Below, piece by piece: positions 1 to 64,000 of a DNA stretch of 64,000 nt; positions within the stretch are counted from its first letter, which is position 1; each line of letters opens with the position of its first letter. Source of the stretch: an uncultured beta proteobacterium (GTDB taxonomy: Bacteria > Pseudomonadota > Gammaproteobacteria > Burkholderiales > Burkholderiaceae_C). The DNA is taken from assembly GCA_903828235.1 (NCBI GenBank), contig CAIKLM010000122.1, positions 45,281-109,280 on the forward strand. Direction: 5' to 3'. The notes beneath the pieces are model-generated. The model worked only from the letters and a program-made list of their open reading frames with translations. It did not search any database and was not told the origin of the DNA. A program made the position numbers and the translations under genes.

Positions 1-86
1 TAGACAAGGCCCGGGTCTGGGCCCAACTGAACTATCTGCTGCCGTCCCACGGCGGCGTCCAAGCCAAGCCGGAGGCGGCACGATGA
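1..86 (+). CDS. 3' end of TolC-family outer-membrane factor (CusC/CzcC-like), truncated by window start
   Basis: Open frame ...[27 protein letters not shown]; stop overlaps the next start (ATGA). Confidence 0.6.
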   Translation, partial: DKARVWAQLNYLLPSHGGVQAKPEAAR

Positions 87-1711
87 AAACCCGAAACACC
101 CTGTTGACGGCCGTCATTGCCGTCGCGCTGGCCGCGGGCGGTTTTGCGCTCTACCAGGTCGGCATGCACCGCGGCATGGGCCAGGCTGGCGCCGGAGCAG
201 CCACTGCGTCCGGCTCGACTCCTGCAGAAGACCCGACCAGCAGCATCGCCGCCGGCGAGGCAGCTACGCGACGCCACATCAAGGACGGCATCAAGGCCGG
301 CGAGATCGATCCTGCCACCGGCAAGCCCATCCTCTACTACCACGACCCGATGGTGCCCGGTAAGCGCTTCGACGCGCCGGCCAAGTCGCCCTTCATGGAC
401 ATGATGCTGGTGCCGGTCTACGGCGGCGCCGGCGGCGACGACCAGGGCACCGTCACCGTGAGCCCGCGCATCCAGCAGAACCTCGGCGTGCGGACCGCCG
501 AGGTCGTCGAGGGCACGTTGCAGCCCATGGTCAGCGCCGTCGGCAGCATCGCCTGGAACGAGCGCGACCAGTCGGTGGTGCAGGCCCGTGCAACGGGCTA
601 CATCGAGAAGCTGCATGTGCGGGCGACGCTCGATCGCGTGCGCGCTGGCCAGCCCTTCGCCGAACTCTACGTGCCCGAGTGGGTGGCGGCGCAGGAGGAG
701 TACCTCTCGGTTAAGCGCTTCGCGAAGGATGATGCGGGGCTGGCAGCCGCAGCCCGCCAGCGCCTGCTGCTGGCCGGCATGAGCGAAGCGCAGGTCGCGC
801 GCGTCGATGCGGCGGGCACCGTGCAGCCACGCATCACGCTCGTCGCACCGTCGAGCGGTGTCGTGGCCGAACTCGTGGTCCGTGAGGGCATGACGGTGAG
901 TCCGGGGATGATGCTGGCGCGCATCAACGGTCTGGCCAGTGTCTGGGCGAATGCCGAGCTGCCCGAGAGCCAGGCCGCGCTCGTGCGGCCCGGCAGCCAG
1001 GTCGAGGCGCGCAGTCCTGGCGTCCCCGGGGCGGTGTTCCGGGGCAGCGTACAGGCGCTGCTGCCCGAAGTGAACGCGACCACGCGCACCCTGAAGGCGC
1101 GCGTGCAGTTCGCCAACCCTGCCGGTCAGTTGGTGCCAGGCCTGTTCGTCACGATGCAGTTCATGGACACCCGCGCGGGCAAGGCCTTGCTGGTGCCGAC
1201 CGAGGCGGTGATCCAGACCGGCCGGCGCGCGGTGGTGATGGTGGCCGAAGAGGGTGGGCGCTTTGCGCCGGTCGATGTGGAAACCGGCCTGGAGACCGGC
1301 GGCCAGACCGAGATCAAACGCGGCCTGAAGGCCGGCCAGCGTGTCGTCGTCTCGTCGCAGTTCCTGATCGACTCCGAAGCCAGCCTGAAGGGCGTCGAGG
1401 CGCGCCTGAACAACCAGCCGGCGCCGACGGCCGCCAACACCGCCCAGCGCCACAGCGCCCAAGGCCTGATCGAGTCGCTGGACCGCGAGAGCGTCACGCT
1501 CAGCCACGGCCCGATCCCGAGCGTCGGCATGGGCGCGATGACGATGGAGTTCAAGCTGCCGCCGCTGAAGCAACGGCCGCGCGGCCTGGCGGTGGGTGAC
1601 CGCGTCGACTTCGAGTTCTATGTAGACCCGACTGATGGCCCGACGGTGACCACGCTCACGCTGCTGCCTCCGGCTGCACCTGCTGCTGCCGCACCGGGAG
1701 CGTCGCGATGA
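83..1711 (+). CDS. cusB: RND efflux periplasmic adaptor, CusB/SilB-like, with heavy-metal-binding YHDPM motif and C-terminal CusF-like domain
   Basis: 542 aa; [30 protein letters not shown]-terminal [30 protein letters not shown]. Confidence 0.92.
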
Positions 1712-4700
1712 TCGCCGCGCTGATCCGCTGGTCCATCGTTAACCGCTTCCTCGTGCTGCTGGCGACCGTCATCGTCACCGCCTGGGGCCTGTGGGCCGTG
1801 CAGCGCACGCCGCTGGACGCCCTGCCCGACCTGTCGGACGTGCAGGTCATCATCCGCACGCCTTACCCAGGCCAGGCGCCGCGCATCGTCGAGAACCAGG
1901 TCACCTACCCGCTGACGACGACGATGCTGTCGGTGCCGGGTGCGAAGGTCGTGCGCGGCTATTCGTTCTTCGGCGACAGCTTCGTCTACGTGCTGTTCGA
2001 AGATGGCACCGACCCCTACTGGGCGCGCTCGCGGGTGCTGGAGTACCTGAACCAGGTGCAAGGGCGGCTGCCCTCCGCGGTCAAGCCGGCGCTTGGCCCT
2101 GATGCCACCGGCGTGGGCTGGATCTACCAGTACGCACTCGTCGACCGCAGCGGCACGATGGACGCGGGGCAACTGCGCGCCATGCAGGACTGGTTCCTGA
2201 AGTACGAGCTGAAGACGGTGCCGAACGTGGCCGAGGTCGCGTCGGTCGGGGGCATGGTGCGCCAGTACCAGGTGTTGCTCGATCCGGACAAGCTGGCGGC
2301 CTACAACGTGCCGCATGGCGCGGTGATCGACGCGATCCGCAACGCGAACCAGGAGGCCGGCGGCTCGGTGCTGGAGCTAGGAGAGGCCGAGTACGTCGTG
2401 CGCGCTTCGGGCCTGCTGGCGACGCTGGACGACTTCCGCAAGATTCCGCTCAGCGCCACCGACGCCGGCGTCAGCGTGCGCCTGGGCAACGTGGCGCGCG
2501 TGCAGCTCGGCCCCGAGATGCGCCGCGGCATCGGCGAGCTCGACGGCGAGGGTGAGGCCACCGGCGGCGTGATCGTGATGCGCTCGGGCAAGAACGCACT
2601 GGAGACCATCGCGGCCGTCAAGGCCAAGATCGTGTCGCTGCAGGCCAGCCTGCCGAAGGGCGTGGAGATCGTGCCGACCTACGACCGCTCCAGCCTGATC
2701 GAGCGTGCCGTCGAGAACCTGAGCCACAAGCTGATCGAAGAGTTCATCGTCGTCGCGCTGGTCTGCGTGGTGTTCCTGTTCCATCTGCGCTCTGCGTTCG
2801 TGGCCATCGTCACGCTGCCGCTGGGCATCCTGGCCAGCTTCATCGTCATGCACTACCAGGGTGTCAATGCGAACGTGATGTCGCTGGGCGGCATCGCCAT
2901 CGCCATCGGCGCGATGGTCGATGCAGCGGTGGTGATGATCGAGAACGCACACAAGCACATCGAGGCTTGGCGGCACGAGCACCCAGGCGAGGACCTGAAG
3001 GGAGAAGCGCAGTGGCGCGTGGTCGGCGATGCCGCGGTCGAGGTCGGCCCGGCGCTGTTCTTCTCGCTGCTCATCATCACGCTGAGCTTCATTCCGGTCT
3101 TCACGTTGGAGGCGCAGGAGGGTCGGCTGTTCTCGCCGCTGGCGTACACCAAGACCTACGCGATGGCGGCCTCGGCTGGCCTCGCGGTGACGCTGGTGCC
3201 GGTGCTGATGGGCTACCTGATTCGCGGGCGCATCCCCGATGAGCGGCGTAACCCGCTGAACCGCGGGCTGATCGCAATCTACCGTCCGCTGCTCGACGGC
3301 GTGCTGGCCTGGCCGAAAACGACGATTGCCGTCGCTGCGCTGCTGCTCGCCAGCACCGCCTGGCCGATCCTGAAGATCGGCGGCGAGTTCATGCCGCCGC
3401 TGGACGAAGGCGACCTGCTCTACATGCCGACCGCGCTGCCGGGTCTGTCGGCCGGCAAGGCGGCCGAACTGCTGCAGCAGACCGACCGGCTCATCAAGAC
3501 CCTGCCGGAGGTGCAGACGGTCTACGGCAAGGCAGGCCGCGCCGAGACGGCCACCGACCCGGCGCCGATGGAGATGTTCGAGACCACGATCCAGTTCAAG
3601 CCGAAGGATCAGTGGCGCGACGGCATGACGAGCGACAGGCTGGTCGAGGAACTGGACCGCATCGTCAAGGTGCCCGGACTGTCCAACATCTGGGTGCCGC
3701 CGATCCGCAACCGCATCGACATGCTGGCCACCGGCATCAAGAGCCCCGTCGGCGTGAAGGTGGCTGGCACCGACCTGGCCGAGATCGACCGCCTGGCAGG
3801 CGAGATCGAGAAGGCGGTGAAGGGCGTGCCCGGCGTCAGCAGCGCACTGGCTGAACGGCTGACCGGCGGGCGCTATGTCGACGTGAACATCAACAGGGAT
3901 GCAGCGGCCCGCTACGGCATGAACATCGCCGATGTGCAATCGGTGATCAGCGCGGCGGTCGGCGGCGACAACGTCGGTGAGACGGTGGAAGGCCTGCAGC
4001 GTTTCCCGATCAACGTGCGCTACCCGAGGGAGGTCCGCGACTCGCTGCAGAAGCTGCGCCAGCTGCCCGTCCTCACCCCGCGCGGTGCACGCATCGTGCT
4101 GTCCGACGTGGCCGAACTGCGCATCACCGACGGCCCGCCGATGCTGCGCAGCGAGAACGCTCGCCTGGCGGGCTTCGTCTACGTCGACATCCGTGGGCGC
4201 GACCTGAAGTCGGCGGTGCTCGACATGCAGAAGGCGGTGGCCGAGCAGGTGAAGCTGACGCCCGGCTACTCGGTCTCGTGGTCGGGGCAGTTCGAGTTCC
4301 TGGAGCGCGCGACGGCCAAGCTGAAGGTGGTGGTGCCCTTCACGCTGGGCATCATCTTCGTGCTGCTGTACCTGACCTTCCGGCGCTTCGACGAGGCGCT
4401 GCTGATCTTGGCGACACTGCCCTTCGCGCTGATCGGCGGCTTCTGGCTGCTCTACCTGCTGGGCTACAACCTCAGCGTGGCCGGCGCGATCGGCTTCATC
4501 GCGCTGGCTGGCGTGGCGGCCGAGTTCGGCGTGATCATGCTGCTGTACCTGAAGCAGGCCTGGGAGGCGCGGCTGGCGCGCGGCCAGACCAATGACTCGG
4601 ACCTGCTCGACGCGATCCGCGAGGGCGCAGTCCTGCGCGTGCGGCCCAAAGCGATGACGGTGGCCGTGATCATCGCCGGCCTCGTGCCGATCATGTTCGG

Positions 4701-4899
4701 TGGCGGCACCGGCTCCGAGGTGATGCAGCGCATCGCCGCGCCCATGGTCGGCGGCATGGTCACGGCGCCGCTGCTGTCGATGTTCGTCGTTCCCGCCATC
4801 TACCGGCTGATGCGAAGACGCAGGCGTGCTGCTGCAGGCGAAGCGCCTGCCGATCACGGCGATGCTTCAATGCCGGACCCGGTGACGTCAGTGGCGTGA
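1708..4899 (+). CDS. cusA: Heavy-metal RND transporter CusA/CzcA-like
   Basis: 1063 aa HME-RND protein; [22 protein letters not shown] overlap with cusB. Confidence 0.95.
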
Positions 4900-4942
4900 G
4901 TACGACCGGCGGTGGGCTGTCGGATCAGCCGCCGCCGTCGGC

Positions 4943-5599
4943 CTATCGCTTCGCCTTCGCCACTTCCTCCGCCACGAGCGCGGCAAGCTGGTCCGGCCCA
5001 AAGCTCGGCAGGCTGCGGCCGTTGACAAAGAAGGTGGGCGTCCGGCTTACTTGCAGCGCAGTCAGGTCTTCGACATCCTGGGCCAGCAGCGCTTGCATCT
5101 CGGGTCGGGCCATTTCCTCCCGGGCTCGCTCGATGTCCAGGCCGGCGGCCTTGGCGATCTCGAAGGTGAGGTCGGGGTTGGGCCGCCCGTGGTCGGCCCA
5201 GGTCGGCTGCGCCTGCAGCACCGCTTCCAGCACCGGCTGGTACTTGCCCTGGCGCTTGGCCGCCTCAAGCAGCTTCACCACCTGGGCGGAGCCCTGGTGG
5301 AAGGGTGCATAGCGGATGACGAGCCGGACGTCGTTGGGGTATTTCGCCATCAGGCTCTTGACGATCGGATAGAACGCGCGACAGGTCTCGCAGGCCGGGT
5401 CGAAGAACTCGACGATCGTGACCGGCGCGCCCTGCGGCCCGAGCACCGGCGAGTGCATGCGCACGAGGCGGGTCTGCTCGGCGCGGACTGTCTGGTCCTG
5501 GGCGCTCTGCGTCTGCTTCCGGTACAGGCTCACGCCCAGGGCGAAGGCGGCGACCACCAGGATCAGGATGCCGCCGACGGCGAGCTTCTTGGTGTTCAT
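4943..5599 (-). CDS. DsbA-like thioredoxin-fold thiol:disulfide protein
   Basis: MNTKKLAVGG... with FFDPACETCRAFYP (CxxC) and cis-Pro region SRTPTFFVNG. Confidence 0.88.
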   Translation of the reverse strand: MNTKKLAVGGILILVVAAFALGVSLYRKQTQSAQDQTVRAEQTRLVRMHSPVLGPQGAPVTIVEFFDPACETCRAFYPIVKSLMAKYPNDVRLVIRYAPFHQGSAQVVKLLEAAKRQGKYQPVLEAVLQAQPTWADHGRPNPDLTFEIAKAAGLDIERAREEMARPEMQALLAQDVEDLTALQVSRTPTFFVNGRSLPSFGPDQLAALVAEEVAKAKR

Positions 5600-6057
5600 G
5601 GACGGGTCTTTCTCAGGTAGACGAGCAGGAGCGCGACGATGGCGGTGAAGGCCAGCAGCGACAGCCAAGGGATCTGGATGTCGCCGAGGATCACCAGCTT
5701 CTGATCGCTGCAGGATGGGCCGGCGCCGCAGGGAATCCACCACTGCGGCACCCAGCCTGCGACGAGTGCGGTGTGATACCCCGCCACTGCGACACCGCCC
5801 AGTGCCAGCGGCAAGGCGTAGATCGCGCCGCGCCGGTCGTTGCCGAAGGCCGCCATGCCGAGGATCAGGGCCAGCGGAAACATCAGGATGCGCTGGTACC
5901 AGCAGAGCTGGCAGGGCGTCATGCCCATCACCTCGCCGATGAACAGCGCAGCGAAGGTCGACACCAGGGCGACGGCCCAGGCGGCAGACAGCCAGATCCA
6001 TCCGGTGCCCGATCGGCTGGCCGGGGTGCTGACGTGTGTCCCATTCACGCTGCTCAT
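5596..6057 (-). CDS. DsbB/BdbC-type disulfide bond formation protein
   Basis: 153 aa; MTPCQLCWYQRILMFPLALILG; overlaps downstream dsbA-like gene. Confidence 0.92.
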   Translation of the reverse strand: MSSVNGTHVSTPASRSGTGWIWLSAAWAVALVSTFAALFIGEVMGMTPCQLCWYQRILMFPLALILGMAAFGNDRRGAIYALPLALGGVAVAGYHTALVAGWVPQWWIPCGAGPSCSDQKLVILGDIQIPWLSLLAFTAIVALLLVYLRKTRP

Positions 6058-6276
6058 AACGCGTGAAGTGTCGCTGCAGGATGAATCCGTGTGGTCGCCG
6101 GCTCAGCTGCAACCGCCACAAAGGCCGCAACTCTGCTTGACGCCGATCGCAGGATGCCCGTCCGCGAGTTCAGGCGCCCTATGGCAGTGCAGCGACTTCT
6201 CACCGAGCCGGCTCGGGCTGCTTCTTCCGCCGAGATCCATGCGCTTCCACATCGGGTGGTGTCGACTTCAATGAAC

Positions 6277-6840
6277 TCAACCGCGGAGGTCCAGATCTGC
6301 AACCAATTTTGAAGCCTGTGCGCGTGTTTTCACCGACTCAGCGTGAGCCATCTGCCAGGTGAAGCTGGTACCCCAGGCCCAGCCCGAGCCGATGAGCTCG
6401 ACCACCCGCAAGTCGCCGACGCGGCCTTCAACACTCATGTCGATACTCCGGCCCTCCCATTGCGCGGACACGCGATGTGCGCCGGGCTTCAGGCGCAGAC
6501 GCACCAACGACACCGGAATGGTCGCCGCACTGGCGGCGCCATCGATCGCCACAGGCACCACCACACTGGCATCCCCCCATCGGCTGCGCAGCACGTACAC
6601 GGTCAGCGCAGCGGGGTCGGCCTCGAAGCGTTTAGCCTCGGCCTCGACCGCGTCGGTCGGCACGGCGGTCGGTGTGCAGGTCAACGTTGGACGGTAGCTC
6701 TTGCCGATGCGGTGGCAGTAGGTGCCGTCGGCGTTGACGGACCGCAATGGTTTGGTCATGCACCCGGCGAGCGGCGCAAGGCCAACCACCGCCAGGCCAA
6801 GCAACAGAGTTCTGCGGTGAGGCCGGTCTGACTCGCTCAT
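6277..6840 (-). CDS. Predicted lipoprotein, hypothetical
   Basis: LAPLAGCMTKP lipobox; 187 aa. Confidence 0.65.
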   Translation of the reverse strand: MSESDRPHRRTLLLGLAVVGLAPLAGCMTKPLRSVNADGTYCHRIGKSYRPTLTCTPTAVPTDAVEAEAKRFEADPAALTVYVLRSRWGDASVVVPVAIDGAASAATIPVSLVRLRLKPGAHRVSAQWEGRSIDMSVEGRVGDLRVVELIGSGWAWGTSFTWQMAHAESVKTRAQASKLVADLDLRG

Positions 6841-6853
6841 GATGAACTCCGGT

Positions 6854-7243
6854 CTACTTCAGCGCAAAGCGCACGGTGCCGGCTGACTTGCCAGCGATGG
6901 TCACCAGGGCGACCACCTTGGTGCCGGGGCCGACCTTGAAAGTGCCTGAGGCTTCGAGCTTGTCGCCCGCCGGCTTGAGCTCGACTTCCTGCTTCTCGGC
7001 GCCTGTGAGCAGCGTCAGCTTGGCGCTGGCCTTGGACACATCAGCAGGCTTGCCATGGTCCCGCAGGTGCAGCTGGATCATCGTGGGCTTGGCGACCAGT
7101 TCGTAGTCGATGTCCTTGACTTCAACGACCACGCCGCCGTGCATGGGCTTGTGCTCATGCGCGTGGTCGTGCTTGTCGCCGGCGGCGTAGGCCGAACCGG
7201 CCAGGGCCAGGGTGATTGAAGCAAACAGGGCTTGGGTCTTCAT
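6854..7243 (-). CDS. His-rich periplasmic protein associated with czc operon
   Basis: MKTQALFASITLALAGSAYAAGDKHDHAHEHKPMHGG signal peptide plus His cluster. Confidence 0.75.
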   Translation of the reverse strand: MKTQALFASITLALAGSAYAAGDKHDHAHEHKPMHGGVVVEVKDIDYELVAKPTMIQLHLRDHGKPADVSKASAKLTLLTGAEKQEVELKPAGDKLEASGTFKVGPGTKVVALVTIAGKSAGTVRFALK

Positions 7244-7284
7244 GGAAGTCCTTTCGGGGTGGTGGGTGGTAACAGGGGAAAGCT

Positions 7285-10200
7285 TCAAAGCGCCTCGGCG
7301 TCCTTGTCGTTCATAAGCGCTTCGGCCGGCTTGCGCCCGAAGAGCCAGAACATCGCGGGCGTGAGGAAGGTGTCGAGCAGCGTCGAGCTGATCAGGCCGG
7401 AGAAGATCACGACGGCCACGGGGTGCAGCACCTCGGTGCCGGGCTGCTCGGCCTCGAACAGCAGCGGGGCCAGCGCGAAGGCCGTGACCAGCGCCGTCAT
7501 CAGCACCGGGCTCAGCCGCTCCAGCGAGCCGCGCATGATCATCTTCTGGTCGAAGTTCTCGCCCTCGAATCGCATCAGGTTGATGTAATGGCTGACCTTG
7601 AGGATGCCATTGCGCACCGAGATGCCAGCCAGCGTGATGAAGCCGACCAGGGCGGCCACTGACAGCGGTTGCCCTGAAAGCCACAGGCCGAGTACCGCGC
7701 CGACCAGGGCGAGCGGGATGTTCACCATGATCAGCGCCGACAGCGCGGCCGACTTGTAGCGGCTGTAGAGCACCACGAACATCAAGGTCAGCGACACGAT
7801 GGACAGCAGGCCGACCAGGCGTGAGGCTTCCTCCTGCGCCTGGAACTGACCGCCCAGCGTGATGAAGTAACCCTCGGGCAGCTTTGTTTCGGCGACCACC
7901 TTGCGGATGTCGGCGACGATCTCCGAGAGCGCGCGCCCGGACGCATTCGCCGACAGCACGATACGCCGCTTGCCGTCGTCGCGGCTGATCTGGTTCGGGC
8001 CGTCACCGTCTTCGATGGTGGCGATCTTCGACAGCGGGATGCGGCCGTTGGGCGTCTCGATCAGGATCTGGCCCAGGCCTTCCACCGAGCGCGCCGATTC
8101 CGGAAGCTTCACCACCAGCGCGAAGCGGCGGCTGCCCTCGACGATCTGGGTGACCTTCTCGCCTTCGACCAGCGCCTGCAATGCCGACAGCACTTGAGGC
8201 GCCGGCACACCGTACTGCGCGGCCGCGGCGTAGTCGATGCGCACCTTGATCTGCGGCGCGAGCACCTGCTTCTCGATCTGCAGGTCGGCAATGCCCGGGA
8301 TGGTGGCCAGCTTTGCGCGCAGCACGTCGGCCTGGCCGCGCAGTGCATCGAGGTCTTCGCCGAAGATCTTGATCGCGATCTGCGATCGCACGCCCGACAG
8401 CATGTGGTCAATGCGGTGCGAGATGGGCTGGCCGATCTCCAATGCGGCCGGAAGATTGACCAGACGCGCACGGATGTCGGCCTTGATCTCGTCCATGCTG
8501 CGCGTCAGTTCCGCCGTGGGCTTCAGGCCCACGTCGAGCTCACTGACGTGCACCCCCTCGGCATGCTCGTCGAGTTCCGCGCGGCCGCTGCGCCGCCCGA
8601 CGTGTGTCACCTCAGGCACCTGCTTGACCAGCACTTCGGCCTGGCGCGCCAGCGCTGACGATTCCGTCAGCGTGACACCGGGGTTCAGGCGCAGGCCGAT
8701 CAGCAGCGTGCCTTCATTGAAGGGCGGCAGGAAGGTCGTCGGAAAGAACGGCACGGCCACCGCAGCAACGAGCACCGCTGCACCTGCAGCGGCCATGGCG
8801 GCCTTGGGCCGATCGAGCACGCCCTGCAGGCTGCTGCGGTAACGCGCCTTCAGCCAGGCCAGGACCTTGGTGTCGCCATGGTCCAGGTTCTTCATCCGCG
8901 GCAGCAGGTAGTAACTCAAGACGGGTGTCACCGTCACCGAGACGATCAGCGAGGCCAGCGTGGACACGATGAAGGCGATGCCCAGCGGCACGAACAGCTT
9001 GCCCTCCAGTCCCGGCAGCGCGAACAGCGGGATGAAGACCAGGACGATGATGACCGTGGCATACAGGATCGCTGACCGCACCTCCATCGTCGCGTGCGCA
9101 ACGATCTCGATCGGATTCAGGCGGCTGTGCGGATGATTGGCGCGGTCCGCCTTCAGCCGTCGCAGCACGTTCTCGACGCCCACCACCGCGTCGTCGACCA
9201 GGCCGCCGATGGCAATGGCCAGTCCGCCGAGCGTCATGGTGTTGATCGACAGCCCGAAATACTTGAAGACCAACGCGGTGATGAAGATCGACACCGGGAT
9301 GGCTGTCAGCGCGATGATGGTCGGCCGCAAGGTCCCGAGGAAGAAGAACAGGATGACCGCCACGAAGATCGACGCGCCGATCAGCTTGCCCTGCAGCGTG
9401 GTGATCGAGGCCTCGATGAAGCTGGCCTGGCGGAAGGTCACGCGCGGTGCCTCCATGCCGGCCGGCAGCGAGGCCTTCAGCCCCACCAGGGCCTCTTCGA
9501 TGGACTGAGTCAGGGCAATCGTGTCGGCAGTCGGCTGCTTCTGAATGCCCAGGATCACGGCCGGTTTGCCTTCGTAGCCTGCGTCGCCGCGCTTGAGCGC
9601 CGCGGCGAAGGTCACCTCGGCGATCTGGCGCATCAGGATCGGTTGCCCATCCTTGGATGTCAGCGCCAGGTTGTTCAGGTCTTCGAGGCGTGAAGTTCGG
9701 CCGAGGTTGCGAATCAGGTACTCGCGCCCGTTCAACTCCAGGAAGCCGCCGGAGGTGTTGGAGGAGTAGCCCTTCAATGCGCCTTCGAGCTGGTCGTGCG
9801 TGATGCCCAGTTCGGCCATGCGCGTCGTGTTCGGCTGCACCTGGAACTGGCGCACTTCACCACCGATCGGGATGACCTGCGCGACGCCGGGCACCGACAG
9901 CAGCCGCGGGCGCAGCACCCAGTCGGCGTACTCGCGAACGGCCATCGCGCTGATCTTGCTCGGATCGACCGGAATGGCGATCTGCATGATCTCGCCCATG
10001 ATCGAGCTGATCGGACCCATGCGCGGCACCACGCCTTCGGCGATGCCTTCTTCCATGGACGACAGCCGCTCCGACACCAGCTGCCGGGCACGGAAGATGT
10101 CGGTGCTCCAGTCGAAGGTGACATAGAGGAAGGACAGGCCGGCCGACGAGGTCGAGCGCACGCTCTCCACGCCGGGCAGACCGTTCATGGTCGTCTCCAG

Positions 10201-10404
10201 CGGGAAGGTGATGAGTTGCTCCACCTCTTCGGCGGCCATGCCACCGGCCTCGGTCATGATCGTGACGGTGGGCTTGTTGAGGTCCGGAAACACGTCCACT
10301 GGGGTGGTGGAGAGCGTGAACGCGCCGTAGGCCATCAGAACGACGCTGGCGATGATCACCAGCAGCCGGTTCGTCAGGCTGTTATCGAGTAGCCACTTGA
10401 ACAT
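7285..10404 (-). CDS. czcA: Heavy-metal RND transporter CzcA-like
   Basis: 1039 aa; TTPVDVFPDLNKPTVTIMTEAGGMAAEEVEQLITFPLE. Confidence 0.93.
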   Translation of the reverse strand: MFKWLLDNSLTNRLLVIIASVVLMAYGAFTLSTTPVDVFPDLNKPTVTIMTEAGGMAAEEVEQLITFPLETTMNGLPGVESVRSTSSAGLSFLYVTFDWSTDIFRARQLVSERLSSMEEGIAEGVVPRMGPISSIMGEIMQIAIPVDPSKISAMAVREYADWVLRPRLLSVPGVAQVIPIGGEVRQFQVQPNTTRMAELGITHDQLEGALKGYSSNTSGGFLELNGREYLIRNLGRTSRLEDLNNLALTSKDGQPILMRQIAEVTFAAALKRGDAGYEGKPAVILGIQKQPTADTIALTQSIEEALVGLKASLPAGMEAPRVTFRQASFIEASITTLQGKLIGASIFVAVILFFFLGTLRPTIIALTAIPVSIFITALVFKYFGLSINTMTLGGLAIAIGGLVDDAVVGVENVLRRLKADRANHPHSRLNPIEIVAHATMEVRSAILYATVIIVLVFIPLFALPGLEGKLFVPLGIAFIVSTLASLIVSVTVTPVLSYYLLPRMKNLDHGDTKVLAWLKARYRSSLQGVLDRPKAAMAAAGAAVLVAAVAVPFFPTTFLPPFNEGTLLIGLRLNPGVTLTESSALARQAEVLVKQVPEVTHVGRRSGRAELDEHAEGVHVSELDVGLKPTAELTRSMDEIKADIRARLVNLPAALEIGQPISHRIDHMLSGVRSQIAIKIFGEDLDALRGQADVLRAKLATIPGIADLQIEKQVLAPQIKVRIDYAAAAQYGVPAPQVLSALQALVEGEKVTQIVEGSRRFALVVKLPESARSVEGLGQILIETPNGRIPLSKIATIEDGDGPNQISRDDGKRRIVLSANASGRALSEIVADIRKVVAETKLPEGYFITLGGQFQAQEEASRLVGLLSIVSLTLMFVVLYSRYKSAALSALIMVNIPLALVGAVLGLWLSGQPLSVAALVGFITLAGISVRNGILKVSHYINLMRFEGENFDQKMIMRGSLERLSPVLMTALVTAFALAPLLFEAEQPGTEVLHPVAVVIFSGLISSTLLDTFLTPAMFWLFGRKPAEALMNDKDAEAL

Positions 10405-10405
10405 G

Positions 10406-11518
10406 TCAGCGCACCTGGTTGATCAAGGTGGCGCCTTGCGTCGCGACCCGGTCGCCCGGTTCCAGCCCCGAAGTCACCGCGGCATTGACGCCGTCCAGTG
10501 GCTCGGTGGTGACGGTGCGAGGCTCGAAGCGCTCCGGCGCCGTCTTGACCCAGACGACGGTCTGATTGGCCGGGTTCTTCATCAGCGAGGCCACAGGCAC
10601 CGAGATGCCCTTGACCTTGTCCTTGGTCTGCACGAACACCCGCACCGGCTGGCCGACAGCCAGCAGGTTGAGCGCATCACCCTGGGCCCGGAAGGCCAGC
10701 GGCAGCGCCTGCTCGCGCAAGCTTCGCGACGCACCGATAAAGGTCAGGGGCACATGTTTGTCGCCCAGGGCAATGGTCGCGGCGCCGATGTTCGCGGCGA
10801 TGGCGGCGTCGAAGGCCAGCGCTTCGATGCGCAGGCGCGAGGGGTCGACGATCTCGAAGATCAGTTCGCGGGCATCCACCACCTGGCCGGCCACCACGTT
10901 GGCCGAGGCGATCACGCCCGACACCGGCGCCACCAACGCCTCGCGGGTGGCCAGGCCACCACCGACGGCAGAGATGCGTGCCGCCAGGCTGGCGGCTTCG
11001 CTCTCGGCCGCTTCGATCTCCTTGCGCGGCACCGTGTCGGCCAGCTCCTGCAGGCGCGCGATGCGCTTGTCGGCCAGTGCCTTGGCGGCGCGCAGCTCGG
11101 CCAGTTGTGCAGCCTGGTTCGATCGTTCGATAGGCGCCGCCGACGGAACGACGTAGGCCAGCACCTCACCCTTGCGCACCGCCTGCCCAGGGTTGGGCAG
11201 GCCACGCGGCCCCGGTTCGATACGGCCGGCGTTCAGCGGCTGTACCTTGCCACCGGCATTCGGGTCCATCAGCACCTTGGCGCCCAGCTCCACGGTGCGT
11301 GGCAGCTCGGCGGCTTCGGTGACGACGGTGCGTACGCCCAGCTGGCGCTGTGCAGGCTTGGGCAGAAAGACGCTGCCGTCGGGCTGGCGCTGCGGGCCGT
11401 TGGCACTGGGCGCTGCCGGCGCATCGCCGTGGTCGTGGCCTTCGCCGGCATGGGCTGGAGACAGTGCTGCCAGGGCGAACCACAGCGCCAAGCTGGTGGC
11501 GATCAGCGTGCGCTTCAT
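10406..11518 (-). CDS. czcB: RND periplasmic adaptor, CzcB-like
   Basis: MKRTLIATSLALWF...AGEGHDHGDAPAAP; adaptor domain; directly upstream of czcA. Confidence 0.85.
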   Translation of the reverse strand: MKRTLIATSLALWFALAALSPAHAGEGHDHGDAPAAPSANGPQRQPDGSVFLPKPAQRQLGVRTVVTEAAELPRTVELGAKVLMDPNAGGKVQPLNAGRIEPGPRGLPNPGQAVRKGEVLAYVVPSAAPIERSNQAAQLAELRAAKALADKRIARLQELADTVPRKEIEAAESEAASLAARISAVGGGLATREALVAPVSGVIASANVVAGQVVDARELIFEIVDPSRLRIEALAFDAAIAANIGAATIALGDKHVPLTFIGASRSLREQALPLAFRAQGDALNLLAVGQPVRVFVQTKDKVKGISVPVASLMKNPANQTVVWVKTAPERFEPRTVTTEPLDGVNAAVTSGLEPGDRVATQGATLINQVR

Positions 11519-12069
11519 GCTGCACCCCCGGCGCGAACGCTGCGAGCGCCCATCAAACGACGCCCACCCCACAGGAGAAGGGCCAGGACCGCCACTCCGC
11601 CCGCAGCCCAGCCTGCGTACTTCGTCCAGGCAATGGATGCGACCGCCTCCTCGGTGTGCGCCTCCTCGTGGATGTCGAGTTCACCGGCCAGCAAGTCGGT
11701 CTCATTGCCTGCGATCACGGTTGCGGCGACCGGCAGAACGCCGGGCTTGGGCTCATCGGGCAACACGACTTCGTATTCGTCCTCACCTTGTTTCTCGGCC
11801 TTGAACTTCGCGCCGCCGATCTCGAGCTCGATCTGCGCGCCGCGCACCGGGCTGTTGTCGGCAAAGCGGTCGAGGTACAGGGTGATCTGCTTGCCGCTGA
11901 GCACGCCGACGAGCTCGAAGGTCTCTGACACCGCAGAGAACCGCGGGAGTGCTTGGCCGACGGCCGCGGGTGCAGCGTCACCGTGGTCATGGCCTTCACC
12001 CGCCCAGGCGGGCACAGCAAGGAGGATGGCCGCAGCGAGCAGCGCGGCCGGGAGTTTCGGGAAGTTCAT
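11515..12069 (-). CDS. Membrane-anchored periplasmic protein with His-rich N-terminus, czc-operon associated
   Basis: MNFPKLPAALLAAAILLAVPAWAGEGHDHGD...; C-terminal TM helix. Confidence 0.75.
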   Translation of the reverse strand: MNFPKLPAALLAAAILLAVPAWAGEGHDHGDAAPAAVGQALPRFSAVSETFELVGVLSGKQITLYLDRFADNSPVRGAQIELEIGGAKFKAEKQGEDEYEVVLPDEPKPGVLPVAATVIAGNETDLLAGELDIHEEAHTEEAVASIAWTKYAGWAAGGVAVLALLLWGGRRLMGARSVRAGGAA

Positions 12070-12125
12070 GGAAGGGTTCCTGGAGGATTCGGGGGTAGGA
12101 ATCACGGACACGGCGCCGGCAGCCA

Positions 12126-13439
12126 TCACTGGGGCAGAAGGCCGAGGGCCTGGCGCCATGCGGAAATCGCTGCCGAGAGTTCGATGCGGGTGCGTGCCGC
12201 CTGTCGGTCGGCCTCGGCGGCTTCGGCCTCGATGCGCAGGCGTGTCGGCAGATCGGTTTCGCCGAGTCGGAAGGACTTATCGAAGAAGCCGCGCGACTCG
12301 CGGGCGAGTTGCGCACGCCTTTCGGCGGCTGCCAACTGCGTGCGCGAGGCTTCGACACGCACGCGCGCCGCTTCCCGTTCTGCAGTGAGACGTTCACGTT
12401 CCAGTGCCAACTGGGCCTGGACTTCGGTCGCCTCGGCGCGCGCGTTGGCGCTGCGGGCATCGAAGCGCGGCCCAGCGCCGAAGGGGATGCGGATGGCCAG
12501 CGTGATGGTTTGCTGGGACGCCTCGCCGCGGGCACCGCGGTCTCGCGTGGTTGCCAGCATCAGCTCGGGGTTGGCGCGCGACTGGGTGGCGGTCAGCGCG
12601 ACGGTTCGATCTGCCACGGTGGCGCGGTCCTTGAGCTCCTGCAAAGCGGCGTGCGCTTCGAGCTCAGTGGCTGCGGCGCCGGGATCCGGCTCGGCCAGGG
12701 TGTCGCCTGCGCCAGACAATGCGGGTGCGGCGCCGGCCAGCGCACGCAGATGCTGTCGTGCCGCCGCGAGGCCGGCCTCGGCCTGCGCCACAGCAGCTTC
12801 CGCGCTGGCCACCGCGCCGTCAGCCTGGTGCTGGTCGGCGCGGGCCAGATCGCCGGCCTTCGCACGCCGGGCCACGTCAGCGGCAATGAGGCGGGTGTTT
12901 TCGAGTTGATCGCGGGCGGTTCCGACCTCGATGCGCGCACGCTGCCACTGCCACCAGGCATCGCGGACGGTGGCGGCGACGCGCAGTTGTGCCGCAGTGG
13001 CCCGGCTTTCGATGGCAGCGCCCTCGGCGTCGGCCAGCGCTGCGCTGCGGCCACGTTCACCGGGCAGCCACAGCGGCACGGCGATGCCGACCTCTACCTC
13101 ACGCGCGCCCTGGTTGTTGCCCAGGCGGTCGGTCTTGTTCGAGAGTTCCAGCGCTGCCGGCTCTGGCGTCCACGCCTTCGCTGCGCTTTGCTGAGCGCGT
13201 ACAGCGTCGCGCCGCGCCTGCAGCGCCAGAGCTTCGGGCTGGCGGGCCCATGCAGCTTCATAAACCTGGCGCAGGCTCAGTGTGCTTGCGGCGGCTTCCG
13301 TGCCTGCCGCTCCTGCAGCCGTGGCAGTCGCAGCGGCCGCCGTAGCGGCCTGTGCCTGCACAGTCGTGCCGCAGAAGGTCGCGGCGGCAACCACGCTGGC
13401 GCGCAGCAGCAGGGCCCTCGTTCGAGTTCTTGGTGTCAT
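12126..13439 (-). CDS. czcC: TolC-family outer-membrane protein, CzcC-like
   Basis: MTPRTRTRALLLRAS...; OEP repeat pattern; czcCBA order. Confidence 0.85.
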   Translation of the reverse strand: MTPRTRTRALLLRASVVAAATFCGTTVQAQAATAAAATATAAGAAGTEAAASTLSLRQVYEAAWARQPEALALQARRDAVRAQQSAAKAWTPEPAALELSNKTDRLGNNQGAREVEVGIAVPLWLPGERGRSAALADAEGAAIESRATAAQLRVAATVRDAWWQWQRARIEVGTARDQLENTRLIAADVARRAKAGDLARADQHQADGAVASAEAAVAQAEAGLAAARQHLRALAGAAPALSGAGDTLAEPDPGAAATELEAHAALQELKDRATVADRTVALTATQSRANPELMLATTRDRGARGEASQQTITLAIRIPFGAGPRFDARSANARAEATEVQAQLALERERLTAEREAARVRVEASRTQLAAAERRAQLARESRGFFDKSFRLGETDLPTRLRIEAEAAEADRQAARTRIELSAAISAWRQALGLLPQ

Positions 13440-13621
13440 CCGATGCTCCAGTGTTGAAAACAACTCACGGGAGATCGGCAAGCGGCGACCAACAGGTCGC
13501 GTCGTGCCCGACGGCGCCGCAGACTGCGGCGCACACTCAGGCGCGAACGGGCTTCAGAAAGGGAAGAGACCCGCCTCGCCGATCAGGCGAGGGGCCGCCA
13601 CTGAGGGCGTTCGGGTCGGGT
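13437..13621. repeat. Copy A of ~185-bp czcI-czcC junction repeat
   Basis: Near-identical to 22996-23181; includes czcC start, intergenic spacer and czcI 3' end. Confidence 0.85.
13574..13592 (-). promoter_or_regulatory. Hairpin over czcI stop codon (CCTCGCC-gatca-GGCGAGG)
   Basis: Perfect 7-bp stem; conserved at 23134-23152. Confidence 0.55.
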
Positions 13622-13981
13622 GGGCGTGTGTGCGCCGCTGGCCACGTCGATGGTGGCGCCCGGCGGCTCAACCGAAACCCCGGCAGTAAGGTAGGACGGC
13701 AAGGACAGCATCACACTGCAGTTGCCATGGCACTGACCACAGTCCAGATCGATGGCGCCTGGTGCTTTGTCGGCCTGAAGTTCAGTGGTGGCTTTCGAAT
13801 CCGCAAACGTCTTGCCATCGCCATCGCCATCGCCCTCAGCCGCAGAGTGATGGTGGTGCTCATGATGACCGAAGTGCCCGGACACAACTCCACGCTCATG
13901 CCCGCAGTACGGCGCCACTGCCGCCCAGCTGAACTGGAACGGCAGCAGAACAAGAAAGAAGATGGCAAGGAGGCGGGACAT
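13583..13981 (-). CDS. czcI: CzcI-like His/Cys-rich metal resistance protein
   Basis: MSRLLAIFFLVLLPFQFSWAAVAPYCGHE...HHEHHHH...DCGQCHGNCSVMLSLPS; upstream of czcCBA. Confidence 0.75.
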   Translation of the reverse strand: MSRLLAIFFLVLLPFQFSWAAVAPYCGHERGVVSGHFGHHEHHHHSAAEGDGDGDGKTFADSKATTELQADKAPGAIDLDCGQCHGNCSVMLSLPSYLTAGVSVEPPGATIDVASGAHTPTRPERPQWRPLA

Positions 13982-14167
13982 TGCAACAAGTCTAACGGAC
14001 ACAGGGTTTTCCTGGGCCCAACCCAGCTGACTCGTTCTCTACCTTCTGGCAGATCCAAAGCCATGGGACCACCTGCGACGCCCACCCCGGCCGGCGCGAC
14101 GTGCCTTTGTCGCACGCGGTCGAGAGCTTCGATGCGAACAGAGCAGGCCTTTGCAGGATGGTCATCA

Positions 14168-14437
14168 TCAGTCCCGTTGTCGGTGGCTCGTGGACGGGCG
14201 CTTCGGATGCTTGCGCTTTTTGACCACCTGACTCTTCGCGAGACGCTGTTGCAGTCGCTGGCTGTATCTGAGCACGGGTTCCGGTCGCGGGATGGGATGC
14301 CGCGCGCGCCAGTAGCGGTGAATCAACCAGGCCACCCCACCCGCAGCAAGCACGACCAACCAAATCCAGGTCAGTGTCTGAGCAAGCGCTGAGTCGAGGT
14401 ACTTGACCTGCATAGAAGTCGCTGGAGCCAGAGGCAA
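14168..14437 (-). CDS. Small membrane protein, hypothetical
   Basis: 89 aa with one TM segment (TWIWLVVLAAGGVAWLIHRYW). Confidence 0.4.
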   Translation of the reverse strand: MPLAPATSMQVKYLDSALAQTLTWIWLVVLAAGGVAWLIHRYWRARHPIPRPEPVLRYSQRLQQRLAKSQVVKKRKHPKRPSTSHRQRD

Positions 14438-14812
14438 GATAGGACGAACAGTAAGCTATCACGGAGCAGGCTTCCAACGCCAATCACCGCCAACCAGCGC
14501 CGGATAGAGCGGCAGGCGGATTCTGGATCGCTTCAGCTCCGTGAGCTGACCGCTCGGGCGAGCCCTCTCTCCACGCGTGATACGGCCAAGAGCAGTTGCC
14601 CGGCACATCGAGGCGCTTGTCACTCTCGCACCCTGTGCGCACGACTGGTTGCAGTCAATGCGGCGAGGCATCTCCATCTCTCCGCACTTGGCGGCCTAGA
14701 CACGGGCTCCCCGCCTTGTAAAACAACTGGGGACGCGCCGGCCGGGGCAGCGCACTGGCAACCTGCGAATTCCTGCCAGCGCGCAGAAGCCGAGGACTGC
14801 ACCGCAACGATC

Positions 14813-15157
14813 TCAGTGCCGATTCGACGGGCTGCGGCCGACGTGCACGGCGAAGGGCTTGCTGGCAAAGCCTGCCGGCGCGATTTGACTGACATCGACG
14901 GACCTCCGGTCGAGCCCGTTGAAGGTCCACGAGAACTGCTGTGCGCCGCTGCGGAAGACCACGCTTTCGCCGTAGCCGACGTTGAGCCGATCCGTGGCAG
15001 CGAGGTCCACGACGCGAACGGGAGCGCCCTGGGTCGCCGGCTGCCCATAGATGGATTGGCCGTTCATGAACACAGGTCCGCTGGCGGCAAAACTGAGGAA
15101 AGGGACGACGCTCAGGGCGACGAGGGCAGCGGTACGGAGTCGACGGGTCGATTGCAT
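14813..15157 (-). CDS. czcE: CzcE-like periplasmic metal-binding protein
   Basis: MQSTRRLRTAALVALSVVPF...VRVVDLAATDRLNVGYGESVVFRSGAQQFSWTFNGLDRRSVDVSQIAP. Confidence 0.75.
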   Translation of the reverse strand: MQSTRRLRTAALVALSVVPFLSFAASGPVFMNGQSIYGQPATQGAPVRVVDLAATDRLNVGYGESVVFRSGAQQFSWTFNGLDRRSVDVSQIAPAGFASKPFAVHVGRSPSNRH

Positions 15158-15264
15158 ATTCAGTCCTTTCGATGGGGGAAAGTGCCGGCAGCTGCACAGA
15201 ACCGCGCGCCTTGCCGACATCGAAGGTGACTGTAGAAACTGCATACCAACAGCCGCAGAACAGG

Positions 15265-15286
15265 AACATGACCGTCTCGTCATGTT
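15265..15286. promoter_or_regulatory. CopR/CusR/CzcR-type box AACATGAC-N6-GTCATGTT upstream of czcE
   Basis: Perfect 8-bp inverted repeat AACATGAC cgtctc GTCATGTT. Confidence 0.7.
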
Positions 15287-15319
15287 CGTCATCGGCAGTC
15301 GTGCCCGCTGTGCCGGGAT

Positions 15320-15775
15320 TCAGTGCGTTCCGCGGATGTGACGGTGCGGCGGCGCTGGCGTGGACTGGGCTGCCGCGGTGTCGAGCTCGTTGAGGATGCC
15401 GCACTGCTCGATGGCGTGGGGCGAGCCGCACCGCGCGCGCAATGCCTTCAGATCCTTCTGCAGCGTCCGCAGCTCGCGGATACGGTGGTTGACATGCCCG
15501 ATGTGCTCGTCGAGCAATGCGTTCACCTCGCCGCAGTCCTGCAGGGGGGCATCGCGCAGCCGCAGCAGCGTCCGGATCTCATCGAGGGTCATGTCCAGGT
15601 TGCGGCAATGGCGGATGAACGCCAGCCGCTCCGCGTGTGCGGGTGTGTACATGCGGTAGTTGTTTTCCGCGCGCTGCGCTGCGGGGATCAGACCCTCTCT
15701 TTCGTAGAAGCGGATCGTCTCGATCGCGGTCCCGGTCGACTCGGCCAGATCACCGATGCGCATGGTCTTCTCCAT
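15320..15775 (-). CDS. cadR: MerR-family Cd/Pb-responsive regulator, CadR/PbrR-like
   Basis: MRIGDLAESTGTAIETIRFYEREGLIP...; Cys residues DCGEVN and EQCGILNEL. Confidence 0.92.
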   Translation of the reverse strand: MEKTMRIGDLAESTGTAIETIRFYEREGLIPAAQRAENNYRMYTPAHAERLAFIRHCRNLDMTLDEIRTLLRLRDAPLQDCGEVNALLDEHIGHVNHRIRELRTLQKDLKALRARCGSPHAIEQCGILNELDTAAAQSTPAPPHRHIRGTH

Positions 15776-15790
15776 CTGGGAACAAAGTGC

Positions 15791-15821
15791 TTGACTCTAA
15801 ACCGACTTCAGGGTTTCCAAT
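15791..15821 (+). promoter_or_regulatory. MerR-type promoter (TTGACT-N19-TCCAAT) for cadA
   Basis: 19-bp spacer typical of MerR promoters, between divergent cadR and cadA. Confidence 0.75.
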
Positions 15822-15848
15822 GCCTGCAACCCATCAAGGAAAGCCACT

Positions 15849-18110
15849 GTGAGCACCCCCCACTCTCCAACCCCTGCCGCTGCAGCAGCCAAGCCTGCCG
15901 ATGCCTGCGGCGCTTGCCGCGGCGATGCGCCCGCTGCGGGCACGCTCCCCGGCGCGGATTTGACCGCCGGTGCGGCCCGCTTTCGCGTACCGACGATGGA
16001 CTGTGCCAGCGAGGAGTCGGAAATCCGGCGCGCAGTCGAGCACATCACCGGTATCCGCGCGATGACCTTCCAGCTGGGTCAGCGCACGATGGCCATCGAC
16101 GCACCGGCGATTTCCGTCGAACAAGCCCTGGTTGCGATCCGCAAAGCCGGCTTCGATCCGCAACCCATGCAGGACAAGGGAAGCGACGCGGCGACGGGTT
16201 CTGAGGCCGGGGCCGACGGCCATGACCATGGCGCCGGCTCGGGCGGCGCATGGCGGCTGGGTGGCGCCTTGCTGCTCGCCATCGGCGCGGAAGTGCTTGG
16301 TTTCTTCGCCCCGGACACGCAGGTCTGGAAGGCCGCGGGCCTCGCTCTGGCGGCCGCCGCCATCTGGCTGGCTGGCTTCGACGTCTACAAAAAAGGTCTG
16401 ACGGCACTGCGCCATGGGCGGCTGAACATCAATGCGCTGATGACGGTGGCCGTGACCGGCGCCTTCCTGATCGGCCAGTGGCCGGAGGCGGCCATGGTGA
16501 TGGCGCTGTATGCCATAGCCGAGTCGATCGAGGCGCGGGCCGTCGATCGCGCCCGCAACGCCATCAAGGGCCTGTTGGAAATGGCGCCCGAGGAAGCCCT
16601 GGTGCGCCAGGCCGACGGCAGCTGGGCGACCTTGCCGGTGGCCTCCGTGATGCTCGGCGCCGTCGTGCAAGTACGTCCGGGTGAGCGCGTGCCGATGGAC
16701 GGCGTGCTGTCGGCCGGAAGTTCCAGCATCAACCAGGCGCCGGTCACGGGCGAGAGCATTCCGGTCGACAAGGCGCTCGGCGATCCGGTCTTCGCGGGGA
16801 CGATCAACGAGACCGGTACCTTCGAATTCGAGGTCAACGCGCTGGCCTCGAACTCGACGCTCGCTCGCATCATCCACGCGGTCGAGCAAGCCCAGGGGAC
16901 GAGGGCGCCCACCCAGGGCTTCGTCGACCGCTTTGCCGCCGTCTACACGCCGGCGGTCTTCGTCATCGCGCTGGCCGTGGCACTGCTCGGTCCCTGGTTG
17001 CTCGACTGGACCTGGCTGGAGGCGGTCTACAAGGCGCTGGTCCTGCTGGTGATCGCCTGCCCCTGCGCCCTGGTGATCTCGACACCGGTGACGATCGTCA
17101 GCGGCCTGGCCGCCGCAGCGCGCCGCGGCATCCTGATCAAGGGTGGCATCTATCTGGAGGAAGCCCGCAAGATCAAGGCGATCGCGCTGGACAAGACGGG
17201 CACCATCACCGAAGGCAAGCCCAAGCTCGTGGCGTGGGAAGTGATTGGCACCGAGGTCGAGGCAGCCACCGCCGAGCACATCGCCGCCGTCCTGGCGGGG
17301 CACTCGGACCATCCGGTCTCACGCGCCATCGCCGCCGGCCTGACCCCCAACAACGTCGAGGCCAAGGACTTCAAGGCCATCGCCGGCCGCGGCGTCCAGG
17401 CCGACGTCGGCGGAGCCGTCTACGTGCTGGGCAACCACCGCTTGATCGAGGAACGCGGTCAGTGTTCGCCGGCTCTGGAGGCGACCTTGCGCACCCACGA
17501 GGAAGCGGGTCGCACGGTCAGCCTGCTGGCATCAGGCGCAGGCCCCATCGCCTTGTTCGCGGTGGCCGACACGATCAAGGCCTCGTCCCGCGAGGCGATT
17601 GCATCGCTCAAAGCCCTGGGCATCACGCCCGTGATGCTGACCGGCGACAACCAGGCGACAGCGACGGCCATCGCGCACGAAGCCGGCATCGATGAAGCGC
17701 GCGGGAACCTGCTGCCTGAAGACAAACTGGAGGCCATCAAGACGTTGCAGACCCAACATGGCCTGACCGCGATGACCGGCGACGGCATCAACGATGCGCC
17801 AGCACTGGCGCAGGCCGACATCGGCGTGGCGATGGGTGCCGCCGGCACCGACACCGCCATGGAGGCCGCGGATGTGGTGGTCATGAACGACGATCTGCGC
17901 CGGATTGCAGAAACCGTCCGGCTGTCTCGGTCCACACATGCCGTGCTTTGGCAGAACATCACACTGGCGCTGGGCATCAAGGCCGTGTTCCTGGTGCTGG
18001 CGGTGTTCGGCAGCGCCACGATGTGGATGGCCATCTTTGCCGACATGGGCGCCAGCCTGCTGGTGGTGGCTAACGGTCTTCGGCTGCTGAAGAAGGGGGA
18101 GGGCAAGTGA
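15849..18110 (+). CDS. cadA: Heavy-metal P-type ATPase CadA/ZntA-like
   Basis: 753 aa; CPC (IACPCALV), DKTGT, GDGINDAPAL; N-terminal MDCASEESEIR. Confidence 0.94.
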   Translation: MSTPHSPTPAAAAAKPADACGACRGDAPAAGTLPGADLTAGAARFRVPTMDCASEESEIRRAVEHITGIRAMTFQLGQRTMAIDAPAISVEQALVAIRKAGFDPQPMQDKGSDAATGSEAGADGHDHGAGSGGAWRLGGALLLAIGAEVLGFFAPDTQVWKAAGLALAAAAIWLAGFDVYKKGLTALRHGRLNINALMTVAVTGAFLIGQWPEAAMVMALYAIAESIEARAVDRARNAIKGLLEMAPEEALVRQADGSWATLPVASVMLGAVVQVRPGERVPMDGVLSAGSSSINQAPVTGESIPVDKALGDPVFAGTINETGTFEFEVNALASNSTLARIIHAVEQAQGTRAPTQGFVDRFAAVYTPAVFVIALAVALLGPWLLDWTWLEAVYKALVLLVIACPCALVISTPVTIVSGLAAAARRGILIKGGIYLEEARKIKAIALDKTGTITEGKPKLVAWEVIGTEVEAATAEHIAAVLAGHSDHPVSRAIAAGLTPNNVEAKDFKAIAGRGVQADVGGAVYVLGNHRLIEERGQCSPALEATLRTHEEAGRTVSLLASGAGPIALFAVADTIKASSREAIASLKALGITPVMLTGDNQATATAIAHEAGIDEARGNLLPEDKLEAIKTLQTQHGLTAMTGDGINDAPALAQADIGVAMGAAGTDTAMEAADVVVMNDDLRRIAETVRLSRSTHAVLWQNITLALGIKAVFLVLAVFGSATMWMAIFADMGASLLVVANGLRLLKKGEGK

Positions 18111-18469
18111 TGTTGAAAACGGGACTGTCTCGCATCGAGGCCTTCGAGGCGGCCATGGCAGAAGCCGGGCAGCACGGGGCCGTGGGCGACGCCAGGAGCG
18201 CGTTCGCGGCCCTGGAACGGGCGCATGTGCTCGGCCAGCTTGATTTCCTGCCGCATCTGCGGGTTCACTGGCAGATGCTCCGGGTGGGCTGGTCAGCGGG
18301 CGACTGGCGCGAGGTGATCGGTCAGGTTCTGCGCCTCGCACTGGTCCCGATCGGACATCTGGTCGGACGCCTGCCGATGGGCAATACCGGCGGCGCGAAT
18401 GTCAGCGCCTTCAAGCCGATGACCATCCCGCCTGAACTCAAACGGCTGATCGAGGAACGCGACCGATGA
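18107..18469 (+). CDS. DUF3703-like protein
   Basis: 120 aa; AFAALERAHVLGQLDFLPHLRVHWQMLRVG; overlaps cadA end. Confidence 0.75.
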   Translation: MMLKTGLSRIEAFEAAMAEAGQHGAVGDARSAFAALERAHVLGQLDFLPHLRVHWQMLRVGWSAGDWREVIGQVLRLALVPIGHLVGRLPMGNTGGANVSAFKPMTIPPELKRLIEERDR

Positions 18470-18581
18470 CACCGGCGCCGGCTGGTCTCCGTCATCGAGA
18501 TTGATTCGCGCGGCCATTGCAGCCAGCTCCACCGCGTTGGAGTCCTAGCGCAGCGCGATCCATGAAGCCGAGCAATGCAAG

Positions 18582-19034
18582 ATGCAAGTAGACATCTCCA
18601 CAGAGCTTGAATGTTCGATGGATGACGCGATCACCCATGCTGTGACTACGCGTCTGCTGAACTTTGTCGCCTACCCGCTGGTTCAGTTCACACCGCTCGA
18701 ACCGCACATCTGGCCCCAGACCTGGGCCGAGGGCACGTACTGGGTCGGCGTGCGCATTTTCGGTTTCGTGCCTTTCGGCAAACAGGCCATCGTGATCTCA
18801 TACCCCGACTCGGCAGCTGGCTTCCTTCTGCGCGATAACGGCCATAGCGCCCTGGTCAAGGTCTGGGATCACACCATCTCGATCTCCACGGCCAGTGGGC
18901 GCACCCGCTATCGGGACACAGTCACCATCGATGCAGGCCTGTTCACGTTGCCGGTTTGGCTGTTCGCCCAGGTTTTCTACCGCCACCGTCAGCGCCGGTG
19001 GCGCTTGCTTGCCAAGCGCAGCTTTCGGTGCTGA
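18582..19034 (+). CDS. Hypothetical protein
   Basis: 150 aa ORF with plausible protein composition. Confidence 0.5.
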   Translation: MQVDISTELECSMDDAITHAVTTRLLNFVAYPLVQFTPLEPHIWPQTWAEGTYWVGVRIFGFVPFGKQAIVISYPDSAAGFLLRDNGHSALVKVWDHTISISTASGRTRYRDTVTIDAGLFTLPVWLFAQVFYRHRQRRWRLLAKRSFRC

Positions 19035-19081
19035 GACCCCGAGGGCGATCTCACGCTGGCGCAGGCGTGACCCCCCGCCTG

Positions 19082-20086
19082 CTAGGCTCGGAAGGAGTCG
19101 CGACCCAGCCTTGCGATCAGGCGCACATAGATCAGTTCGCTGAGCAGTTCCACGAGAGTCTGGGTGACGATGACCGCGGGCAGGACCGGGAGTGCCCCGG
19201 GGACGGCCAAGGCCAGCGGAAGCACCACGAGCGAGTTCCGCGTTCCGGTGCTGAACGCGACCGATCGCCCGGCTTCAGCTTCGAGGCGAAACGACCGAGC
19301 CACCAGCCAGCCAAGCGCGGGTGAGATGACGGCGAAGGCAACATAGATGGGCACCACTGTCCAGACGGAGCCGGCGGCCGGCCCAAGTTGTGGCAAAACA
19401 GCTGCGACGACAACGAAGAGCACCAACGCTGTTGCCGGGACTGGCAACAGCCCGAGCGTCACCAGTACGCGCGACGCGACCGAGCTTCTGGCAGCCCAGA
19501 ATTGCGTCAGTGCGGCGAGCACCAAGGGCGCAACGATCAGCCATGCGAAGGCGTGAACGAAGGGGCCCATGCTGACGAGCCGGGCTGCGTCCTCGCCGAG
19601 AAACACCGCCAGATACCCCGGCAACAACAGCATTTGGGCGACGAGCAGCATCGGGGTTGCGGCCAGCAGCAGACGTGCGTCGGCACGCCCCAAGTGAGAG
19701 AAAGTGACGACATAGTCGATGCAGGGCGTGAGCAGTACCAGCAGCACGCCCAGCCGCAGCAGCGGATCGACGGGAAGGAATTGGATGAGCGCCCACACGA
19801 GAAGCGGCACGACCAGGAAATTGGCAACGAGCAGCGCGCCGAGGAAGCGCACTTGCCCAAATGCCTGCTTCAGTTCCGGCATCGGCACCTGCAGGAACGT
19901 CAGGTACAGCATCAGCGCCAAGGCCGGGTTCACGACGATCTCCAGTGCCGTCGTGCCAGGCACTGCGTAGGCCGCGGCCACTGCGGCCGCGACGGCACCG
20001 AAGTAGATGAAGATCTGCCGGTTCTCAAGCGCCTCCCTGATCAACTGCACGTTCACGTCTAACTCACTCCTGTTCAAATTGGGCAT
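19082..20086 (-). CDS. Bile acid:sodium symporter / arsenite-permease (ACR3)-like membrane protein
   Basis: 334 aa multi-TM; LLVLLTPCIDYVVTFSHLG; STGTRNSLVVLPLALAVP. Confidence 0.82.
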   Translation of the reverse strand: MPNLNRSELDVNVQLIREALENRQIFIYFGAVAAAVAAAYAVPGTTALEIVVNPALALMLYLTFLQVPMPELKQAFGQVRFLGALLVANFLVVPLLVWALIQFLPVDPLLRLGVLLVLLTPCIDYVVTFSHLGRADARLLLAATPMLLVAQMLLLPGYLAVFLGEDAARLVSMGPFVHAFAWLIVAPLVLAALTQFWAARSSVASRVLVTLGLLPVPATALVLFVVVAAVLPQLGPAAGSVWTVVPIYVAFAVISPALGWLVARSFRLEAEAGRSVAFSTGTRNSLVVLPLALAVPGALPVLPAVIVTQTLVELLSELIYVRLIARLGRDSFRA

Positions 20087-20120
20087 CGTCGCACGGGAAT
20101 CAGGATCTGCCCGTTGGCGT

Positions 20121-21518
20121 TCAAGGCCCAGGCATCACACCCACGGTTGCTGCTGGAGTGGCTTGCACCGGAAGTTCGTACTCGGCCGACCCGTCCTTCA
20201 AGCTCATGCCGATTGAAGAGATGCCGTCGGCCGATGTGGCCAGGGGCCGCCCTCCGTGCATGCGCGCGATGGCCGCCACGATGGCCAGCCCGAGCCCGTG
20301 GTTGCGATCCGCGTGGCTGCGCGAAGGATCGCCGCGATAGAAGCGGTCGAACAAGCGCGGAAGGTGACTGGGCTCGATCGCGGTGCCGCGATTGACCACC
20401 CGGAACTGCACTTCGCCGGGCGGTGACTGGATGATCTCAACACGCACCGTGGAGCCGCGCTGCGCATAGCGTGTGGCGTTGCCGACCAGATTCGACAGTG
20501 CCCGTTGCAGCAACGGGGTGTCGAAGCTGCCTGAGGCGTCGCCGACGATCTCCAGAGCCAGGCCCGCATCCTCGAGCGCAGCTTCATGGTAGTTGCACAC
20601 CTGCAGCGCCAACGCGGCCAGGCTGGTGGTCGGAACGCGTCGTGCGATGACGCCGCGGTCCGCCTGCGACAGGAACAGCATATCGTGGACGATGCTGGCA
20701 ACGCGTTGAAGCTCCTCCAGATTCGAGCCCAGCACCTCGCGCAGTTCAGTGGCATCCCGGGCCTTGCGCAGCGCGAGCTCGGTACTGCTGATCAGTGTGG
20801 CCAGCGGGGTGCACAGCTCATGGGCCACATCGGCGTTGAAGCCTTCCATTTGCACGTAAGCCAGCTCCAGCCGGCCGAGCAACTCGTTGAACTGGGCAAT
20901 CAGCGGCTCGAGTTCCTCAGGCTGTGCGGAGCCGTCCAGACGCCTGTGCAGCGTGTCGGCAGCAAGCTGGCGGGTCTGATCCACCAGGTCGCGCACCGGG
21001 CGCAAGCCCAAGCGCACAAGAAGGAACCCGCCTGCCGACACGAGGAGCGTGCCGGCCAGGGCAGCGAAGGCGAGCGTGAACCCGATACGACGCAGCAGTG
21101 CAGCGTCGTCCCGAATGTCCAGCATCAGTTCGGCGTCGAGTGTCCCTTGCGCTGGCGCCGGCGCGGGTACTGTGAAACGCGCGACGCGCTGGTCGATCGC
21201 TGGGCTTGGCGCAGACCGCCGATAGAACTCTGAACCGTCAGACGCCCGGGTCAGTGCGAGTTGCATGTCTGGGTGCCCGATGAAGAAGTCGTCGAGCTTG
21301 TGCTTCAGGGTCGCAACGTCACCATCGCGCGCCGCCTCCGCGAGCAGGTGTCGGAGCTGCACCTGCTTTTGCACCATTTCCTCCGCCTGACGGGACTGGA
21401 AGCCCAGGTGCGTCGCGCCATACAACGCGGCACAGACCACGACCAGACCCACGAGGCTCTGCAGGGCCAGCCAGTACGACAGCCGGCGCCCCAACGACCC
21501 TATGCGGCTGCGGCTCAT
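20121..21518 (-). CDS. Heavy-metal sensor histidine kinase (CzcS/CopS-like), module 1
   Basis: [16 protein letters not shown]...; H box [14 protein letters not shown]; HATPase boxes. Confidence 0.92.
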
Positions 21519-22201
21519 ATGTCTCGCACCTCCAGCACATAACCCATGCCCCGCACGGTGTGGAGCAGGGTGCCCTCGAAGGGCGCGTCGAGCTTGCTCC
21601 GCAGGCGGCGGATGGCGACGTCGACGACGTTGGTGGCGCTGTCGAAATTCATGTCCCACACCTGCTCGGCGATCTCGGTGCGCGACAGGACTTCGCCCTG
21701 TCGGCGCACGAACAACGCGAGCAAGCTGAATTCCTGCGCTGTCAGGTCAAGCCTTTGTCCGGCACGCATCGCTTTGCGGCGTACGAGGTCGATCTCCAGG
21801 TCCGCCAGCCCGAGAACAGTCGCGCCCCCCGGGGCGCGGGCTGGGCCGGCGCGCCGCAGCAAACCCTGGATGCGCGCCAGCAGTTCAGAGAACGCGAAGG
21901 GTTTGATGAGGTAGTCGTCAGCACCGCTCTGCAGGCCGCGCACCCGATCCTCGACGCGCACGCGGGCGGTCAACATCAGCACCGGCGTCTGCTTGCTCTG
22001 CCGCAGGGCGGTAAGCAGGCTCAGGCCATCAATGCCGGGCAACATGCCGTCCAGCACCAGCAGCTCGTAGTCGGACTCCATGGCGAGGTGAAGGCCGTCG
22101 ACACCGTTGTGCGCAACGTCCACCACGAATCCCTCTTCCGTCAGTCCCTTGCGCAGGTAATCGGCCAGCTTGACCTCGTCTTCGATCACCAGCAGCTTCA
22201 T
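21515..22201 (-). CDS. OmpR-family response regulator (CzcR/CopR-like), module 1
   Basis: [20 protein letters not shown]...; winged-helix C-terminus; overlaps kinase gene. Confidence 0.95.
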
Positions 22202-22236
22202 TGCGCGCTGCCCTCCGTGAGACCCGGCCAACAACC

Positions 22237-22250
22237 TGTCCGAACTGTCA
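22237..22250. promoter_or_regulatory. Degenerate CopR-type box TGTC-N6-GTCA
   Basis: One mismatch from TGAC-N6-GTCA; same distance from response-regulator ATG as box at 37417. Confidence 0.45.
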
Positions 22251-22350
22251 TCTGCCGGACCTGTCTCTGTTGGAGCGCGATTTTTAGATTACTGCTCATG
22301 CCGTCAGGCATCCCGCTGCAGGTTGCTTGCGGGAACTTCCCAACCAAGGA

Positions 22351-22695
22351 ATGGACACCATGAGCTCGTTCAAGTTTGCGTTCGCCACCGTTGCCGTCAT
22401 CACCGCCATCGCTCTGCCAGGCCTGTCGCAGGCCACGTCGCTGTACCACGCTGCCGGCGGCGAAGCCGGATTGACGTACCACCCGGATCACGCCAAGAAC
22501 GGCAAGACGCGCGCCGAGGTGCTGGCTGAACTCGATGCCGCCCGAAAGGACGGCACGCTCGCGCTGATGCAGCGCAACGCACCCCTGCCCGTCAAGAGCA
22601 CCGGTCCGGGCAAGACGCGTCAGGAAGTCATCAACGAGATGCGCAACGAATCCCCTGAAGCGCGGCGGGCACGCCTGGAATCGACTGCTGGCTGA
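22351..22695 (+). CDS. Small exported DUF4148-like protein divergent from two-component module 1
   Basis: Signal peptide; TSLYHAAGGEAGLTYHPDHAKNGKTRAEVLAELDAARKDG; paralogue of 37538-37873. Confidence 0.75.
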   Translation: MDTMSSFKFAFATVAVITAIALPGLSQATSLYHAAGGEAGLTYHPDHAKNGKTRAEVLAELDAARKDGTLALMQRNAPLPVKSTGPGKTRQEVINEMRNESPEARRARLESTAG

Positions 22696-22899
22696 TCGGT
22701 CGAGGATCTCGGGGCGCGGCGAACCTGGCCTGTTGTCGGGCCACCTCGCCGCTTGCGTTTTGCGGCGCCCACATGCCTCCGGGGACAACGGCGCTGCTGG
22801 TGGATGTCGTTCTGCTTCTGCACAGTGCCTTTGGTGCGATCCGACGCGCAGACTTGCCGCGCTGAGGGCGCTTCGCCCGGCCAGAGGCGTCGCCGCCGT

Positions 22900-22998
22900 C
22901 CCGGCGGCCTGAGTCTCTTTGGTTGCGTTGCCTGCGGCTACCGGTTTGGGCCAGCAGCAGCTTGGCCGCCAGTCCCTCGTTCGATACGTTGCTGTCAT
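22900..22998 (-). pseudogene. Remnant of czcC 5' end
   Basis: ATGACAgCAAcgtaTCGAACGAGGGaCTGG matches czcC start, then similarity ends. Confidence 0.6.
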
Positions 22999-23181
22999 TC
23001 GATGCTCCAGTGTTGATAACAACTCACGGGAGATCGGCAAGCGGCGACACAGGGGTCGCGTCGTGCCCGGTGGCGGCCGCAGACTGCGGCAAGCACTCAG
23101 GCGCGAACGGGCTTCAGAGAAGGAAGAGACCCGCCTCGCCGATCAGGCGAGGGGCAGCCACTGAGGGCGTTCGGGTCGGGT
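22996..23181. repeat. Copy B of czcI-czcC junction repeat
   Basis: Near-identical to 13437-13621. Confidence 0.85.
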
Positions 23182-23529
23182 CGGCGCGTATGCGCCTTCG
23201 GCTTCGTCGAGGATGGCGCTGGAGTGCGCCGCCGAGAGCAAGCCGGGCAGAGCCGACGGCAGCGTCAACATCGCGCTGCAAGTGCCGTGACAGTGGCCGC
23301 AGTCCAGGTCCATGGCGCCGGGCGCCTTGTCGCCCTGGACATCGGCGTTTGCAGCCAGATCCGCATCCGGCTCGGCGTCGCCGCCCACGTCCGCATGGTG
23401 CTCGTGCTCGTGGTGCCCGAAGTGCTTGACTGCGGCCTGGGTCTCGTGTCCGCAATACGAAGCTACGGCCGCCCAAGTGAACTGAAAAGGCAGAAGGGCA
23501 AGCAGGACGATGGCGAGGATTCGACGCAC
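23143..23529 (-). CDS. CzcI-like protein, second copy
   Basis: VRRILAIVLLALLPFQFTWAAVASYCGHE...DCGHCHGTCSAMLTLPS; GTG (23529) or TTG (23535) start. Confidence 0.72.
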   Translation of the reverse strand: MRRILAIVLLALLPFQFTWAAVASYCGHETQAAVKHFGHHEHEHHADVGGDAEPDADLAANADVQGDKAPGAMDLDCGHCHGTCSAMLTLPSALPGLLSAAHSSAILDEAEGAYAPTRPERPQWLPLA

Positions 23530-23593
23530 GGGCAAGAGTCTAGCGGCTACAGGGTTGGCCTCGTCGCCTCCAAGGCGACCGGGCTGTGGGGTT

Positions 23594-24307
23594 TCACCAC
23601 CGCGAGGCGCGGACGCGCGCGACGTTGCGGTTCATGCGGTGGCGGATGACGCGCTCGTACAGCCAGCGCTTGAGTCCCGAGAGGTTGGAGCCGTGGCGCG
23701 CGTAGAAGGCGTCTGGGCATTCGAAGATGCCGAAGTCGTCGGCGATCCCTTCCTTCTGGATGTAGGTGTCCTCGCCGCGCCACTCGACGCCCGGCGCCGA
23801 CAGGTCGGGGGTGGCGGCGCCGTAGCCGCAGAAGCGCCGTGCCTGCGGGAAACGCCGCTGCAGGCTGGACAGATAGGGCGCATCGAGGATGAAGCCTTCC
23901 AGCGCGATCCAGCGGCCTTCCAGGCTGACCTCGACCCAGCTGTGAATGATGCGTTGCGGGGCCAGCCAGTAGGCCAGGCCGGTGATCGCGCCCTTCTGCA
24001 GCGGCTTGTCGATGGTGAAGCCGTGGAAGCGGCAGGGGATGCCCACCGCGCGCAGCAAGGCCATCAGCAGCGTGCTCTTGGTGTTGCACTGGCCGATGCC
24101 GTCGGCCAGCACCCGGGATGCCGGCAGTTCGTCGCCTTCGTTGTAGCCGAAGGCGATCTCGTTGCGGACGAAGTCGTAGACGGCGCCGATGCGGTCGTAG
24201 GGGCTGAGGTTTCGCCAGCCGCGGCTGGCGACCAGGGACTCGATGTCCGGGTGGTGAATATCCAGCAGCGGCGATGCTGCCAACAAGGGGTGCATGGCGT
24301 CGGACAT
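23594..24307 (-). CDS. Transglutaminase-like protein
   Basis: GIGQCNTKSTLLMALLRAVGIPCRFHGF ... HSWVEV (Cys/His motif). Confidence 0.85.
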   Translation of the reverse strand: MSDAMHPLLAASPLLDIHHPDIESLVASRGWRNLSPYDRIGAVYDFVRNEIAFGYNEGDELPASRVLADGIGQCNTKSTLLMALLRAVGIPCRFHGFTIDKPLQKGAITGLAYWLAPQRIIHSWVEVSLEGRWIALEGFILDAPYLSSLQRRFPQARRFCGYGAATPDLSAPGVEWRGEDTYIQKEGIADDFGIFECPDAFYARHGSNLSGLKRWLYERVIRHRMNRNVARVRASRW

Positions 24308-24320
24308 GATCTTCTTCCTC

Positions 24321-24953
24321 TCAAGCGTGCGCCGGGACGGGGCGCAGTTCTGCCCAGGCCTGCTGGATGACGGAGCGCGCGGCGGTCAGCGCCAGAACTC
24401 CCATGACCGCGGCGACGGCCAGGTCGGGCCAGCCGCTGCCGGTGCCGAAAACGCCCAGCGCGGCGGCCATCACCGCCAGGTTGCCGATGGCGTCGTTGCG
24501 GCTGCACAGCCACACCGAGCGCATGTTGGCGTCGCCCTCGCGCCAGGCGTAGAGCATCGCGGCCACCGACACGTTGGCCACCAGCGCCAGGGCGCCGATC
24601 GCGCCCATCGTCACCGGCTCGGGCACGGTGCCAGCGGCGGCCGACCAAGCGGCCCGGCCGAGCACAAACAGACCGAAGGCGCCCATGGTCAGGCCCTTGA
24701 AGAGCGCGGCCCGTGCGCGCCAGGTCAGCGCCATGCCCAGCACCAGCAGCGAGATGCCGTAGTTAGCCGCGTCGCCGAAGAAGTCGACCGCGTCTGCCAG
24801 CAGCGAGACCGAGCCGGCCTGCAGGCCGCCAGCGAGTTCGATGCCGAACATCGCTGCGTTGATGAACAGGGCCGCCCACAGCACGCGGCGGTAGCGCGGG
24901 CTCTGGCTGGCGGGTGGGGCGGCGCATCCGTGGCTGCAGCAGGAGTCACTCAT
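24321..24953 (-). CDS. Cation diffusion facilitator-family transporter
   Basis: 210 aa; LLADAVDFFGDAANYGISL; SRNDAIGNLAV; Cys-rich N-terminus MSDSCCSHGC. Confidence 0.88.
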   Translation of the reverse strand: MSDSCCSHGCAAPPASQSPRYRRVLWAALFINAAMFGIELAGGLQAGSVSLLADAVDFFGDAANYGISLLVLGMALTWRARAALFKGLTMGAFGLFVLGRAAWSAAAGTVPEPVTMGAIGALALVANVSVAAMLYAWREGDANMRSVWLCSRNDAIGNLAVMAAALGVFGTGSGWPDLAVAAVMGVLALTAARSVIQQAWAELRPVPAHA

Positions 24954-24980
24954 TGGGGGCTTTCGGGTGTCGATGTCTGC

Positions 24981-25011
24981 ATTTGAAACCCTGTAGCCGC
25001 TCCAGAGTCAA
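24981..25011 (-). promoter_or_regulatory. MerR-type promoter (minus strand TTGACT-N19-TCAAAT) for CDF gene
   Basis: Reverse complement CTTGACTCTGGAGCGGCTACAGGGTTTCAAAT. Confidence 0.75.
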
Positions 25012-25067
25012 GCGGCTATGCTGCGATTCGTTGGCCGTCACTCCGCGCACCTCGAGAACCCCGACCC

Positions 25068-25406
25068 ATGTTCGACTTCCTTCGCGTCACAGGACTGTTC
25101 TTCGTCACCGCAGTCGCCGAGATCGTCGGCTGCTACCTGCCCTGGCTGGTGCTGACGCAGGGCCGCCCGATCTGGTGGCTGGTGCCGGCGGCGGCGTCGC
25201 TGGCAGCATTTGCGTGGCTGTTGACCCTGCATCCCAGCGCTGCGGGCCGCACTTATGCAGCCTATGGCGGCGTCTATGTCGTCGTCGCGCTGCTCTGGCT
25301 GTGGCGCGTCGATGGCGTCGTGCCGACCCGATGGGACCTCGTCGGTGGCGCCATCTGCCTCGCCGGCATGGCGGTCATCGCCCTGCAGCCCAGGGCGGCA
25401 AGCTGA
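25068..25406 (+). CDS. YnfA-family small membrane protein
   Basis: 112 aa; [35 protein letters not shown]. Confidence 0.88.
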
Positions 25407-25417
25407 AGAGGGACACG

Positions 25418-25903
25418 GCCATCAAGATCGGTGAACTGGCCCTGGCAGCACAGACCCAGGTCGAGACCATCCGCTACTACGAACGCGAGGGCCTGCTGCC
25501 GCAGGCACCGCGCAGCGAAGGCAACTACCGCATCTACGGGCCCGAGCACGTCGAGCGGCTGGCCTTCGTGCGGCATTGCCGGTCGCTGGACATGACGCTG
25601 GACGAGATCCGCGTGCTGCTGCGGTTCAAAGACGAGCCGCAGGCCGAGTGCGGTGAGGTCAACGCGTTGCTCGACGAGCACATCGGGCATGTCGCCACCC
25701 GTATCCGTGAGCTGCGCCAGCTGGAGAAGCAGCTCAAGGCGCTGCGCGAACAGTGCGTCGGCCTGCGAGACGCAGGGCAATGCGGCATCCTGAACGAACT
25801 GATGCAGGCTTCGTCACCGACGGGTGCCAGATCGGCAAGCGCTCATGTGTCTGGGGCTCATGGCAACCACGGCCGTCGTGGCCATGGCTCGGCTCCGGAA
25901 TGA
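25418..25903 (+). CDS. MerR-family CadR/PbrR-like regulator, no canonical start at family N-terminus
   Basis: IKIGELALAAQTQVETIRYYEREGLLPQAPRSEGNYRIY...; ATC where homologues start with ATG (start placement uncertain). Confidence 0.8.
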   Translation, partial: AIKIGELALAAQTQVETIRYYEREGLLPQAPRSEGNYRIYGPEHVERLAFVRHCRSLDMTLDEIRVLLRFKDEPQAECGEVNALLDEHIGHVATRIRELRQLEKQLKALREQCVGLRDAGQCGILNELMQASSPTGARSASAHVSGAHGNHGRRGHGSAPE

Positions 25904-26299
25904 CCGCTCCTTTAGTGGACCACCGGCTGCTGTGGGTCGAGACCCGGTGTAGACGAACGTCAGCTCTACGGCAGCCCAACTCGACCGGCAGGTCTCGGGC
26001 AACGAGTTCAGCGGATTGGTTGGCCGGACCCGACCCATTGACGACACTCAGACCAAAGATCTCTGCGGCCAAGACCGGTCATCGGCAACAGAGGTGGACT
26101 CCATCAACCGAGGCTGGGGGGGTTGCCGACACGGGAGATTGTGCAGTCGCTGAACAAGCAGCAAATCCGGTCAGGCCCGCCAAAAGTTTCCGCGAACTCG
26201 TGGCTGCCGACAGGCCGACTGTTCACCCTCCCGGTGTGTGAGCATCAAGCGATCCGTCCTTGAGTCCACTATCGCTGGAGGCAGAATCGCTTGCAGCTG

Positions 26300-26330
26300 T
26301 TGACCTTGCCATTGTCAGAACCTTGACGAT
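26300..26330 (+). promoter_or_regulatory. CueR-type promoter (TTGACC-N19-GACGAT) for copA
   Basis: ACCTTGCC half-site, 19-bp spacer; 32 bp before copA ATG. Confidence 0.65.
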
Positions 26331-26361
26331 GCGCAACATCGAACAACTGCCCGAGGCTTTC

Positions 26362-28845
26362 ATGATCACCGCCGCATCCTCCGAGATCAAGCTACAGGTC
26401 ACCGGCATGACCTGTGCCTCCTGCGTCATGCGCGTCGAAAAGTCGCTCAAGACCGTGCCTGGTGTCCGGGAAGCCAGCGTCAACCTGGCGACCGAACACG
26501 CCTCGGTGCAGGCCGATGCCACCGTGACCGCCGACATGCTGGCCGCTGCCGTGCGCAAGGCCGGCTACGAGATCGCGACGACCGAGACCACGCTGCAGGT
26601 CGAGGGCATGACCTGCGCCTCCTGCGTCGCCCGTGTCGAGAAGGCCTTGCTCAAGGTGCAAGGAGTCCAGGGCGCCACGGTCAACCTCTCCACCGAGAAG
26701 GCCAGCATCCGGGCGCTGTCGACCGTGCCGGTCGCCACGCTGAAGTCGGCCATCGAGAAGGCCGGCTACACCGCGAAGGAGCTCCAGGAAACGAAGCCGG
26801 CACCGACCCCACGTCTGCCGGCCTGGTTGCCGGTCGCCGTGAGCGGCGCGTTGACACTCCCGCTGGTGCTACCGATGCTGCTGCAGCTCTTCGGCATCGA
26901 CTGGATGCTGGGCGGCTGGCTCCAGCTGGCACTGGCCACGCCGGTGCAGTTTTGGCTCGGCTGGCGCTTCTACCGCGCCGGCTGGAAGGCCGTGCTCGCC
27001 AAGACCGGCAACATGGACCTGCTGGTGGCGCTGGGCACCTCGGCGGCCTACGGGTTGTCGGTCTACCTGCTGTTCAAGCACGCAGAGCACGGCATGCCGC
27101 ACCTGTACTTCGAGGCCTCCGCGGCCGTCATCACGCTGGTGCTGCTGGGCAAGTGGCTGGAACAGCGCGCGAAGCGGCAGACGGCCGACGCCATCCGTGC
27201 GCTGAACGCGCTGCGCCCGACCACCGCACGCGTGCGCCGCGGCGACGCCGAGCTGGACGTTCCGGTGGACCAGGTCCTGGTGGGCGACCTCGTGATCGTG
27301 CGCCCCGGTGACCGCATCGCGGTCGACGGCGACATCGTCGAAGGCCGAAGCCACATCGACGAATCGCTGATCACCGGCGAGAGCCTGCCGGTGGCCAAGG
27401 GCGTGGGCGACAAGGTTACTGGCGGCGCCATCAACGCCGAAGGCGCGCTGACGGTGCGCACCACGGCCATCGGCGCCGAGACGACGCTGGCCCGCATCAT
27501 CCGCATGGTCGAATCCGCCCAGGCCGGTAAAGCACCCATCCAGCGCATCGTCGACCGCGTGAGCGCAGTGTTCGTGCCGGTGGTGCTGGTCATCGCGCTG
27601 CTGACCTTCGTGGGCTGGTTCGGCTTCACCGGTGACTGGGAACAGGCGCTGATCAACGCTGTCGCGGTGTTGGTGATCGCCTGCCCGTGTGCACTGGGGC
27701 TGGCCACGCCGACGGCCATCATGGCCGGCACGGGTGTGGCCGCGCGCCACGGCATCCTCATCAAGGATGCCGAGGCACTGGAGGTCGCACATGCCGTCAC
27801 CGTAGTCGCGTTCGACAAGACCGGCACGCTCACCGAGGGCAAGCCTTCGCTGGCCGCGGTGGTGGCGGCGGACGGCTCGACGCGGGAAGAGGTGCTGCGC
27901 CTAGCGGCAGCACTGCAGAAAACCAGCAGCCATCCGCTGGCCGTGGCCGTGATGGACCAGGTTCGCCACGAGCGCCTGCCGGTGCCCGAGGCGCACGATG
28001 CGCAGGCCCTGTCGGGGCGCGGCGTGCAGGGCATCGTGCGCGGCCAGACGCTGGCGCTGGGCAGCACGCGCCTGCTGCGCGAGTTGGGTCTCGAAGAAGG
28101 CCGACTGCACGCTGAAGCCCAGCGTCTCGAGCAGCAGGGTCGGACGGTGTCGTGGCTGGTTCAGGTGCAGTCGCAGTCCGATGCCGGCCAGCAGCGTCTG
28201 CTCGGCCTGCTGGCCTTCGGCGACACGATCAAGCCCGCCGCGGTGGAGGCCGTGTCCCGGCTGCATCAGCTCGGCATCCGCACCGTCATGCTGACCGGCG
28301 ACAACCGCGGCGCGGCTGAAGCCGTGGCAAAGGAACTGGGCATCGCCGAAGTGCGTGCCGAGGTGCTGCCCGGCGACAAGGCGGCCATCGTCAAGGAACT
28401 GCGTGAGGCCGGCGACATCGTCGCCTTTGTCGGCGACGGCCTCAACGACGGCCCGGCCCTGGCCGCAGCTTCGGTGTCGTACGCGATGGCCGGTGGTGCC
28501 GACGTGGCCACCGAGACCGCCGGCATCACGCTGATGCGCGGTGATCCGCGCCTGGTGGCCGACTCGCTGGACATCTCACGGCGCACCTACTCGAAGATCA
28601 AGCAGGGCCTGTTCTGGGCCTTCGGCTACAACGTGCTGGGCATTCCGCTGGCGGCGTTGGGCCTGCTGAACCCGGTCATCGCCGGCGCCGCGATGGCCTT
28701 CAGCAGCGTCAGCGTGGTGCTGAACGCGCTGACGCTCCGCCGCTGGCAGGGCGTCGCCCACGCACGGGCGATTTCGCCGGCAGACCCGACAGGCTCGACA
28801 AATCGGCAGCGTGGCACCGTGGCCGCCCTCGGAGAGCAGCGATGA
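26362..28845 (+). CDS. copA: Copper-exporting P-type ATPase CopA with two HMA domains
   Basis: Two GMTCASC motifs; [23 protein letters not shown]. Confidence 0.95.
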
Positions 28846-29321
28846 GCATGAACATTGGCGAGGCCGCCAAGGCTTCGGGCGTGTCGGCCAAGATGATCCG
28901 GCACTACGAGAGCGTCGGGCTCTTCCCCGAAGCGGCACGCACCGATTCCGGCTACCGGCAGTACACCGCCAAGGAAGTCAGCACGCTGCGCTTCGTCCGC
29001 CAGTCGCGCGACCTGGGCTTCTCCATCGAACAGATTCGCGAGCTGCTCGGTCTTTGGCAGGACCGCAAGCGGCCGAGCCGGCAGGTACGCGCGCTTGCGC
29101 AGGCGCACATCGAGGAACTCGACGAGAAGCTCAAGGAGTTGCAGTCGATGAAGGCCACGCTCGAGCACCTCGTGCACTGCTGTCACGGTGACGATCGGCC
29201 GGACTGCCCGATCATCGACTCGCTCTCCCACGAGACGGCCGCGCCGGCAGCCGGGAGCCACCATGCGGTCGGCAGGACCGCCGGGCTGCAACCGGGGCGC
29301 GCGCGCCGCCGGGCCACCTGA
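28842..29321 (+). CDS. cueR: CueR-like MerR regulator
   Basis: [27 protein letters not shown]...; C-terminal [12 protein letters not shown]; overlaps copA. Confidence 0.92.
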
Positions 29322-29349
29322 TCGACCCCACCGGCTGCTGCAAGTCGAC

Positions 29350-29736
29350 TCAGCGCGCCAGGTCGACCGTCAAGCTCACCGGGGCGCTGCCCTTGTTCGT
29401 CCACATCCAGCAATAGTCCTGCGCCACGGTGACGTTCAGCGTGTCGCGGCCACTGCTGATCTGTGCCTGCTTGGCCGGGAACACGGCCTCCTTGCCGACG
29501 TGGTAGTGGATGTTGAAGTCCACCGGCGCGCCCGCAGCGAAGTTCCAGCGAATGCCCTCCCCCACGGCCAGCTTGCCGCAGACCTCGACGAACTTGCCCG
29601 CTGCGATCTGCGCCTTGTGCGCGAAACGGCCATCGGGCGACCAGGCGATGTCCACGATGTGACTCGCGGCCAGCGCGCCGCCGCAAAGCGTGGCTGCAGC
29701 ACATGCCACGCAGGTTCGGATGTTCTTGATGTTCAT
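29350..29736 (-). CDS. Exported hypothetical protein
   Basis: Signal peptide (MNIKNIRTCVACAAATLCGGALA); IHYHVG...QDYCWMWTN. Confidence 0.65.
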   Translation of the reverse strand: MNIKNIRTCVACAAATLCGGALAASHIVDIAWSPDGRFAHKAQIAAGKFVEVCGKLAVGEGIRWNFAAGAPVDFNIHYHVGKEAVFPAKQAQISSGRDTLNVTVAQDYCWMWTNKGSAPVSLTVDLAR

Positions 29737-29821
29737 GCTGTGAAGCGAGGGTCGGTCGGATCGTGCATCGGGTCTGAGCAAAGCCGAGGGCCCGGCCCAT
29801 CGAAGGCCGAGCCTGCACGAC

Positions 29822-30184
29822 CTACTGGGCCATCTGCATCTCGGTGACGGTGAACTTGCCAGCGTCGTTGATGGCTTTGAACTTGATCTTGTCGCCGGCC
29901 TTGAGCTTGTCAAGCATCGCCTTGTCCTTGACGACGAACACCATCGTCATCGCCGGCATGTCCAGGCTCTTGATGTCGGCATGCTTGAGGGTCAGCTTCC
30001 CGCCCTCCTTGTCGACCTTGCGCACCTCGCCATCGGTCATGTCGCCCGTGGCGGCCTGTGCAGTCGCATTGCCATGGGCACCGTGCGATCCGTGGTCCTT
30101 CGAGGCCCACGCCGGCATCGCGGCGGCGGCTGAGAGCACCAGAGCCAGACCGGCGGTGCGGAAGAAGTGCTGTGGGTGGTTCAT
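29822..30184 (-). CDS. cusF: CusF-like periplasmic copper-binding protein
   Basis: VDKEGGKLTLKHADIKSLDMPAMTMVFVV. Confidence 0.9.
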   Translation of the reverse strand: MNHPQHFFRTAGLALVLSAAAAMPAWASKDHGSHGAHGNATAQAATGDMTDGEVRKVDKEGGKLTLKHADIKSLDMPAMTMVFVVKDKAMLDKLKAGDKIKFKAINDAGKFTVTEMQMAQ

Positions 30185-30672
30185 GAACGTTCCTTTGACT
30201 TGAAGTAACTATTGAAGACCTGGGTGCTGCCATCGCGGGCGATGAGCAACACGTCGTAGGGGTCCTGCTGATTGTCGAAAGCAGGACCATCCATACCTGG
30301 GGAGCCGACCGGCATACCTGGCACGGCCAGGCCGATCGCCTCGGGGCGCTCTTTCAGGAGCCGTTGAATGTCGGCTGCGGGCACATGCCCCTCGATGGCG
30401 TAGCGGCCGACCCAAGCCGTGTGGCAGGAGCCGAGCTTGGTAGGCACCTTGAGCCGCGCACGGGCAGCGGTGTTGCCGACATCGTTGACCTTGACCCGGA
30501 AGCCGTTGGCTTCGAGGTGGGTCACCCAGTCCTTGCAGCAGCCGCAGGTCGGGCTCTTCCAGACCTCGACGAGCACCGCCTGGCCCTGTGCCCGCAGCAC
30601 GGCAGGCACAGACGCCAAGCCGGCTGCGCACAGCAGCGAAACCAGGGCACGGCGCCTGTTCAGGCAACTCAT
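30181..30672 (-). CDS. DUF411 metal-binding protein
   Basis: VEVWKSPTCGCCKDWVTHLEANGF; CHTAWVGRYAIEGHVPAADI. Confidence 0.92.
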   Translation of the reverse strand: MSCLNRRRALVSLLCAAGLASVPAVLRAQGQAVLVEVWKSPTCGCCKDWVTHLEANGFRVKVNDVGNTAARARLKVPTKLGSCHTAWVGRYAIEGHVPAADIQRLLKERPEAIGLAVPGMPVGSPGMDGPAFDNQQDPYDVLLIARDGSTQVFNSYFKSKERS

Positions 30673-31214
30673 GCCTTGCCCGCCGGCGCGACCATGATGG
30701 TGCCCACCATGCCGCCCTGGTAGTGGCCGGCGATCAGGCAGGCAAACTCGAACTGGCCGGCGCGGTTGAAGGTCCAGACGATCTCGCCGGTCTTGCCGGG
30801 TGGCACATGCGCCATGTAGGGCTCGTCGTGCTCCATGTTCGGATGCTTGACCATCATCTCGGCATGTTTGGCGTTCTCGGCCTTCGTGCCGATGACGAAC
30901 TCGTGCATCACCTTGCCGGTGTTGCGAACGACGAACTTCACGGTCTCGCCCTGACGCACCTCGATGCGCTCCGGCGTGAAGCGCATGTTGTCGGCCATGC
31001 CGACCTCGATGCTGCGCTTGGCGCTCTTGGCATCGCCGGCGATGCCCCAGTCCTTCTGTTCCTTGACGACGGGGCCCGTCTTGGGGGCGTGCGGCTTGTC
31101 GGTGTGGGCCTGCGCGGGCGCAGTCAGCAAAGGCAGCGCCGCAGCAGCGGTGGCTGCCGCCATGCGCGTGATGGCGGCGCGGCGGGCGAGCGGGCGTGTG
31201 ATGGGGTTGTTCAT
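30669..31214 (-). CDS. Cupredoxin-like copper-binding protein
   Basis: MRFTPERIEVRQGETVKFVVRNTGKVMHEFVIG; EFACLIAGHYQGGMVG. Confidence 0.88.
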   Translation of the reverse strand: MNNPITRPLARRAAITRMAAATAAAALPLLTAPAQAHTDKPHAPKTGPVVKEQKDWGIAGDAKSAKRSIEVGMADNMRFTPERIEVRQGETVKFVVRNTGKVMHEFVIGTKAENAKHAEMMVKHPNMEHDEPYMAHVPPGKTGEIVWTFNRAGQFEFACLIAGHYQGGMVGTIMVAPAGKA

Positions 31215-31285
31215 GAGCGTTTCCTTGAGGTGTTGCGATCAAAAGGGGCAGTGGGTCGTGTCCGTGCGGCGATCTCTGCGGACTC

Positions 31286-32731
31286 TCAGTGGCCCGAGTG
31301 GCCACCGGCCGGCTTGCGCACCTTGACCTCGATGTCCTGGGTCGGCTTGGCCACCGGCGGCATCGAGCCAGGTCCTGGGCTGGCCTCGGCCTTGAAACGC
31401 GCCGGGTCGGGCAAGGCACCGGTGAACTCGTAGGCCACGGTGCCGGGCGGGTGCTGGTACCAGCCCGGGTCGGTGTAGTCGCCGCGCTTCTGGTCCTTGC
31501 GCACCTTCACCACGCTGAACATGCCGCCCATGCCGACCGCGCCGAAGGGGCCCTGGCCGGCCATCATCGCGGCGGTGTTGTCGGGCAGCGGCATCTCCAT
31601 CTCCGTCATGTCCTTCATTCCGCGCTCGCCCATCACCATGTAGTCGGGGATCAGCTTCGTGATCTGCTTGGCGACACCGCGGTGGTCCACACCGATCATG
31701 GTGGGCACGTCGTGGCCCATCGCGTTCATCGTGTGGTGGCTCTTGTGGCAGTGGAAGGCCCAGTCGCCCTCCTCGTCGGCGAGGAAATCCATCTGCCGCA
31801 TCTGCCCCACCGCGATGTCGGCCGTCACCTCGTACTGGCGCGTGCTCTTGGGCGTCGGGCCGCCATCGGTGCCGGTGATCAGGAACTCGTGGCCGTGCAG
31901 GTGGATCGGGTGGTTGGTCATCGTCAGGTTGCCGACGCGGATGCGCACCTTGTCCATGTGCCGCACCACCAGCGGGTCGATGCCGGGGAAGATGCGGCTG
32001 TTCCAGCTCCACAGGTTGAAGTCGAGCATCGTCATGATCTTTGGCGTGGCAGCGCCAGGATCGATGTCGTAGGCGTTGAGCAGGAAGCAGAAGTCGCGGT
32101 CGACCTCGTCGATCAGCGGGTGCTTCGCCTTCGGGTGCGTGATCCAGAAACCCATCATCCCCATCGCCATCTGCACCATCTCGTCGGCATGCGGGTGGTA
32201 CATGAAGGTGCCGGGGCGGCGCGCCACGAACTCGTAGACGTAGGTCTTGCCCGGCGGGATGCCGGGCTGGTTCAGCCCCGTCACGCCGTCCATGCCGTTG
32301 GGCAGGCGCTGGCCGTGCCAGTGGATGCTGGTCAGCTCGCCGAGCTTGTTGGTGACGAAGATGCGCACGCGGTCGCCTTCGACGACCTCGATCGTCGGCC
32401 CGGGGCTCTGGCCGTTGTAGCCCCACAGGTGGGCCTTGAAGCCGGGGCTCATTTCTCGCACCACGGGCTCGGCCACCAGGTGGAACTCCTTGACCCCGTT
32501 GTTCATGCGCCAGGGCAGCGTCCAGCCGTTGAGAGTGACGACGGGGTTGTAGGGGCGGCCGGTGTTGGGCACCAGCGGCGGCATGGTGTCGGGCTTGGTC
32601 TGGATGACGGGCTCGGGGAGCGCAGCCATCGCCACCTTGCTGACGGAGGCGGCGGCAGCGGCGGCGGTGATGGCCCCGGCACCACCGAGCATCTTGCGTC
32701 GGGAAAGCATGTGAGATTCCTTCATGTTCAA
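31286..32731 (-). CDS. Multicopper oxidase
   Basis: IHWHGQRLPNGMDG; MYHPHADEM; HPIHLHGHEFLITG; AFHCHKSHH; Tat-like N-terminus SRRKMLGG. Confidence 0.94.
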   Translation of the reverse strand: MNMKESHMLSRRKMLGGAGAITAAAAAASVSKVAMAALPEPVIQTKPDTMPPLVPNTGRPYNPVVTLNGWTLPWRMNNGVKEFHLVAEPVVREMSPGFKAHLWGYNGQSPGPTIEVVEGDRVRIFVTNKLGELTSIHWHGQRLPNGMDGVTGLNQPGIPPGKTYVYEFVARRPGTFMYHPHADEMVQMAMGMMGFWITHPKAKHPLIDEVDRDFCFLLNAYDIDPGAATPKIMTMLDFNLWSWNSRIFPGIDPLVVRHMDKVRIRVGNLTMTNHPIHLHGHEFLITGTDGGPTPKSTRQYEVTADIAVGQMRQMDFLADEEGDWAFHCHKSHHTMNAMGHDVPTMIGVDHRGVAKQITKLIPDYMVMGERGMKDMTEMEMPLPDNTAAMMAGQGPFGAVGMGGMFSVVKVRKDQKRGDYTDPGWYQHPPGTVAYEFTGALPDPARFKAEASPGPGSMPPVAKPTQDIEVKVRKPAGGHSGH

Positions 32732-34164
32732 TGTCCTGGGCCGGCGGCTTCGGCCGCCATCGCGGGGCCGGCAGCGGCGCTGAGGCTGGGCTTGCCGATG
32801 AGGGCCATGTCGAGGTCGGCCTGCGCGATCCAGAAGTCGCGCAACGCCTCGATGGAGGCGTTGACGCTGGCGATCTGCGTGCGCGCGTCGGCCAGCAGCT
32901 CGAACACACCGATCAACATGCCGTTGTAACGAAGCACGTTTTCTTCGGCGATGCGCTGGTTCAGCGGCACGAGTTCGTCACGGTGGTGCCGTGCGATGTC
33001 GTAGGCCGAGCGGTAGCCGGTGTAGGCCTCGCGCACCTCGGAGCGCGCGTTGATCGCGGTCTCGGCAGCGCGGTGCAGCGTCTGCATGTAGATGGCCTCG
33101 GCACGGGCGACGCGCGCGCCGCCCCAGTCGAACAGCGGCAGCTCGAAACCGATCTCCCAGCCTCGCTGGGTCGGCGCCTCGTTCGAGCTGTTGCGCGCCA
33201 GGCCCAGCTCCAGCACGTTGACGAAGCGCGTGGTCCGCGTCAGGCCCAGGTTGCTGGCTGTCATCTCGGCGGCCTGCCTGGCACCCTGCACGTCCAGCCG
33301 CTGGGCCAGCGCCACCTGCTCGACGTCGGGCAGTTCCAGTGGCGAGGGCGGCAAGTCCGGCAGCCGCTCTGGCAGGGCGAACTGGGTCTGCGCGCCCCAC
33401 AGGCCCAACAGCCGCACCAGGCGCTCACGTGTCGAGCGCTGCGCCTGCTCCGCTCGGGCCAGCTGCAGGGCAGCGTTGGCGTAGAAAGACTGCTCCCGCG
33501 CGCGCTGCAGCTTGTTGAAGTTGCCGACCTGCTCCATGCGCCGGGCGAGCTCGGCGCTGGCATCGGCCGCCTGCTTCACTTGCCGCATGTAGCGCACGGT
33601 CTCTTCCGCCGCCAGGGCCGTGAAGTAGGCCTTGCGCGTGTCGGCGGCCAGCGACAGCACGTTCATCGACACGCGGGCCTGCACCTGCTCGAAGCGGCGA
33701 GCCTCCATGCGCCCGATCAAGGGCATCGCCACCAGGCGCGCCAAGTTGAAGTGCAGGCCGCGCTCGATCTCTCGTTCGTCGCCCTGGCTCATGCGACCGA
33801 AGCTGAAACCCGGGTTCGGCAGACGTCCGGCCTGCACGACCTCGGCCTCGGTGATGCCGAGTTCCTGAAAGTCAGCCTGCAGACCGCGGTTGTTGAACAG
33901 GGCAACCTGCACGGCGGCGTCCACGGTCAGTGGCTTGGACAACAGCTCGTCGACCCGCTTGCTGATGCTGTCCTGGTCGGCGTCCGAGCGTGCCCATTGC
34001 ACGTCCTTGCCCAGGCGGTTCTTGGTGGTCTTCTCAACCGTTGCAAAGCCACCGTCGGGGGTGAAGCTGGCGCAGCCGCCGAGCACGGCGGCGCTGGCAA
34101 GCATGGCAAGCAGGCGCAGTCGAGGCGACCTGGATGTCGGAAAGTTCATGGTGCGGGCCTTCAT
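32728..34164 (-). CDS. TolC-family outer-membrane lipoprotein
   Basis: 478 aa; ASAAVLGGCASFTPDGG lipobox; OEP pattern. Confidence 0.88.
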   Translation of the reverse strand: MKARTMNFPTSRSPRLRLLAMLASAAVLGGCASFTPDGGFATVEKTTKNRLGKDVQWARSDADQDSISKRVDELLSKPLTVDAAVQVALFNNRGLQADFQELGITEAEVVQAGRLPNPGFSFGRMSQGDEREIERGLHFNLARLVAMPLIGRMEARRFEQVQARVSMNVLSLAADTRKAYFTALAAEETVRYMRQVKQAADASAELARRMEQVGNFNKLQRAREQSFYANAALQLARAEQAQRSTRERLVRLLGLWGAQTQFALPERLPDLPPSPLELPDVEQVALAQRLDVQGARQAAEMTASNLGLTRTTRFVNVLELGLARNSSNEAPTQRGWEIGFELPLFDWGGARVARAEAIYMQTLHRAAETAINARSEVREAYTGYRSAYDIARHHRDELVPLNQRIAEENVLRYNGMLIGVFELLADARTQIASVNASIEALRDFWIAQADLDMALIGKPSLSAAAGPAMAAEAAGPGH

Positions 34165-34595
34165 GGCGTCTTATGTCCACCATGCCCAGCAGGCATGGGC
34201 ATGGGCATGGGTTTGGCTGCTGGCGGCGTGTCCGTCGGCTTGACGGCCGGTGCGGAGACGGGTGCCGGAATGGGCGCCGGATCAGGCTGCTGTGCCTCGC
34301 GGGCGTAGACACGCCAGCCACCGATCCGCGTGACGGTGTCGTTCGCGTCGCGCCAGGAGACAGGCTTCTCTTCACCGAGAAGTCGGTACCGCGCGAACGA
34401 TGATTCGTAGCGCAGCGTCGTCACGCTGGCCTTCGGATCGAGCGGGTCGGGCCTGGCGGCCTTGGCAGAGGGTTGCGCCTGGGCCGCTGTCAGCAAGGCA
34501 AACAACGCAGCTGCCAGCAGTACGGCGGGCACCGCGCGCAGCAGGCGCTGGCGCCTAACCACGACAGAAACAGAAATGGGAAGGGAGTGGACCAT
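34161..34595 (-). CDS. Exported protein with Pro/Met/His-rich tail
   Basis: ...AVKPTDTPPAAKPMPMPMPAGHGGHKTP; overlaps downstream gene. Confidence 0.65.
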   Translation of the reverse strand: MVHSLPISVSVVVRRQRLLRAVPAVLLAAALFALLTAAQAQPSAKAARPDPLDPKASVTTLRYESSFARYRLLGEEKPVSWRDANDTVTRIGGWRVYAREAQQPDPAPIPAPVSAPAVKPTDTPPAAKPMPMPMPAGHGGHKTP

Positions 34596-34703
34596 GGTGT
34601 CCTCGCGTCAAAGTCTGGGTATTCCGATGCCGCATGCGCAGCACGGAAGAGACAGGACCTGGCGAGGACCCGCGTGTCAGCGCACGCGGCGAGCCTCCGC
34701 CAG

Positions 34704-35150
34704 CTAGGCGAGAACGAATCGAGGGGGGCGGTCGGGGCCGTCAGCGGCGAACGCGTCGACGCTCGGCACCACGATGGAGAACACCGCGGGCATGAAGACC
34801 GGTGCCGGCACAGCCAGCACCGTGTTCAGCATCGCGCTGACCGAGCAGCAAGAAGCGCAGGCGCTGCACTTGTGCTTGCTGGCATCCCCCACCTTGGCAG
34901 AAGCTGCCGCAACGGCTGGGGTGACCGACTCTTCGTCCGCCAGGGCCGCGGTTTGGTGATGCTCATGCCCTTGCGCGGCGACGCCGTCTTGATGTGCGTG
35001 ACCAGCCGCTGGGGCGGGCTGCATCTGGGTGGCTGCCCCGCCGCCATTGTGATTGGGTCCGCAAAACGCCATGGTCGCGGCAGCAGCACCCTGCGCGGGT
35101 ACTGCCAGCACCAACAACCAAATCAACAGCGCTCGGATCAACAAACCCAT
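34704..35150 (-). CDS. Exported His/Cys-rich protein (CopL/CzcI-like)
   Basis: FCGPNHNGG...GHAHQDG...KCSACASCCSVSAMLNTVLAVPAP. Confidence 0.65.
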   Translation of the reverse strand: MGLLIRALLIWLLVLAVPAQGAAAATMAFCGPNHNGGGAATQMQPAPAAGHAHQDGVAAQGHEHHQTAALADEESVTPAVAAASAKVGDASKHKCSACASCCSVSAMLNTVLAVPAPVFMPAVFSIVVPSVDAFAADGPDRPPRFVLA

Positions 35151-35268
35151 CCTTCTACTTTAGCGCAGTGCGCGCGCCCCGTGCCGACAACGGCTGTGTG
35201 GTCGCCGTTACGCAGGTAACGGCACACCAATGTACAAACCTGAGGGCGACAGAACCCCGACGTCAAAG

Positions 35269-35282
35269 TGACAGGTTTGTCA
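35269..35282. promoter_or_regulatory. CopR/CusR-type box TGAC-N6-GTCA
   Basis: TGACaggtttGTCA; upstream of the 35150-to-29350 minus-strand copper cluster. Confidence 0.6.
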
Positions 35283-35285
35283 TGT

Positions 35286-36698
35286 TCAAGCTCCCAGCGC
35301 GGTGCCCGAATGCACTTCAGAGCCCGAGGTTGTTCGGAGATCAGCGGCCGGTGTTGAAGGGGCCGCGCAGAGGGTCAGCCCGATCGACGTGACACCCCCG
35401 TCGGAGCGCGCCAAGGTCCGGCCACCGTGCATGCGCGCGATGGCCGCCACGATGGCCAAGCCCAGGCCATGGTGGGAGCCAGCATCGCTGCGTGCGCTGT
35501 CGCCGCGGAAGAACCGGTCGAACAGGCGCGGCAACTGCTCAGCCGGGATGGTCGCACCTTGATTGATGACAGCGATGCGCAACTGCCTGCCGGGCTGTTC
35601 GGCGATTTCCACTTTCACGGTGGAGCCGCGGCTCGCGTAGCGCGTTGCGTTGCCCACCAGGTTCGACAAGACGCGGCGGACCAGTGCAATATCGACCTCG
35701 CATGGAGCGTCGCCGATGATCTGCACATCAAGCCGTGCCTCTTCAAGCGCGGCCTCGTGATACTCGATGACGGCAGCGGCAACAGCGGCAAGGCTAGGTA
35801 CGGCTTCACGTCGAGCTATGGCCCCACGATCGGCGTGAGACAGGAAGAGCATGTCGTGCACGATGCCTGACAGGCGCCTCAGCTCTTCCAGATTCGAGCC
35901 CAGAAAGTCACGCAGATCATCGGCGCTTCGGGTTTTGCGCAACGCCAACTCGGTGGCGCTGATCAGGGTGGTCAACGGCGTGCACAGTTCATGCGCCACG
36001 TCGGCATTGAATCCCTCCAACTGCTCGTAGGCCTGGTTCAGCCGGTGCAAAAGCGCGTTGAACTGTTCTACCAACGGCTGCAACTCATCAGGCTGGGCCG
36101 TCCCGTCCAGGCGTTGGCGCAGGCTGTCGGCCGCCAACTGCCGGGTCTGCTCGACGAGGTCGCGGACGGGGGCCAGGCCACGCCTTACCAGCCGGAACCC
36201 GCCCAGCGAGACGAGCAGGGCACCGACCGCGGCAGCAGCAAACAGCGTGGACGCCAGCCGCTGCAAAAGGCGCTGATCGGATCGCGTGTCCAGTATCAAG
36301 GTCGCGGTGACTAACCGTGCTCCCTGAGGCGCACCACGCAGCGAGAATGGCAAGTCGAATTGAGAGCTGCGTTCGGCTGTCGGCTTGGCAGCCCCGCCCG
36401 AGCGGTACAGCGGCTCGTCGGCACCTGCCTGAAGTGTCAGCGAAAGATCCTCGTGCCCGAGCAGGAAGTCGTCGAGTCGGTGTTTGAGTACAGCCATGTC
36501 GCCATCGACCGCGGCCTCGTCAAGCACGTGCCGGATCAGTGCCTGCTTCTGAATCAACGATTCAGTCTGGCGCGCAGACAGGCTCATCGCGGCGACGACG
36601 TATACGACGGCGCAGACTGCGCCCAGGCCTGCCAGCGTTTGCAGCGCAAGCCAGCATGACAACCTTCGTCCCAGAGAGCCGACCGGACGATGATTCAC
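35286..36698 (-). CDS. Heavy-metal sensor histidine kinase, module 2
   Basis: 470 aa; paralogue of 20121-21518. Confidence 0.92.
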
Positions 36699-37381
36699 GG
36701 TCGGCGGTCCTCAAGCACGTAGCCCATGCCACGAACGGTGTGCAGCAGCACGCGCTCGAAGGGTGCATCGAGCTTGTTGCGCAGCCGGCGTATGGCGACC
36801 TCGACGACATTGGTCTCGCTGTCGTAGTTCATGTCCCAGACCTGGGCGGCCAGTTCCGTGCGCGACAGGACCTCACCTTGACGACGCAGCATCAGCGCAA
36901 GCAGGTTGAACTCCTTGGCGGTGAGGTCGAGCCGCTGGCCAGCCCGCGTGGCCTTCCGGCGGAGCAGGTCAACTTCCAGATCGCCCACCCGATACACGGT
37001 GGGTTCCGCAGACGCTTGGGCAGGCGCAGCACGGCGCAGCAAAACCTGAATGCGCGCGGTCAGTTCGGAGAACGCAAAGGGTTTGGTCAGGTAGTCGTCG
37101 GCGCCACCCTGCAGGCCCCGCACCCGATCATCGACGTGAACCCGCGCCGTCAGCATCAAGACCGGGGTCTGTTTCGATTTGCGCAAGGCTGCCAGCAGCG
37201 TGAGGCCGTCGATGCCGGGCAGCATGCTGTCGAGCACGAGCAGGTCGTATCCGCCTTCCATCGCCAAGTGCAAACCATCGATGCCGTCATGGGCCAAATC
37301 AACGACGTAGCCTGACTCAGTCAGGCCCTTGCGCAGGTACTCGGCCAGTTTGACCTCGTCTTCAATCACGAGCAGTTTCAT
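36695..37381 (-). CDS. OmpR-family response regulator, module 2
   Basis: [20 protein letters not shown]...; paralogue of 21515-22201. Confidence 0.95.
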
Positions 37382-37415
37382 CTTCACATTTTGAGCTTTG
37401 GGGGCGTCGGCCGAA

Positions 37416-37431
37416 ATGACGAATTTGTCAT
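37416..37431. promoter_or_regulatory. CopR/CusR-type box ATGAC-N6-GTCAT
   Basis: ATGACgaatttGTCAT between divergent regulator and small exported gene. Confidence 0.65.
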
Positions 37432-37537
37432 CTCGACGTTGGCGCCTCGTCGGTGCGGAATTTCTAAGGTTGCGTTGTGCCCATCGGCACAGCCCTGACA
37501 AACAGCCAGGGTCGACACCCCCGAAAGGAACCCTACC

Positions 37538-37873
37538 GTGAACACCCACAAGGCGCTTACTCTTCTTGCGATGGCGGTTGCACTGACCACGCCCACCTTC
37601 GTATCGGCCACTTCGTTGTGGCATGAACCGTCCCACGGTGACGGGGGCGCGATCTTCCATCCCGAGCACTTCAAGAGCACCAAGACCCGCGCGGACGTTC
37701 TTCGTGAACTGGAAGCGGCGCGCAAGGATGGATCGCTTTGGTACCTGGAGCGCAGCTTGCCGGTTCCGGTCAAGAACGCGACGCCTGGGCGGACCCGCGA
37801 GGAGGTCCGGAACGAGGTTCTCAACCTGACCGTGGAAGAGCGCCGGGAACTTCACATGATTGGCGGTCGTTGA
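37538..37873 (+). CDS. Small exported DUF4148-like protein divergent from two-component module 2
   Basis: [65 protein letters not shown]. Confidence 0.75.
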
Positions 37874-38027
37874 TTGGAGGTGGCCGACCGCATTCGTTCA
37901 GGCAGGTATACGGCGGGGCATGGTCGCTGGACCGGCATGGATGCCTCAGGTTCCATATGAAGTTCAGCAACCCTGATTTCGCACTCTGGCAGCTTGGGTA
38001 CGCGGACCAGGCCACCGAGCACGTCGT

Positions 38028-38345
38028 TCAAGGAGGAGGGTCGGCGACACGGGGGGGCGAGATGGTTATGCGCCCGGCAAGCTCGGCGGGTGCGCGGCGC
38101 ATGGCCAACAGCGTCTGCTCCGTGTCCTGCAGCACGCGCCGGCAGTAGGTATAGAAGCGGTCGCAGGCCTCGGTGAGCTGCATGGCGTGCATGGTGCGCT
38201 CAAGCACCCCCCTGGCCGTCCACTCCTCCAGGTCCTGGATGGTGCGCGTGACCACCGAGCGGGCCACGTCGAGATCGCGCGCGGCGCTGGCGAAGCTGCC
38301 GGTTTCGCCGACACGACAAAAACACTGCATGGCGTGATGGTCCAT
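38028..38345 (-). pseudogene. Truncated LysR-type regulator (N-terminal part only)
   Basis: MDHHAMQCFCRVGETGSFASAARDLDVARSVVTRTIQDLE...; open frame ends after ~105 aa. Confidence 0.65.
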
Positions 38346-39051
38346 CGGGCCCCATCTTCCTCGGCTGCGGTGATTGGCATTGTCTTGGAGGGCCGTGTTG
38401 CCGTGGCGACAACACAGTGCTGCAGCCGCCGCGCTGTCTGGTGGCGAAGTCGCTGCCCATGATGTTTCGGCAAGGAGCCTGCCAATGGAAGTGATGACGA
38501 CACCGCGCACTGGGCCTGGATGATGCATCCGTCGCGGCGCAGAGGTCGCAGCGGTGTTGCTGGCATCCGCCACCGCACTGCTGGCCGGCTGCCAGACCAC
38601 GCCGGCAACGGGGCGCGAACGTGTGGGCGATGTCGTCGCGGTGCCCCGCACGCGCGCGGAACTGACGCAAGACGCCAGCCACGCCAACCTGCACGCAGCC
38701 GTGAGAGCAGGCGTCGGCCCTGCCAATGCGAGAGCCCAGCGCCTGGTGCTGGCCAGCTGCGCCTTGCCCGACCCCAGTTCGTCCAATGGAGCGTGGCTTC
38801 ACACCATCACCCCCCTTTTTTGGCTGCGGGCACGCGGCCGGCACCGGGCTTGCGGCAGGCCTTGCGGGCGCCGGGCGATCCCTTCGCCAGACCGCGGATG
38901 CTCGTGCGCCTGCGTTCAGGCGCAGACAAAGGCTCACTGCAGGCAGGGCCCCTCGGCGAGGTGCTGGGCCGAGTCGACATCCCCTCCGCCTCCGGCGCAG
39001 CGAGGCGGTTGGCCTGCCATCAGTGATCCCTGCCAGGGGCCAAGGAAACGC

Positions 39052-39082
39052 TTGACCTTGCCCCCGTGGGAAGGTGAACACT
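39052..39082 (+). promoter_or_regulatory. CueR-type promoter (TTGACC-N19-AACACT)
   Basis: ACCTTGCCCCCGTGGGAAGGT dyad before cueR2. Confidence 0.8.
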
Positions 39083-39115
39083 GGTGCGACTGGCCCCACG
39101 CAACCCGGAGAACCC

Positions 39116-39676
39116 ATGGACACCAGCATGAATATCGGCGAGGCGGCGAAGGCAGCGGGCGTCTCGGCGAAGATGATCCGTCACTACGAGCAGATCGGCC
39201 TCTTGCCTGAGGCGGAGCGGACCGACGCCGGCTACCGTCAGTACGGCGAGCGTGACGTGTCCGTGCTGCGCTTCATCCGGCAGTCCCGGAGCCTGGGCTT
39301 CTCGATCCCGCAGATCGCCGATCTGCTCGGCCTGTGGAGCAACCGGCGCCGCGCGAGCCGCGAGGTCAAGGAGGTGGCCAGACGGCACCTGGACGACCTG
39401 GCCGAGAAGATGCGCGAGATGGCCGCAATGAAGGCCGCGCTCGAACGCCTTGTGATGTCCTGCCACGGCAGCGACGATCCGCATTGCGCGATCCTCGCGG
39501 AACTGGCGGCCGACAGTCCGGCCACGCCCGAACCCGGGCGCGTGGGCCAGCAGCCGCTGCGCAAGACGCCAGCACGACAGCCCCGTCAGGTGACCGAGGC
39601 AGGCGCCGCGTCGTCGCCACATGCCGATCTGATGGCCTGGACCCGTAACGTCCACAGCGCGCACGGCTCGCACTGA
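39116..39676 (+). CDS. CueR-like MerR regulator, second copy
   Basis: [49 protein letters not shown]. Confidence 0.92.
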   Translation: MDTSMNIGEAAKAAGVSAKMIRHYEQIGLLPEAERTDAGYRQYGERDVSVLRFIRQSRSLGFSIPQIADLLGLWSNRRRASREVKEVARRHLDDLAEKMREMAAMKAALERLVMSCHGSDDPHCAILAELAADSPATPEPGRVGQQPLRKTPARQPRQVTEAGAASSPHADLMAWTRNVHSAHGSH

Positions 39677-39770
39677 AGAGCGCTCGGTTTGCGAGGCGGC
39701 GGCAGCCCACCCGGCAGCAGGCTCAGGCCCTCGCACTGCCCGTCGCCATTCCCGGCGATTCCAGGATGAC

Positions 39771-39801
39771 TTGACCTTTCCACAGTGACAAGGCCAATCA
39801 T
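39771..39801 (+). promoter_or_regulatory. CueR-type promoter (TTGACC-N19-AATCAT)
   Basis: ACCTTTCCACAGTGACAAGGC dyad before copZ-like gene. Confidence 0.75.
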
Positions 39802-39832
39802 CAACACATCGTCAACCCAAGGAGTAATCGAA

Positions 39833-40090
39833 ATGCAAGTCTTTCGCGTGAATGACATGACCTGCGGTCATTGCGTCAGCACCATCACAAAGGCCATCAA
39901 GGCCACTGACAAGGATGCGAAGGTCACCATCGATCTGGCGCAGCACCTCGTCATGGTGGAGCCGACCGAAGCGGACGCACAGGACCTCACCGACGCCATC
40001 GCCGAGGCCGGCTACACGCCGGTGTCGGTGCAGGCCACCACCGTGGTGGCAGAGCCTGTCAAGACGGGCGGCTGCTGCAGCCGCACCTGA
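39833..40090 (+). CDS. copZ: CopZ-like heavy-metal-associated domain protein
   Basis: MQVFRVNDMTCGHCVSTITKAIKATD. Confidence 0.9.
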   Translation: MQVFRVNDMTCGHCVSTITKAIKATDKDAKVTIDLAQHLVMVEPTEADAQDLTDAIAEAGYTPVSVQATTVVAEPVKTGGCCSRT

Positions 40091-40178
40091 TCATGGGGCG
40101 CGAAGTCCCTTGAGGCACATCAAGCCGGGGCGACCGATGCGGCGCGCATACTGGCTGGCGCCTTCAACGGAGATCAGC

Positions 40179-40592
40179 ATGAAGCTTGCCCTGGCAGTAC
40201 TCGGCACCTCGTTCGTACTGGCCGGTTGTGCCGCTGGCCCCAAGGAACCTGACCACGCCGCCCATCACCCGCCGGGGGCTGCTGCGGCAGCTTCAGCCGC
40301 ACCGACACCTGGCCAGATGGACTCGATGATGAAGTCGATGCAGGAGATGCACGACAGGATGATGGCCGCCAAGACCCCGGAGGAGCGCGCCAAGCTGATG
40401 CAGGAGCACATGAAGCTCATGCAGGACAACATGGCCATGATGGGCCGGATGCACGGCAGCAAGGGCGGCATGGGGATGGGTGGCGGCATGCGCATGAGCC
40501 CGGAGATGATGGGCAAGCGCATGGACATGATGGAAATGATGATGAAGATGATGATGGACCGCGAGGCGACGAAGCCACCGGCCGCCAAGTAG
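40179..40592 (+). CDS. Met-rich lipoprotein
   Basis: FVLAGCAAGP lipobox; GMGMGGGMRMSPEMMGKRMDMMEMMMKMMMDRE. Confidence 0.8.
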   Translation: MKLALAVLGTSFVLAGCAAGPKEPDHAAHHPPGAAAAASAAPTPGQMDSMMKSMQEMHDRMMAAKTPEERAKLMQEHMKLMQDNMAMMGRMHGSKGGMGMGGGMRMSPEMMGKRMDMMEMMMKMMMDREATKPPAAK

Positions 40593-40608
40593 GCGGGCGA
40601 GGCGCGTC

Positions 40609-40845
40609 ATGCATCACGAGGAGCCCGTGGCACCGTCGCGCTGGCGCTCGCCGCTGGGCATCTTCATGCTCGCAGCCGGCGCGGTCGGCGTCTACTACCT
40701 GCTCACCGAGCATCTGACTCACGTGACGCAGGCCATCCCTTACCTGGTTCTGCTGGCGTGCCCGCTGATGCACTTCTTCCATGGGCACGGGCACACTGGC
40801 CATCGGGACCGCGGGCAGCCCAAGGACCGCACACCGCCGCCATGA
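40609..40845 (+). CDS. DUF2933-like small membrane protein
   Basis: RSPLGIFMLAAGAVGVYYLLTEHLTHV...YLVLLACPLMHFFHGHGH. Confidence 0.82.
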   Translation: MHHEEPVAPSRWRSPLGIFMLAAGAVGVYYLLTEHLTHVTQAIPYLVLLACPLMHFFHGHGHTGHRDRGQPKDRTPPP

Positions 40846-40897
40846 CATGAATGGCGGGCCTCGCGGTCACGAGAGGGCCGCCGAATTGGCCACGTGA

Positions 40898-41056
40898 ATG
40901 GGAGCCGTCGTGCTTGGCGCCGGCGCGGCACTGATGCTGCCGGAGTGGCTGCGCGCCCATGCCCTGCCGCTGCTGGCTGGCGGGGCACTCGTCCCCGCCC
41001 TCGGCATGACCCTGAAGGTCCGCCTCGATCGTTGGGACGGGCCACACCTCTGGTGA
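40898..41056 (+). CDS. Small membrane ORF (52 aa), below ORF-track cutoff
   Basis: [52 protein letters not shown]; fits between DUF2933 gene and CueR box. Confidence 0.35.
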
Positions 41057-41144
41057 GAGCGGGCATTGTTCTGGCTATGCTGGGTCGGCTTGGCCGCTCT
41101 CGGCCTGTCGATTGCGGTCGTCTTCGCCGCTCGAAAGCGCGCCC

Positions 41145-41175
41145 TTGACCTTCCCACTGGGACAAGGTCAAAACT
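41145..41175 (+). promoter_or_regulatory. CueR-type promoter (TTGACC-N19-AAAACT)
   Basis: ACCTTCCCACTGGGACAAGGT dyad before CopB-like ATPase. Confidence 0.8.
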
Positions 41176-41198
41176 GGCAGCGACAACAGGAGAGCGCC

Positions 41199-43514
<2,316 letters not shown>

Positions 43515-43738
43515 GAAGAGCGGCGGCTCCTCCGGGCTGCTTCCAACTCGATCAGGTGCTTCCCAAACCGGCGTCCGCGTGCTGGTTAGGCCACCGTACG
43601 CGCGCTGGTTCCGCTTTGAAGCCCGTCTGGTCGTGACCTTCGATGGCACCCGTAGCATTGCTCGGAGACTCGAAATGTGCGGACCGGTGAGGGCCCATTT
43701 GGCTGCCCAATAACGGTCATCGGGGTAAGACTGCTTAT

Positions 43739-43863
43739 GGCCGGGTGCTGGCCGTCACGAACGGCTGCTTCACCGACGCGAACCGCGTTGAGCTGAGGCT
43801 TGGCCCTCGGGCGGGTTCGGAGCGCCGCGAACGGCAGCTGAGGGTCGTGTACTGCCGACCGCG
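43739..43863. repeat. Intergenic repeat copy 1
   Basis: GGCCGGGTGCTGGCCGTCACGAACGGCTGCTTC...GAGGCTTGGCC...GCTGAGGGTCG; resembles 50447-50570. Confidence 0.5.
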
Positions 43864-44001
43864 GACGTCGGCTTTGCGGTCGCACAACTTGGGCGTCATC
43901 TTTCCGGCGGTGAGCTCGCGCACCCGACCGGCGCTGGCCGACCCCGTGCAGACGTAGAACCATTAAATCCGGCCGACGCAAACCGGCCGTTCGATGGGCA
44001 T

Positions 44002-44195
44002 CTACATGAACACCATCGGCGAAATCACCAGATCCGTCGTGCCGTCGTGCCAAGCTCTCTTCCGCTTCAGAACCACGTGACCCGCAGCGTTGCGATGCCG
44101 GCGTTCGTTGGCTTGCGCTGGGCGGGTGATGTGACGGCAGAGTTGCTGCAGCGCTTCGCAGTCGTCGGCGTCTCGAAATACTCCCGCGTTCGGGC
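44002..44195 (-). pseudogene. IS91-like (Y2-type) transposase fragment A
   Basis: DADDCEALQQLCRHITRPAQANERRHRNAAGHVVLKRKRAWHDGTTDLVISPMVFM. Confidence 0.7.
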
Positions 44196-44245
44196 GGAAA
44201 CCATGCTTGACGGCGCACAGGAACACCGCACACCTGTGGCTACGC

Positions 44246-44329
44246 TCGCAAGCGAACTCGATCGAAGGCGGCACCAGCGAAGTGCGGCTGAATGTGGTGG
44301 CGAAGCAGGTATTGGGGTTGCACGGCTGA
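44246..44329 (+). pseudogene. Acyl-CoA dehydrogenase C-terminal fragment
   Basis: SQANSIEGGTSEVRLNVVAKQVLGLHG*. Confidence 0.65.
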
Positions 44330-44380
44330 GCACCCCTGTGCCGCTGTTTGGCAGCCGGGAGCAGCTTGCACGCCGTCACT

Positions 44381-44605
44381 TCCTTGGCGCCCGGCGTAGA
44401 AGAACGCCTGCTCCGCCCCTACTTCACGACCAAGAATGACGGCAACGGCCTGGGCCTGCGGCACAGCCAGGGCCTGGTGGAACGCTACGGCGGCGGCATC
44501 GGCACAGGCAACCGGACCGATCGCCAGAGCGGCGCGGTGTTCAGCGTGCGGCTGCTGACCGAGCCGCAAGCGCCAGAGGTGGTGAACACGCACGACGAGC
44601 GACCA
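44381..44605 (+). pseudogene. Sensor histidine kinase C-terminal (HATPase) fragment
   Basis: ERLLRPYFTTKNDGNGLGLRHSQGLVERYGGGIGTGNRTDRQSGAVFSVRLL. Confidence 0.7.
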
Positions 44606-44723
44606 GGGAATGTTGTGAACGCGTCACCGCGACTTGGCGAGGGCATGGGGCGATATCAACGCAGTTGGCGCGGTGAGCGTGGCTTCGGTCCCGACATGGG
44701 ACCTGCCATGCACAAGGGCACGG

Positions 44724-45491
44724 TCAGGGACTGGCGGTCAAGCCCGCCAAAGAGAGCAGTTCGGTGGTCACCTGGGCGCCACCCCACCAGAGCAGCACCA
44801 CCGAAGCAACCGCCACCAGCGTCACCAGATGGCCGGCCAGCAGCATCAGACCATCACGCAAACGCAGTCCCCAGGCGATCAGGACAATGGCCAGCGCGGG
44901 CAAGACATTGTCAAAGCTGATGATGGGCACTGGCACCATCATGGACAGCCCGGCCGCGGACAGCATGAAACCGTTGAACACCCGGACTGACGGCTGCGAC
45001 AACGACAGCAGGCGGGGATGCCCCATCCGAGCGATGACACCCACGACGCGGCCGACCACTCGGATGAGCAGCGCCTGAACGCGGCCATGAAGCTCCCGCC
45101 GACCCAGCCAGGCGGGCAAGGGCAGCGTCCGACCCCAGCCCAGGCCACAGGCGACCAGCAAACAGAATGCACCGACGGCAGTGGCCATGCCGGGCAGAGC
45201 CACGGGAAACAGCAGCGGCATGGCCAGCAACGACAACCACACCAGCCGCTGCCGGTGTTGGGTACCCACGGTGTCGGCGAAAGTGCCACCCAAGGCAGCC
45301 AGGTGGCCCGCAGCCATCCGCTCGACAGCGGCGCGCCGTCGGTCTTGGGGCAACCCGGTGGGGCGCTGGGGTGGGGGGCTGGTGTTTGACACGGTGTTCT
45401 TCAAGCGGGCGTTGCCGGAGAGGATGAAATCAGGAATCACTGTGATCGAACGGGCCGTACTTATAAAGCCCCCTATGGCGAACGCCGACAT
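44724..45491 (-). CDS. ExoD-like exopolysaccharide synthesis protein
   Basis: VFNGFMLSAAGLSMMVPVPIISFDNVLPALAIVLIAWGLRLRDGLMLLAGH; multi-TM; start uncertain. Confidence 0.75.
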   Translation of the reverse strand: MSAFAIGGFISTARSITVIPDFILSGNARLKNTVSNTSPPPQRPTGLPQDRRRAAVERMAAGHLAALGGTFADTVGTQHRQRLVWLSLLAMPLLFPVALPGMATAVGAFCLLVACGLGWGRTLPLPAWLGRRELHGRVQALLIRVVGRVVGVIARMGHPRLLSLSQPSVRVFNGFMLSAAGLSMMVPVPIISFDNVLPALAIVLIAWGLRLRDGLMLLAGHLVTLVAVASVVLLWWGGAQVTTELLSLAGLTASP

Positions 45492-45549
45492 CGGAAAAAC
45501 CTGAAAGCGCCAACGCCGTCCGGCTGGAAGGTGCGTGAGGATCTTCCGA

Positions 45550-45733
45550 TCACCGGCTGCTCCAAGGCAGCATTGGTGTGCACGCGTTCTTTGTCCAGTG
45601 TCGGGCGAGTGATGCAGCGGCGCAGTTGGTCCAGCGCCTGGCGGTCGTCAGCCGCGCAGCGCACCGCGGCGTACAGGCTGAAGCCGTCGATATCTGCGCA
45701 CAAGTTCTGCCTGAACTCCGCCTCCCTAGGCAA
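45550..45733 (-). pseudogene. IS91-like (Y2-type) transposase fragment B
   Basis: CADIDGFSLYAAVRCAADDRQALDQLRRCITRPTLDKERVHTNAAL. Confidence 0.7.
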
Positions 45734-45792
45734 TACGCCTTGGGCGGTTCAGTTCATGACTTTGCCGCCCTGACCGGTCCATGACCGGGCAC

Positions 45793-46647
45793 TTATCGGC
45801 CTTCCTGTGTCACTGCCTGGTTTGCGGGTGAGAGCGCGCGCCAGGTTTCACGAAACACCGCCTGCTCCACCGTGGCGCGCTGCCCGACCGGGCAGGCCAC
45901 CCGGATCACAAGCACCAGATGTTCAGGGTCTGAGAAATCCCACGACACTTTGGTTTTCCCGGAAGGAAGCGCGATGAAACTCTCTTCAGATGCCTTGAGA
46001 AAGTGGTTCACAGCCTCCTCACTCCAGGCTGCGGTCGCGCGGTCGGCAGCGGCCAGAGCGGCAGCTTCGAGGCGGTCCAGGTCATGTGACAGACGTTCGG
46101 GGATGGGAATCTGGATGGCGTGCAGCGCATAGGCCCCGTTGGGGGAAGCATTGATCAGCGGGTGAGTGAGCAACAGCCCGTTCGGAAACTCGGCCACTTT
46201 GCCGGTGCGCTGGCCGGTCTCGTCAAGCTCTACCAGCGTGGTGGCGAACATGTCGATATCGACCACACGGCCGTGGATCTGGTTGAACTCGATCACGTCG
46301 CCAATCTTGTAGGGCTGCACCAGGGCCACATACAGGTAACCGTGAACGCACATGACAAGCTCTTTGCTGACGATCAGCAGGGCACCCGCCACCGCCGCAA
46401 CCGACAGCGCGAAACCCGCGATCGTGGACGCCCAGACCGACAGGATGACCAGCAACGCCGCAAACCAGATGATGTTGCGCGCCCAGACCAGATGGAGGCG
46501 GCGCTTCTCCGCCGAAATCGCGCCCTTCGACAGATAACGCGCCCAGAGGTGCGACGCGAGCAAGGCCACGCTGATCAGCAAGGCCGTGACTATGACTTTT
46601 TCCCACTGACCGGGAATCAGGGCGGTCAGGCGCTCAAACAAGGACAT
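45793..46647 (-). CDS. MscS-family mechanosensitive channel
   Basis: ALVQPYKIGDVIEFNQIHGRVVDIDMFATTLVELDE. Confidence 0.9.
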   Translation of the reverse strand: MSLFERLTALIPGQWEKVIVTALLISVALLASHLWARYLSKGAISAEKRRLHLVWARNIIWFAALLVILSVWASTIAGFALSVAAVAGALLIVSKELVMCVHGYLYVALVQPYKIGDVIEFNQIHGRVVDIDMFATTLVELDETGQRTGKVAEFPNGLLLTHPLINASPNGAYALHAIQIPIPERLSHDLDRLEAAALAAADRATAAWSEEAVNHFLKASEESFIALPSGKTKVSWDFSDPEHLVLVIRVACPVGQRATVEQAVFRETWRALSPANQAVTQEGR

Positions 46648-46955
46648 CGGGCACCTTCAGTGCGGCAAAGCCATTCGGGGATGGCGAAAGTCGGAGGATA
46701 GGCAGTTCAAACGCCCTTTTGCGCCCTCCTTCCTTGGCGACCAGGGCAATAGGCCCGTCAGTCGAGGCTCTGATCGGTGTCTTTGTGGTTCGATATCGAA
46801 CACGTTCTTGAGCAGCCGGGTCCAACTCAGCAGCACCGAGCGGTGATCCGTACTCGCGCAGCAGGGGATGCTCCATACCGGCCTGTCGCCACCGTCGGCG
46901 ACCTGAATCGGGTGCCCCACAGCCGCCGTCGGGAAGCCCTGGCCGCGGCGTGCGG

Positions 46956-47417
46956 TCAGCCTGCTGGCCGGACATCGCCAGACGCGGGATCGCCTGGCTG
47001 CATCGCCCAGGGCCCGCGCGCTCGGTGCTGCCACCAGGCGAACGCCCGGCGCGCGACGAGCCACGCCGCAAGAAGCGAGGCAACGCCCAGCAGCAGTCCT
47101 CCCGCCCACACAAGGAAAAGCGCGATGCCCAGCAGCGTCAACGCCGAACCCAGCCAGGCACCAGGGCCACCGCCGAGGCCCTGCAGCCAGTCGAAGCCAT
47201 CACGGAGCGCGTCGATCTCGTGTGGCTCCAGCCAGTGGCGCACCCAGGGACGCTCCGTCCATGCCATCACCGCCTGCAGGCTGACCGCGGTCGGCTGGGC
47301 CTCCAGCGCCGCCGCGCCGGCCTGCAGCAGCCACCACGCGCCTGCGGCCGTCAGCGTCCACAGGCTGGCCAGCACCACGATGCCGGCCACCGCCGCCATG
47401 CGCACGGCGCGCTTCAT
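46956..47417 (-). CDS. Hypothetical membrane protein
   Basis: 153 aa, two TM segments, overlaps next gene. Confidence 0.6.
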   Translation of the reverse strand: MKRAVRMAAVAGIVVLASLWTLTAAGAWWLLQAGAAALEAQPTAVSLQAVMAWTERPWVRHWLEPHEIDALRDGFDWLQGLGGGPGAWLGSALTLLGIALFLVWAGGLLLGVASLLAAWLVARRAFAWWQHRARGPWAMQPGDPASGDVRPAG

Positions 47418-47701
47418 CGCTGGGTCTCCTCGCGCAGGACCTCGCCGGTGCGGGCGTCCACGTAGAGTTCAACCCAGCGGTTCTGAGTGTTGCGGGCCTT
47501 GATCTCGTAGAGCTTGTCGCTCTTGCGCTCGACCTCTCGCACATCGCTGTAGCCTTGAGCCACGACGCGGTCGACAACCTGCTGGAAGTTCATGGCTGCG
47601 GGCGCCGGGGCCGGTGTCTGGGCGAAGGCAGCTGCGGTGGCGGTGGCCAGCACCAGGGCGGCCAGGGCTGGAGCCAGCCGTGAGGTCATGGATCGAAACA
47701 T
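47414..47701 (-). CDS. PepSY-domain exported protein
   Basis: FQQVVDRVVAQGYSDVREVERKSDKLYEIKARNTQNRWVELYVDARTGEVL. Confidence 0.82.
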   Translation of the reverse strand: MFRSMTSRLAPALAALVLATATAAAFAQTPAPAPAAMNFQQVVDRVVAQGYSDVREVERKSDKLYEIKARNTQNRWVELYVDARTGEVLREETQR

Positions 47702-47752
47702 GGTGGTTCCTTGAAGTGAGTTGCGAACGGAATGGATGTTGCTCAACCCCGC

Positions 47753-47801
47753 ATGAACGATCCATGAACGGCGCCCCAGGTCTTGTTCACGATCTGTTCA
47801 T
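47753..47801. promoter_or_regulatory. Symmetric two-direct-repeat operator (ATGAAC-N5-ATGAAC ... GTTCAC-N5-GTTCAT)
   Basis: 11-bp-period half sites arranged head-to-head between divergent PepSY genes. Confidence 0.55.
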
Positions 47802-47826
47802 GCGGCAGCGGGCATGCTGCGTGGTG

Positions 47827-48255
47827 ATGCCTAAGCCGAATCGAAGCCTTGTCGCGCCCGGGATCGGCTTGCGTCGCCGCAGGTCGGCCGACCTGCTGGC
47901 CGCCTGCTGTGTCGGCCTCGGTCTGGCGTGGCCCTTGGCACAAGCCGGGGGCGACGATGGTCAACGTGCGCGTGCCGCCCGTGAGCAAGGCCGGATCGTG
48001 CCGCTGGAGCAGCTCATCGCACAGGTGAGCCAGATCGTCCCCGGCCGGCTCTTGCAGGCCGAGCTCGATGATGACGATGGCCTGCTGGTCTACGAGCTGC
48101 GTTGGCAACTGGCCGACGGCCGCCGGCTGGAGATCGAGCTCGATGCGCGGGACGGCCGCTGGCTCAAGCTGAAGGGCCCCCGTCTGGAAACCGTGTTCAG
48201 GCCCGCCCCGCGCGACGCGGCATCCGGCACCGCCAAACAGGGAACCCAACGATGA
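47827..48255 (+). CDS. PepSY-domain protein
   Basis: GRIVPLEQLIAQVSQIVPGRLLQAELDDDDGLLVYELRWQLADGRRLEIELDARDG. Confidence 0.78.
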   Translation: MPKPNRSLVAPGIGLRRRRSADLLAACCVGLGLAWPLAQAGGDDGQRARAAREQGRIVPLEQLIAQVSQIVPGRLLQAELDDDDGLLVYELRWQLADGRRLEIELDARDGRWLKLKGPRLETVFRPAPRDAASGTAKQGTQR

Positions 48256-48917
48256 GGGTGCTGGTGGTCGAGGACGAGCGCCAGCTCGCTCTGCAACTGC
48301 AGGCTGCGCTGCAGGCCGCAGGCTTTGCGGTCGACCTGGCCGACAACGGCGTCGACGCCGAACACCTGGGCTCGGTCGAGACCTATGCGGCCGTCGTGCT
48401 GGACATCGGGCTGCCCCGGCGTGACGGCCTCACGGTGCTGGCGGCCTGGCGCCGCGCAGGAATGGACCGGCCCGTGCTGCTGCTGACAGCCCGGGCCAGC
48501 TGGCAGGAGAAGGTGCGCGGCATCGACGCGGGTGCCGACGACTACCTCGCCAAGCCCTTCCAGATGGAGGAACTGGTGTCGCGCCTGCGCGCCCTGATCC
48601 GTCGCAGCGCCGGCCTGGCCAGCCCGGTGCTGTTGCACGGTGCCGTCGTGCTGGACACCCGTGCCTGCACGCTGGCCGTCGACGGCCGTCCCGTGCCACT
48701 GACGGGCCACGAGTACCGAGTGCTGGCCTACCTGATGCACCACCGGGGCCGGACCGTCGAGCGGGTGGAACTGGCCGAGCACGTATACAGCCAGGACGCC
48801 GACCGCGACAGCAACACGCTCGACGTGTTCGTGGCACGGCTGCGGCGCAAGTTGCCGCCGGACTGCATCGTCACTGTGCGGGGCCTGGGCTGGCGCATCG
48901 ACGGGACCGCGGCTTGA
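48252..48917 (+). CDS. OmpR-family response regulator (QseB/PmrA-like)
   Basis: MRVLVVEDERQLALQLQAALQ...; ATGA overlap. Confidence 0.93.
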   Translation: MRVLVVEDERQLALQLQAALQAAGFAVDLADNGVDAEHLGSVETYAAVVLDIGLPRRDGLTVLAAWRRAGMDRPVLLLTARASWQEKVRGIDAGADDYLAKPFQMEELVSRLRALIRRSAGLASPVLLHGAVVLDTRACTLAVDGRPVPLTGHEYRVLAYLMHHRGRTVERVELAEHVYSQDADRDSNTLDVFVARLRRKLPPDCIVTVRGLGWRIDGTAA

Positions 48918-50320
48918 GCGAAGGGCCTCTCGTGCAGGGGTCGCTGCGCCGCCGCCTGCTGGCGGCAGCAGCGATGTGGATCACGCTGGCGCTGCTGCTG
49001 GTGGGGGTCCTGCTGGTGGTGCTGTTCCGGCATCACGCCGAGCAAGAGCTCGCCGCGCGGGCGGCCAGCCCGCTGGATGCCTTGGCGGCCGCACTGACGG
49101 TCGCCCCTTCCACGCCGGCCGATGGGGGGCTCGCGCCCCGGTTGGGTTTGGCCGAGGAGCCCTCCGATGACGCCTTCAAGCGGCCCTACGGAGGCGCCTA
49201 CTGGTGGGTCACCGAGGACCGGGCCACGCCGCTGCGGTCGAGATCCTGGTGGGATGCGGAGCCGGCACCACAGCTCGCGAACGAGCTCGGTCAGCTGGTG
49301 GATGCGCGCATCGGCCGCTTCGAGCTCGTCGGCCCGCAGGCGCAGCCCCTGATCGTGTGGGCGCGGCGTGTCGAGCTGGCTGACTGGGAGCGGCCGCTCG
49401 TGGTGGCGGTGGCCTACGACACCACGCGGCTCGAGGGCGTCACGCGTGACTTTGCGCGCACGGTGGCCTGGGCATTGGGCGCCCTGGCCGTGGCGCTGTG
49501 GGCAGCCTCGTGGTGGCAGGTGCGGCTGGGCCTGGCGCCGATGCGGCGCCTGCAGCAGGCGCTGGCGGGCCTGCGTGCAGGTCGATCGATCCAGCTGGAG
49601 GGCCGATTCCCCGCCGAAGTGCAGCCCCTGGTGAACGAGCTGAATGCCCTGCTCGACGACAACGACCGGCTCGTGAAGCAGGCGCGCGAGCAGACCGGCA
49701 ACCTCGCCCATGCCCTGAAAACTCCCTTGGCCGTTCTGAGCAACGCGTCGGCAGGCTGGCAAGGCGACGAAGGTGAGCGGCTGCGGGAGCAGCTGGCACG
49801 CATCGACCGCCAGGTCGAGCTGCAGCTGGCCCGCGCACGGGCCACCGCGGCCGGCACCCTGACCGCGCGGGATGCCGACCGCCGCGCCGATGCCGCTGCC
49901 GTGGTCGACAGCCTGCTGCACACGCTGCAGCACCTGCATGGTGAACGCGGCATCCGCGCCGTGCGGGTGGGATATCTCTCGCCAGTGAGCTTGGCTGTGG
50001 AGTCCGACGTGCTGTATGAGCTGCTCGGTAACCTGCTCGACAACGCCTTCCGCTGGGCGCGATCCGAGGTGCGCGTCGCACTGGCGGTGGATACACACGC
50101 GCAGCGGCTGCGACTGGATATCGACGACGATGGGCCGGGCATTCCCGAATTGCGGCGTGAAGAAGCCCTGCAGCGTGGTCGCCGGCTGGACGAGACGGAG
50201 CCGGGCAGCGGCCTGGGCCTGGCCATTGCCGACGAGTTGGTGCGGCTGGGTGGGGGCAACCTGCAGCTGGCCGAAGCGCCGATGGGCGGGCTTCGCGTTA
50301 GCTTGGTGCTGCCTCTGTAG
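48914..50320 (+). CDS. Sensor histidine kinase (QseC/PhoQ-like)
   Basis: NLAHALKTPLAVLSN; NLLDNAFRWA; DDDGPGIP; GSGLGLAIADEL. Confidence 0.92.
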   Translation: MSEGPLVQGSLRRRLLAAAAMWITLALLLVGVLLVVLFRHHAEQELAARAASPLDALAAALTVAPSTPADGGLAPRLGLAEEPSDDAFKRPYGGAYWWVTEDRATPLRSRSWWDAEPAPQLANELGQLVDARIGRFELVGPQAQPLIVWARRVELADWERPLVVAVAYDTTRLEGVTRDFARTVAWALGALAVALWAASWWQVRLGLAPMRRLQQALAGLRAGRSIQLEGRFPAEVQPLVNELNALLDDNDRLVKQAREQTGNLAHALKTPLAVLSNASAGWQGDEGERLREQLARIDRQVELQLARARATAAGTLTARDADRRADAAAVVDSLLHTLQHLHGERGIRAVRVGYLSPVSLAVESDVLYELLGNLLDNAFRWARSEVRVALAVDTHAQRLRLDIDDDGPGIPELRREEALQRGRRLDETEPGSGLGLAIADELVRLGGGNLQLAEAPMGGLRVSLVLPL

Positions 50321-50446
50321 GTAGTCAGCCCCGCGGCTGCATCCCATTGGAGCTCCGGCGGCCAAGGTCTGGTCGGGTCGGTCAGCGTCGACCGATCATG
50401 ATTGCCCAGGCTTCTCAAGAGCGGTCGCCTCGCTTGGTCAGCTTCT

Positions 50447-50570
50447 GGCCGGGTCCTGAAGGCCACGAACGGCTGCTTCCTGGCAGCGGACCGCGATAAG
50501 CCGAGGCTTGGCTGTCGGACAGGTTTGGAGAACCGCAAAGGGCTGCTGAGGGTCGATTCGAGCCCGCCGG
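50447..50570. repeat. Intergenic repeat copy 2
   Basis: GGCCGGGTCCTGAAGGCCACGAACGGCTGCTTC...GAGGCTTGGC...GCTGAGGGTCG; resembles 43739-43863. Confidence 0.5.
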
Positions 50571-50890
50571 GCCAAAGAGGACCGGTCGTTCGCAGTCCGC
50601 GGCCGCGTAGTAGCAGCGCGGTGGTCAGCTGTTCCACACATTGCTGACCTTCACGGCGGGACCGACTGCCGGGTTGGACGTCTGCTTGATGGCGCTGACC
50701 CGGCGTACGCCTAGGGACGTCGACCGGCTCCTCACGCTGCAGACCGGTAAATGGGCGGCCGGCGCTATCCCGGGCAGCGTGCCGCCCGCCGATGCAAAAT
50801 TTGCGCGGCCTTGGAGCCGCCCCTCTTCCATCTACGGGCCCCTGCTTCGGCGAAGATGACAAGCCACTGTTTTCGACCGCGTCCTCAGCA

Positions 50891-51682
50891 ATGGTCTTCC
50901 GCATCGCCTTCGCCACCTTCGTCGCGATCAACCTCACCACCCCAGCCGCGGCAGATCCGTACGCGGCGCTGAACGGGCTCGAGGGTTCTGAGATTAAGCG
51001 AGCAGTCTCAAGCATTGCGGCCCGTGGCCATCGACCGCTGAGCTACCGAGAGCTCTGGGATGTGCTCAAGGACGCAGATAGGCATCCAGCCCGCCCAGGC
51101 CATGTGATCGGCCTCTACAGCCGTGCAGCCATTCCCGCGCATTGCACCGAAGGCAAAGCGCCCAGCGGCTGCGAGCAAACCTGGAATCGTGAGCACACCT
51201 GGCCCAAGTCCAAGGTGTTTCCCCGCCGCGATCAATGGGCTCACACCGACGCCCATCACATCGCTGCCGAGCTCGTCCGCTGCAATTCCCTGCGCGGCAA
51301 CGTGGATCTGGGTGTGGGCGGGCGGCTGCATCCCGAGTGTGCCTCGCGAAGAGGCAGGGGTGCATCGGTAACCTGGGAGCCCAGCGATGCCGCCAAAGGA
51401 CAGGTCGCGCGCATGCTGATGTACGTGGCGGTGCGCTACGAGGGCGACCCGCTGGGTGACAGGACCCCCGACCTGGAACTCGTTACCCGCGCCACCCGTG
51501 ACGGTGAACCCAGGCTGGGCAATCTATGCGTCTTGCTGAGATGGCATCAAGCTTTCCCAGTGACCCAGCAGGAACGTGATCGCCACGCCGTTGTGGTTCG
51601 CTTCCAAGGCAACCGCAATCCGTTCATCGACCGCCCCGATCTCGCACCACGGATCTGGGGGAAAGAGTGCGGCGTCCGCTGA
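50891..51682 (+). CDS. Endonuclease I family nuclease
   Basis: WNREHTWPKSKVF; DAHHIAAELVRCNSLRGN; exported N-terminus. Confidence 0.88.
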   Translation: MVFRIAFATFVAINLTTPAAADPYAALNGLEGSEIKRAVSSIAARGHRPLSYRELWDVLKDADRHPARPGHVIGLYSRAAIPAHCTEGKAPSGCEQTWNREHTWPKSKVFPRRDQWAHTDAHHIAAELVRCNSLRGNVDLGVGGRLHPECASRRGRGASVTWEPSDAAKGQVARMLMYVAVRYEGDPLGDRTPDLELVTRATRDGEPRLGNLCVLLRWHQAFPVTQQERDRHAVVVRFQGNRNPFIDRPDLAPRIWGKECGVR

Positions 51683-51997
51683 CCGCATCGCTGCGCGTTC
51701 CCATGAGAGAGGTGCGGCCTAGGCATATGTTGATCGCCGGCCTAGCGCTGAGCCGCGATGTGAGCCGGGACGAGGCCGCGGCCGCTTCTTAAGTGCAACC
51801 AGCACCGCATCAGCCCCAGAGGTGCGGGTGCGGCCTTCATGGTTCGCGATCTGGCGCTGAACTGATCGCCTTTGGGGCGGTCGAACCGTCGGGCTCAACC
51901 AAGGGGCGGCTTCGGCGGTGAGCCGACGGGGTATTCAGCAGGGCAGCCAGAGCTTGGCGTCAGGCTGCTTCCCCATGCCACAAGATCGGCGTACATT

Positions 51998-52015
51998 ACT
52001 GGACATGCATACAGT
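51998..52015. promoter_or_regulatory. LexA (SOS) box
   Basis: ACTGgacatgcatACAGT, i.e. CTG-N10-CAG. Confidence 0.82.
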
Positions 52016-52134
52016 CTTTGCGCGCCGCCCTTCATGGCCCTAGCGCGCCTGCTGCCCCGTCAACGCCGCCATCCGGCGGCCCCATTTCCTTCGTAGACCG
52101 GCGTCACTGGCCCGCTCTGCGGACCGTGCCTGCC

Positions 52135-52344
52135 ATGAACGCACCGCTACGCCACGACGTCTTCATCCGCCCTGAGCCCAGCCTGCAGCTGGATCTTCCC
52201 CTGGCCGCACACGGCGTGCAGCGCCACGTCTGGGAGAGCCGCTTCGGGAGCATGCTGATCGAGGTGCGCAATGGTCAGATCTTCGTCAATGGCCGCTTGG
52301 TGGAGCCCGCGGAGGGGCTGGGACCCACAGCGGCTTCGGCTTGA
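52135..52344 (+). CDS. Small protein preceding umuD-like gene
   Basis: MNAPLRHDVFIRPEPSLQLDLPLAAHGVQRHVWESRFGSMLIEVRNGQIFVNGRLVEPAEG. Confidence 0.55.
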   Translation: MNAPLRHDVFIRPEPSLQLDLPLAAHGVQRHVWESRFGSMLIEVRNGQIFVNGRLVEPAEGLGPTAASA

Positions 52345-52365
52345 GGCCGTCTTGGTTCTGCGCGC

Positions 52366-52824
52366 ATGAACTCCGACGGCGCTACTGACGACCACTTCCT
52401 TGATGGGTCGCGGGTGGGCGCCGACGCAGTCGCGGCCGCGTTGCGCCCTCGCGGGCCCACGGCCTCGTCGGGGTTCGGCTCGCCGGGCAGCGACTTCACG
52501 GTACGGCGCATCGACTTGAACGACGCGCTGATCCGCCACCCCCAGGCCACCTTTGTGATGCGCGCCTCAGGGGATGCCATGGCCGGGGCCGGAGTAGGCA
52601 GCGGCGACGTGCTGCTGGTCGACCGCGCCGTCACGCCCCAGCACGGCCACCTTGTGATCGCCAAGCTCGACGGCGAACTGCTCTGCCGCCGCCTGGTGCG
52701 ACAGGCCGGCGTCGTCGCGCTGGAGACCGGCGAGACACCCGCGCAGCGCGTGCTCTGCAACGAGGCCCGGCCTCTGGAGGTGTGGGGCGTCGTCACCACC
52801 GTTATTCGCCAGCTGCTGACCTGA
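52366..52824 (+). CDS. umuD: UmuD homologue with substituted catalytic dyad
   Basis: SGFGSPGSDFTVRRIDLNDALIRHPQATFVMRASGDAM...GELLCRRL; aligns to UmuD with S60->A, K97->R. Confidence 0.88.
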   Translation: MNSDGATDDHFLDGSRVGADAVAAALRPRGPTASSGFGSPGSDFTVRRIDLNDALIRHPQATFVMRASGDAMAGAGVGSGDVLLVDRAVTPQHGHLVIAKLDGELLCRRLVRQAGVVALETGETPAQRVLCNEARPLEVWGVVTTVIRQLLT

Positions 52825-52839
52825 TCCCCGGGGCACCGC

Positions 52840-54186
52840 ATGTTCGCCCTGGTCGACGTCAACAACATGTACTGCTCGGTGGAGCGGGTGTTCAACCCTC
52901 GTCTCGATGGGCGGCCGCTGGTCGTGCTGAGCTCCAATGATGGCGCCTGCATCGCCCGGTCCAACGAGGCGAAGGAGCTGGGCGTGCAGATGGCGCAACC
53001 CTGGTTCCAGGTTCGCCACCTGCAGAAGAGCCACGGCCTGGTCGCGCTGTCGGCGAACTTCGAGCTGTATTCCGACATGTCGGCGCGCATGATGGCCATC
53101 GCCTCGCGCTACTCGCCCAATGTGGTGCCTTACTCCATCGACGAAGCCTTCATCGATTTCAGCGGCATCCCGGGTGACCTGACCGCTACATCGAGGCACC
53201 TGCGCGCCACGGTGCTGCAAGAGCTGGGGCTACCCACCTCGGTGGGCTTGGCGCCGACCAAGACCCTGGCCAAGCTGGCGAACCACATCGCCAAGACCTG
53301 CGACCGCAAGCCGGGTCACTACCCGACAGAGCAGTCGCGCCGCCTGGCCCAGGTGTGCAACACCGCCGAGCTGAGTGCTGCCGAACTCGAGACCCTGATG
53401 GCCGCCACCGACGTGGGCGACGTCTGGGGCGTGGGTCGCAAGATCGCGGCGCAGCTGAACGCGGGCGGCGTGCGCAGCGTGCTTGACCTCGTGAGCGCCG
53501 ATGTGGCCACGCTGCGACGCCAGTTCAGCGTGGTCTTCGAGAAAACGGTTCTGGAACTGCGGGGTACACCCTGCATGGGCGTGGAAGAGGCGCCGGCAGC
53601 GAAGCAGCAGATCCTGGTGTCGAGGTCGTTCGGCAAAGCCGTGACACACCTTGACGGCATCGTCGAGGCGGTGAGCGAGTTCGCCTCGCGGGCTTCTGAG
53701 AAGCTACGTCTGCAGGGCTCGGTCGCCGGGGCGATCCAGGTCTTCATCCGCACCAGTCCCTTCCGCGAGAACGAGCGCCAGTACAGCCCCAGCGTGACGG
53801 TGCCAGTACGGCCCACGGCCGACAGCCGCAAGATAGTGAGCGCGGCGTGCGAAGCGGCGCGTTCGATGTTCCGGCCGGGTTTCAACTACGCCAAGGCTGG
53901 TGTGATGTTGGTGGATCTGCAGCAAGCAGAAAGCCTCGGGGACCAAAGCGAGCTCGACCTGTTCGGGAGCGGAGAACCTGAAGCGAGTGAGGGGCCGGAC
54001 CGAAGTGCCCTGATGCAGGCCATGGACACCCTGAACCGCCGGTTCGGCCGCGGGGCAGTTCGTATCGGCAGCACTACAGCGGCGAAGGCCAATGATGCGG
54101 GGGCAACATCATGGGCCGTACGACAAGACCGGAGAACGCCGCGATACACCACGCGCTGGAATGAGATGCCGGTGGTGCGGGGTTAG
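52840..54186 (+). CDS. umuC: Y-family DNA polymerase V subunit UmuC
   Basis: MFALVDVNNMYCSVERVF; YSIDEAFIDFSG; 448 aa. Confidence 0.94.
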   Translation: MFALVDVNNMYCSVERVFNPRLDGRPLVVLSSNDGACIARSNEAKELGVQMAQPWFQVRHLQKSHGLVALSANFELYSDMSARMMAIASRYSPNVVPYSIDEAFIDFSGIPGDLTATSRHLRATVLQELGLPTSVGLAPTKTLAKLANHIAKTCDRKPGHYPTEQSRRLAQVCNTAELSAAELETLMAATDVGDVWGVGRKIAAQLNAGGVRSVLDLVSADVATLRRQFSVVFEKTVLELRGTPCMGVEEAPAAKQQILVSRSFGKAVTHLDGIVEAVSEFASRASEKLRLQGSVAGAIQVFIRTSPFRENERQYSPSVTVPVRPTADSRKIVSAACEAARSMFRPGFNYAKAGVMLVDLQQAESLGDQSELDLFGSGEPEASEGPDRSALMQAMDTLNRRFGRGAVRIGSTTAAKANDAGATSWAVRQDRRTPRYTTRWNEMPVVRG

Positions 54187-54345
54187 GTTCTGCCGACTTC
54201 GACGGACTGCAGCCTTCGGCAAACGACTACGAAAACGAGGGTTCGCAGCAACGAACAGAGCCGCTCTTCGTCGACTGACAGTGATCGCATCGAGATGAAA
54301 GTCGTATCCTTACGGCTTCATCCGCAAATTGATTTAGTCACCGAC

Positions 54346-54735
54346 ATGGCAACCAAGAAAATCGGAGCTTCGCTGCAGGCTATCAACGCACAGATCGCCG
54401 CATTGCAGGCTAAGGCCGACGCGATTCGGAAACAGGAAGTCGGAGAGGTGGTGGCGAAGATCAAGGACGCCATTGCGCATTACGGGCTGACCGCAGCCGA
54501 CCTGGGTTTGTCGGGTTCAGCACCAAAGGCTGCGAATGCGCCCAAGGCCAGCAAACCAGGGCGCAAACCCGGCCGCAAAGCGACTGGTGTCAAGACGGCG
54601 GGTAAGCCCGCGCGCGCTGCGAAGTACACCGATGGTCAAGGCCGTACGTGGGGCGGCATGGGCAAGCGACCCGATTGGTTCAAGGCTGCCTTGGCGGCAG
54701 GCAAGACGCCTGAGGATCTGCTGATCAAGGCATGA
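54346..54735 (+). CDS. H-NS-family nucleoid-associated protein
   Basis: C-terminal YTDGQGRTWGGMGKRPDWFKAALAAGKTPEDLLI; basic linker. Confidence 0.88.
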   Translation: MATKKIGASLQAINAQIAALQAKADAIRKQEVGEVVAKIKDAIAHYGLTAADLGLSGSAPKAANAPKASKPGRKPGRKATGVKTAGKPARAAKYTDGQGRTWGGMGKRPDWFKAALAAGKTPEDLLIKA

Positions 54736-54919
54736 ACTCGCGCCTGGACTTGGTTGCAATGCGAGGCTGGTAGCAGGCGGACCAGTGCAGAGAAGGCTGT
54801 CGGATTTTCTCTCGGCAGGCTTAGGCTCAGTGCTCACCGAAGGCGTTCGTTGCCTATCGCACTCGCCGCGCGTGCTGTTACTGCTCAGACGGGCCTGACT
54901 CGCCGCGCTCCATGTCAGG

Positions 54920-55909
54920 TCAGCCACCGAACTCCACCCACAGCGGATAGTGGTCTGAGACCCGGTATTGCATCTGCGCCCGGCTCATGCCGACATCGCG
55001 GTACAAATGCTCCACGAAGTCGAAGCCACCGGCACTGAGCAGGCTCATGTTGATCAGCTGGGATCGACCCTGCGTGAACCAGGCGATCTGGTCGTAGAAC
55101 TTGTCCAGCATGGGCTGCGCTGGGTCCGCGAATATCGATCGGCGGACAGCGTTCAGCGCTTCAGGCACGGCAAGCCCCGTGGAGGTGAAGGCCTGAAACA
55201 GCGGATCGCCCAGCCGGTCGATGTTGAAGTCGCCCAGCAACATCAGGTTGTGATGCCAGCGATGGGTCTGCTGCGCCCACTCGGCCATCCAGCGGGCAAT
55301 CGCCGTCAGTTCCGGAATCCGGTCACCGGGCTTGTCGCCGTAAAGCACGTGCATGGTCACGAGGATCACGGTAGTGTCGGCCGCCTGGAAGCTGACTGCG
55401 TACGGCGAACGTGCAAACTGCTCGCGCAGGGCGTTGGGTGCGATCTCGGCGAGCCACTGGGGCGGCACCACCAATTCGCCGGCGAGGCCAGAGAGTTCGA
55501 CGCGCGAGGCGTCGAAAACGTAGGCCATGCGCTTGCCCGCCCCTTTGCTGCCGAGGTTGACGTCCGTCATCAGGAAACGCCAGGTGGGGCCCAGCGTCTT
55601 CATCAGCGTACGCAAAGCGCGGAGGTCGCCTACGACTTCCTGCAGTGCCACCACGTCGAAGCGCGAGACGATCTCGGCGACAGCCCACAGCCCACGAAAG
55701 TCCCGCTTGGGGCTGTCTTCAGGGCCGGCCAGCCACTTTTCAGTGAGCGAGCCAAAGTTCTTCAGATTCCAGGTGCCGATCAGCAGGTTGCGCCCGAGCG
55801 GCCGCTTGCGTGGGATGGTGGCGTCCAGGGCAGCCCGCAGAAGGGCCATCTCCTGTCGGATTGCAGGGGGAGCCAGCGGTCCGTCGAACGGCGGGAGGGG
55901 CTCGGACAT
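54920..55909 (-). CDS. Endonuclease/exonuclease/phosphatase-family protein
   Basis: GTWNLKNFG; VALQEVVGD; LLGDFNIDRLGDPLF; VSDHYPLWVEF. Confidence 0.9.
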   Translation of the reverse strand: MSEPLPPFDGPLAPPAIRQEMALLRAALDATIPRKRPLGRNLLIGTWNLKNFGSLTEKWLAGPEDSPKRDFRGLWAVAEIVSRFDVVALQEVVGDLRALRTLMKTLGPTWRFLMTDVNLGSKGAGKRMAYVFDASRVELSGLAGELVVPPQWLAEIAPNALREQFARSPYAVSFQAADTTVILVTMHVLYGDKPGDRIPELTAIARWMAEWAQQTHRWHHNLMLLGDFNIDRLGDPLFQAFTSTGLAVPEALNAVRRSIFADPAQPMLDKFYDQIAWFTQGRSQLINMSLLSAGGFDFVEHLYRDVGMSRAQMQYRVSDHYPLWVEFGG

Positions 55910-55987
55910 GCCTGGATCATTGGCCGGAACCGAGGCTCGGTCAATCCGTGAACTTGATCCTGCCCGGTGGAACAGAGCGCCAGCGGT

Positions 55988-56431
55988 TCACCGACGCCGC
56001 ATCGGCATGCCATCGATCAAGGTGAAGATCTCCGGGAGCGAAACACGGTCGCCGCTCTCTCGCAGCTTGATACCACCGTCTTTGCCGATCAGGAAGACCT
56101 GGGCAGGGCCGTCGCCCACTACACGCAGCGCAACCAGCAAACTGTTGGTTTGGGCCGGCGTCATCGGTACCCCGGCTCGCTGGCCTTTTCCGGCGACGAC
56201 GGTGAACAAGGCCATCTCCCGCTCCTGAAACTCCTGCTGCATCGCTGGATCGCGCAACTGAGACTGAAGATCGCGCAGCATCGGGTGCTCCGGCCCTGGA
56301 ATCACTACGACCAATGGACGGGTCTGCCAGCGCTCAGCGACGAGGGGATTGTTGTCAGCCATGACATGCGTGGTAGCAGCAGTGAACAAAAGGCCGACAG
56401 CCAGGAGTTTCGGGAGGAGTGAAGTTTCCAT
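55988..56431 (-). CDS. DUF4174-like exported protein
   Basis: RPLVVVIPGPEHPMLRDLQSQL...QVFLIGKDGGIKLRESG. Confidence 0.75.
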   Translation of the reverse strand: METSLLPKLLAVGLLFTAATTHVMADNNPLVAERWQTRPLVVVIPGPEHPMLRDLQSQLRDPAMQQEFQEREMALFTVVAGKGQRAGVPMTPAQTNSLLVALRVVGDGPAQVFLIGKDGGIKLRESGDRVSLPEIFTLIDGMPMRRR

Positions 56432-56640
56432 GTGGGAGCCATGTCTTCAGATCGCTCAAGTATGCCGACGTCGAGTCCCTTGTCAGGACGACTACACCGC
56501 GCGATCTGCAACAGGCGCGACCACGGCTCCACTCGCAGTTCGGGCACGGCTAGCCGCTGAAGACTGGGTGCGGTCACTCAGGCTTGGTGCTCGAGCGGCG
56601 GCTTTGGTTACAAGCGGCCGCATTCTGCTAGAGAGAACCG

Positions 56641-56779
56641 ATGACCGCTTCGCGTCCGTGAGACCGGCCAGCCGACCGATGCCGCGGTCATGGCGGTGGC
56701 GAATGACCGCTACCGCCGGCAGCGAACTGGCGCTCCCGACCCACTTCCGACATTCGAGCACCACGAAGACCGGTCACTC
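56641..56779. repeat. Tandem intergenic elements bounded by TGACCG/CGGTCA inverted ends
   Basis: ATGACCG(56641-56647)/CGGTCAT(56685-56691) and GAATGACCG(56701)/CGGTCACTC(56771). Confidence 0.45.
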
Positions 56780-56912
56780 GATGCGCCCGTCGGACGCTTC
56801 GAACTGCGCGCATTCGTAGGTGGCTATGTGTTCCGACGCGGAGGCCGGGCGAAAACCTGGCAGTGTTCGCCCGTTAGCATTGTTCTTCGCGTGGGACACC
56901 CAGGGAGAAAAA

Positions 56913-59495
56913 ATGAGTCGAGTCCACGAAGAGATAAAGGCCTGGCTGCTGATGCAACAGGACTGGCTACAGGAGGCCGCAGACAGGCTCTTGAACCAGG
57001 GCCGGTTGCACGACCACGACATTGCCGCGGTTGCAGAGCTGCTGAAAACTGAGAAGGGCCAGGCGGTCACCAAGCATCGGGCCTACGCCTCGCTCACCAA
57101 GACGCCCGCGATTCCGGGCGAGCTGCGAATGATGAGCGTCTCGGATGTGCAGGGCATCGAGAACCTGTCGCCGAAGGCACCGCTCGATTTTGGGTCGGGC
57201 AACCTAGTGGTCGTCTATGGGCACAACGGCTCTGGCAAGTCCGGCTACACACGGATCCTAAAGAGAGCCAGCGGCAAGCCGCGTGCAGCGCCCTTAAAGG
57301 CGAACGTCTTTGGGGACGCTCCCGCTGCTCGGCAGTGCAAGCTTGAGTTCAAGGACGGGCAGAACTCGATAGCGTCGGTCTGGAAGGCTGACGACCAGGC
57401 GCTGGACGCGCTTCGAGCAATAGACATTTTCGACAGCGAGGAGGCGCAGCACTACCTGACCAAGGAGAGTTCTGCGGTCTACGTGCCTCCGCTCGTTTTT
57501 ATGTTCGAGCAGCTTGCCGCCGGCTGTGACGGCGTCAAGGAAGCTCTCCACACCGAGCAGGCCAAACTGGTAAGCGGTCTGCCTGCCATGCCTGCTGAGT
57601 TCGCAGCCACCGAGCCGGCTCGCCGCTACGCCGCTCTGCGGCCTGACATGACAGCGGCGGAGGTCGACCAGCTCACGGCGTGGATGCAGGAGCACGCCCA
57701 GCAGCTGACCGACCTGACAGAGCGGCTCAGGGTAGCCGACCCTGCAGCCGTGGCCACCCAGCGCAGAGCCAGGAAGGCACAGGTCCTTCAGATTGCCTTG
57801 GCATTGGGGAAGGGAGAGGCTGCCCTGGGCGAGGCTGGAGTCCAGGCCATTCGAGCGCTGCAGAACGCTGCCAAGGAGAAGAGGCGCGTGGCAACGGAGG
57901 CCGGAAAGGTCAACTCGGCGATCCTTGACGGTGTCGGCCAGCCGACTTGGCACGCGATGTGGAGCGCCGCTCGCGAGTACTCGCAGTTGGCGTACCCGGA
58001 AGGGAGATTCCCGGTCACCGACAAGGCGCGCTGCCTCCTTTGCCATCAAGAGTTACAGCCTGATGCTCAGCAGCGGCTCCAGGACTTCGAGGCCTTTGTT
58101 GAAAGCAAGCTAGAAGCAGAGGCGAAAGCTGCCGAAGAGGCACACGGGAAGGCTGTCGCAGCGTTGCCGACTGTGCCCAACGAAGGACAGTTGACGACTC
58201 AGTGTGCGGCGGCTTCCCTCGAAGAACCCGAGTGGCTCGAGAGCCTGAAAGCGTTCTGGCAGGCCGCCCGCCTAGCCAGTGAAGCGTTATTCGCCAGGGA
58301 GGCGAACAGGCCGGCAGTTCCCGCGCCCGCGGTCGCCGACCTCGTCGCTCGTTTGGAGGCCCGTGCGCAGGCACTGGAGGCAGAAGCGGTGCAGTTGGAT
58401 AAGGACGCCAAACTCTTCGACCGCGCCAAGGCTGCCAAACAAAAGTTGGCGCTCGAAGCGCAGCTATGGGTATCGCAACAGAAGGCCGCTGTCGTGACGG
58501 AGGTCGCACGGCGCAAGGCCTGGAACGACTTTGAGACTTGGAAGGGGCTTGCCAATCCAAGGCGAGTCTCCATCAGGGCCAGCGAGGTCGCCGAGAAAGT
58601 CATCACCGAGAGCTACGTCGGCCGCTTCAATGCGGAGCTTGAGGCCCTCGGAGCCAAGCGAGTTCGCGTCGCGATAGTCAAAACCCGCACCGACAGAGGG
58701 CGGGCCCTGCATCAGCTCAAGCTCACCGGGGTGAAGCGAGGGCAAGAGGAGCCGGCCGGGGTCCTCAGCGAAGGTGAGCGCCGCATCATCTCCCTCGCGG
58801 CGTTCCTCGCTGACGTCACGGGCAAGCCCAACATCGCTCCCTTCGTCTTCGACGACCCCATCTCGTCGCTCGACCAAGACTTCGAGTGGACCGTCGCCAA
58901 GAGGCTCGCTGAGCTGGCGAAGACGCGTCAGGTTCTAGTGTTCACGCACCGCCTGTCCCTCTACGGGGCCCTGGAGGACACGGCACGCAAGAACGGTGAT
59001 AAGTGGCGAGAGAGCAATCTGGTTCAACGCTGCATTGAGACATTCCTGGGAGCAGCCGGGCACCCCGTTGCCCAGGCGGTATGGAACTCGAAGACGGATG
59101 CCGCCAACAACAGCTTGCTTGAGCGGTTGAGGGAAGCCAAGCAGGCTGGTGAAGCAAGCGGCAGTCACATCTACAAGGCCCACGCCCAGGGCATCTGCAC
59201 CGACTTCCGCAAGCTCCTCGAGCGCACGGTCGAAGACGACCTACTGAATACCATCGTCAAGCGGCATCGGCGAAGCGTAACGACGGACGGCAAGCTGATA
59301 GCACTATCGGCAATCACCCATGCTGACTGTGCGTGCCTCGACACCTTGATGACCAAATACTCAAGCTATGAGCATAGCCAGTCGACCGAGACTCCGGCGT
59401 TCATTCCTGACGAGCCAGAGCTCAGAGCAGATATCGAGACGCTGAAGCAATGGAGGACTGACTTCCTGGCGCGACGCAAGGCTGCTCTCGGATAA
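56913..59495 (+). CDS. SMC-like AAA ATPase (AAA_13/RloC-PrrC-like) with CxxC hook; candidate defence protein
   Basis: YGHNGSGKSGY Walker A; RCLLCHQEL mid-coil CxxC; LSEGERRIISLAAFLADV signature; FVFDDPISSLD Walker B; RBS GGGAGAAAAA. Confidence 0.85.
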   Translation: MSRVHEEIKAWLLMQQDWLQEAADRLLNQGRLHDHDIAAVAELLKTEKGQAVTKHRAYASLTKTPAIPGELRMMSVSDVQGIENLSPKAPLDFGSGNLVVVYGHNGSGKSGYTRILKRASGKPRAAPLKANVFGDAPAARQCKLEFKDGQNSIASVWKADDQALDALRAIDIFDSEEAQHYLTKESSAVYVPPLVFMFEQLAAGCDGVKEALHTEQAKLVSGLPAMPAEFAATEPARRYAALRPDMTAAEVDQLTAWMQEHAQQLTDLTERLRVADPAAVATQRRARKAQVLQIALALGKGEAALGEAGVQAIRALQNAAKEKRRVATEAGKVNSAILDGVGQPTWHAMWSAAREYSQLAYPEGRFPVTDKARCLLCHQELQPDAQQRLQDFEAFVESKLEAEAKAAEEAHGKAVAALPTVPNEGQLTTQCAAASLEEPEWLESLKAFWQAARLASEALFAREANRPAVPAPAVADLVARLEARAQALEAEAVQLDKDAKLFDRAKAAKQKLALEAQLWVSQQKAAVVTEVARRKAWNDFETWKGLANPRRVSIRASEVAEKVITESYVGRFNAELEALGAKRVRVAIVKTRTDRGRALHQLKLTGVKRGQEEPAGVLSEGERRIISLAAFLADVTGKPNIAPFVFDDPISSLDQDFEWTVAKRLAELAKTRQVLVFTHRLSLYGALEDTARKNGDKWRESNLVQRCIETFLGAAGHPVAQAVWNSKTDAANNSLLERLREAKQAGEASGSHIYKAHAQGICTDFRKLLERTVEDDLLNTIVKRHRRSVTTDGKLIALSAITHADCACLDTLMTKYSSYEHSQSTETPAFIPDEPELRADIETLKQWRTDFLARRKAALG

Positions 59496-59526
59496 GGCAG
59501 GAACCGATACGGTCGCACCGGATTTC

Positions 59527-59575
59527 GTGCCCTCCTTCTCTCGCCACCGACAATGGTGCCAGCGAAGGAGGGCAC
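59527..59575 (+). promoter_or_regulatory. RBS-sequestering hairpin before HEPN-like gene
   Basis: GTGCCCTCCTTC (59527-59538) pairs perfectly with GAAGGAGGGCAC (59564-59575), 3 nt before ATG. Confidence 0.7.
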
Positions 59576-59577
59576 CT

Positions 59578-61806
59578 ATGGCGGGGGATATCGAACTCTG
59601 GTCGCTCCGGAGGTTCCGGGACGTACCGATAAGGTTCGACTGGTTTGGGAATGTCAGGCGGTCGAACCACACCGGAGCACTGCTGTCGTACCTAACGATG
59701 TCATGCTCGTCGGTCAGCGACGGCGGATCGCCAATCCAATTGCCGAGGCCGCCAGGCAAGCAGCTGCCTTCCGTGGACATCCCCGTCAACTGGTTGGGGT
59801 TGGTCCGTCTGGGGGATGTCTGGAAGGCAGCCAGAAGGGTGGGTTCGGAGACCCTCGAACGAGTGACATTCCAAGGTCTGGTAGTTGACGACACGACCAC
59901 CTCCGACGGGCCGTGCGGCAAGTCATCGTTGCACGCTGACGGTGTTCGCAGGCACGACCTGCCGTTTGAACGGTTCAGGCGCCATGCCGACCACACTTTG
60001 GCCTACCTGGCGCGGGTGTCCGTAGCCCCTGGCTTAGTACTCCTCGTCCCCAGCATGGAGATCATCAGGTTCTACTTCGGCAGCAGCGGAGCGCTGCTCG
60101 GGAACATTTTCTCTGGTGCGTTCGCGAAGGACCACTTGTACACGGTCGCGAGCAAGAACGCCGACGGCGTCGCCAACATCACGTTGGCGAAGAACATTCC
60201 TGCCATGGGAGCAGCGACGGTTGCGCGTATTGCGTTCAACCCAGTGGCCAGAAGGCAGTTCCAGAGCATCGTGAACACCGGTGTCCGTGCCGCTGCGAAC
60301 CGTGAGCCGTGGTATCCGAGGGCGCTCTTCCCCTTTCAGGGGGAAACCGACCTCACCGCTGACGGCGTATGGCTGGAGGGTGCACCCGAACGAGTGTTCC
60401 TGGCACTGCGCCTGGTCTCATGCACCCACCCCTTCCCGTTCACCAAGCTGTACTACAAGGTCGACGCCGAAACGATCGCCAAGCTGATAGGCAGGGAGGC
60501 GAAGCCGCCGAAGCAAGGCGAGGACCAGCGGAAGTCAAGCGACGTATCAGTGCGGCAGGCACCTCAGGACACAGCACTGTCGCCTGCTCTGATTTCACGC
60601 AGGGCGGAAGTCGATCCGGACCCTTTCCCAGACCTGCTTGGCAAGCAGGTGTTGCGTCGCAAGGACGACGCACCGTCGCGAGCGCTGAGTCAACCGAAGC
60701 CTTCGGGTGGGGGTGCGGAGGCGAGCAGCGTGGCCACGGGCCCGAACAAAGATGGCGCCAGCCGCCCGGTTGAGGCATCCGAAATGGCCAGTGAGCCAAG
60801 CGCCGAGGTAGAGGAACCAATTGCGCTCCGAAGACTGCGAGATGCATCTGGGTCGACTGCCCCCGGGCTTGTCATCCGGGCATGTGCCCCGCTTCCCACC
60901 ACGCGCTCCTCAACTCGCATTGAACTCACGGCGGACGACGGACTGATCGTCGGGGTTTGGGCGTCGATGTTGACATTCCAGCCAGAGGCTGCTGACGCGA
61001 AGTCACTTCTCGTGTTGGCCGTGGAGGATCGACCCTACGACAACAGCCCGGACGTGGTTGCCTTCGACCTGTGGCAGAAGCCCAAGATCAAGCCCGCCCT
61101 GCTGGCATCGATGGCTCGGGTGTTCGTGACTCACGGCGAAGACCGAGACCACATAGCGAACGAACACAGCCTAATCGGGAGCTGGTCCTCGCAGTGCTTC
61201 GGCAATGGCGGCGAGGCTGGGGTCCTGCAGGAGTTACTTCAGCACGTTGCGTTCGTCGAGTGGGGAACGATCGACGGGCCATCGGCGGCTGACCCGCCTC
61301 CGGTAAAGGTGACGCCAATGCAGGCTTCGGCCACAACGTCCACCGAACGCGCAGCACTGTTCGTCCGGATGTTCGGGCACTTTGAAGAGGCACTGAACCG
61401 AATCAATCGGCGCAAGGAGGTTCGTGCCGACCTAGAAGGAGAGGAGCGCCGGTCAGAACCCGACTGGTGGGCCCTCGCGAAGCATGCTGCCGCCGTTCTG
61501 GCGCAGGATGACGGGGATGACCTCGGTGCTGCAGTCGATTGCCTATGCAGCTGGTTCGATGAAGGCGGTGACCTTGGCTATGGAGGCGCCTTTGCCGGAG
61601 CAATGGTCGGCTCACATCCTATACAGCGGGCATTCATGGCAATGCGACGCCTGAGAAATGCTGTTTCTCACCGTCAGAGGGGTGTTGCCAGCGGCCTCGC
61701 CGATTCAGATGGGGAGGCTGTAGCCGCTGCTCTGCTGCTGCTCCGCAGATACCTAGACCACGACCATAGCTTCCTTGTTGAGTATGAGGAGACGACGGCT
61801 ATCTGA
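59578..61806 (+). CDS. Large uncharacterised protein with C-terminal HEPN-like RNxxxH motif; candidate defence protein
   Basis: 743 codons; AFMAMRRLRNAVSHRQRG near C-terminus; AAGGAGGG RBS. Confidence 0.75.
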   Translation: MAGDIELWSLRRFRDVPIRFDWFGNVRRSNHTGALLSYLTMSCSSVSDGGSPIQLPRPPGKQLPSVDIPVNWLGLVRLGDVWKAARRVGSETLERVTFQGLVVDDTTTSDGPCGKSSLHADGVRRHDLPFERFRRHADHTLAYLARVSVAPGLVLLVPSMEIIRFYFGSSGALLGNIFSGAFAKDHLYTVASKNADGVANITLAKNIPAMGAATVARIAFNPVARRQFQSIVNTGVRAAANREPWYPRALFPFQGETDLTADGVWLEGAPERVFLALRLVSCTHPFPFTKLYYKVDAETIAKLIGREAKPPKQGEDQRKSSDVSVRQAPQDTALSPALISRRAEVDPDPFPDLLGKQVLRRKDDAPSRALSQPKPSGGGAEASSVATGPNKDGASRPVEASEMASEPSAEVEEPIALRRLRDASGSTAPGLVIRACAPLPTTRSSTRIELTADDGLIVGVWASMLTFQPEAADAKSLLVLAVEDRPYDNSPDVVAFDLWQKPKIKPALLASMARVFVTHGEDRDHIANEHSLIGSWSSQCFGNGGEAGVLQELLQHVAFVEWGTIDGPSAADPPPVKVTPMQASATTSTERAALFVRMFGHFEEALNRINRRKEVRADLEGEERRSEPDWWALAKHAAAVLAQDDGDDLGAAVDCLCSWFDEGGDLGYGGAFAGAMVGSHPIQRAFMAMRRLRNAVSHRQRGVASGLADSDGEAVAAALLLLRRYLDHDHSFLVEYEETTAI

Positions 61807-61808
61807 GG

Positions 61809-62171
61809 TCATGGCGACGCCTTCTTCTTGACGGATTTCTTGGCGGGCTTAGCCGGCGATCTGGCAGAACCGCTCTTCGCGGCAGAGTTCCGCGCCGACT
61901 TGTCCAGCGGCTGGTGGAACAGCGTGACGGCCATCGAGCGGACCTTGAAGTCAGTTCCAGAACCTGTGAGCTTGTGGGTCGAATAGAAGGCGAGCTTGTT
62001 CTTGCCGCAATCGGCGCATTGATAGCCGTCCGTGGTCAATTGGATGCGCCAGCCACTCAGCCTGCTGTGGGCATTGGCAGTCTTCACGAGGTAGAAGAGT
62101 AGGCCGCCTTGGTCGTGGGCGTACCTGTTCGCGAGTCGCGGGCGTTCCTTCGCCCCCGGCCTTCTCAGCAC
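61809..62171 (-). CDS. Small basic protein with CxxC motif, convergent with HEPN-like gene
   Basis: IQLTTDGYQCADCGKNKLAFYSTH; Lys-rich tail; start uncertain. Confidence 0.45.
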   Translation of the reverse strand: MLRRPGAKERPRLANRYAHDQGGLLFYLVKTANAHSRLSGWRIQLTTDGYQCADCGKNKLAFYSTHKLTGSGTDFKVRSMAVTLFHQPLDKSARNSAAKSGSARSPAKPAKKSVKKKASP

Positions 62172-62522
62172 TCATGTCGCTCCCTGGTGGTCTTTGTTGA
62201 TTGCTGCGGCGCATGGTAGCCCGCAGAAATAGGCGATCGATTTGGGGTGAGCCCGATTTGGTTGCACCGAAATCAGCCTCAGAGCAGATCGTCAACACAT
62301 GCTCAGGATGTGCCGCCGATTCGAAGCGGTGCCCGGCCTGCGGGCTGGTTGTCGCGAGCGCCGGTAGCGTTGAGCACGCCCAGTTTCGGAGCGTCGCACC
62401 GCCTATATGTGTGCATCAAGGTGCCGTCGGACGAGGGGACGATGGAAACAGGTCTGCGGAAAAATTGTTAGTAGCTGCTACCCCGGAAGGCCACTAAAAA
62501 CCTGCTACCTGCTTAGTCAGGC

Positions 62523-62567
62523 ATTCTCATAAGACTTCATTCTCATTGAAGTTTGTATTGTTCTCAC
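62523..62567. repeat. Three ATTCTCAT-like motifs at island edge
   Basis: ATTCTCAT 62523-62530, ATTCTCAT 62539-62546, GTTCTCAC 62560-62567. Confidence 0.6.
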
Positions 62568-62570
62568 TTA

Positions 62571-63461
62571 TCAACGTACGCCCCAGCCGCCGCCCACCAG
62601 GGCCACGGCGCTGGCGGAGTGGTGCGGGCTGCGGAACGGACGCTGGCCGAAGGCGACCGCATCGGTGCCCGCACGCGACAGGCCGCGCAGCGCGGCGCTT
62701 TGCAAGGCTTCCTCGTCGCTCATGGGGGGCAGCAGGGACGGCAGGCGCTGCGCCAGCATGGACTTGCCGGTGCCCGGGGGCCCGATCAACAGCAGGCTGT
62801 GCTGGCCCGCCGCGGCGATCTCCAGCGCCCGGCGCGCTGCGGCTTGGCCGCGCACCTCCACCAGGTCCGGGCCGTCGTCCTGGGCTTGGGCGGGGCGTTG
62901 CGGCACCGCTCGGGGCAGTTCTACGCCGGGAGCGTCCTCCTGGCTGGGCATCAAGGTCTGCGCCACTTCCAGCAGGTGCGTCGCCTGCCGCACCTCCAGG
63001 CCCTGCACCAGCGCGGCCTCGGCGGCGCTGGCCGCGGGCAGCACCAGGGTGCGGGTGGTCTGCTCGCGCCGCGCCGCCAGGGCCAGGGCCAGGGCGCCCC
63101 GCACCGGTTGCAGAGCGCCGGCCAGCGAGAGTTCGCCCGCCACCTCCAGCCCCTGCAGCCGGGCCGGGTCGATCACCCCACTGGCGGCCAGGATGCCCAG
63201 CGCGCTGGGCAGATCGCAGCGGCCGGATTCCTTGGGCAGGTCGGCCGGCGCCAGATTCACGGTCACTCGCTGGTTGTGCGGAAAGGCGAAGCCGCTCTCC
63301 GACAGGGCTGCCCGCACACGCTCGCGCGCTTCCTTCACTTCCGTGTCAGCCAGGCCCACCAGGGTGAAGCTGGGCAGGCCGTTGGCCAGATGCACCTCCA
63401 CGCGCACGGCGGGCGCCTCCAGGCCGTCCAGGGCACGGCTCATCACCACGGCAAGCGTCAT
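62571..63461 (-). pseudogene. comM: comM/yifB Mg-chelatase-like ATPase truncated by insertion
   Basis: MTLAVVMSRALDGLEAPAVRVEVHLANGLPSF...LLLIGPPGTGKSMLAQRLP...HHSASAVALVGGG then WGVR*; Walker B half missing. Confidence 0.88.
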
Positions 63462-63775
63462 CTCGGTGTCCTTGGCGTGCAGGCGGACCTGCGGGAAAGG
63501 CCGCGCGGCGAGAGCCTTGCGCGGCGTCAGGGATTCTGTGAAGCCCTGCCGCGTTTGTATGCACCCCTTTGGCGCCCCTCTTTGGTGCGCACCTTTGTGG
63601 GGCACTCCGATGGGGGTGTTGGCGCTTCAAAGCGGGGCGGGTGGGTGCGCTGTCCTGGCTTTTCTCTCCTGTTCCGGGCTCTTGCGGCCCCGTCGTGCCT
63701 GGCGTCGAGGTGGGACTCAAGGCTGGCACGGAAGGTGCAGACAGCTGGTCAACCATTCATCACCAAGGAGTTCCC

Positions 63776-64000
63776 ATGAAATCGCTGTCCCTCGCCTCCA
63801 TCGCCGTTGCCGTGGCTGCGCTGTCCGCTGTGGCTGTGCCGTCCGTCACCCTGGCGGCCGATTCCTCCGTCGCCTTCAACGCCGGTGTGGTCACCGATTA
63901 CCGCTACCGCGGCATCTCCCAGAGCCGCCTGCAACCCGCCCTGCAGGGCGGCGTGGACTTCACGGCCGGTGCTTTCTATCTCGGTGCCTGGGGCTCGACC
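63776..64000 (+). CDS. TorF-like putative porin, truncated by window end
   Basis: MKSLSLASIAVAVAALSAVAV...SSVAFNAGVVTDYRYRGISQSRLQPALQGGVDF. Confidence 0.82.
   Translation, partial: MKSLSLASIAVAVAALSAVAVPSVTLAADSSVAFNAGVVTDYRYRGISQSRLQPALQGGVDFTAGAFYLGAWGST

Follow-up and report, generated by a model that had tools for sequence, protein, structure and literature searches.

A umuDC locus was identified within the window, that is, the whole stretch of DNA analysed (64 kb). Its umuD-like gene has a product of 152 aa, and umuC begins 15 bases past the umuD stop codon; a predicted LexA/SOS box and a small ORF lie upstream (Table 1). The UmuD-like protein passed the NCBIfam profile of the UmuD subfamily (NF007621, 117.5 bits for a cutoff of 110), also matched Pfam S24 (Peptidase_S24) and aligned, at E ~1e-23 (HMMER), with the PDB entries for UmuD and UmuD', both dyad positions being in register. 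UmuD' was the top PDB match of its AlphaFold model in a fold search, the S24/UmuD core being present in both sequence and fold.

Table 1. Features of the umuDC locus, in window coordinates
Feature	Position	Strand	Basis or remark
Predicted LexA/SOS box CTGGACATGCATACAG	51999..52014	+	CTG-N10-CAG site, 15/20 consensus matches
68-aa small ORF upstream of umuD (WESRFGSMLIEVRNGQIFVNGRLVEP)	52138..52344	+	Conserved in relatives
UmuD homologue without Ser-Lys dyad	52366..52824	+	Translation, family profiles, PDB sequence and fold searches
Former cleavage-site region SSGFGSP, Gly for Pro27	52465..52485	+	Clade versus canonical alignment
Ala codon GCC replacing catalytic Ser60	52576..52578	+	Ala71 in MRASGDAM (ASGDAM versus ASGDSM)
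Arg codon replacing catalytic Lys97	52687..52689	+	Arg108 in GELLCRRL (LLCRRL versus FTVKKL); within fixed CRRL
umuC, Pol V catalytic subunit	52840..54186	+	NCBIfam, Pfam; sole UmuC of this genome
Codon for UmuC Met10 (Phe in canonical sequences), adjoining steric-gate Tyr11	52867..52869	+	Alignment

The catalytic Ser60-Lys97 dyad was not found in this protein (UmuD residues 60, 97 and 27 are given in E. coli UmuD numbering), Ala and Arg occupying the two positions at a spacing of 37 residues, equal to that of Ser60-Lys97 in E. coli. Both replacements had been proposed in the earlier note and were borne out by translation and PDB alignment; its exactly conserved spacing and its reading of the cleavage region as SSGFGSP in place of QCGFPSP were likewise confirmed by translation. 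Owing to Ala and Arg at the dyad, the window protein is to be regarded as a UmuD homologue and not as an autoproteolytic UmuD. As judged from its sequence, it should be incapable of self-cleavage, which supports what had been claimed. Sequencing error, named in the earlier note as a possible refutation, and chance were both ruled out because the same two substitutions were found again in independent assemblies of several species, at 57-90% identity.

The neighbouring UmuC, said before to keep its D and DE motifs, indeed has an intact catalytic D6 and SIDEAF. It scored 401.6 bits against PRK03609 (cutoff 431) and matched Pfam IMS, IMS_C and DUF4113. The Y-family genes of this genome amount to this umuC and one dinB elsewhere. 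A few kb downstream of umuDC, at 56820-59495, lies a large AAA ATPase gene with a strong match (1042 bits) to PDC-S06, a candidate defence family of PADLOC.

The predicted SOS box, by which the operon would be under LexA control, was the best CTG-N10-CAG site of the window (the runner-up reached 11/20) and is of the CTGG half-site type, as are the two boxes preceding lexA in this genome. The relative AAP51 (L101) has an SOS box at the equivalent place, and a comparable box was found close upstream in 15 of the 17 loci scanned from the clade described below. At seven loci (L007, L009, L092, L094, L098, L099 and L066) the predicted umuD start codon falls within the box, which begins 7-8 bases before the ATG and itself encodes the first UmuD residues, M-Y/N/S-S; this suggests either that the message is leaderless or that the true start codon lies further on.

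The small ORF is conserved upstream of umuD at seven clade loci and had no family match in Pfam, NCBIfam or PHROG. Members of its family, with the consensus W-E-S-R-F-G-x-M-L-I-E-V-x-D-G-x-x-F/Y-V-N-G-x-x-V-E-P, occurred in many contexts in 44 of 400 genomes of the same bacterial family, their neighbours varying from umuDC to a UvrD-like helicase and, on inspection by eye, apparent genes for PolB and DinG. A CTG-N10-CAG SOS-like box was present within about 210 bases upstream in 19 of the 20 loci read (L142-L161), and the product may be an SOS-induced small protein. A role as specific partner of the dyad-less UmuD was rejected as a general rule, since the ORF is absent upstream of umuD in more than half of the clade and most of its copies are found elsewhere.

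Members, phylogeny and selection in the Arg97/FGSP clade

UmuD homologues were gathered from GTDB contigs, 400 same-family genomes and 398 same-order genomes. The replacements of Lys97 by Arg and of FPSP by FGSP were shared by all 17 UmuDs of this type found in the family, where Arg97 accompanies FGSP without exception and neither Ser nor Lys is replaced in any canonical row read. Position 60 is occupied by Ala in 11 of the 17 members, Gly in one and Ser in five; Ser60 and Lys97 were kept in 101 of 101 canonical rows, a set containing some repeat copies. Named members include Rubrivivax MAGs, Beta proteobacterium AAP51 and Scleromatobacter, and a MAG labelled Silanimonas probably belongs to the group of these organisms. 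The 29 best-scoring loci of the order-wide search, a few of them from the same family, all had Ser/Lys, and searches of plasmids and phages gave only ordinary or HumD-like UmuDs among the matches listed. No description of an Arg97/FGSP UmuD clade was found in the open literature searched, and the novelty of the clade is provisional.

A tree based on UmuC and UmuD, excluding residues 60 and 97, placed all 16 members whose UmuC could be read in a single clade (support 100/99), so that the A/R clade envisaged in the earlier note does exist; with UmuC only, its support was 100/100. Residue 97 underwent a single K to R change on this tree, and residue 60 changed four times within the clade and never among the canonical rows. 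The simplest reading of these patterns would be a single loss of the general base followed by several losses of the serine, which was no longer needed once the base had gone. Residues 96-99 are fixed in the clade as C-R-[R/H]-L: residue 98 changed once in the clade versus ten times across 22 canonical rows; residue 60, by contrast, drifts.

Clade UmuD and UmuC are under purifying selection, the pairwise dN/dS values (NG86 estimates, some pairs being near saturation) ranging from 0.09 to 0.32 for the UmuD core, from 0.15 to 0.52 for the UmuD arm and from 0.11 to 0.34 for UmuC. The polymerase also carries changes of its own. Residue 10 of UmuC is Met in 15 of 16 clade members and Phe in 53 of 55 canonical sequences. 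Other changes fixed or nearly fixed in the clade are C36A together with A37C, G52A and L107F, and the C-terminal tail has, in all 16 members, two arginines at positions that vary in canonical UmuC. The sole clade UmuC with Phe10 (GLIDGNNFYV) is that of L094 (Scleromatobacter, G140), despite a dyad-less UmuD; a reversal or a recombination of the UmuC N-terminus is possible in this case.

The arm and the former cleavage site

Gly occupies the position of Pro27 in 17 of 17 clade members, whereas 95 of 101 canonical rows have Pro there. In E. coli UmuD, a hydrophobic segment of the arm keeps the cleavage site docked on the body of the protein. Canonical UmuDs have such a segment right before the cleavage site (TFPLFSDLV in E. 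coli), with a mean of 4.8 large hydrophobics per 10 residues of docking segment versus 1.06 in the clade, a difference whose significance is overstated by the p-value since related sequences were counted as independent. This loss was present on either side of the first split of the clade. Instead of a Cys/Ala-Gly site with FPSP and a hydrophobic arm, the window protein thus has SSGFGSP and has lost the docking hydrophobics.

The arm itself is weakly conserved in the clade and not lost: in the window UmuD it extends over 35 residues ahead of the old cleavage bond (36 ahead of FGSP), and the relatives share an N-terminal motif upstream of FGSP. Only L058, whose start lies 8 residues ahead of FGSP, approaches a start at the UmuD' N-terminus. 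The old cleavage bond persists as A-G or S-G in many members and is N-A, I-S, V-S or F-T in some others. In AlphaFold models at matched alignment depth, the arms were of low confidence in both the dyad-less UmuD and one canonical UmuD. Several points go beyond the earlier note: the remodelled arm, the UmuC changes, the probable loss of lysine before serine, and the SOS box and small ORF that precede umuD.

Known systems and independent parallels

The locus resembles that of E. coli Pol V in fold, umuC operon, LexA box and conserved core, but its UmuD differs by the absence of the catalytic Ser and Lys, by FGSP for FPSP and by an arm that lacks the docking hydrophobics. The pre-truncated UmuDs of cyanobacteria and phage P1 HumD (NF051876) are similar in that self-cleavage would not be needed; however, these proteins start at the UmuD' N-terminus, whereas the window UmuD keeps its 35-residue extension, and it scored 65.1 bits against the HumD profile, below the cutoff of 120. 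P1 HumD starts with MGFPSP and is annotated as complementing UmuD'. Its GDSM motif is lost, the region being degenerate, although the automatic alignment puts a serine there. In a cyanobacterial sample of 196 genomes and two found earlier, the three UmuDs starting at the UmuD' position (L019, L021, L191) all lacked the dyad (A/R, M/L and M/L, respectively), and most of those with an arm kept it, with the exceptions of L181 and L186 (degenerate). L181 (genome G966) has an arm and an SAGFPSP site, yet Ala/Arg at the dyad, and is apparently a further independent dyad loss. The short cyanobacterial UmuDs and HumD suggest that dyad loss tends to accompany ways around cleavage.

The engineered E. 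coli variants UmuD 3A and UmuD 18 are UmuD'-like and non-cleavable because their arm is undocked (PMC5342242); part of the arm is missing from UmuD 18, as it is from clade members L058 and L097. In these variants the dyad is intact, whereas in the clade the dyad is lost as well and UmuC has changed together with it. UmuDAb of Acinetobacter is another UmuD relative with a changed role, but its N-terminal domain, needed to repress damage-inducible genes (PMC4807011), has no counterpart in the window UmuD.

Proposed consequences for Pol V activation

Self-cleavage of UmuD is normally needed to switch on Pol V and provides the textbook delay until damage persists. Our data suggest that the Pol V of this clade no longer requires the cutting step, and we lean towards the view that a naturally non-cleavable UmuD permanently serves its UmuC as UmuD' would. 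Loss of cleavage alone does not activate, since in E. coli the S60A form of UmuD, whose arms are normal, allows little mutagenesis (PMC3901139). UmuD 3A, full-length with undocked arms, is non-cleavable and mimics UmuD' (PMC5342242), and a similar state would be expected of the clade, which has neither the dyad nor the docking segment. Between the two roles offered in the earlier note, that of constitutive partner is favoured by the lost docking segment, by selection and by the co-changed UmuC; that of decoy received no positive support, the gene forming an operon with the only umuC of its genome.

The same observations bear on other explanations. An uncleavable UmuD could be a permanent brake, locking UmuC into UmuD2C, the checkpoint state, and blocking mutagenic synthesis, as would follow from the lowered UV mutagenesis of E. 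coli S60A (PMC3901139). UmuC F10M fits in with this, because E. coli UmuC F10L has a higher accuracy and a lower ribonucleotide use and mutagenesis (PMC3493448), so that the clade polymerase may itself be less mutagenic. Yet E. coli UmuD needs the docking segment, lost in the clade, to hold its arms down, L058 is almost devoid of an arm, and a brake with no release left is difficult to reconcile with a UmuC that is intact and under selection; a brake is thus rather unlikely. Decay of umuD, with its UmuC on the way out, could be read into the lost dyad and into a serine site drifting among Ser, Ala and Gly, but seems scarcely credible given that dN/dS is well below 1 for UmuD and UmuC, that the frames are open in the members read, that an SOS box precedes most of them and that new sites were fixed instead of drifting. 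A pseudogene was rejected, the pattern being common to several species and under selection.

Processing in trans, also raised in the earlier note, would keep the cutting step through LexA, a second UmuD or another protease. The window genome encodes a LexA with intact dyad (L003) as well as a solo UmuD-like protein whose Ser-Lys dyad is intact (L002, C122:32589-32972), trans-cleavage of E. coli S60A in a heterodimer is known (PMC5342242), and many clade members keep an A-G or S-G bond. L002 has an unusual N-terminus (RQGAGRKAAYGEPTKTVRVP) and does not adjoin umuC, its neighbour being a gene that resembles the Gp37/Gp68 (DUF5131) type of phages; several genomes of the family have matches of equal frame length. 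In 10 of the 13 carrier genomes searched, however, the dyad-less UmuD was the only UmuD-like protein (E<=1e-12), which makes processing by a second UmuD unlikely in most of them. With the bond altered in some members and the arm segment needed to present the site gone, trans-cleavage was not favoured and is considered improbable, though cutting by LexA or another protease may yet occur.

Under the preferred reading, a permanent UmuD' equivalent, an undocked arm would leave the UmuD dimer able to bind UmuC once made. Binding being immediate, RecA-stimulated cleavage would cease to act as a checkpoint, and timing would then depend on LexA repression at the level of transcription and on RecA binding to UmuC. 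In a Pol V model, the UmuC C-terminus lies in the UmuD' active site and touches S36, T71, K73 and E69 (PMC11791011), which in our own reading of the published numbering (+24) are S60, T95, K97 and E93 of UmuD. Arg97 could plausibly retain a positive charge touching the UmuC C-terminal carboxylate while ending catalysis. The uncut UmuD chain would also have to pass the UmuC active site, and this may explain UmuD P27G, UmuC F10M and the 36/37 swap. A more complete scheme can be put forward tentatively, at somewhat less than even confidence: a cleavage-independent Pol V in which the UmuD protease cleft would serve as a fixed dock (CRRL) for the UmuC tail, the polymerase active site would be retuned (F10M, 36/37 swap) for an uncut arm and transcription would be the main switch for mutagenesis.

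The clade is one in which evolution has apparently removed the cleavage step, with matching changes in the polymerase. The fixation of Lys to Arg represents natural variation consistent with the modelled second role of the cleft in holding UmuC, and these organisms allow one to ask whether cleavage is essential for Pol V or an extra layer of safety.

Follow-up and report, generated by a model that had tools for sequence, protein, structure and literature searches.

How is a gene translated when its ribosome-binding site lies inside a perfect hairpin, and what does that gene encode? Both questions are raised by one short leader in a 64-kb window, the whole stretch of 64,000 nucleotides analysed here. 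Two arms, GTGCCCTCCTTC (59527..59538, + strand) and GAAGGAGGGCAC (59564..59575, +), can be read directly as exact complements, forming a 12-bp stem around a 25-nt loop (59539..59563, +) whose sequence and fold give inner CACC/GGTG pairs. The left arm begins 32 nt past the stop codon of an upstream ATPase gene and includes CCTCCTT, an anti-Shine–Dalgarno (SD)-like part. The right arm holds the SD (AAGGAGG, 59565-59571) and is followed by CT and then by the ATG at 59578, which leaves a spacer of 6 nt. A sequence-only reading had described these arms, their positions, their spacing and the inner pairs just as they are. It had also placed the ribosome-binding site in the right arm and proposed RNA folding as a check: RNAfold pairs that entire arm, SD included, in the stem when 59500-59620 is folded (-59.4 kcal/mol, z -4.0, 0/200 shuffles equally stable). 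The hairpin covers the ribosome-binding site of the downstream gene, probably a tnsE-type gene as argued below. Taken by itself, the 53-nt hairpin reaches -32.8 kcal/mol at 37 C through 12 unbroken Watson-Crick pairs, and the stability of the stem is high for both strands. By prediction, the leader combines a buried SD with a high opening cost, as an SD-sequestering control element would.

Is this one of the known kinds of hairpin? An intrinsic terminator is ruled out, as the G+C-rich stem has no U-tract after it and a terminator and sigma-70 scan of 59300-59800 gave no match; the sequence-only reading had likewise held that this is not a typical terminator. The stem is too strong, with that many unbroken pairs and that energy at 37 C, for an RNA thermometer. 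A known riboswitch or other Rfam cis-regulatory element is ruled out by the lack of any family-model match, the sole hit of the Rfam search being a sub-threshold chance match elsewhere. A REP/BIME-type intergenic repeat would be present in many copies, whereas the 4.5 Mb genome has the arms a single time; no copy of the hairpin was found among viral contigs. A longer protein starting at the GTG at 59527, in the left arm, was also rejected: that start has no SD and the relatives of the protein begin near the ATG at 59578. The promoter scan detected none within the leader, the GACAAT at 59549-59554 in the loop being a weak -10 candidate at best; there is no antisense promoter candidate either, and no conserved motif.

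The gene behind the hairpin and the element that carries it

The gene at 59578..61806 (+) encodes 742 aa, and the sequence-only reading had taken it for a HEPN effector. Pfam finds no HEPN domain; the first ~400 residues belong instead to a family of Tn7-like elements, and the gene is probably a remote tnsE-type gene, encoding a target selector in residues 1-~500 that is followed by an additional C-terminal tail (~541-742). What supports this assignment? Sequence searches of Pfam, NCBIfam, PADLOC and the PDB gave no match for the product. Its first ~400 residues match proteins, mostly ~500-640 aa long, from 10 further genomes of the order and from 30 loci of the genome collection. These relatives either neighbour tniQ or lie terminally in Tn7-like elements. 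At loci L050, L066 and L075 the relative is preceded by ORFs sized like transposase, tniB and tniQ genes, and at L055 it converges on tniQ (Pfam was checked for the L050 and L055 neighbours and for the L066 tniQ). Two relatives, L011 and L012, abut a broken comM, and others abut the end of lipA, recognised by reading the sequence. At the profile level, hhalign of a Tn7-type TnsE (L079, a TnsE by its PDB match to 5d17, E 7e-22) against the family scored 33.3 over 125 columns, while none of 150 decoys and 50 shuffles exceeded 25.6, so that the similarity to TnsE exceeds chance. An AlphaFold model of the L055 relative (pLDDT 82) had as its top 7 of 350,542 PDB chains TnsE C-terminal domains, each of them a weak match (E 0.23-0.79). 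The window protein's own model, low in confidence in its C-terminal part, gave nothing significant in Foldseek and no TnsE match. Pfam on 25 family members returned no TnsE_C match and nothing useful, and neither did a PDB sequence search with the family profile; the homology to TnsE therefore rests on hhalign, structure and synteny. The tnsE-type call draws on the profile match, the synteny with tniQ, the structural matches and the remote TnsEs published for Tn6022, which lie near the far end of comM-inserted elements (Faure et al., PMC10293859). Compared with the TnsE of Tn7 (PDB 5d16, 5d17, 9d5l), which provides the best structural matches of the family member's model and aligns with the family in an N-terminal segment at the profile level, the window protein has no Pfam TnsE_C match, very low pairwise similarity and a longer C-terminus.

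The surroundings fit a Tn7-like element. It spans ~90 kb (contig ~17951-107854) and includes window positions 1-62574. It splits comM: the 5' half (62575..63605, -) stops at alien sequence and the 3' half is found on the same contig at ~17.3 kb. Directly after the 3' half come tnsA, tniA/tnsB, tniB/tnsC and tniQ (L039), at the far end from the tnsE-type gene, so that TnsA, TnsB, TnsC and TniQ are all represented. In tblastn with the tni genes of L050 and L055, whose Pfam identities gave the L039 genes their names, identities were 45, 39 and 37%, with 31% for TnsA. A GCGTACG (62575..62581), which contains the target-site duplication, is present at both junctions, and TGAGAA-type repeats, candidate transposase sites, are found at both element ends, one in the terminal part at 62480..62574 and the other outside the window at contig ~17951. 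The cargo includes resistance genes for copper and other metals, defence candidates, a umuDC-like pair and an H-NS-like gene. A 120-aa ORF (61809..62171, -) that resembles phrog_9664, of unknown function, separates the tnsE-type gene from the end of the element. The layout resembles that of Tn6022-type elements in its comM insertion, its TnsA/B/C and TniQ, and its remote TnsE far from this core and near the other end (PMC10293859). It differs in that the tnsE-type gene is on the same strand as tnsABC/tniQ and carries the extra C-terminal tail, in that ~85 kb of other genes separate tniQ from the tnsE-type gene, and in that no TnsF gene was recognised, without a profile search, directly after tniQ. 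A second comM-like stretch, 67% identical, lies at a contig end of the same genome (C17:9-818) and is either an extra copy or contamination.

Is the upstream gene a partner of the tnsE-type gene, as the sequence-only reading had proposed for its effector? It encodes an AAA_13-type ATPase of 891 aa (56820..59495, +; PADLOC PDC-S06, PDLC04893), a candidate defence ATPase carried as cargo, and its stop codon ends 82 nt ahead of the ATG at 59578. The partnership is not borne out. Homologues of the ATPase were found on 265 plasmid records, usually with no tnsE-type gene, and none in the annotated neighbourhoods read was followed by an annotated tnsE-type relative; conversely, none of the tnsE-type relatives checked has an AAA homologue beside it. 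The pair looks like cargo adjoining a core gene and not like a two-gene system.

Conservation and rarity of the stem

To which of the two genes does the leader belong, and is its stem kept? The closest relative (L094) is 40% identical. Its leader aligns with the window leader (59518..59577, +, 60 nt) over ~60 nt, a result matched by only 2/2000 shuffles and by 0.03% of other 60-mers in L094. On this alignment the leader probably came with the tnsE-type gene and is not part of the AAA cargo. The alignment contains 2-nt gaps, so the leader is probably non-coding. Upstream of the L094 leader, ~8140-8205 reads by eye like the 3' end of a group II intron (domain V). The stem itself is not shared. 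The SD arm alone is kept in L094; in a column-by-column comparison, most of the pairs are lost on the left-arm side and nothing compensates for them. SD stems are only 4-7 bp in 31 of the 32 relatives scored, L094 being one of the 32. A stem not conserved in homologous loci was one of the outcomes that the sequence-only reading had said would refute it, and across these loci, all at most 40% identical, neither conservation nor covariation of the stem was found. Closer orthologues in which covariation could show were sought in plasmids, phages, E. coli genomes and viral contigs, in a genome-contig scan, and across 300 order-level and 401 family-level genomes, a set that included five from the same genus; none turned up, and the best identity stayed at 40%.

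The relatives do tend towards weak SDs. An SD of at least 4 nt precedes 9/32 of them against 119/211 control ORFs from the same loci, a set that includes some spurious ORFs (p 0.004). This makes the starts of the family (relatives L042-L078) significantly SD-poor against the other ORFs of their loci. A remote relative on the comM side, L042, has a separate 9-bp stem, independent of that in the window: TACCTTCCT/AGGAAGGTA at ~9130-9167, which covers SD and start. Its loop holds a TGCGAA motif, probably from the transposon end.

How surprising, then, is a 12-bp stem at this place? It is the sole exact inverted repeat of at least 12 bp (loop 3-60) in the window, and dinucleotide-based random sequences lead one to expect 0.7 per window. 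The mere existence of the stem is thus unsurprising, and what surprises is its position. In leader-sized windows of 85 nt, a stem of at least 12 bp that reaches into the final 20 nt arose at 25/20,000 random positions, and by the same criterion at 2/477 control ORF starts, the 59578 start counted among them. The chance of such a stem is ~0.1% per start, which over an estimated ~60 genes in the window would come to a few percent to 10%. Opening SD and AUG at 59578 costs 18.7 kcal/mol, the highest of 18 window starts tested (the others need 4.9-15.1 kcal/mol), a value reached at 3/400 random positions. Some 53-nt windows in the surrounding GC-rich DNA fold more strongly than the hairpin. The evidence of selection on the stem is suggestive, not compelling.

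A possible brake on translation and its rivals

How could such a leader work? The computed cost of opening depends on where the RNA begins. It is about 18-21 kcal/mol when the 5' end lies at 59527 or before, 13-15 for ends between 59530 and 59546, and 4-5 from 59560. SD and AUG are thus computed to be locked, at a cost of about 19-20 kcal/mol, on any RNA that carries both arms, as in read-through from the AAA gene. Tentatively, at somewhat less than even confidence, we read the hairpin as a brake acting in cis on the tnsE-type gene, in whose leader it lies, within this ~90-kb Tn7-like element. Translation would be near off on both-arm RNAs, such as read-through from the AAA cargo gene, and could proceed from RNAs that lack the left arm, started or cut inside the loop, or alternatively for a brief time before the stem forms. 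The likely benefit would be low TnsE levels, shielded from the transcription of the cargo. Since the scan found no internal promoter, the step of release is an inference only. On the folding model, translational silencing by the stem is plausible. The sequence-only reading had argued that translation is gated; the predicted sequestration of the SD and the poor translation predicted for both-arm RNAs are in its favour, whereas nothing points to the release by phage, RNA or protein that it had added. If the stem does work in this way, a simple cis element would keep the transcription of tens of kilobases of cargo apart from a target-selector gene.

The SD-poor relatives and the independent stem in L042 suggest a family habit of low translation, and the reading favoured here is that this habit is achieved by hiding a strong SD. 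As the relatives do not share it, the hairpin is probably a one-off brake on translation, or possibly chance. Against a brake stand the lack of conservation, with the left arm in L094 unpaired and uncompensated, and the absence of a detectable promoter in the leader. A further objection comes from the same element. A second stem that buries an SD, 11 bp long (CTCCTGAAGTC/GACTTCAGGAG, L040:8652-8787, contig ~43951-44086), lies a short way to the left of the window. It precedes an outer-membrane efflux gene that belongs to a cus-type copper operon (contig 44062, L040:8763) and whose start costs 16.7 kcal/mol to open. Stems that bury an SD are therefore not specific to tnsE-type or transposition genes, and two of them in one element fit either a general habit of its DNA or chance.

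Mobile elements offer precedents for a brake of this kind. In IS10 and IS50, transcripts from outside carry an upstream arm that hides the SD, and only an internal promoter yields translatable mRNA. The likeness is that an upstream arm on read-through RNA would also hide the SD of the window gene; the differences are that those are transposase genes in insertion sequences, whereas the scan of this leader gave no internal promoter and the gene, a probable tnsE, sits at one end of a 90-kb element. The nearest documented parallel appears to be ISPpu9, in which a structured 5'-UTR of the transposase mRNA blocks the ribosome-binding site and lowers translation, with an antisense sRNA as the proposed means of opening it (PMC8450116). 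It shares with the window a leader RNA structure that hides the ribosome-binding site of a mobile-element gene, and differs in that it involves the transposase's own long 5'-UTR and an sRNA, against a short stem, a probable target selector and no known sRNA. A limited literature search found no published account of how tnsE expression is controlled in such elements.

Is the stem simply an accident? It is quite possible that the left arm became complementary to a strong SD by drift, the DNA being GC-rich, and that the stem has no selected function, in which case it may still lower TnsE output, and chance is a serious rival to the brake. The 0.7 repeats expected per window, the stems met at random leader-sized positions, the single-copy arms and the lack of conservation in distant relatives all agree with it. 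The low chance per start speaks against it, as do the exact cover of the SD, the extra inner pairing and an opening cost that tops the 18 starts.

Might the stem instead belong to the end of the AAA transcript? An unlikely alternative is a 3'-end element of that RNA (a terminator lacking a U-tract, an RNase III or RNase E site, or a stabilising hairpin) that happens to overlap the next SD. The stem's start so soon beyond the AAA stop codon, its stability on both strands and a comparable intercistronic stem between two copper genes of the same element are in keeping with this. The missing U-tract and terminator match are not, and the leader is alignable with that of a relative with no AAA gene upstream, so that it seems to belong to the tnsE-type gene.

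Could the lock also be a switch? In an extended version, which we regard as improbable, the transposon locks its plasmid-targeting selector TnsE on all cargo read-through RNA, and only a short transcript or a signal such as plasmid entry frees the SD; were it true, the choice of target, chromosome (comM) or plasmids, would be set by RNA. More improbable still is a true switch in which an antisense RNA, a host protein or TnsE opens the stem in response to conjugation, replication stress or a similar signal. A strong SD under a strong stem, among SD-poor relatives, suits a switch better than plain weak translation, and the sRNA proposed for ISPpu9 (PMC8450116) would be a model for it. Yet no Rfam family, conserved motif, antisense promoter candidate or conservation speaks for it, and ~19 kcal/mol is a large cost for simple opening by a ligand.

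What remains of the HEPN label concerns the tail of the protein. Residues ~541-742 are missing in the relatives, are predicted to be all-helical (pLDDT below 50) and carry RNAVSH, a HEPN-like motif (RNxxxH). They are 29% identical to one small ORF with RVRNNLFHGGK, which stands alone in another genome (L095), and the label comes solely from this motif and this ORF. Pfam found no HEPN in the tail at E up to 1. The original proposal, phage-triggered release of a HEPN effector acting with the AAA ATPase, is barely credible: the ATPase is a defence candidate, the tail has its motif and one AAA homologue has a HEPN_Apea gene in its neighbourhood, but the N-terminal part is a Tn7-element protein, the pairing is unseen in relatives, the HEPN_Apea protein has no evident match to the tail, and the analysis found no evidence linking the hairpin to phage infection. 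What had been taken for a phage-defence effector more probably belongs to the machinery with which a metal-resistance and defence island transposes.
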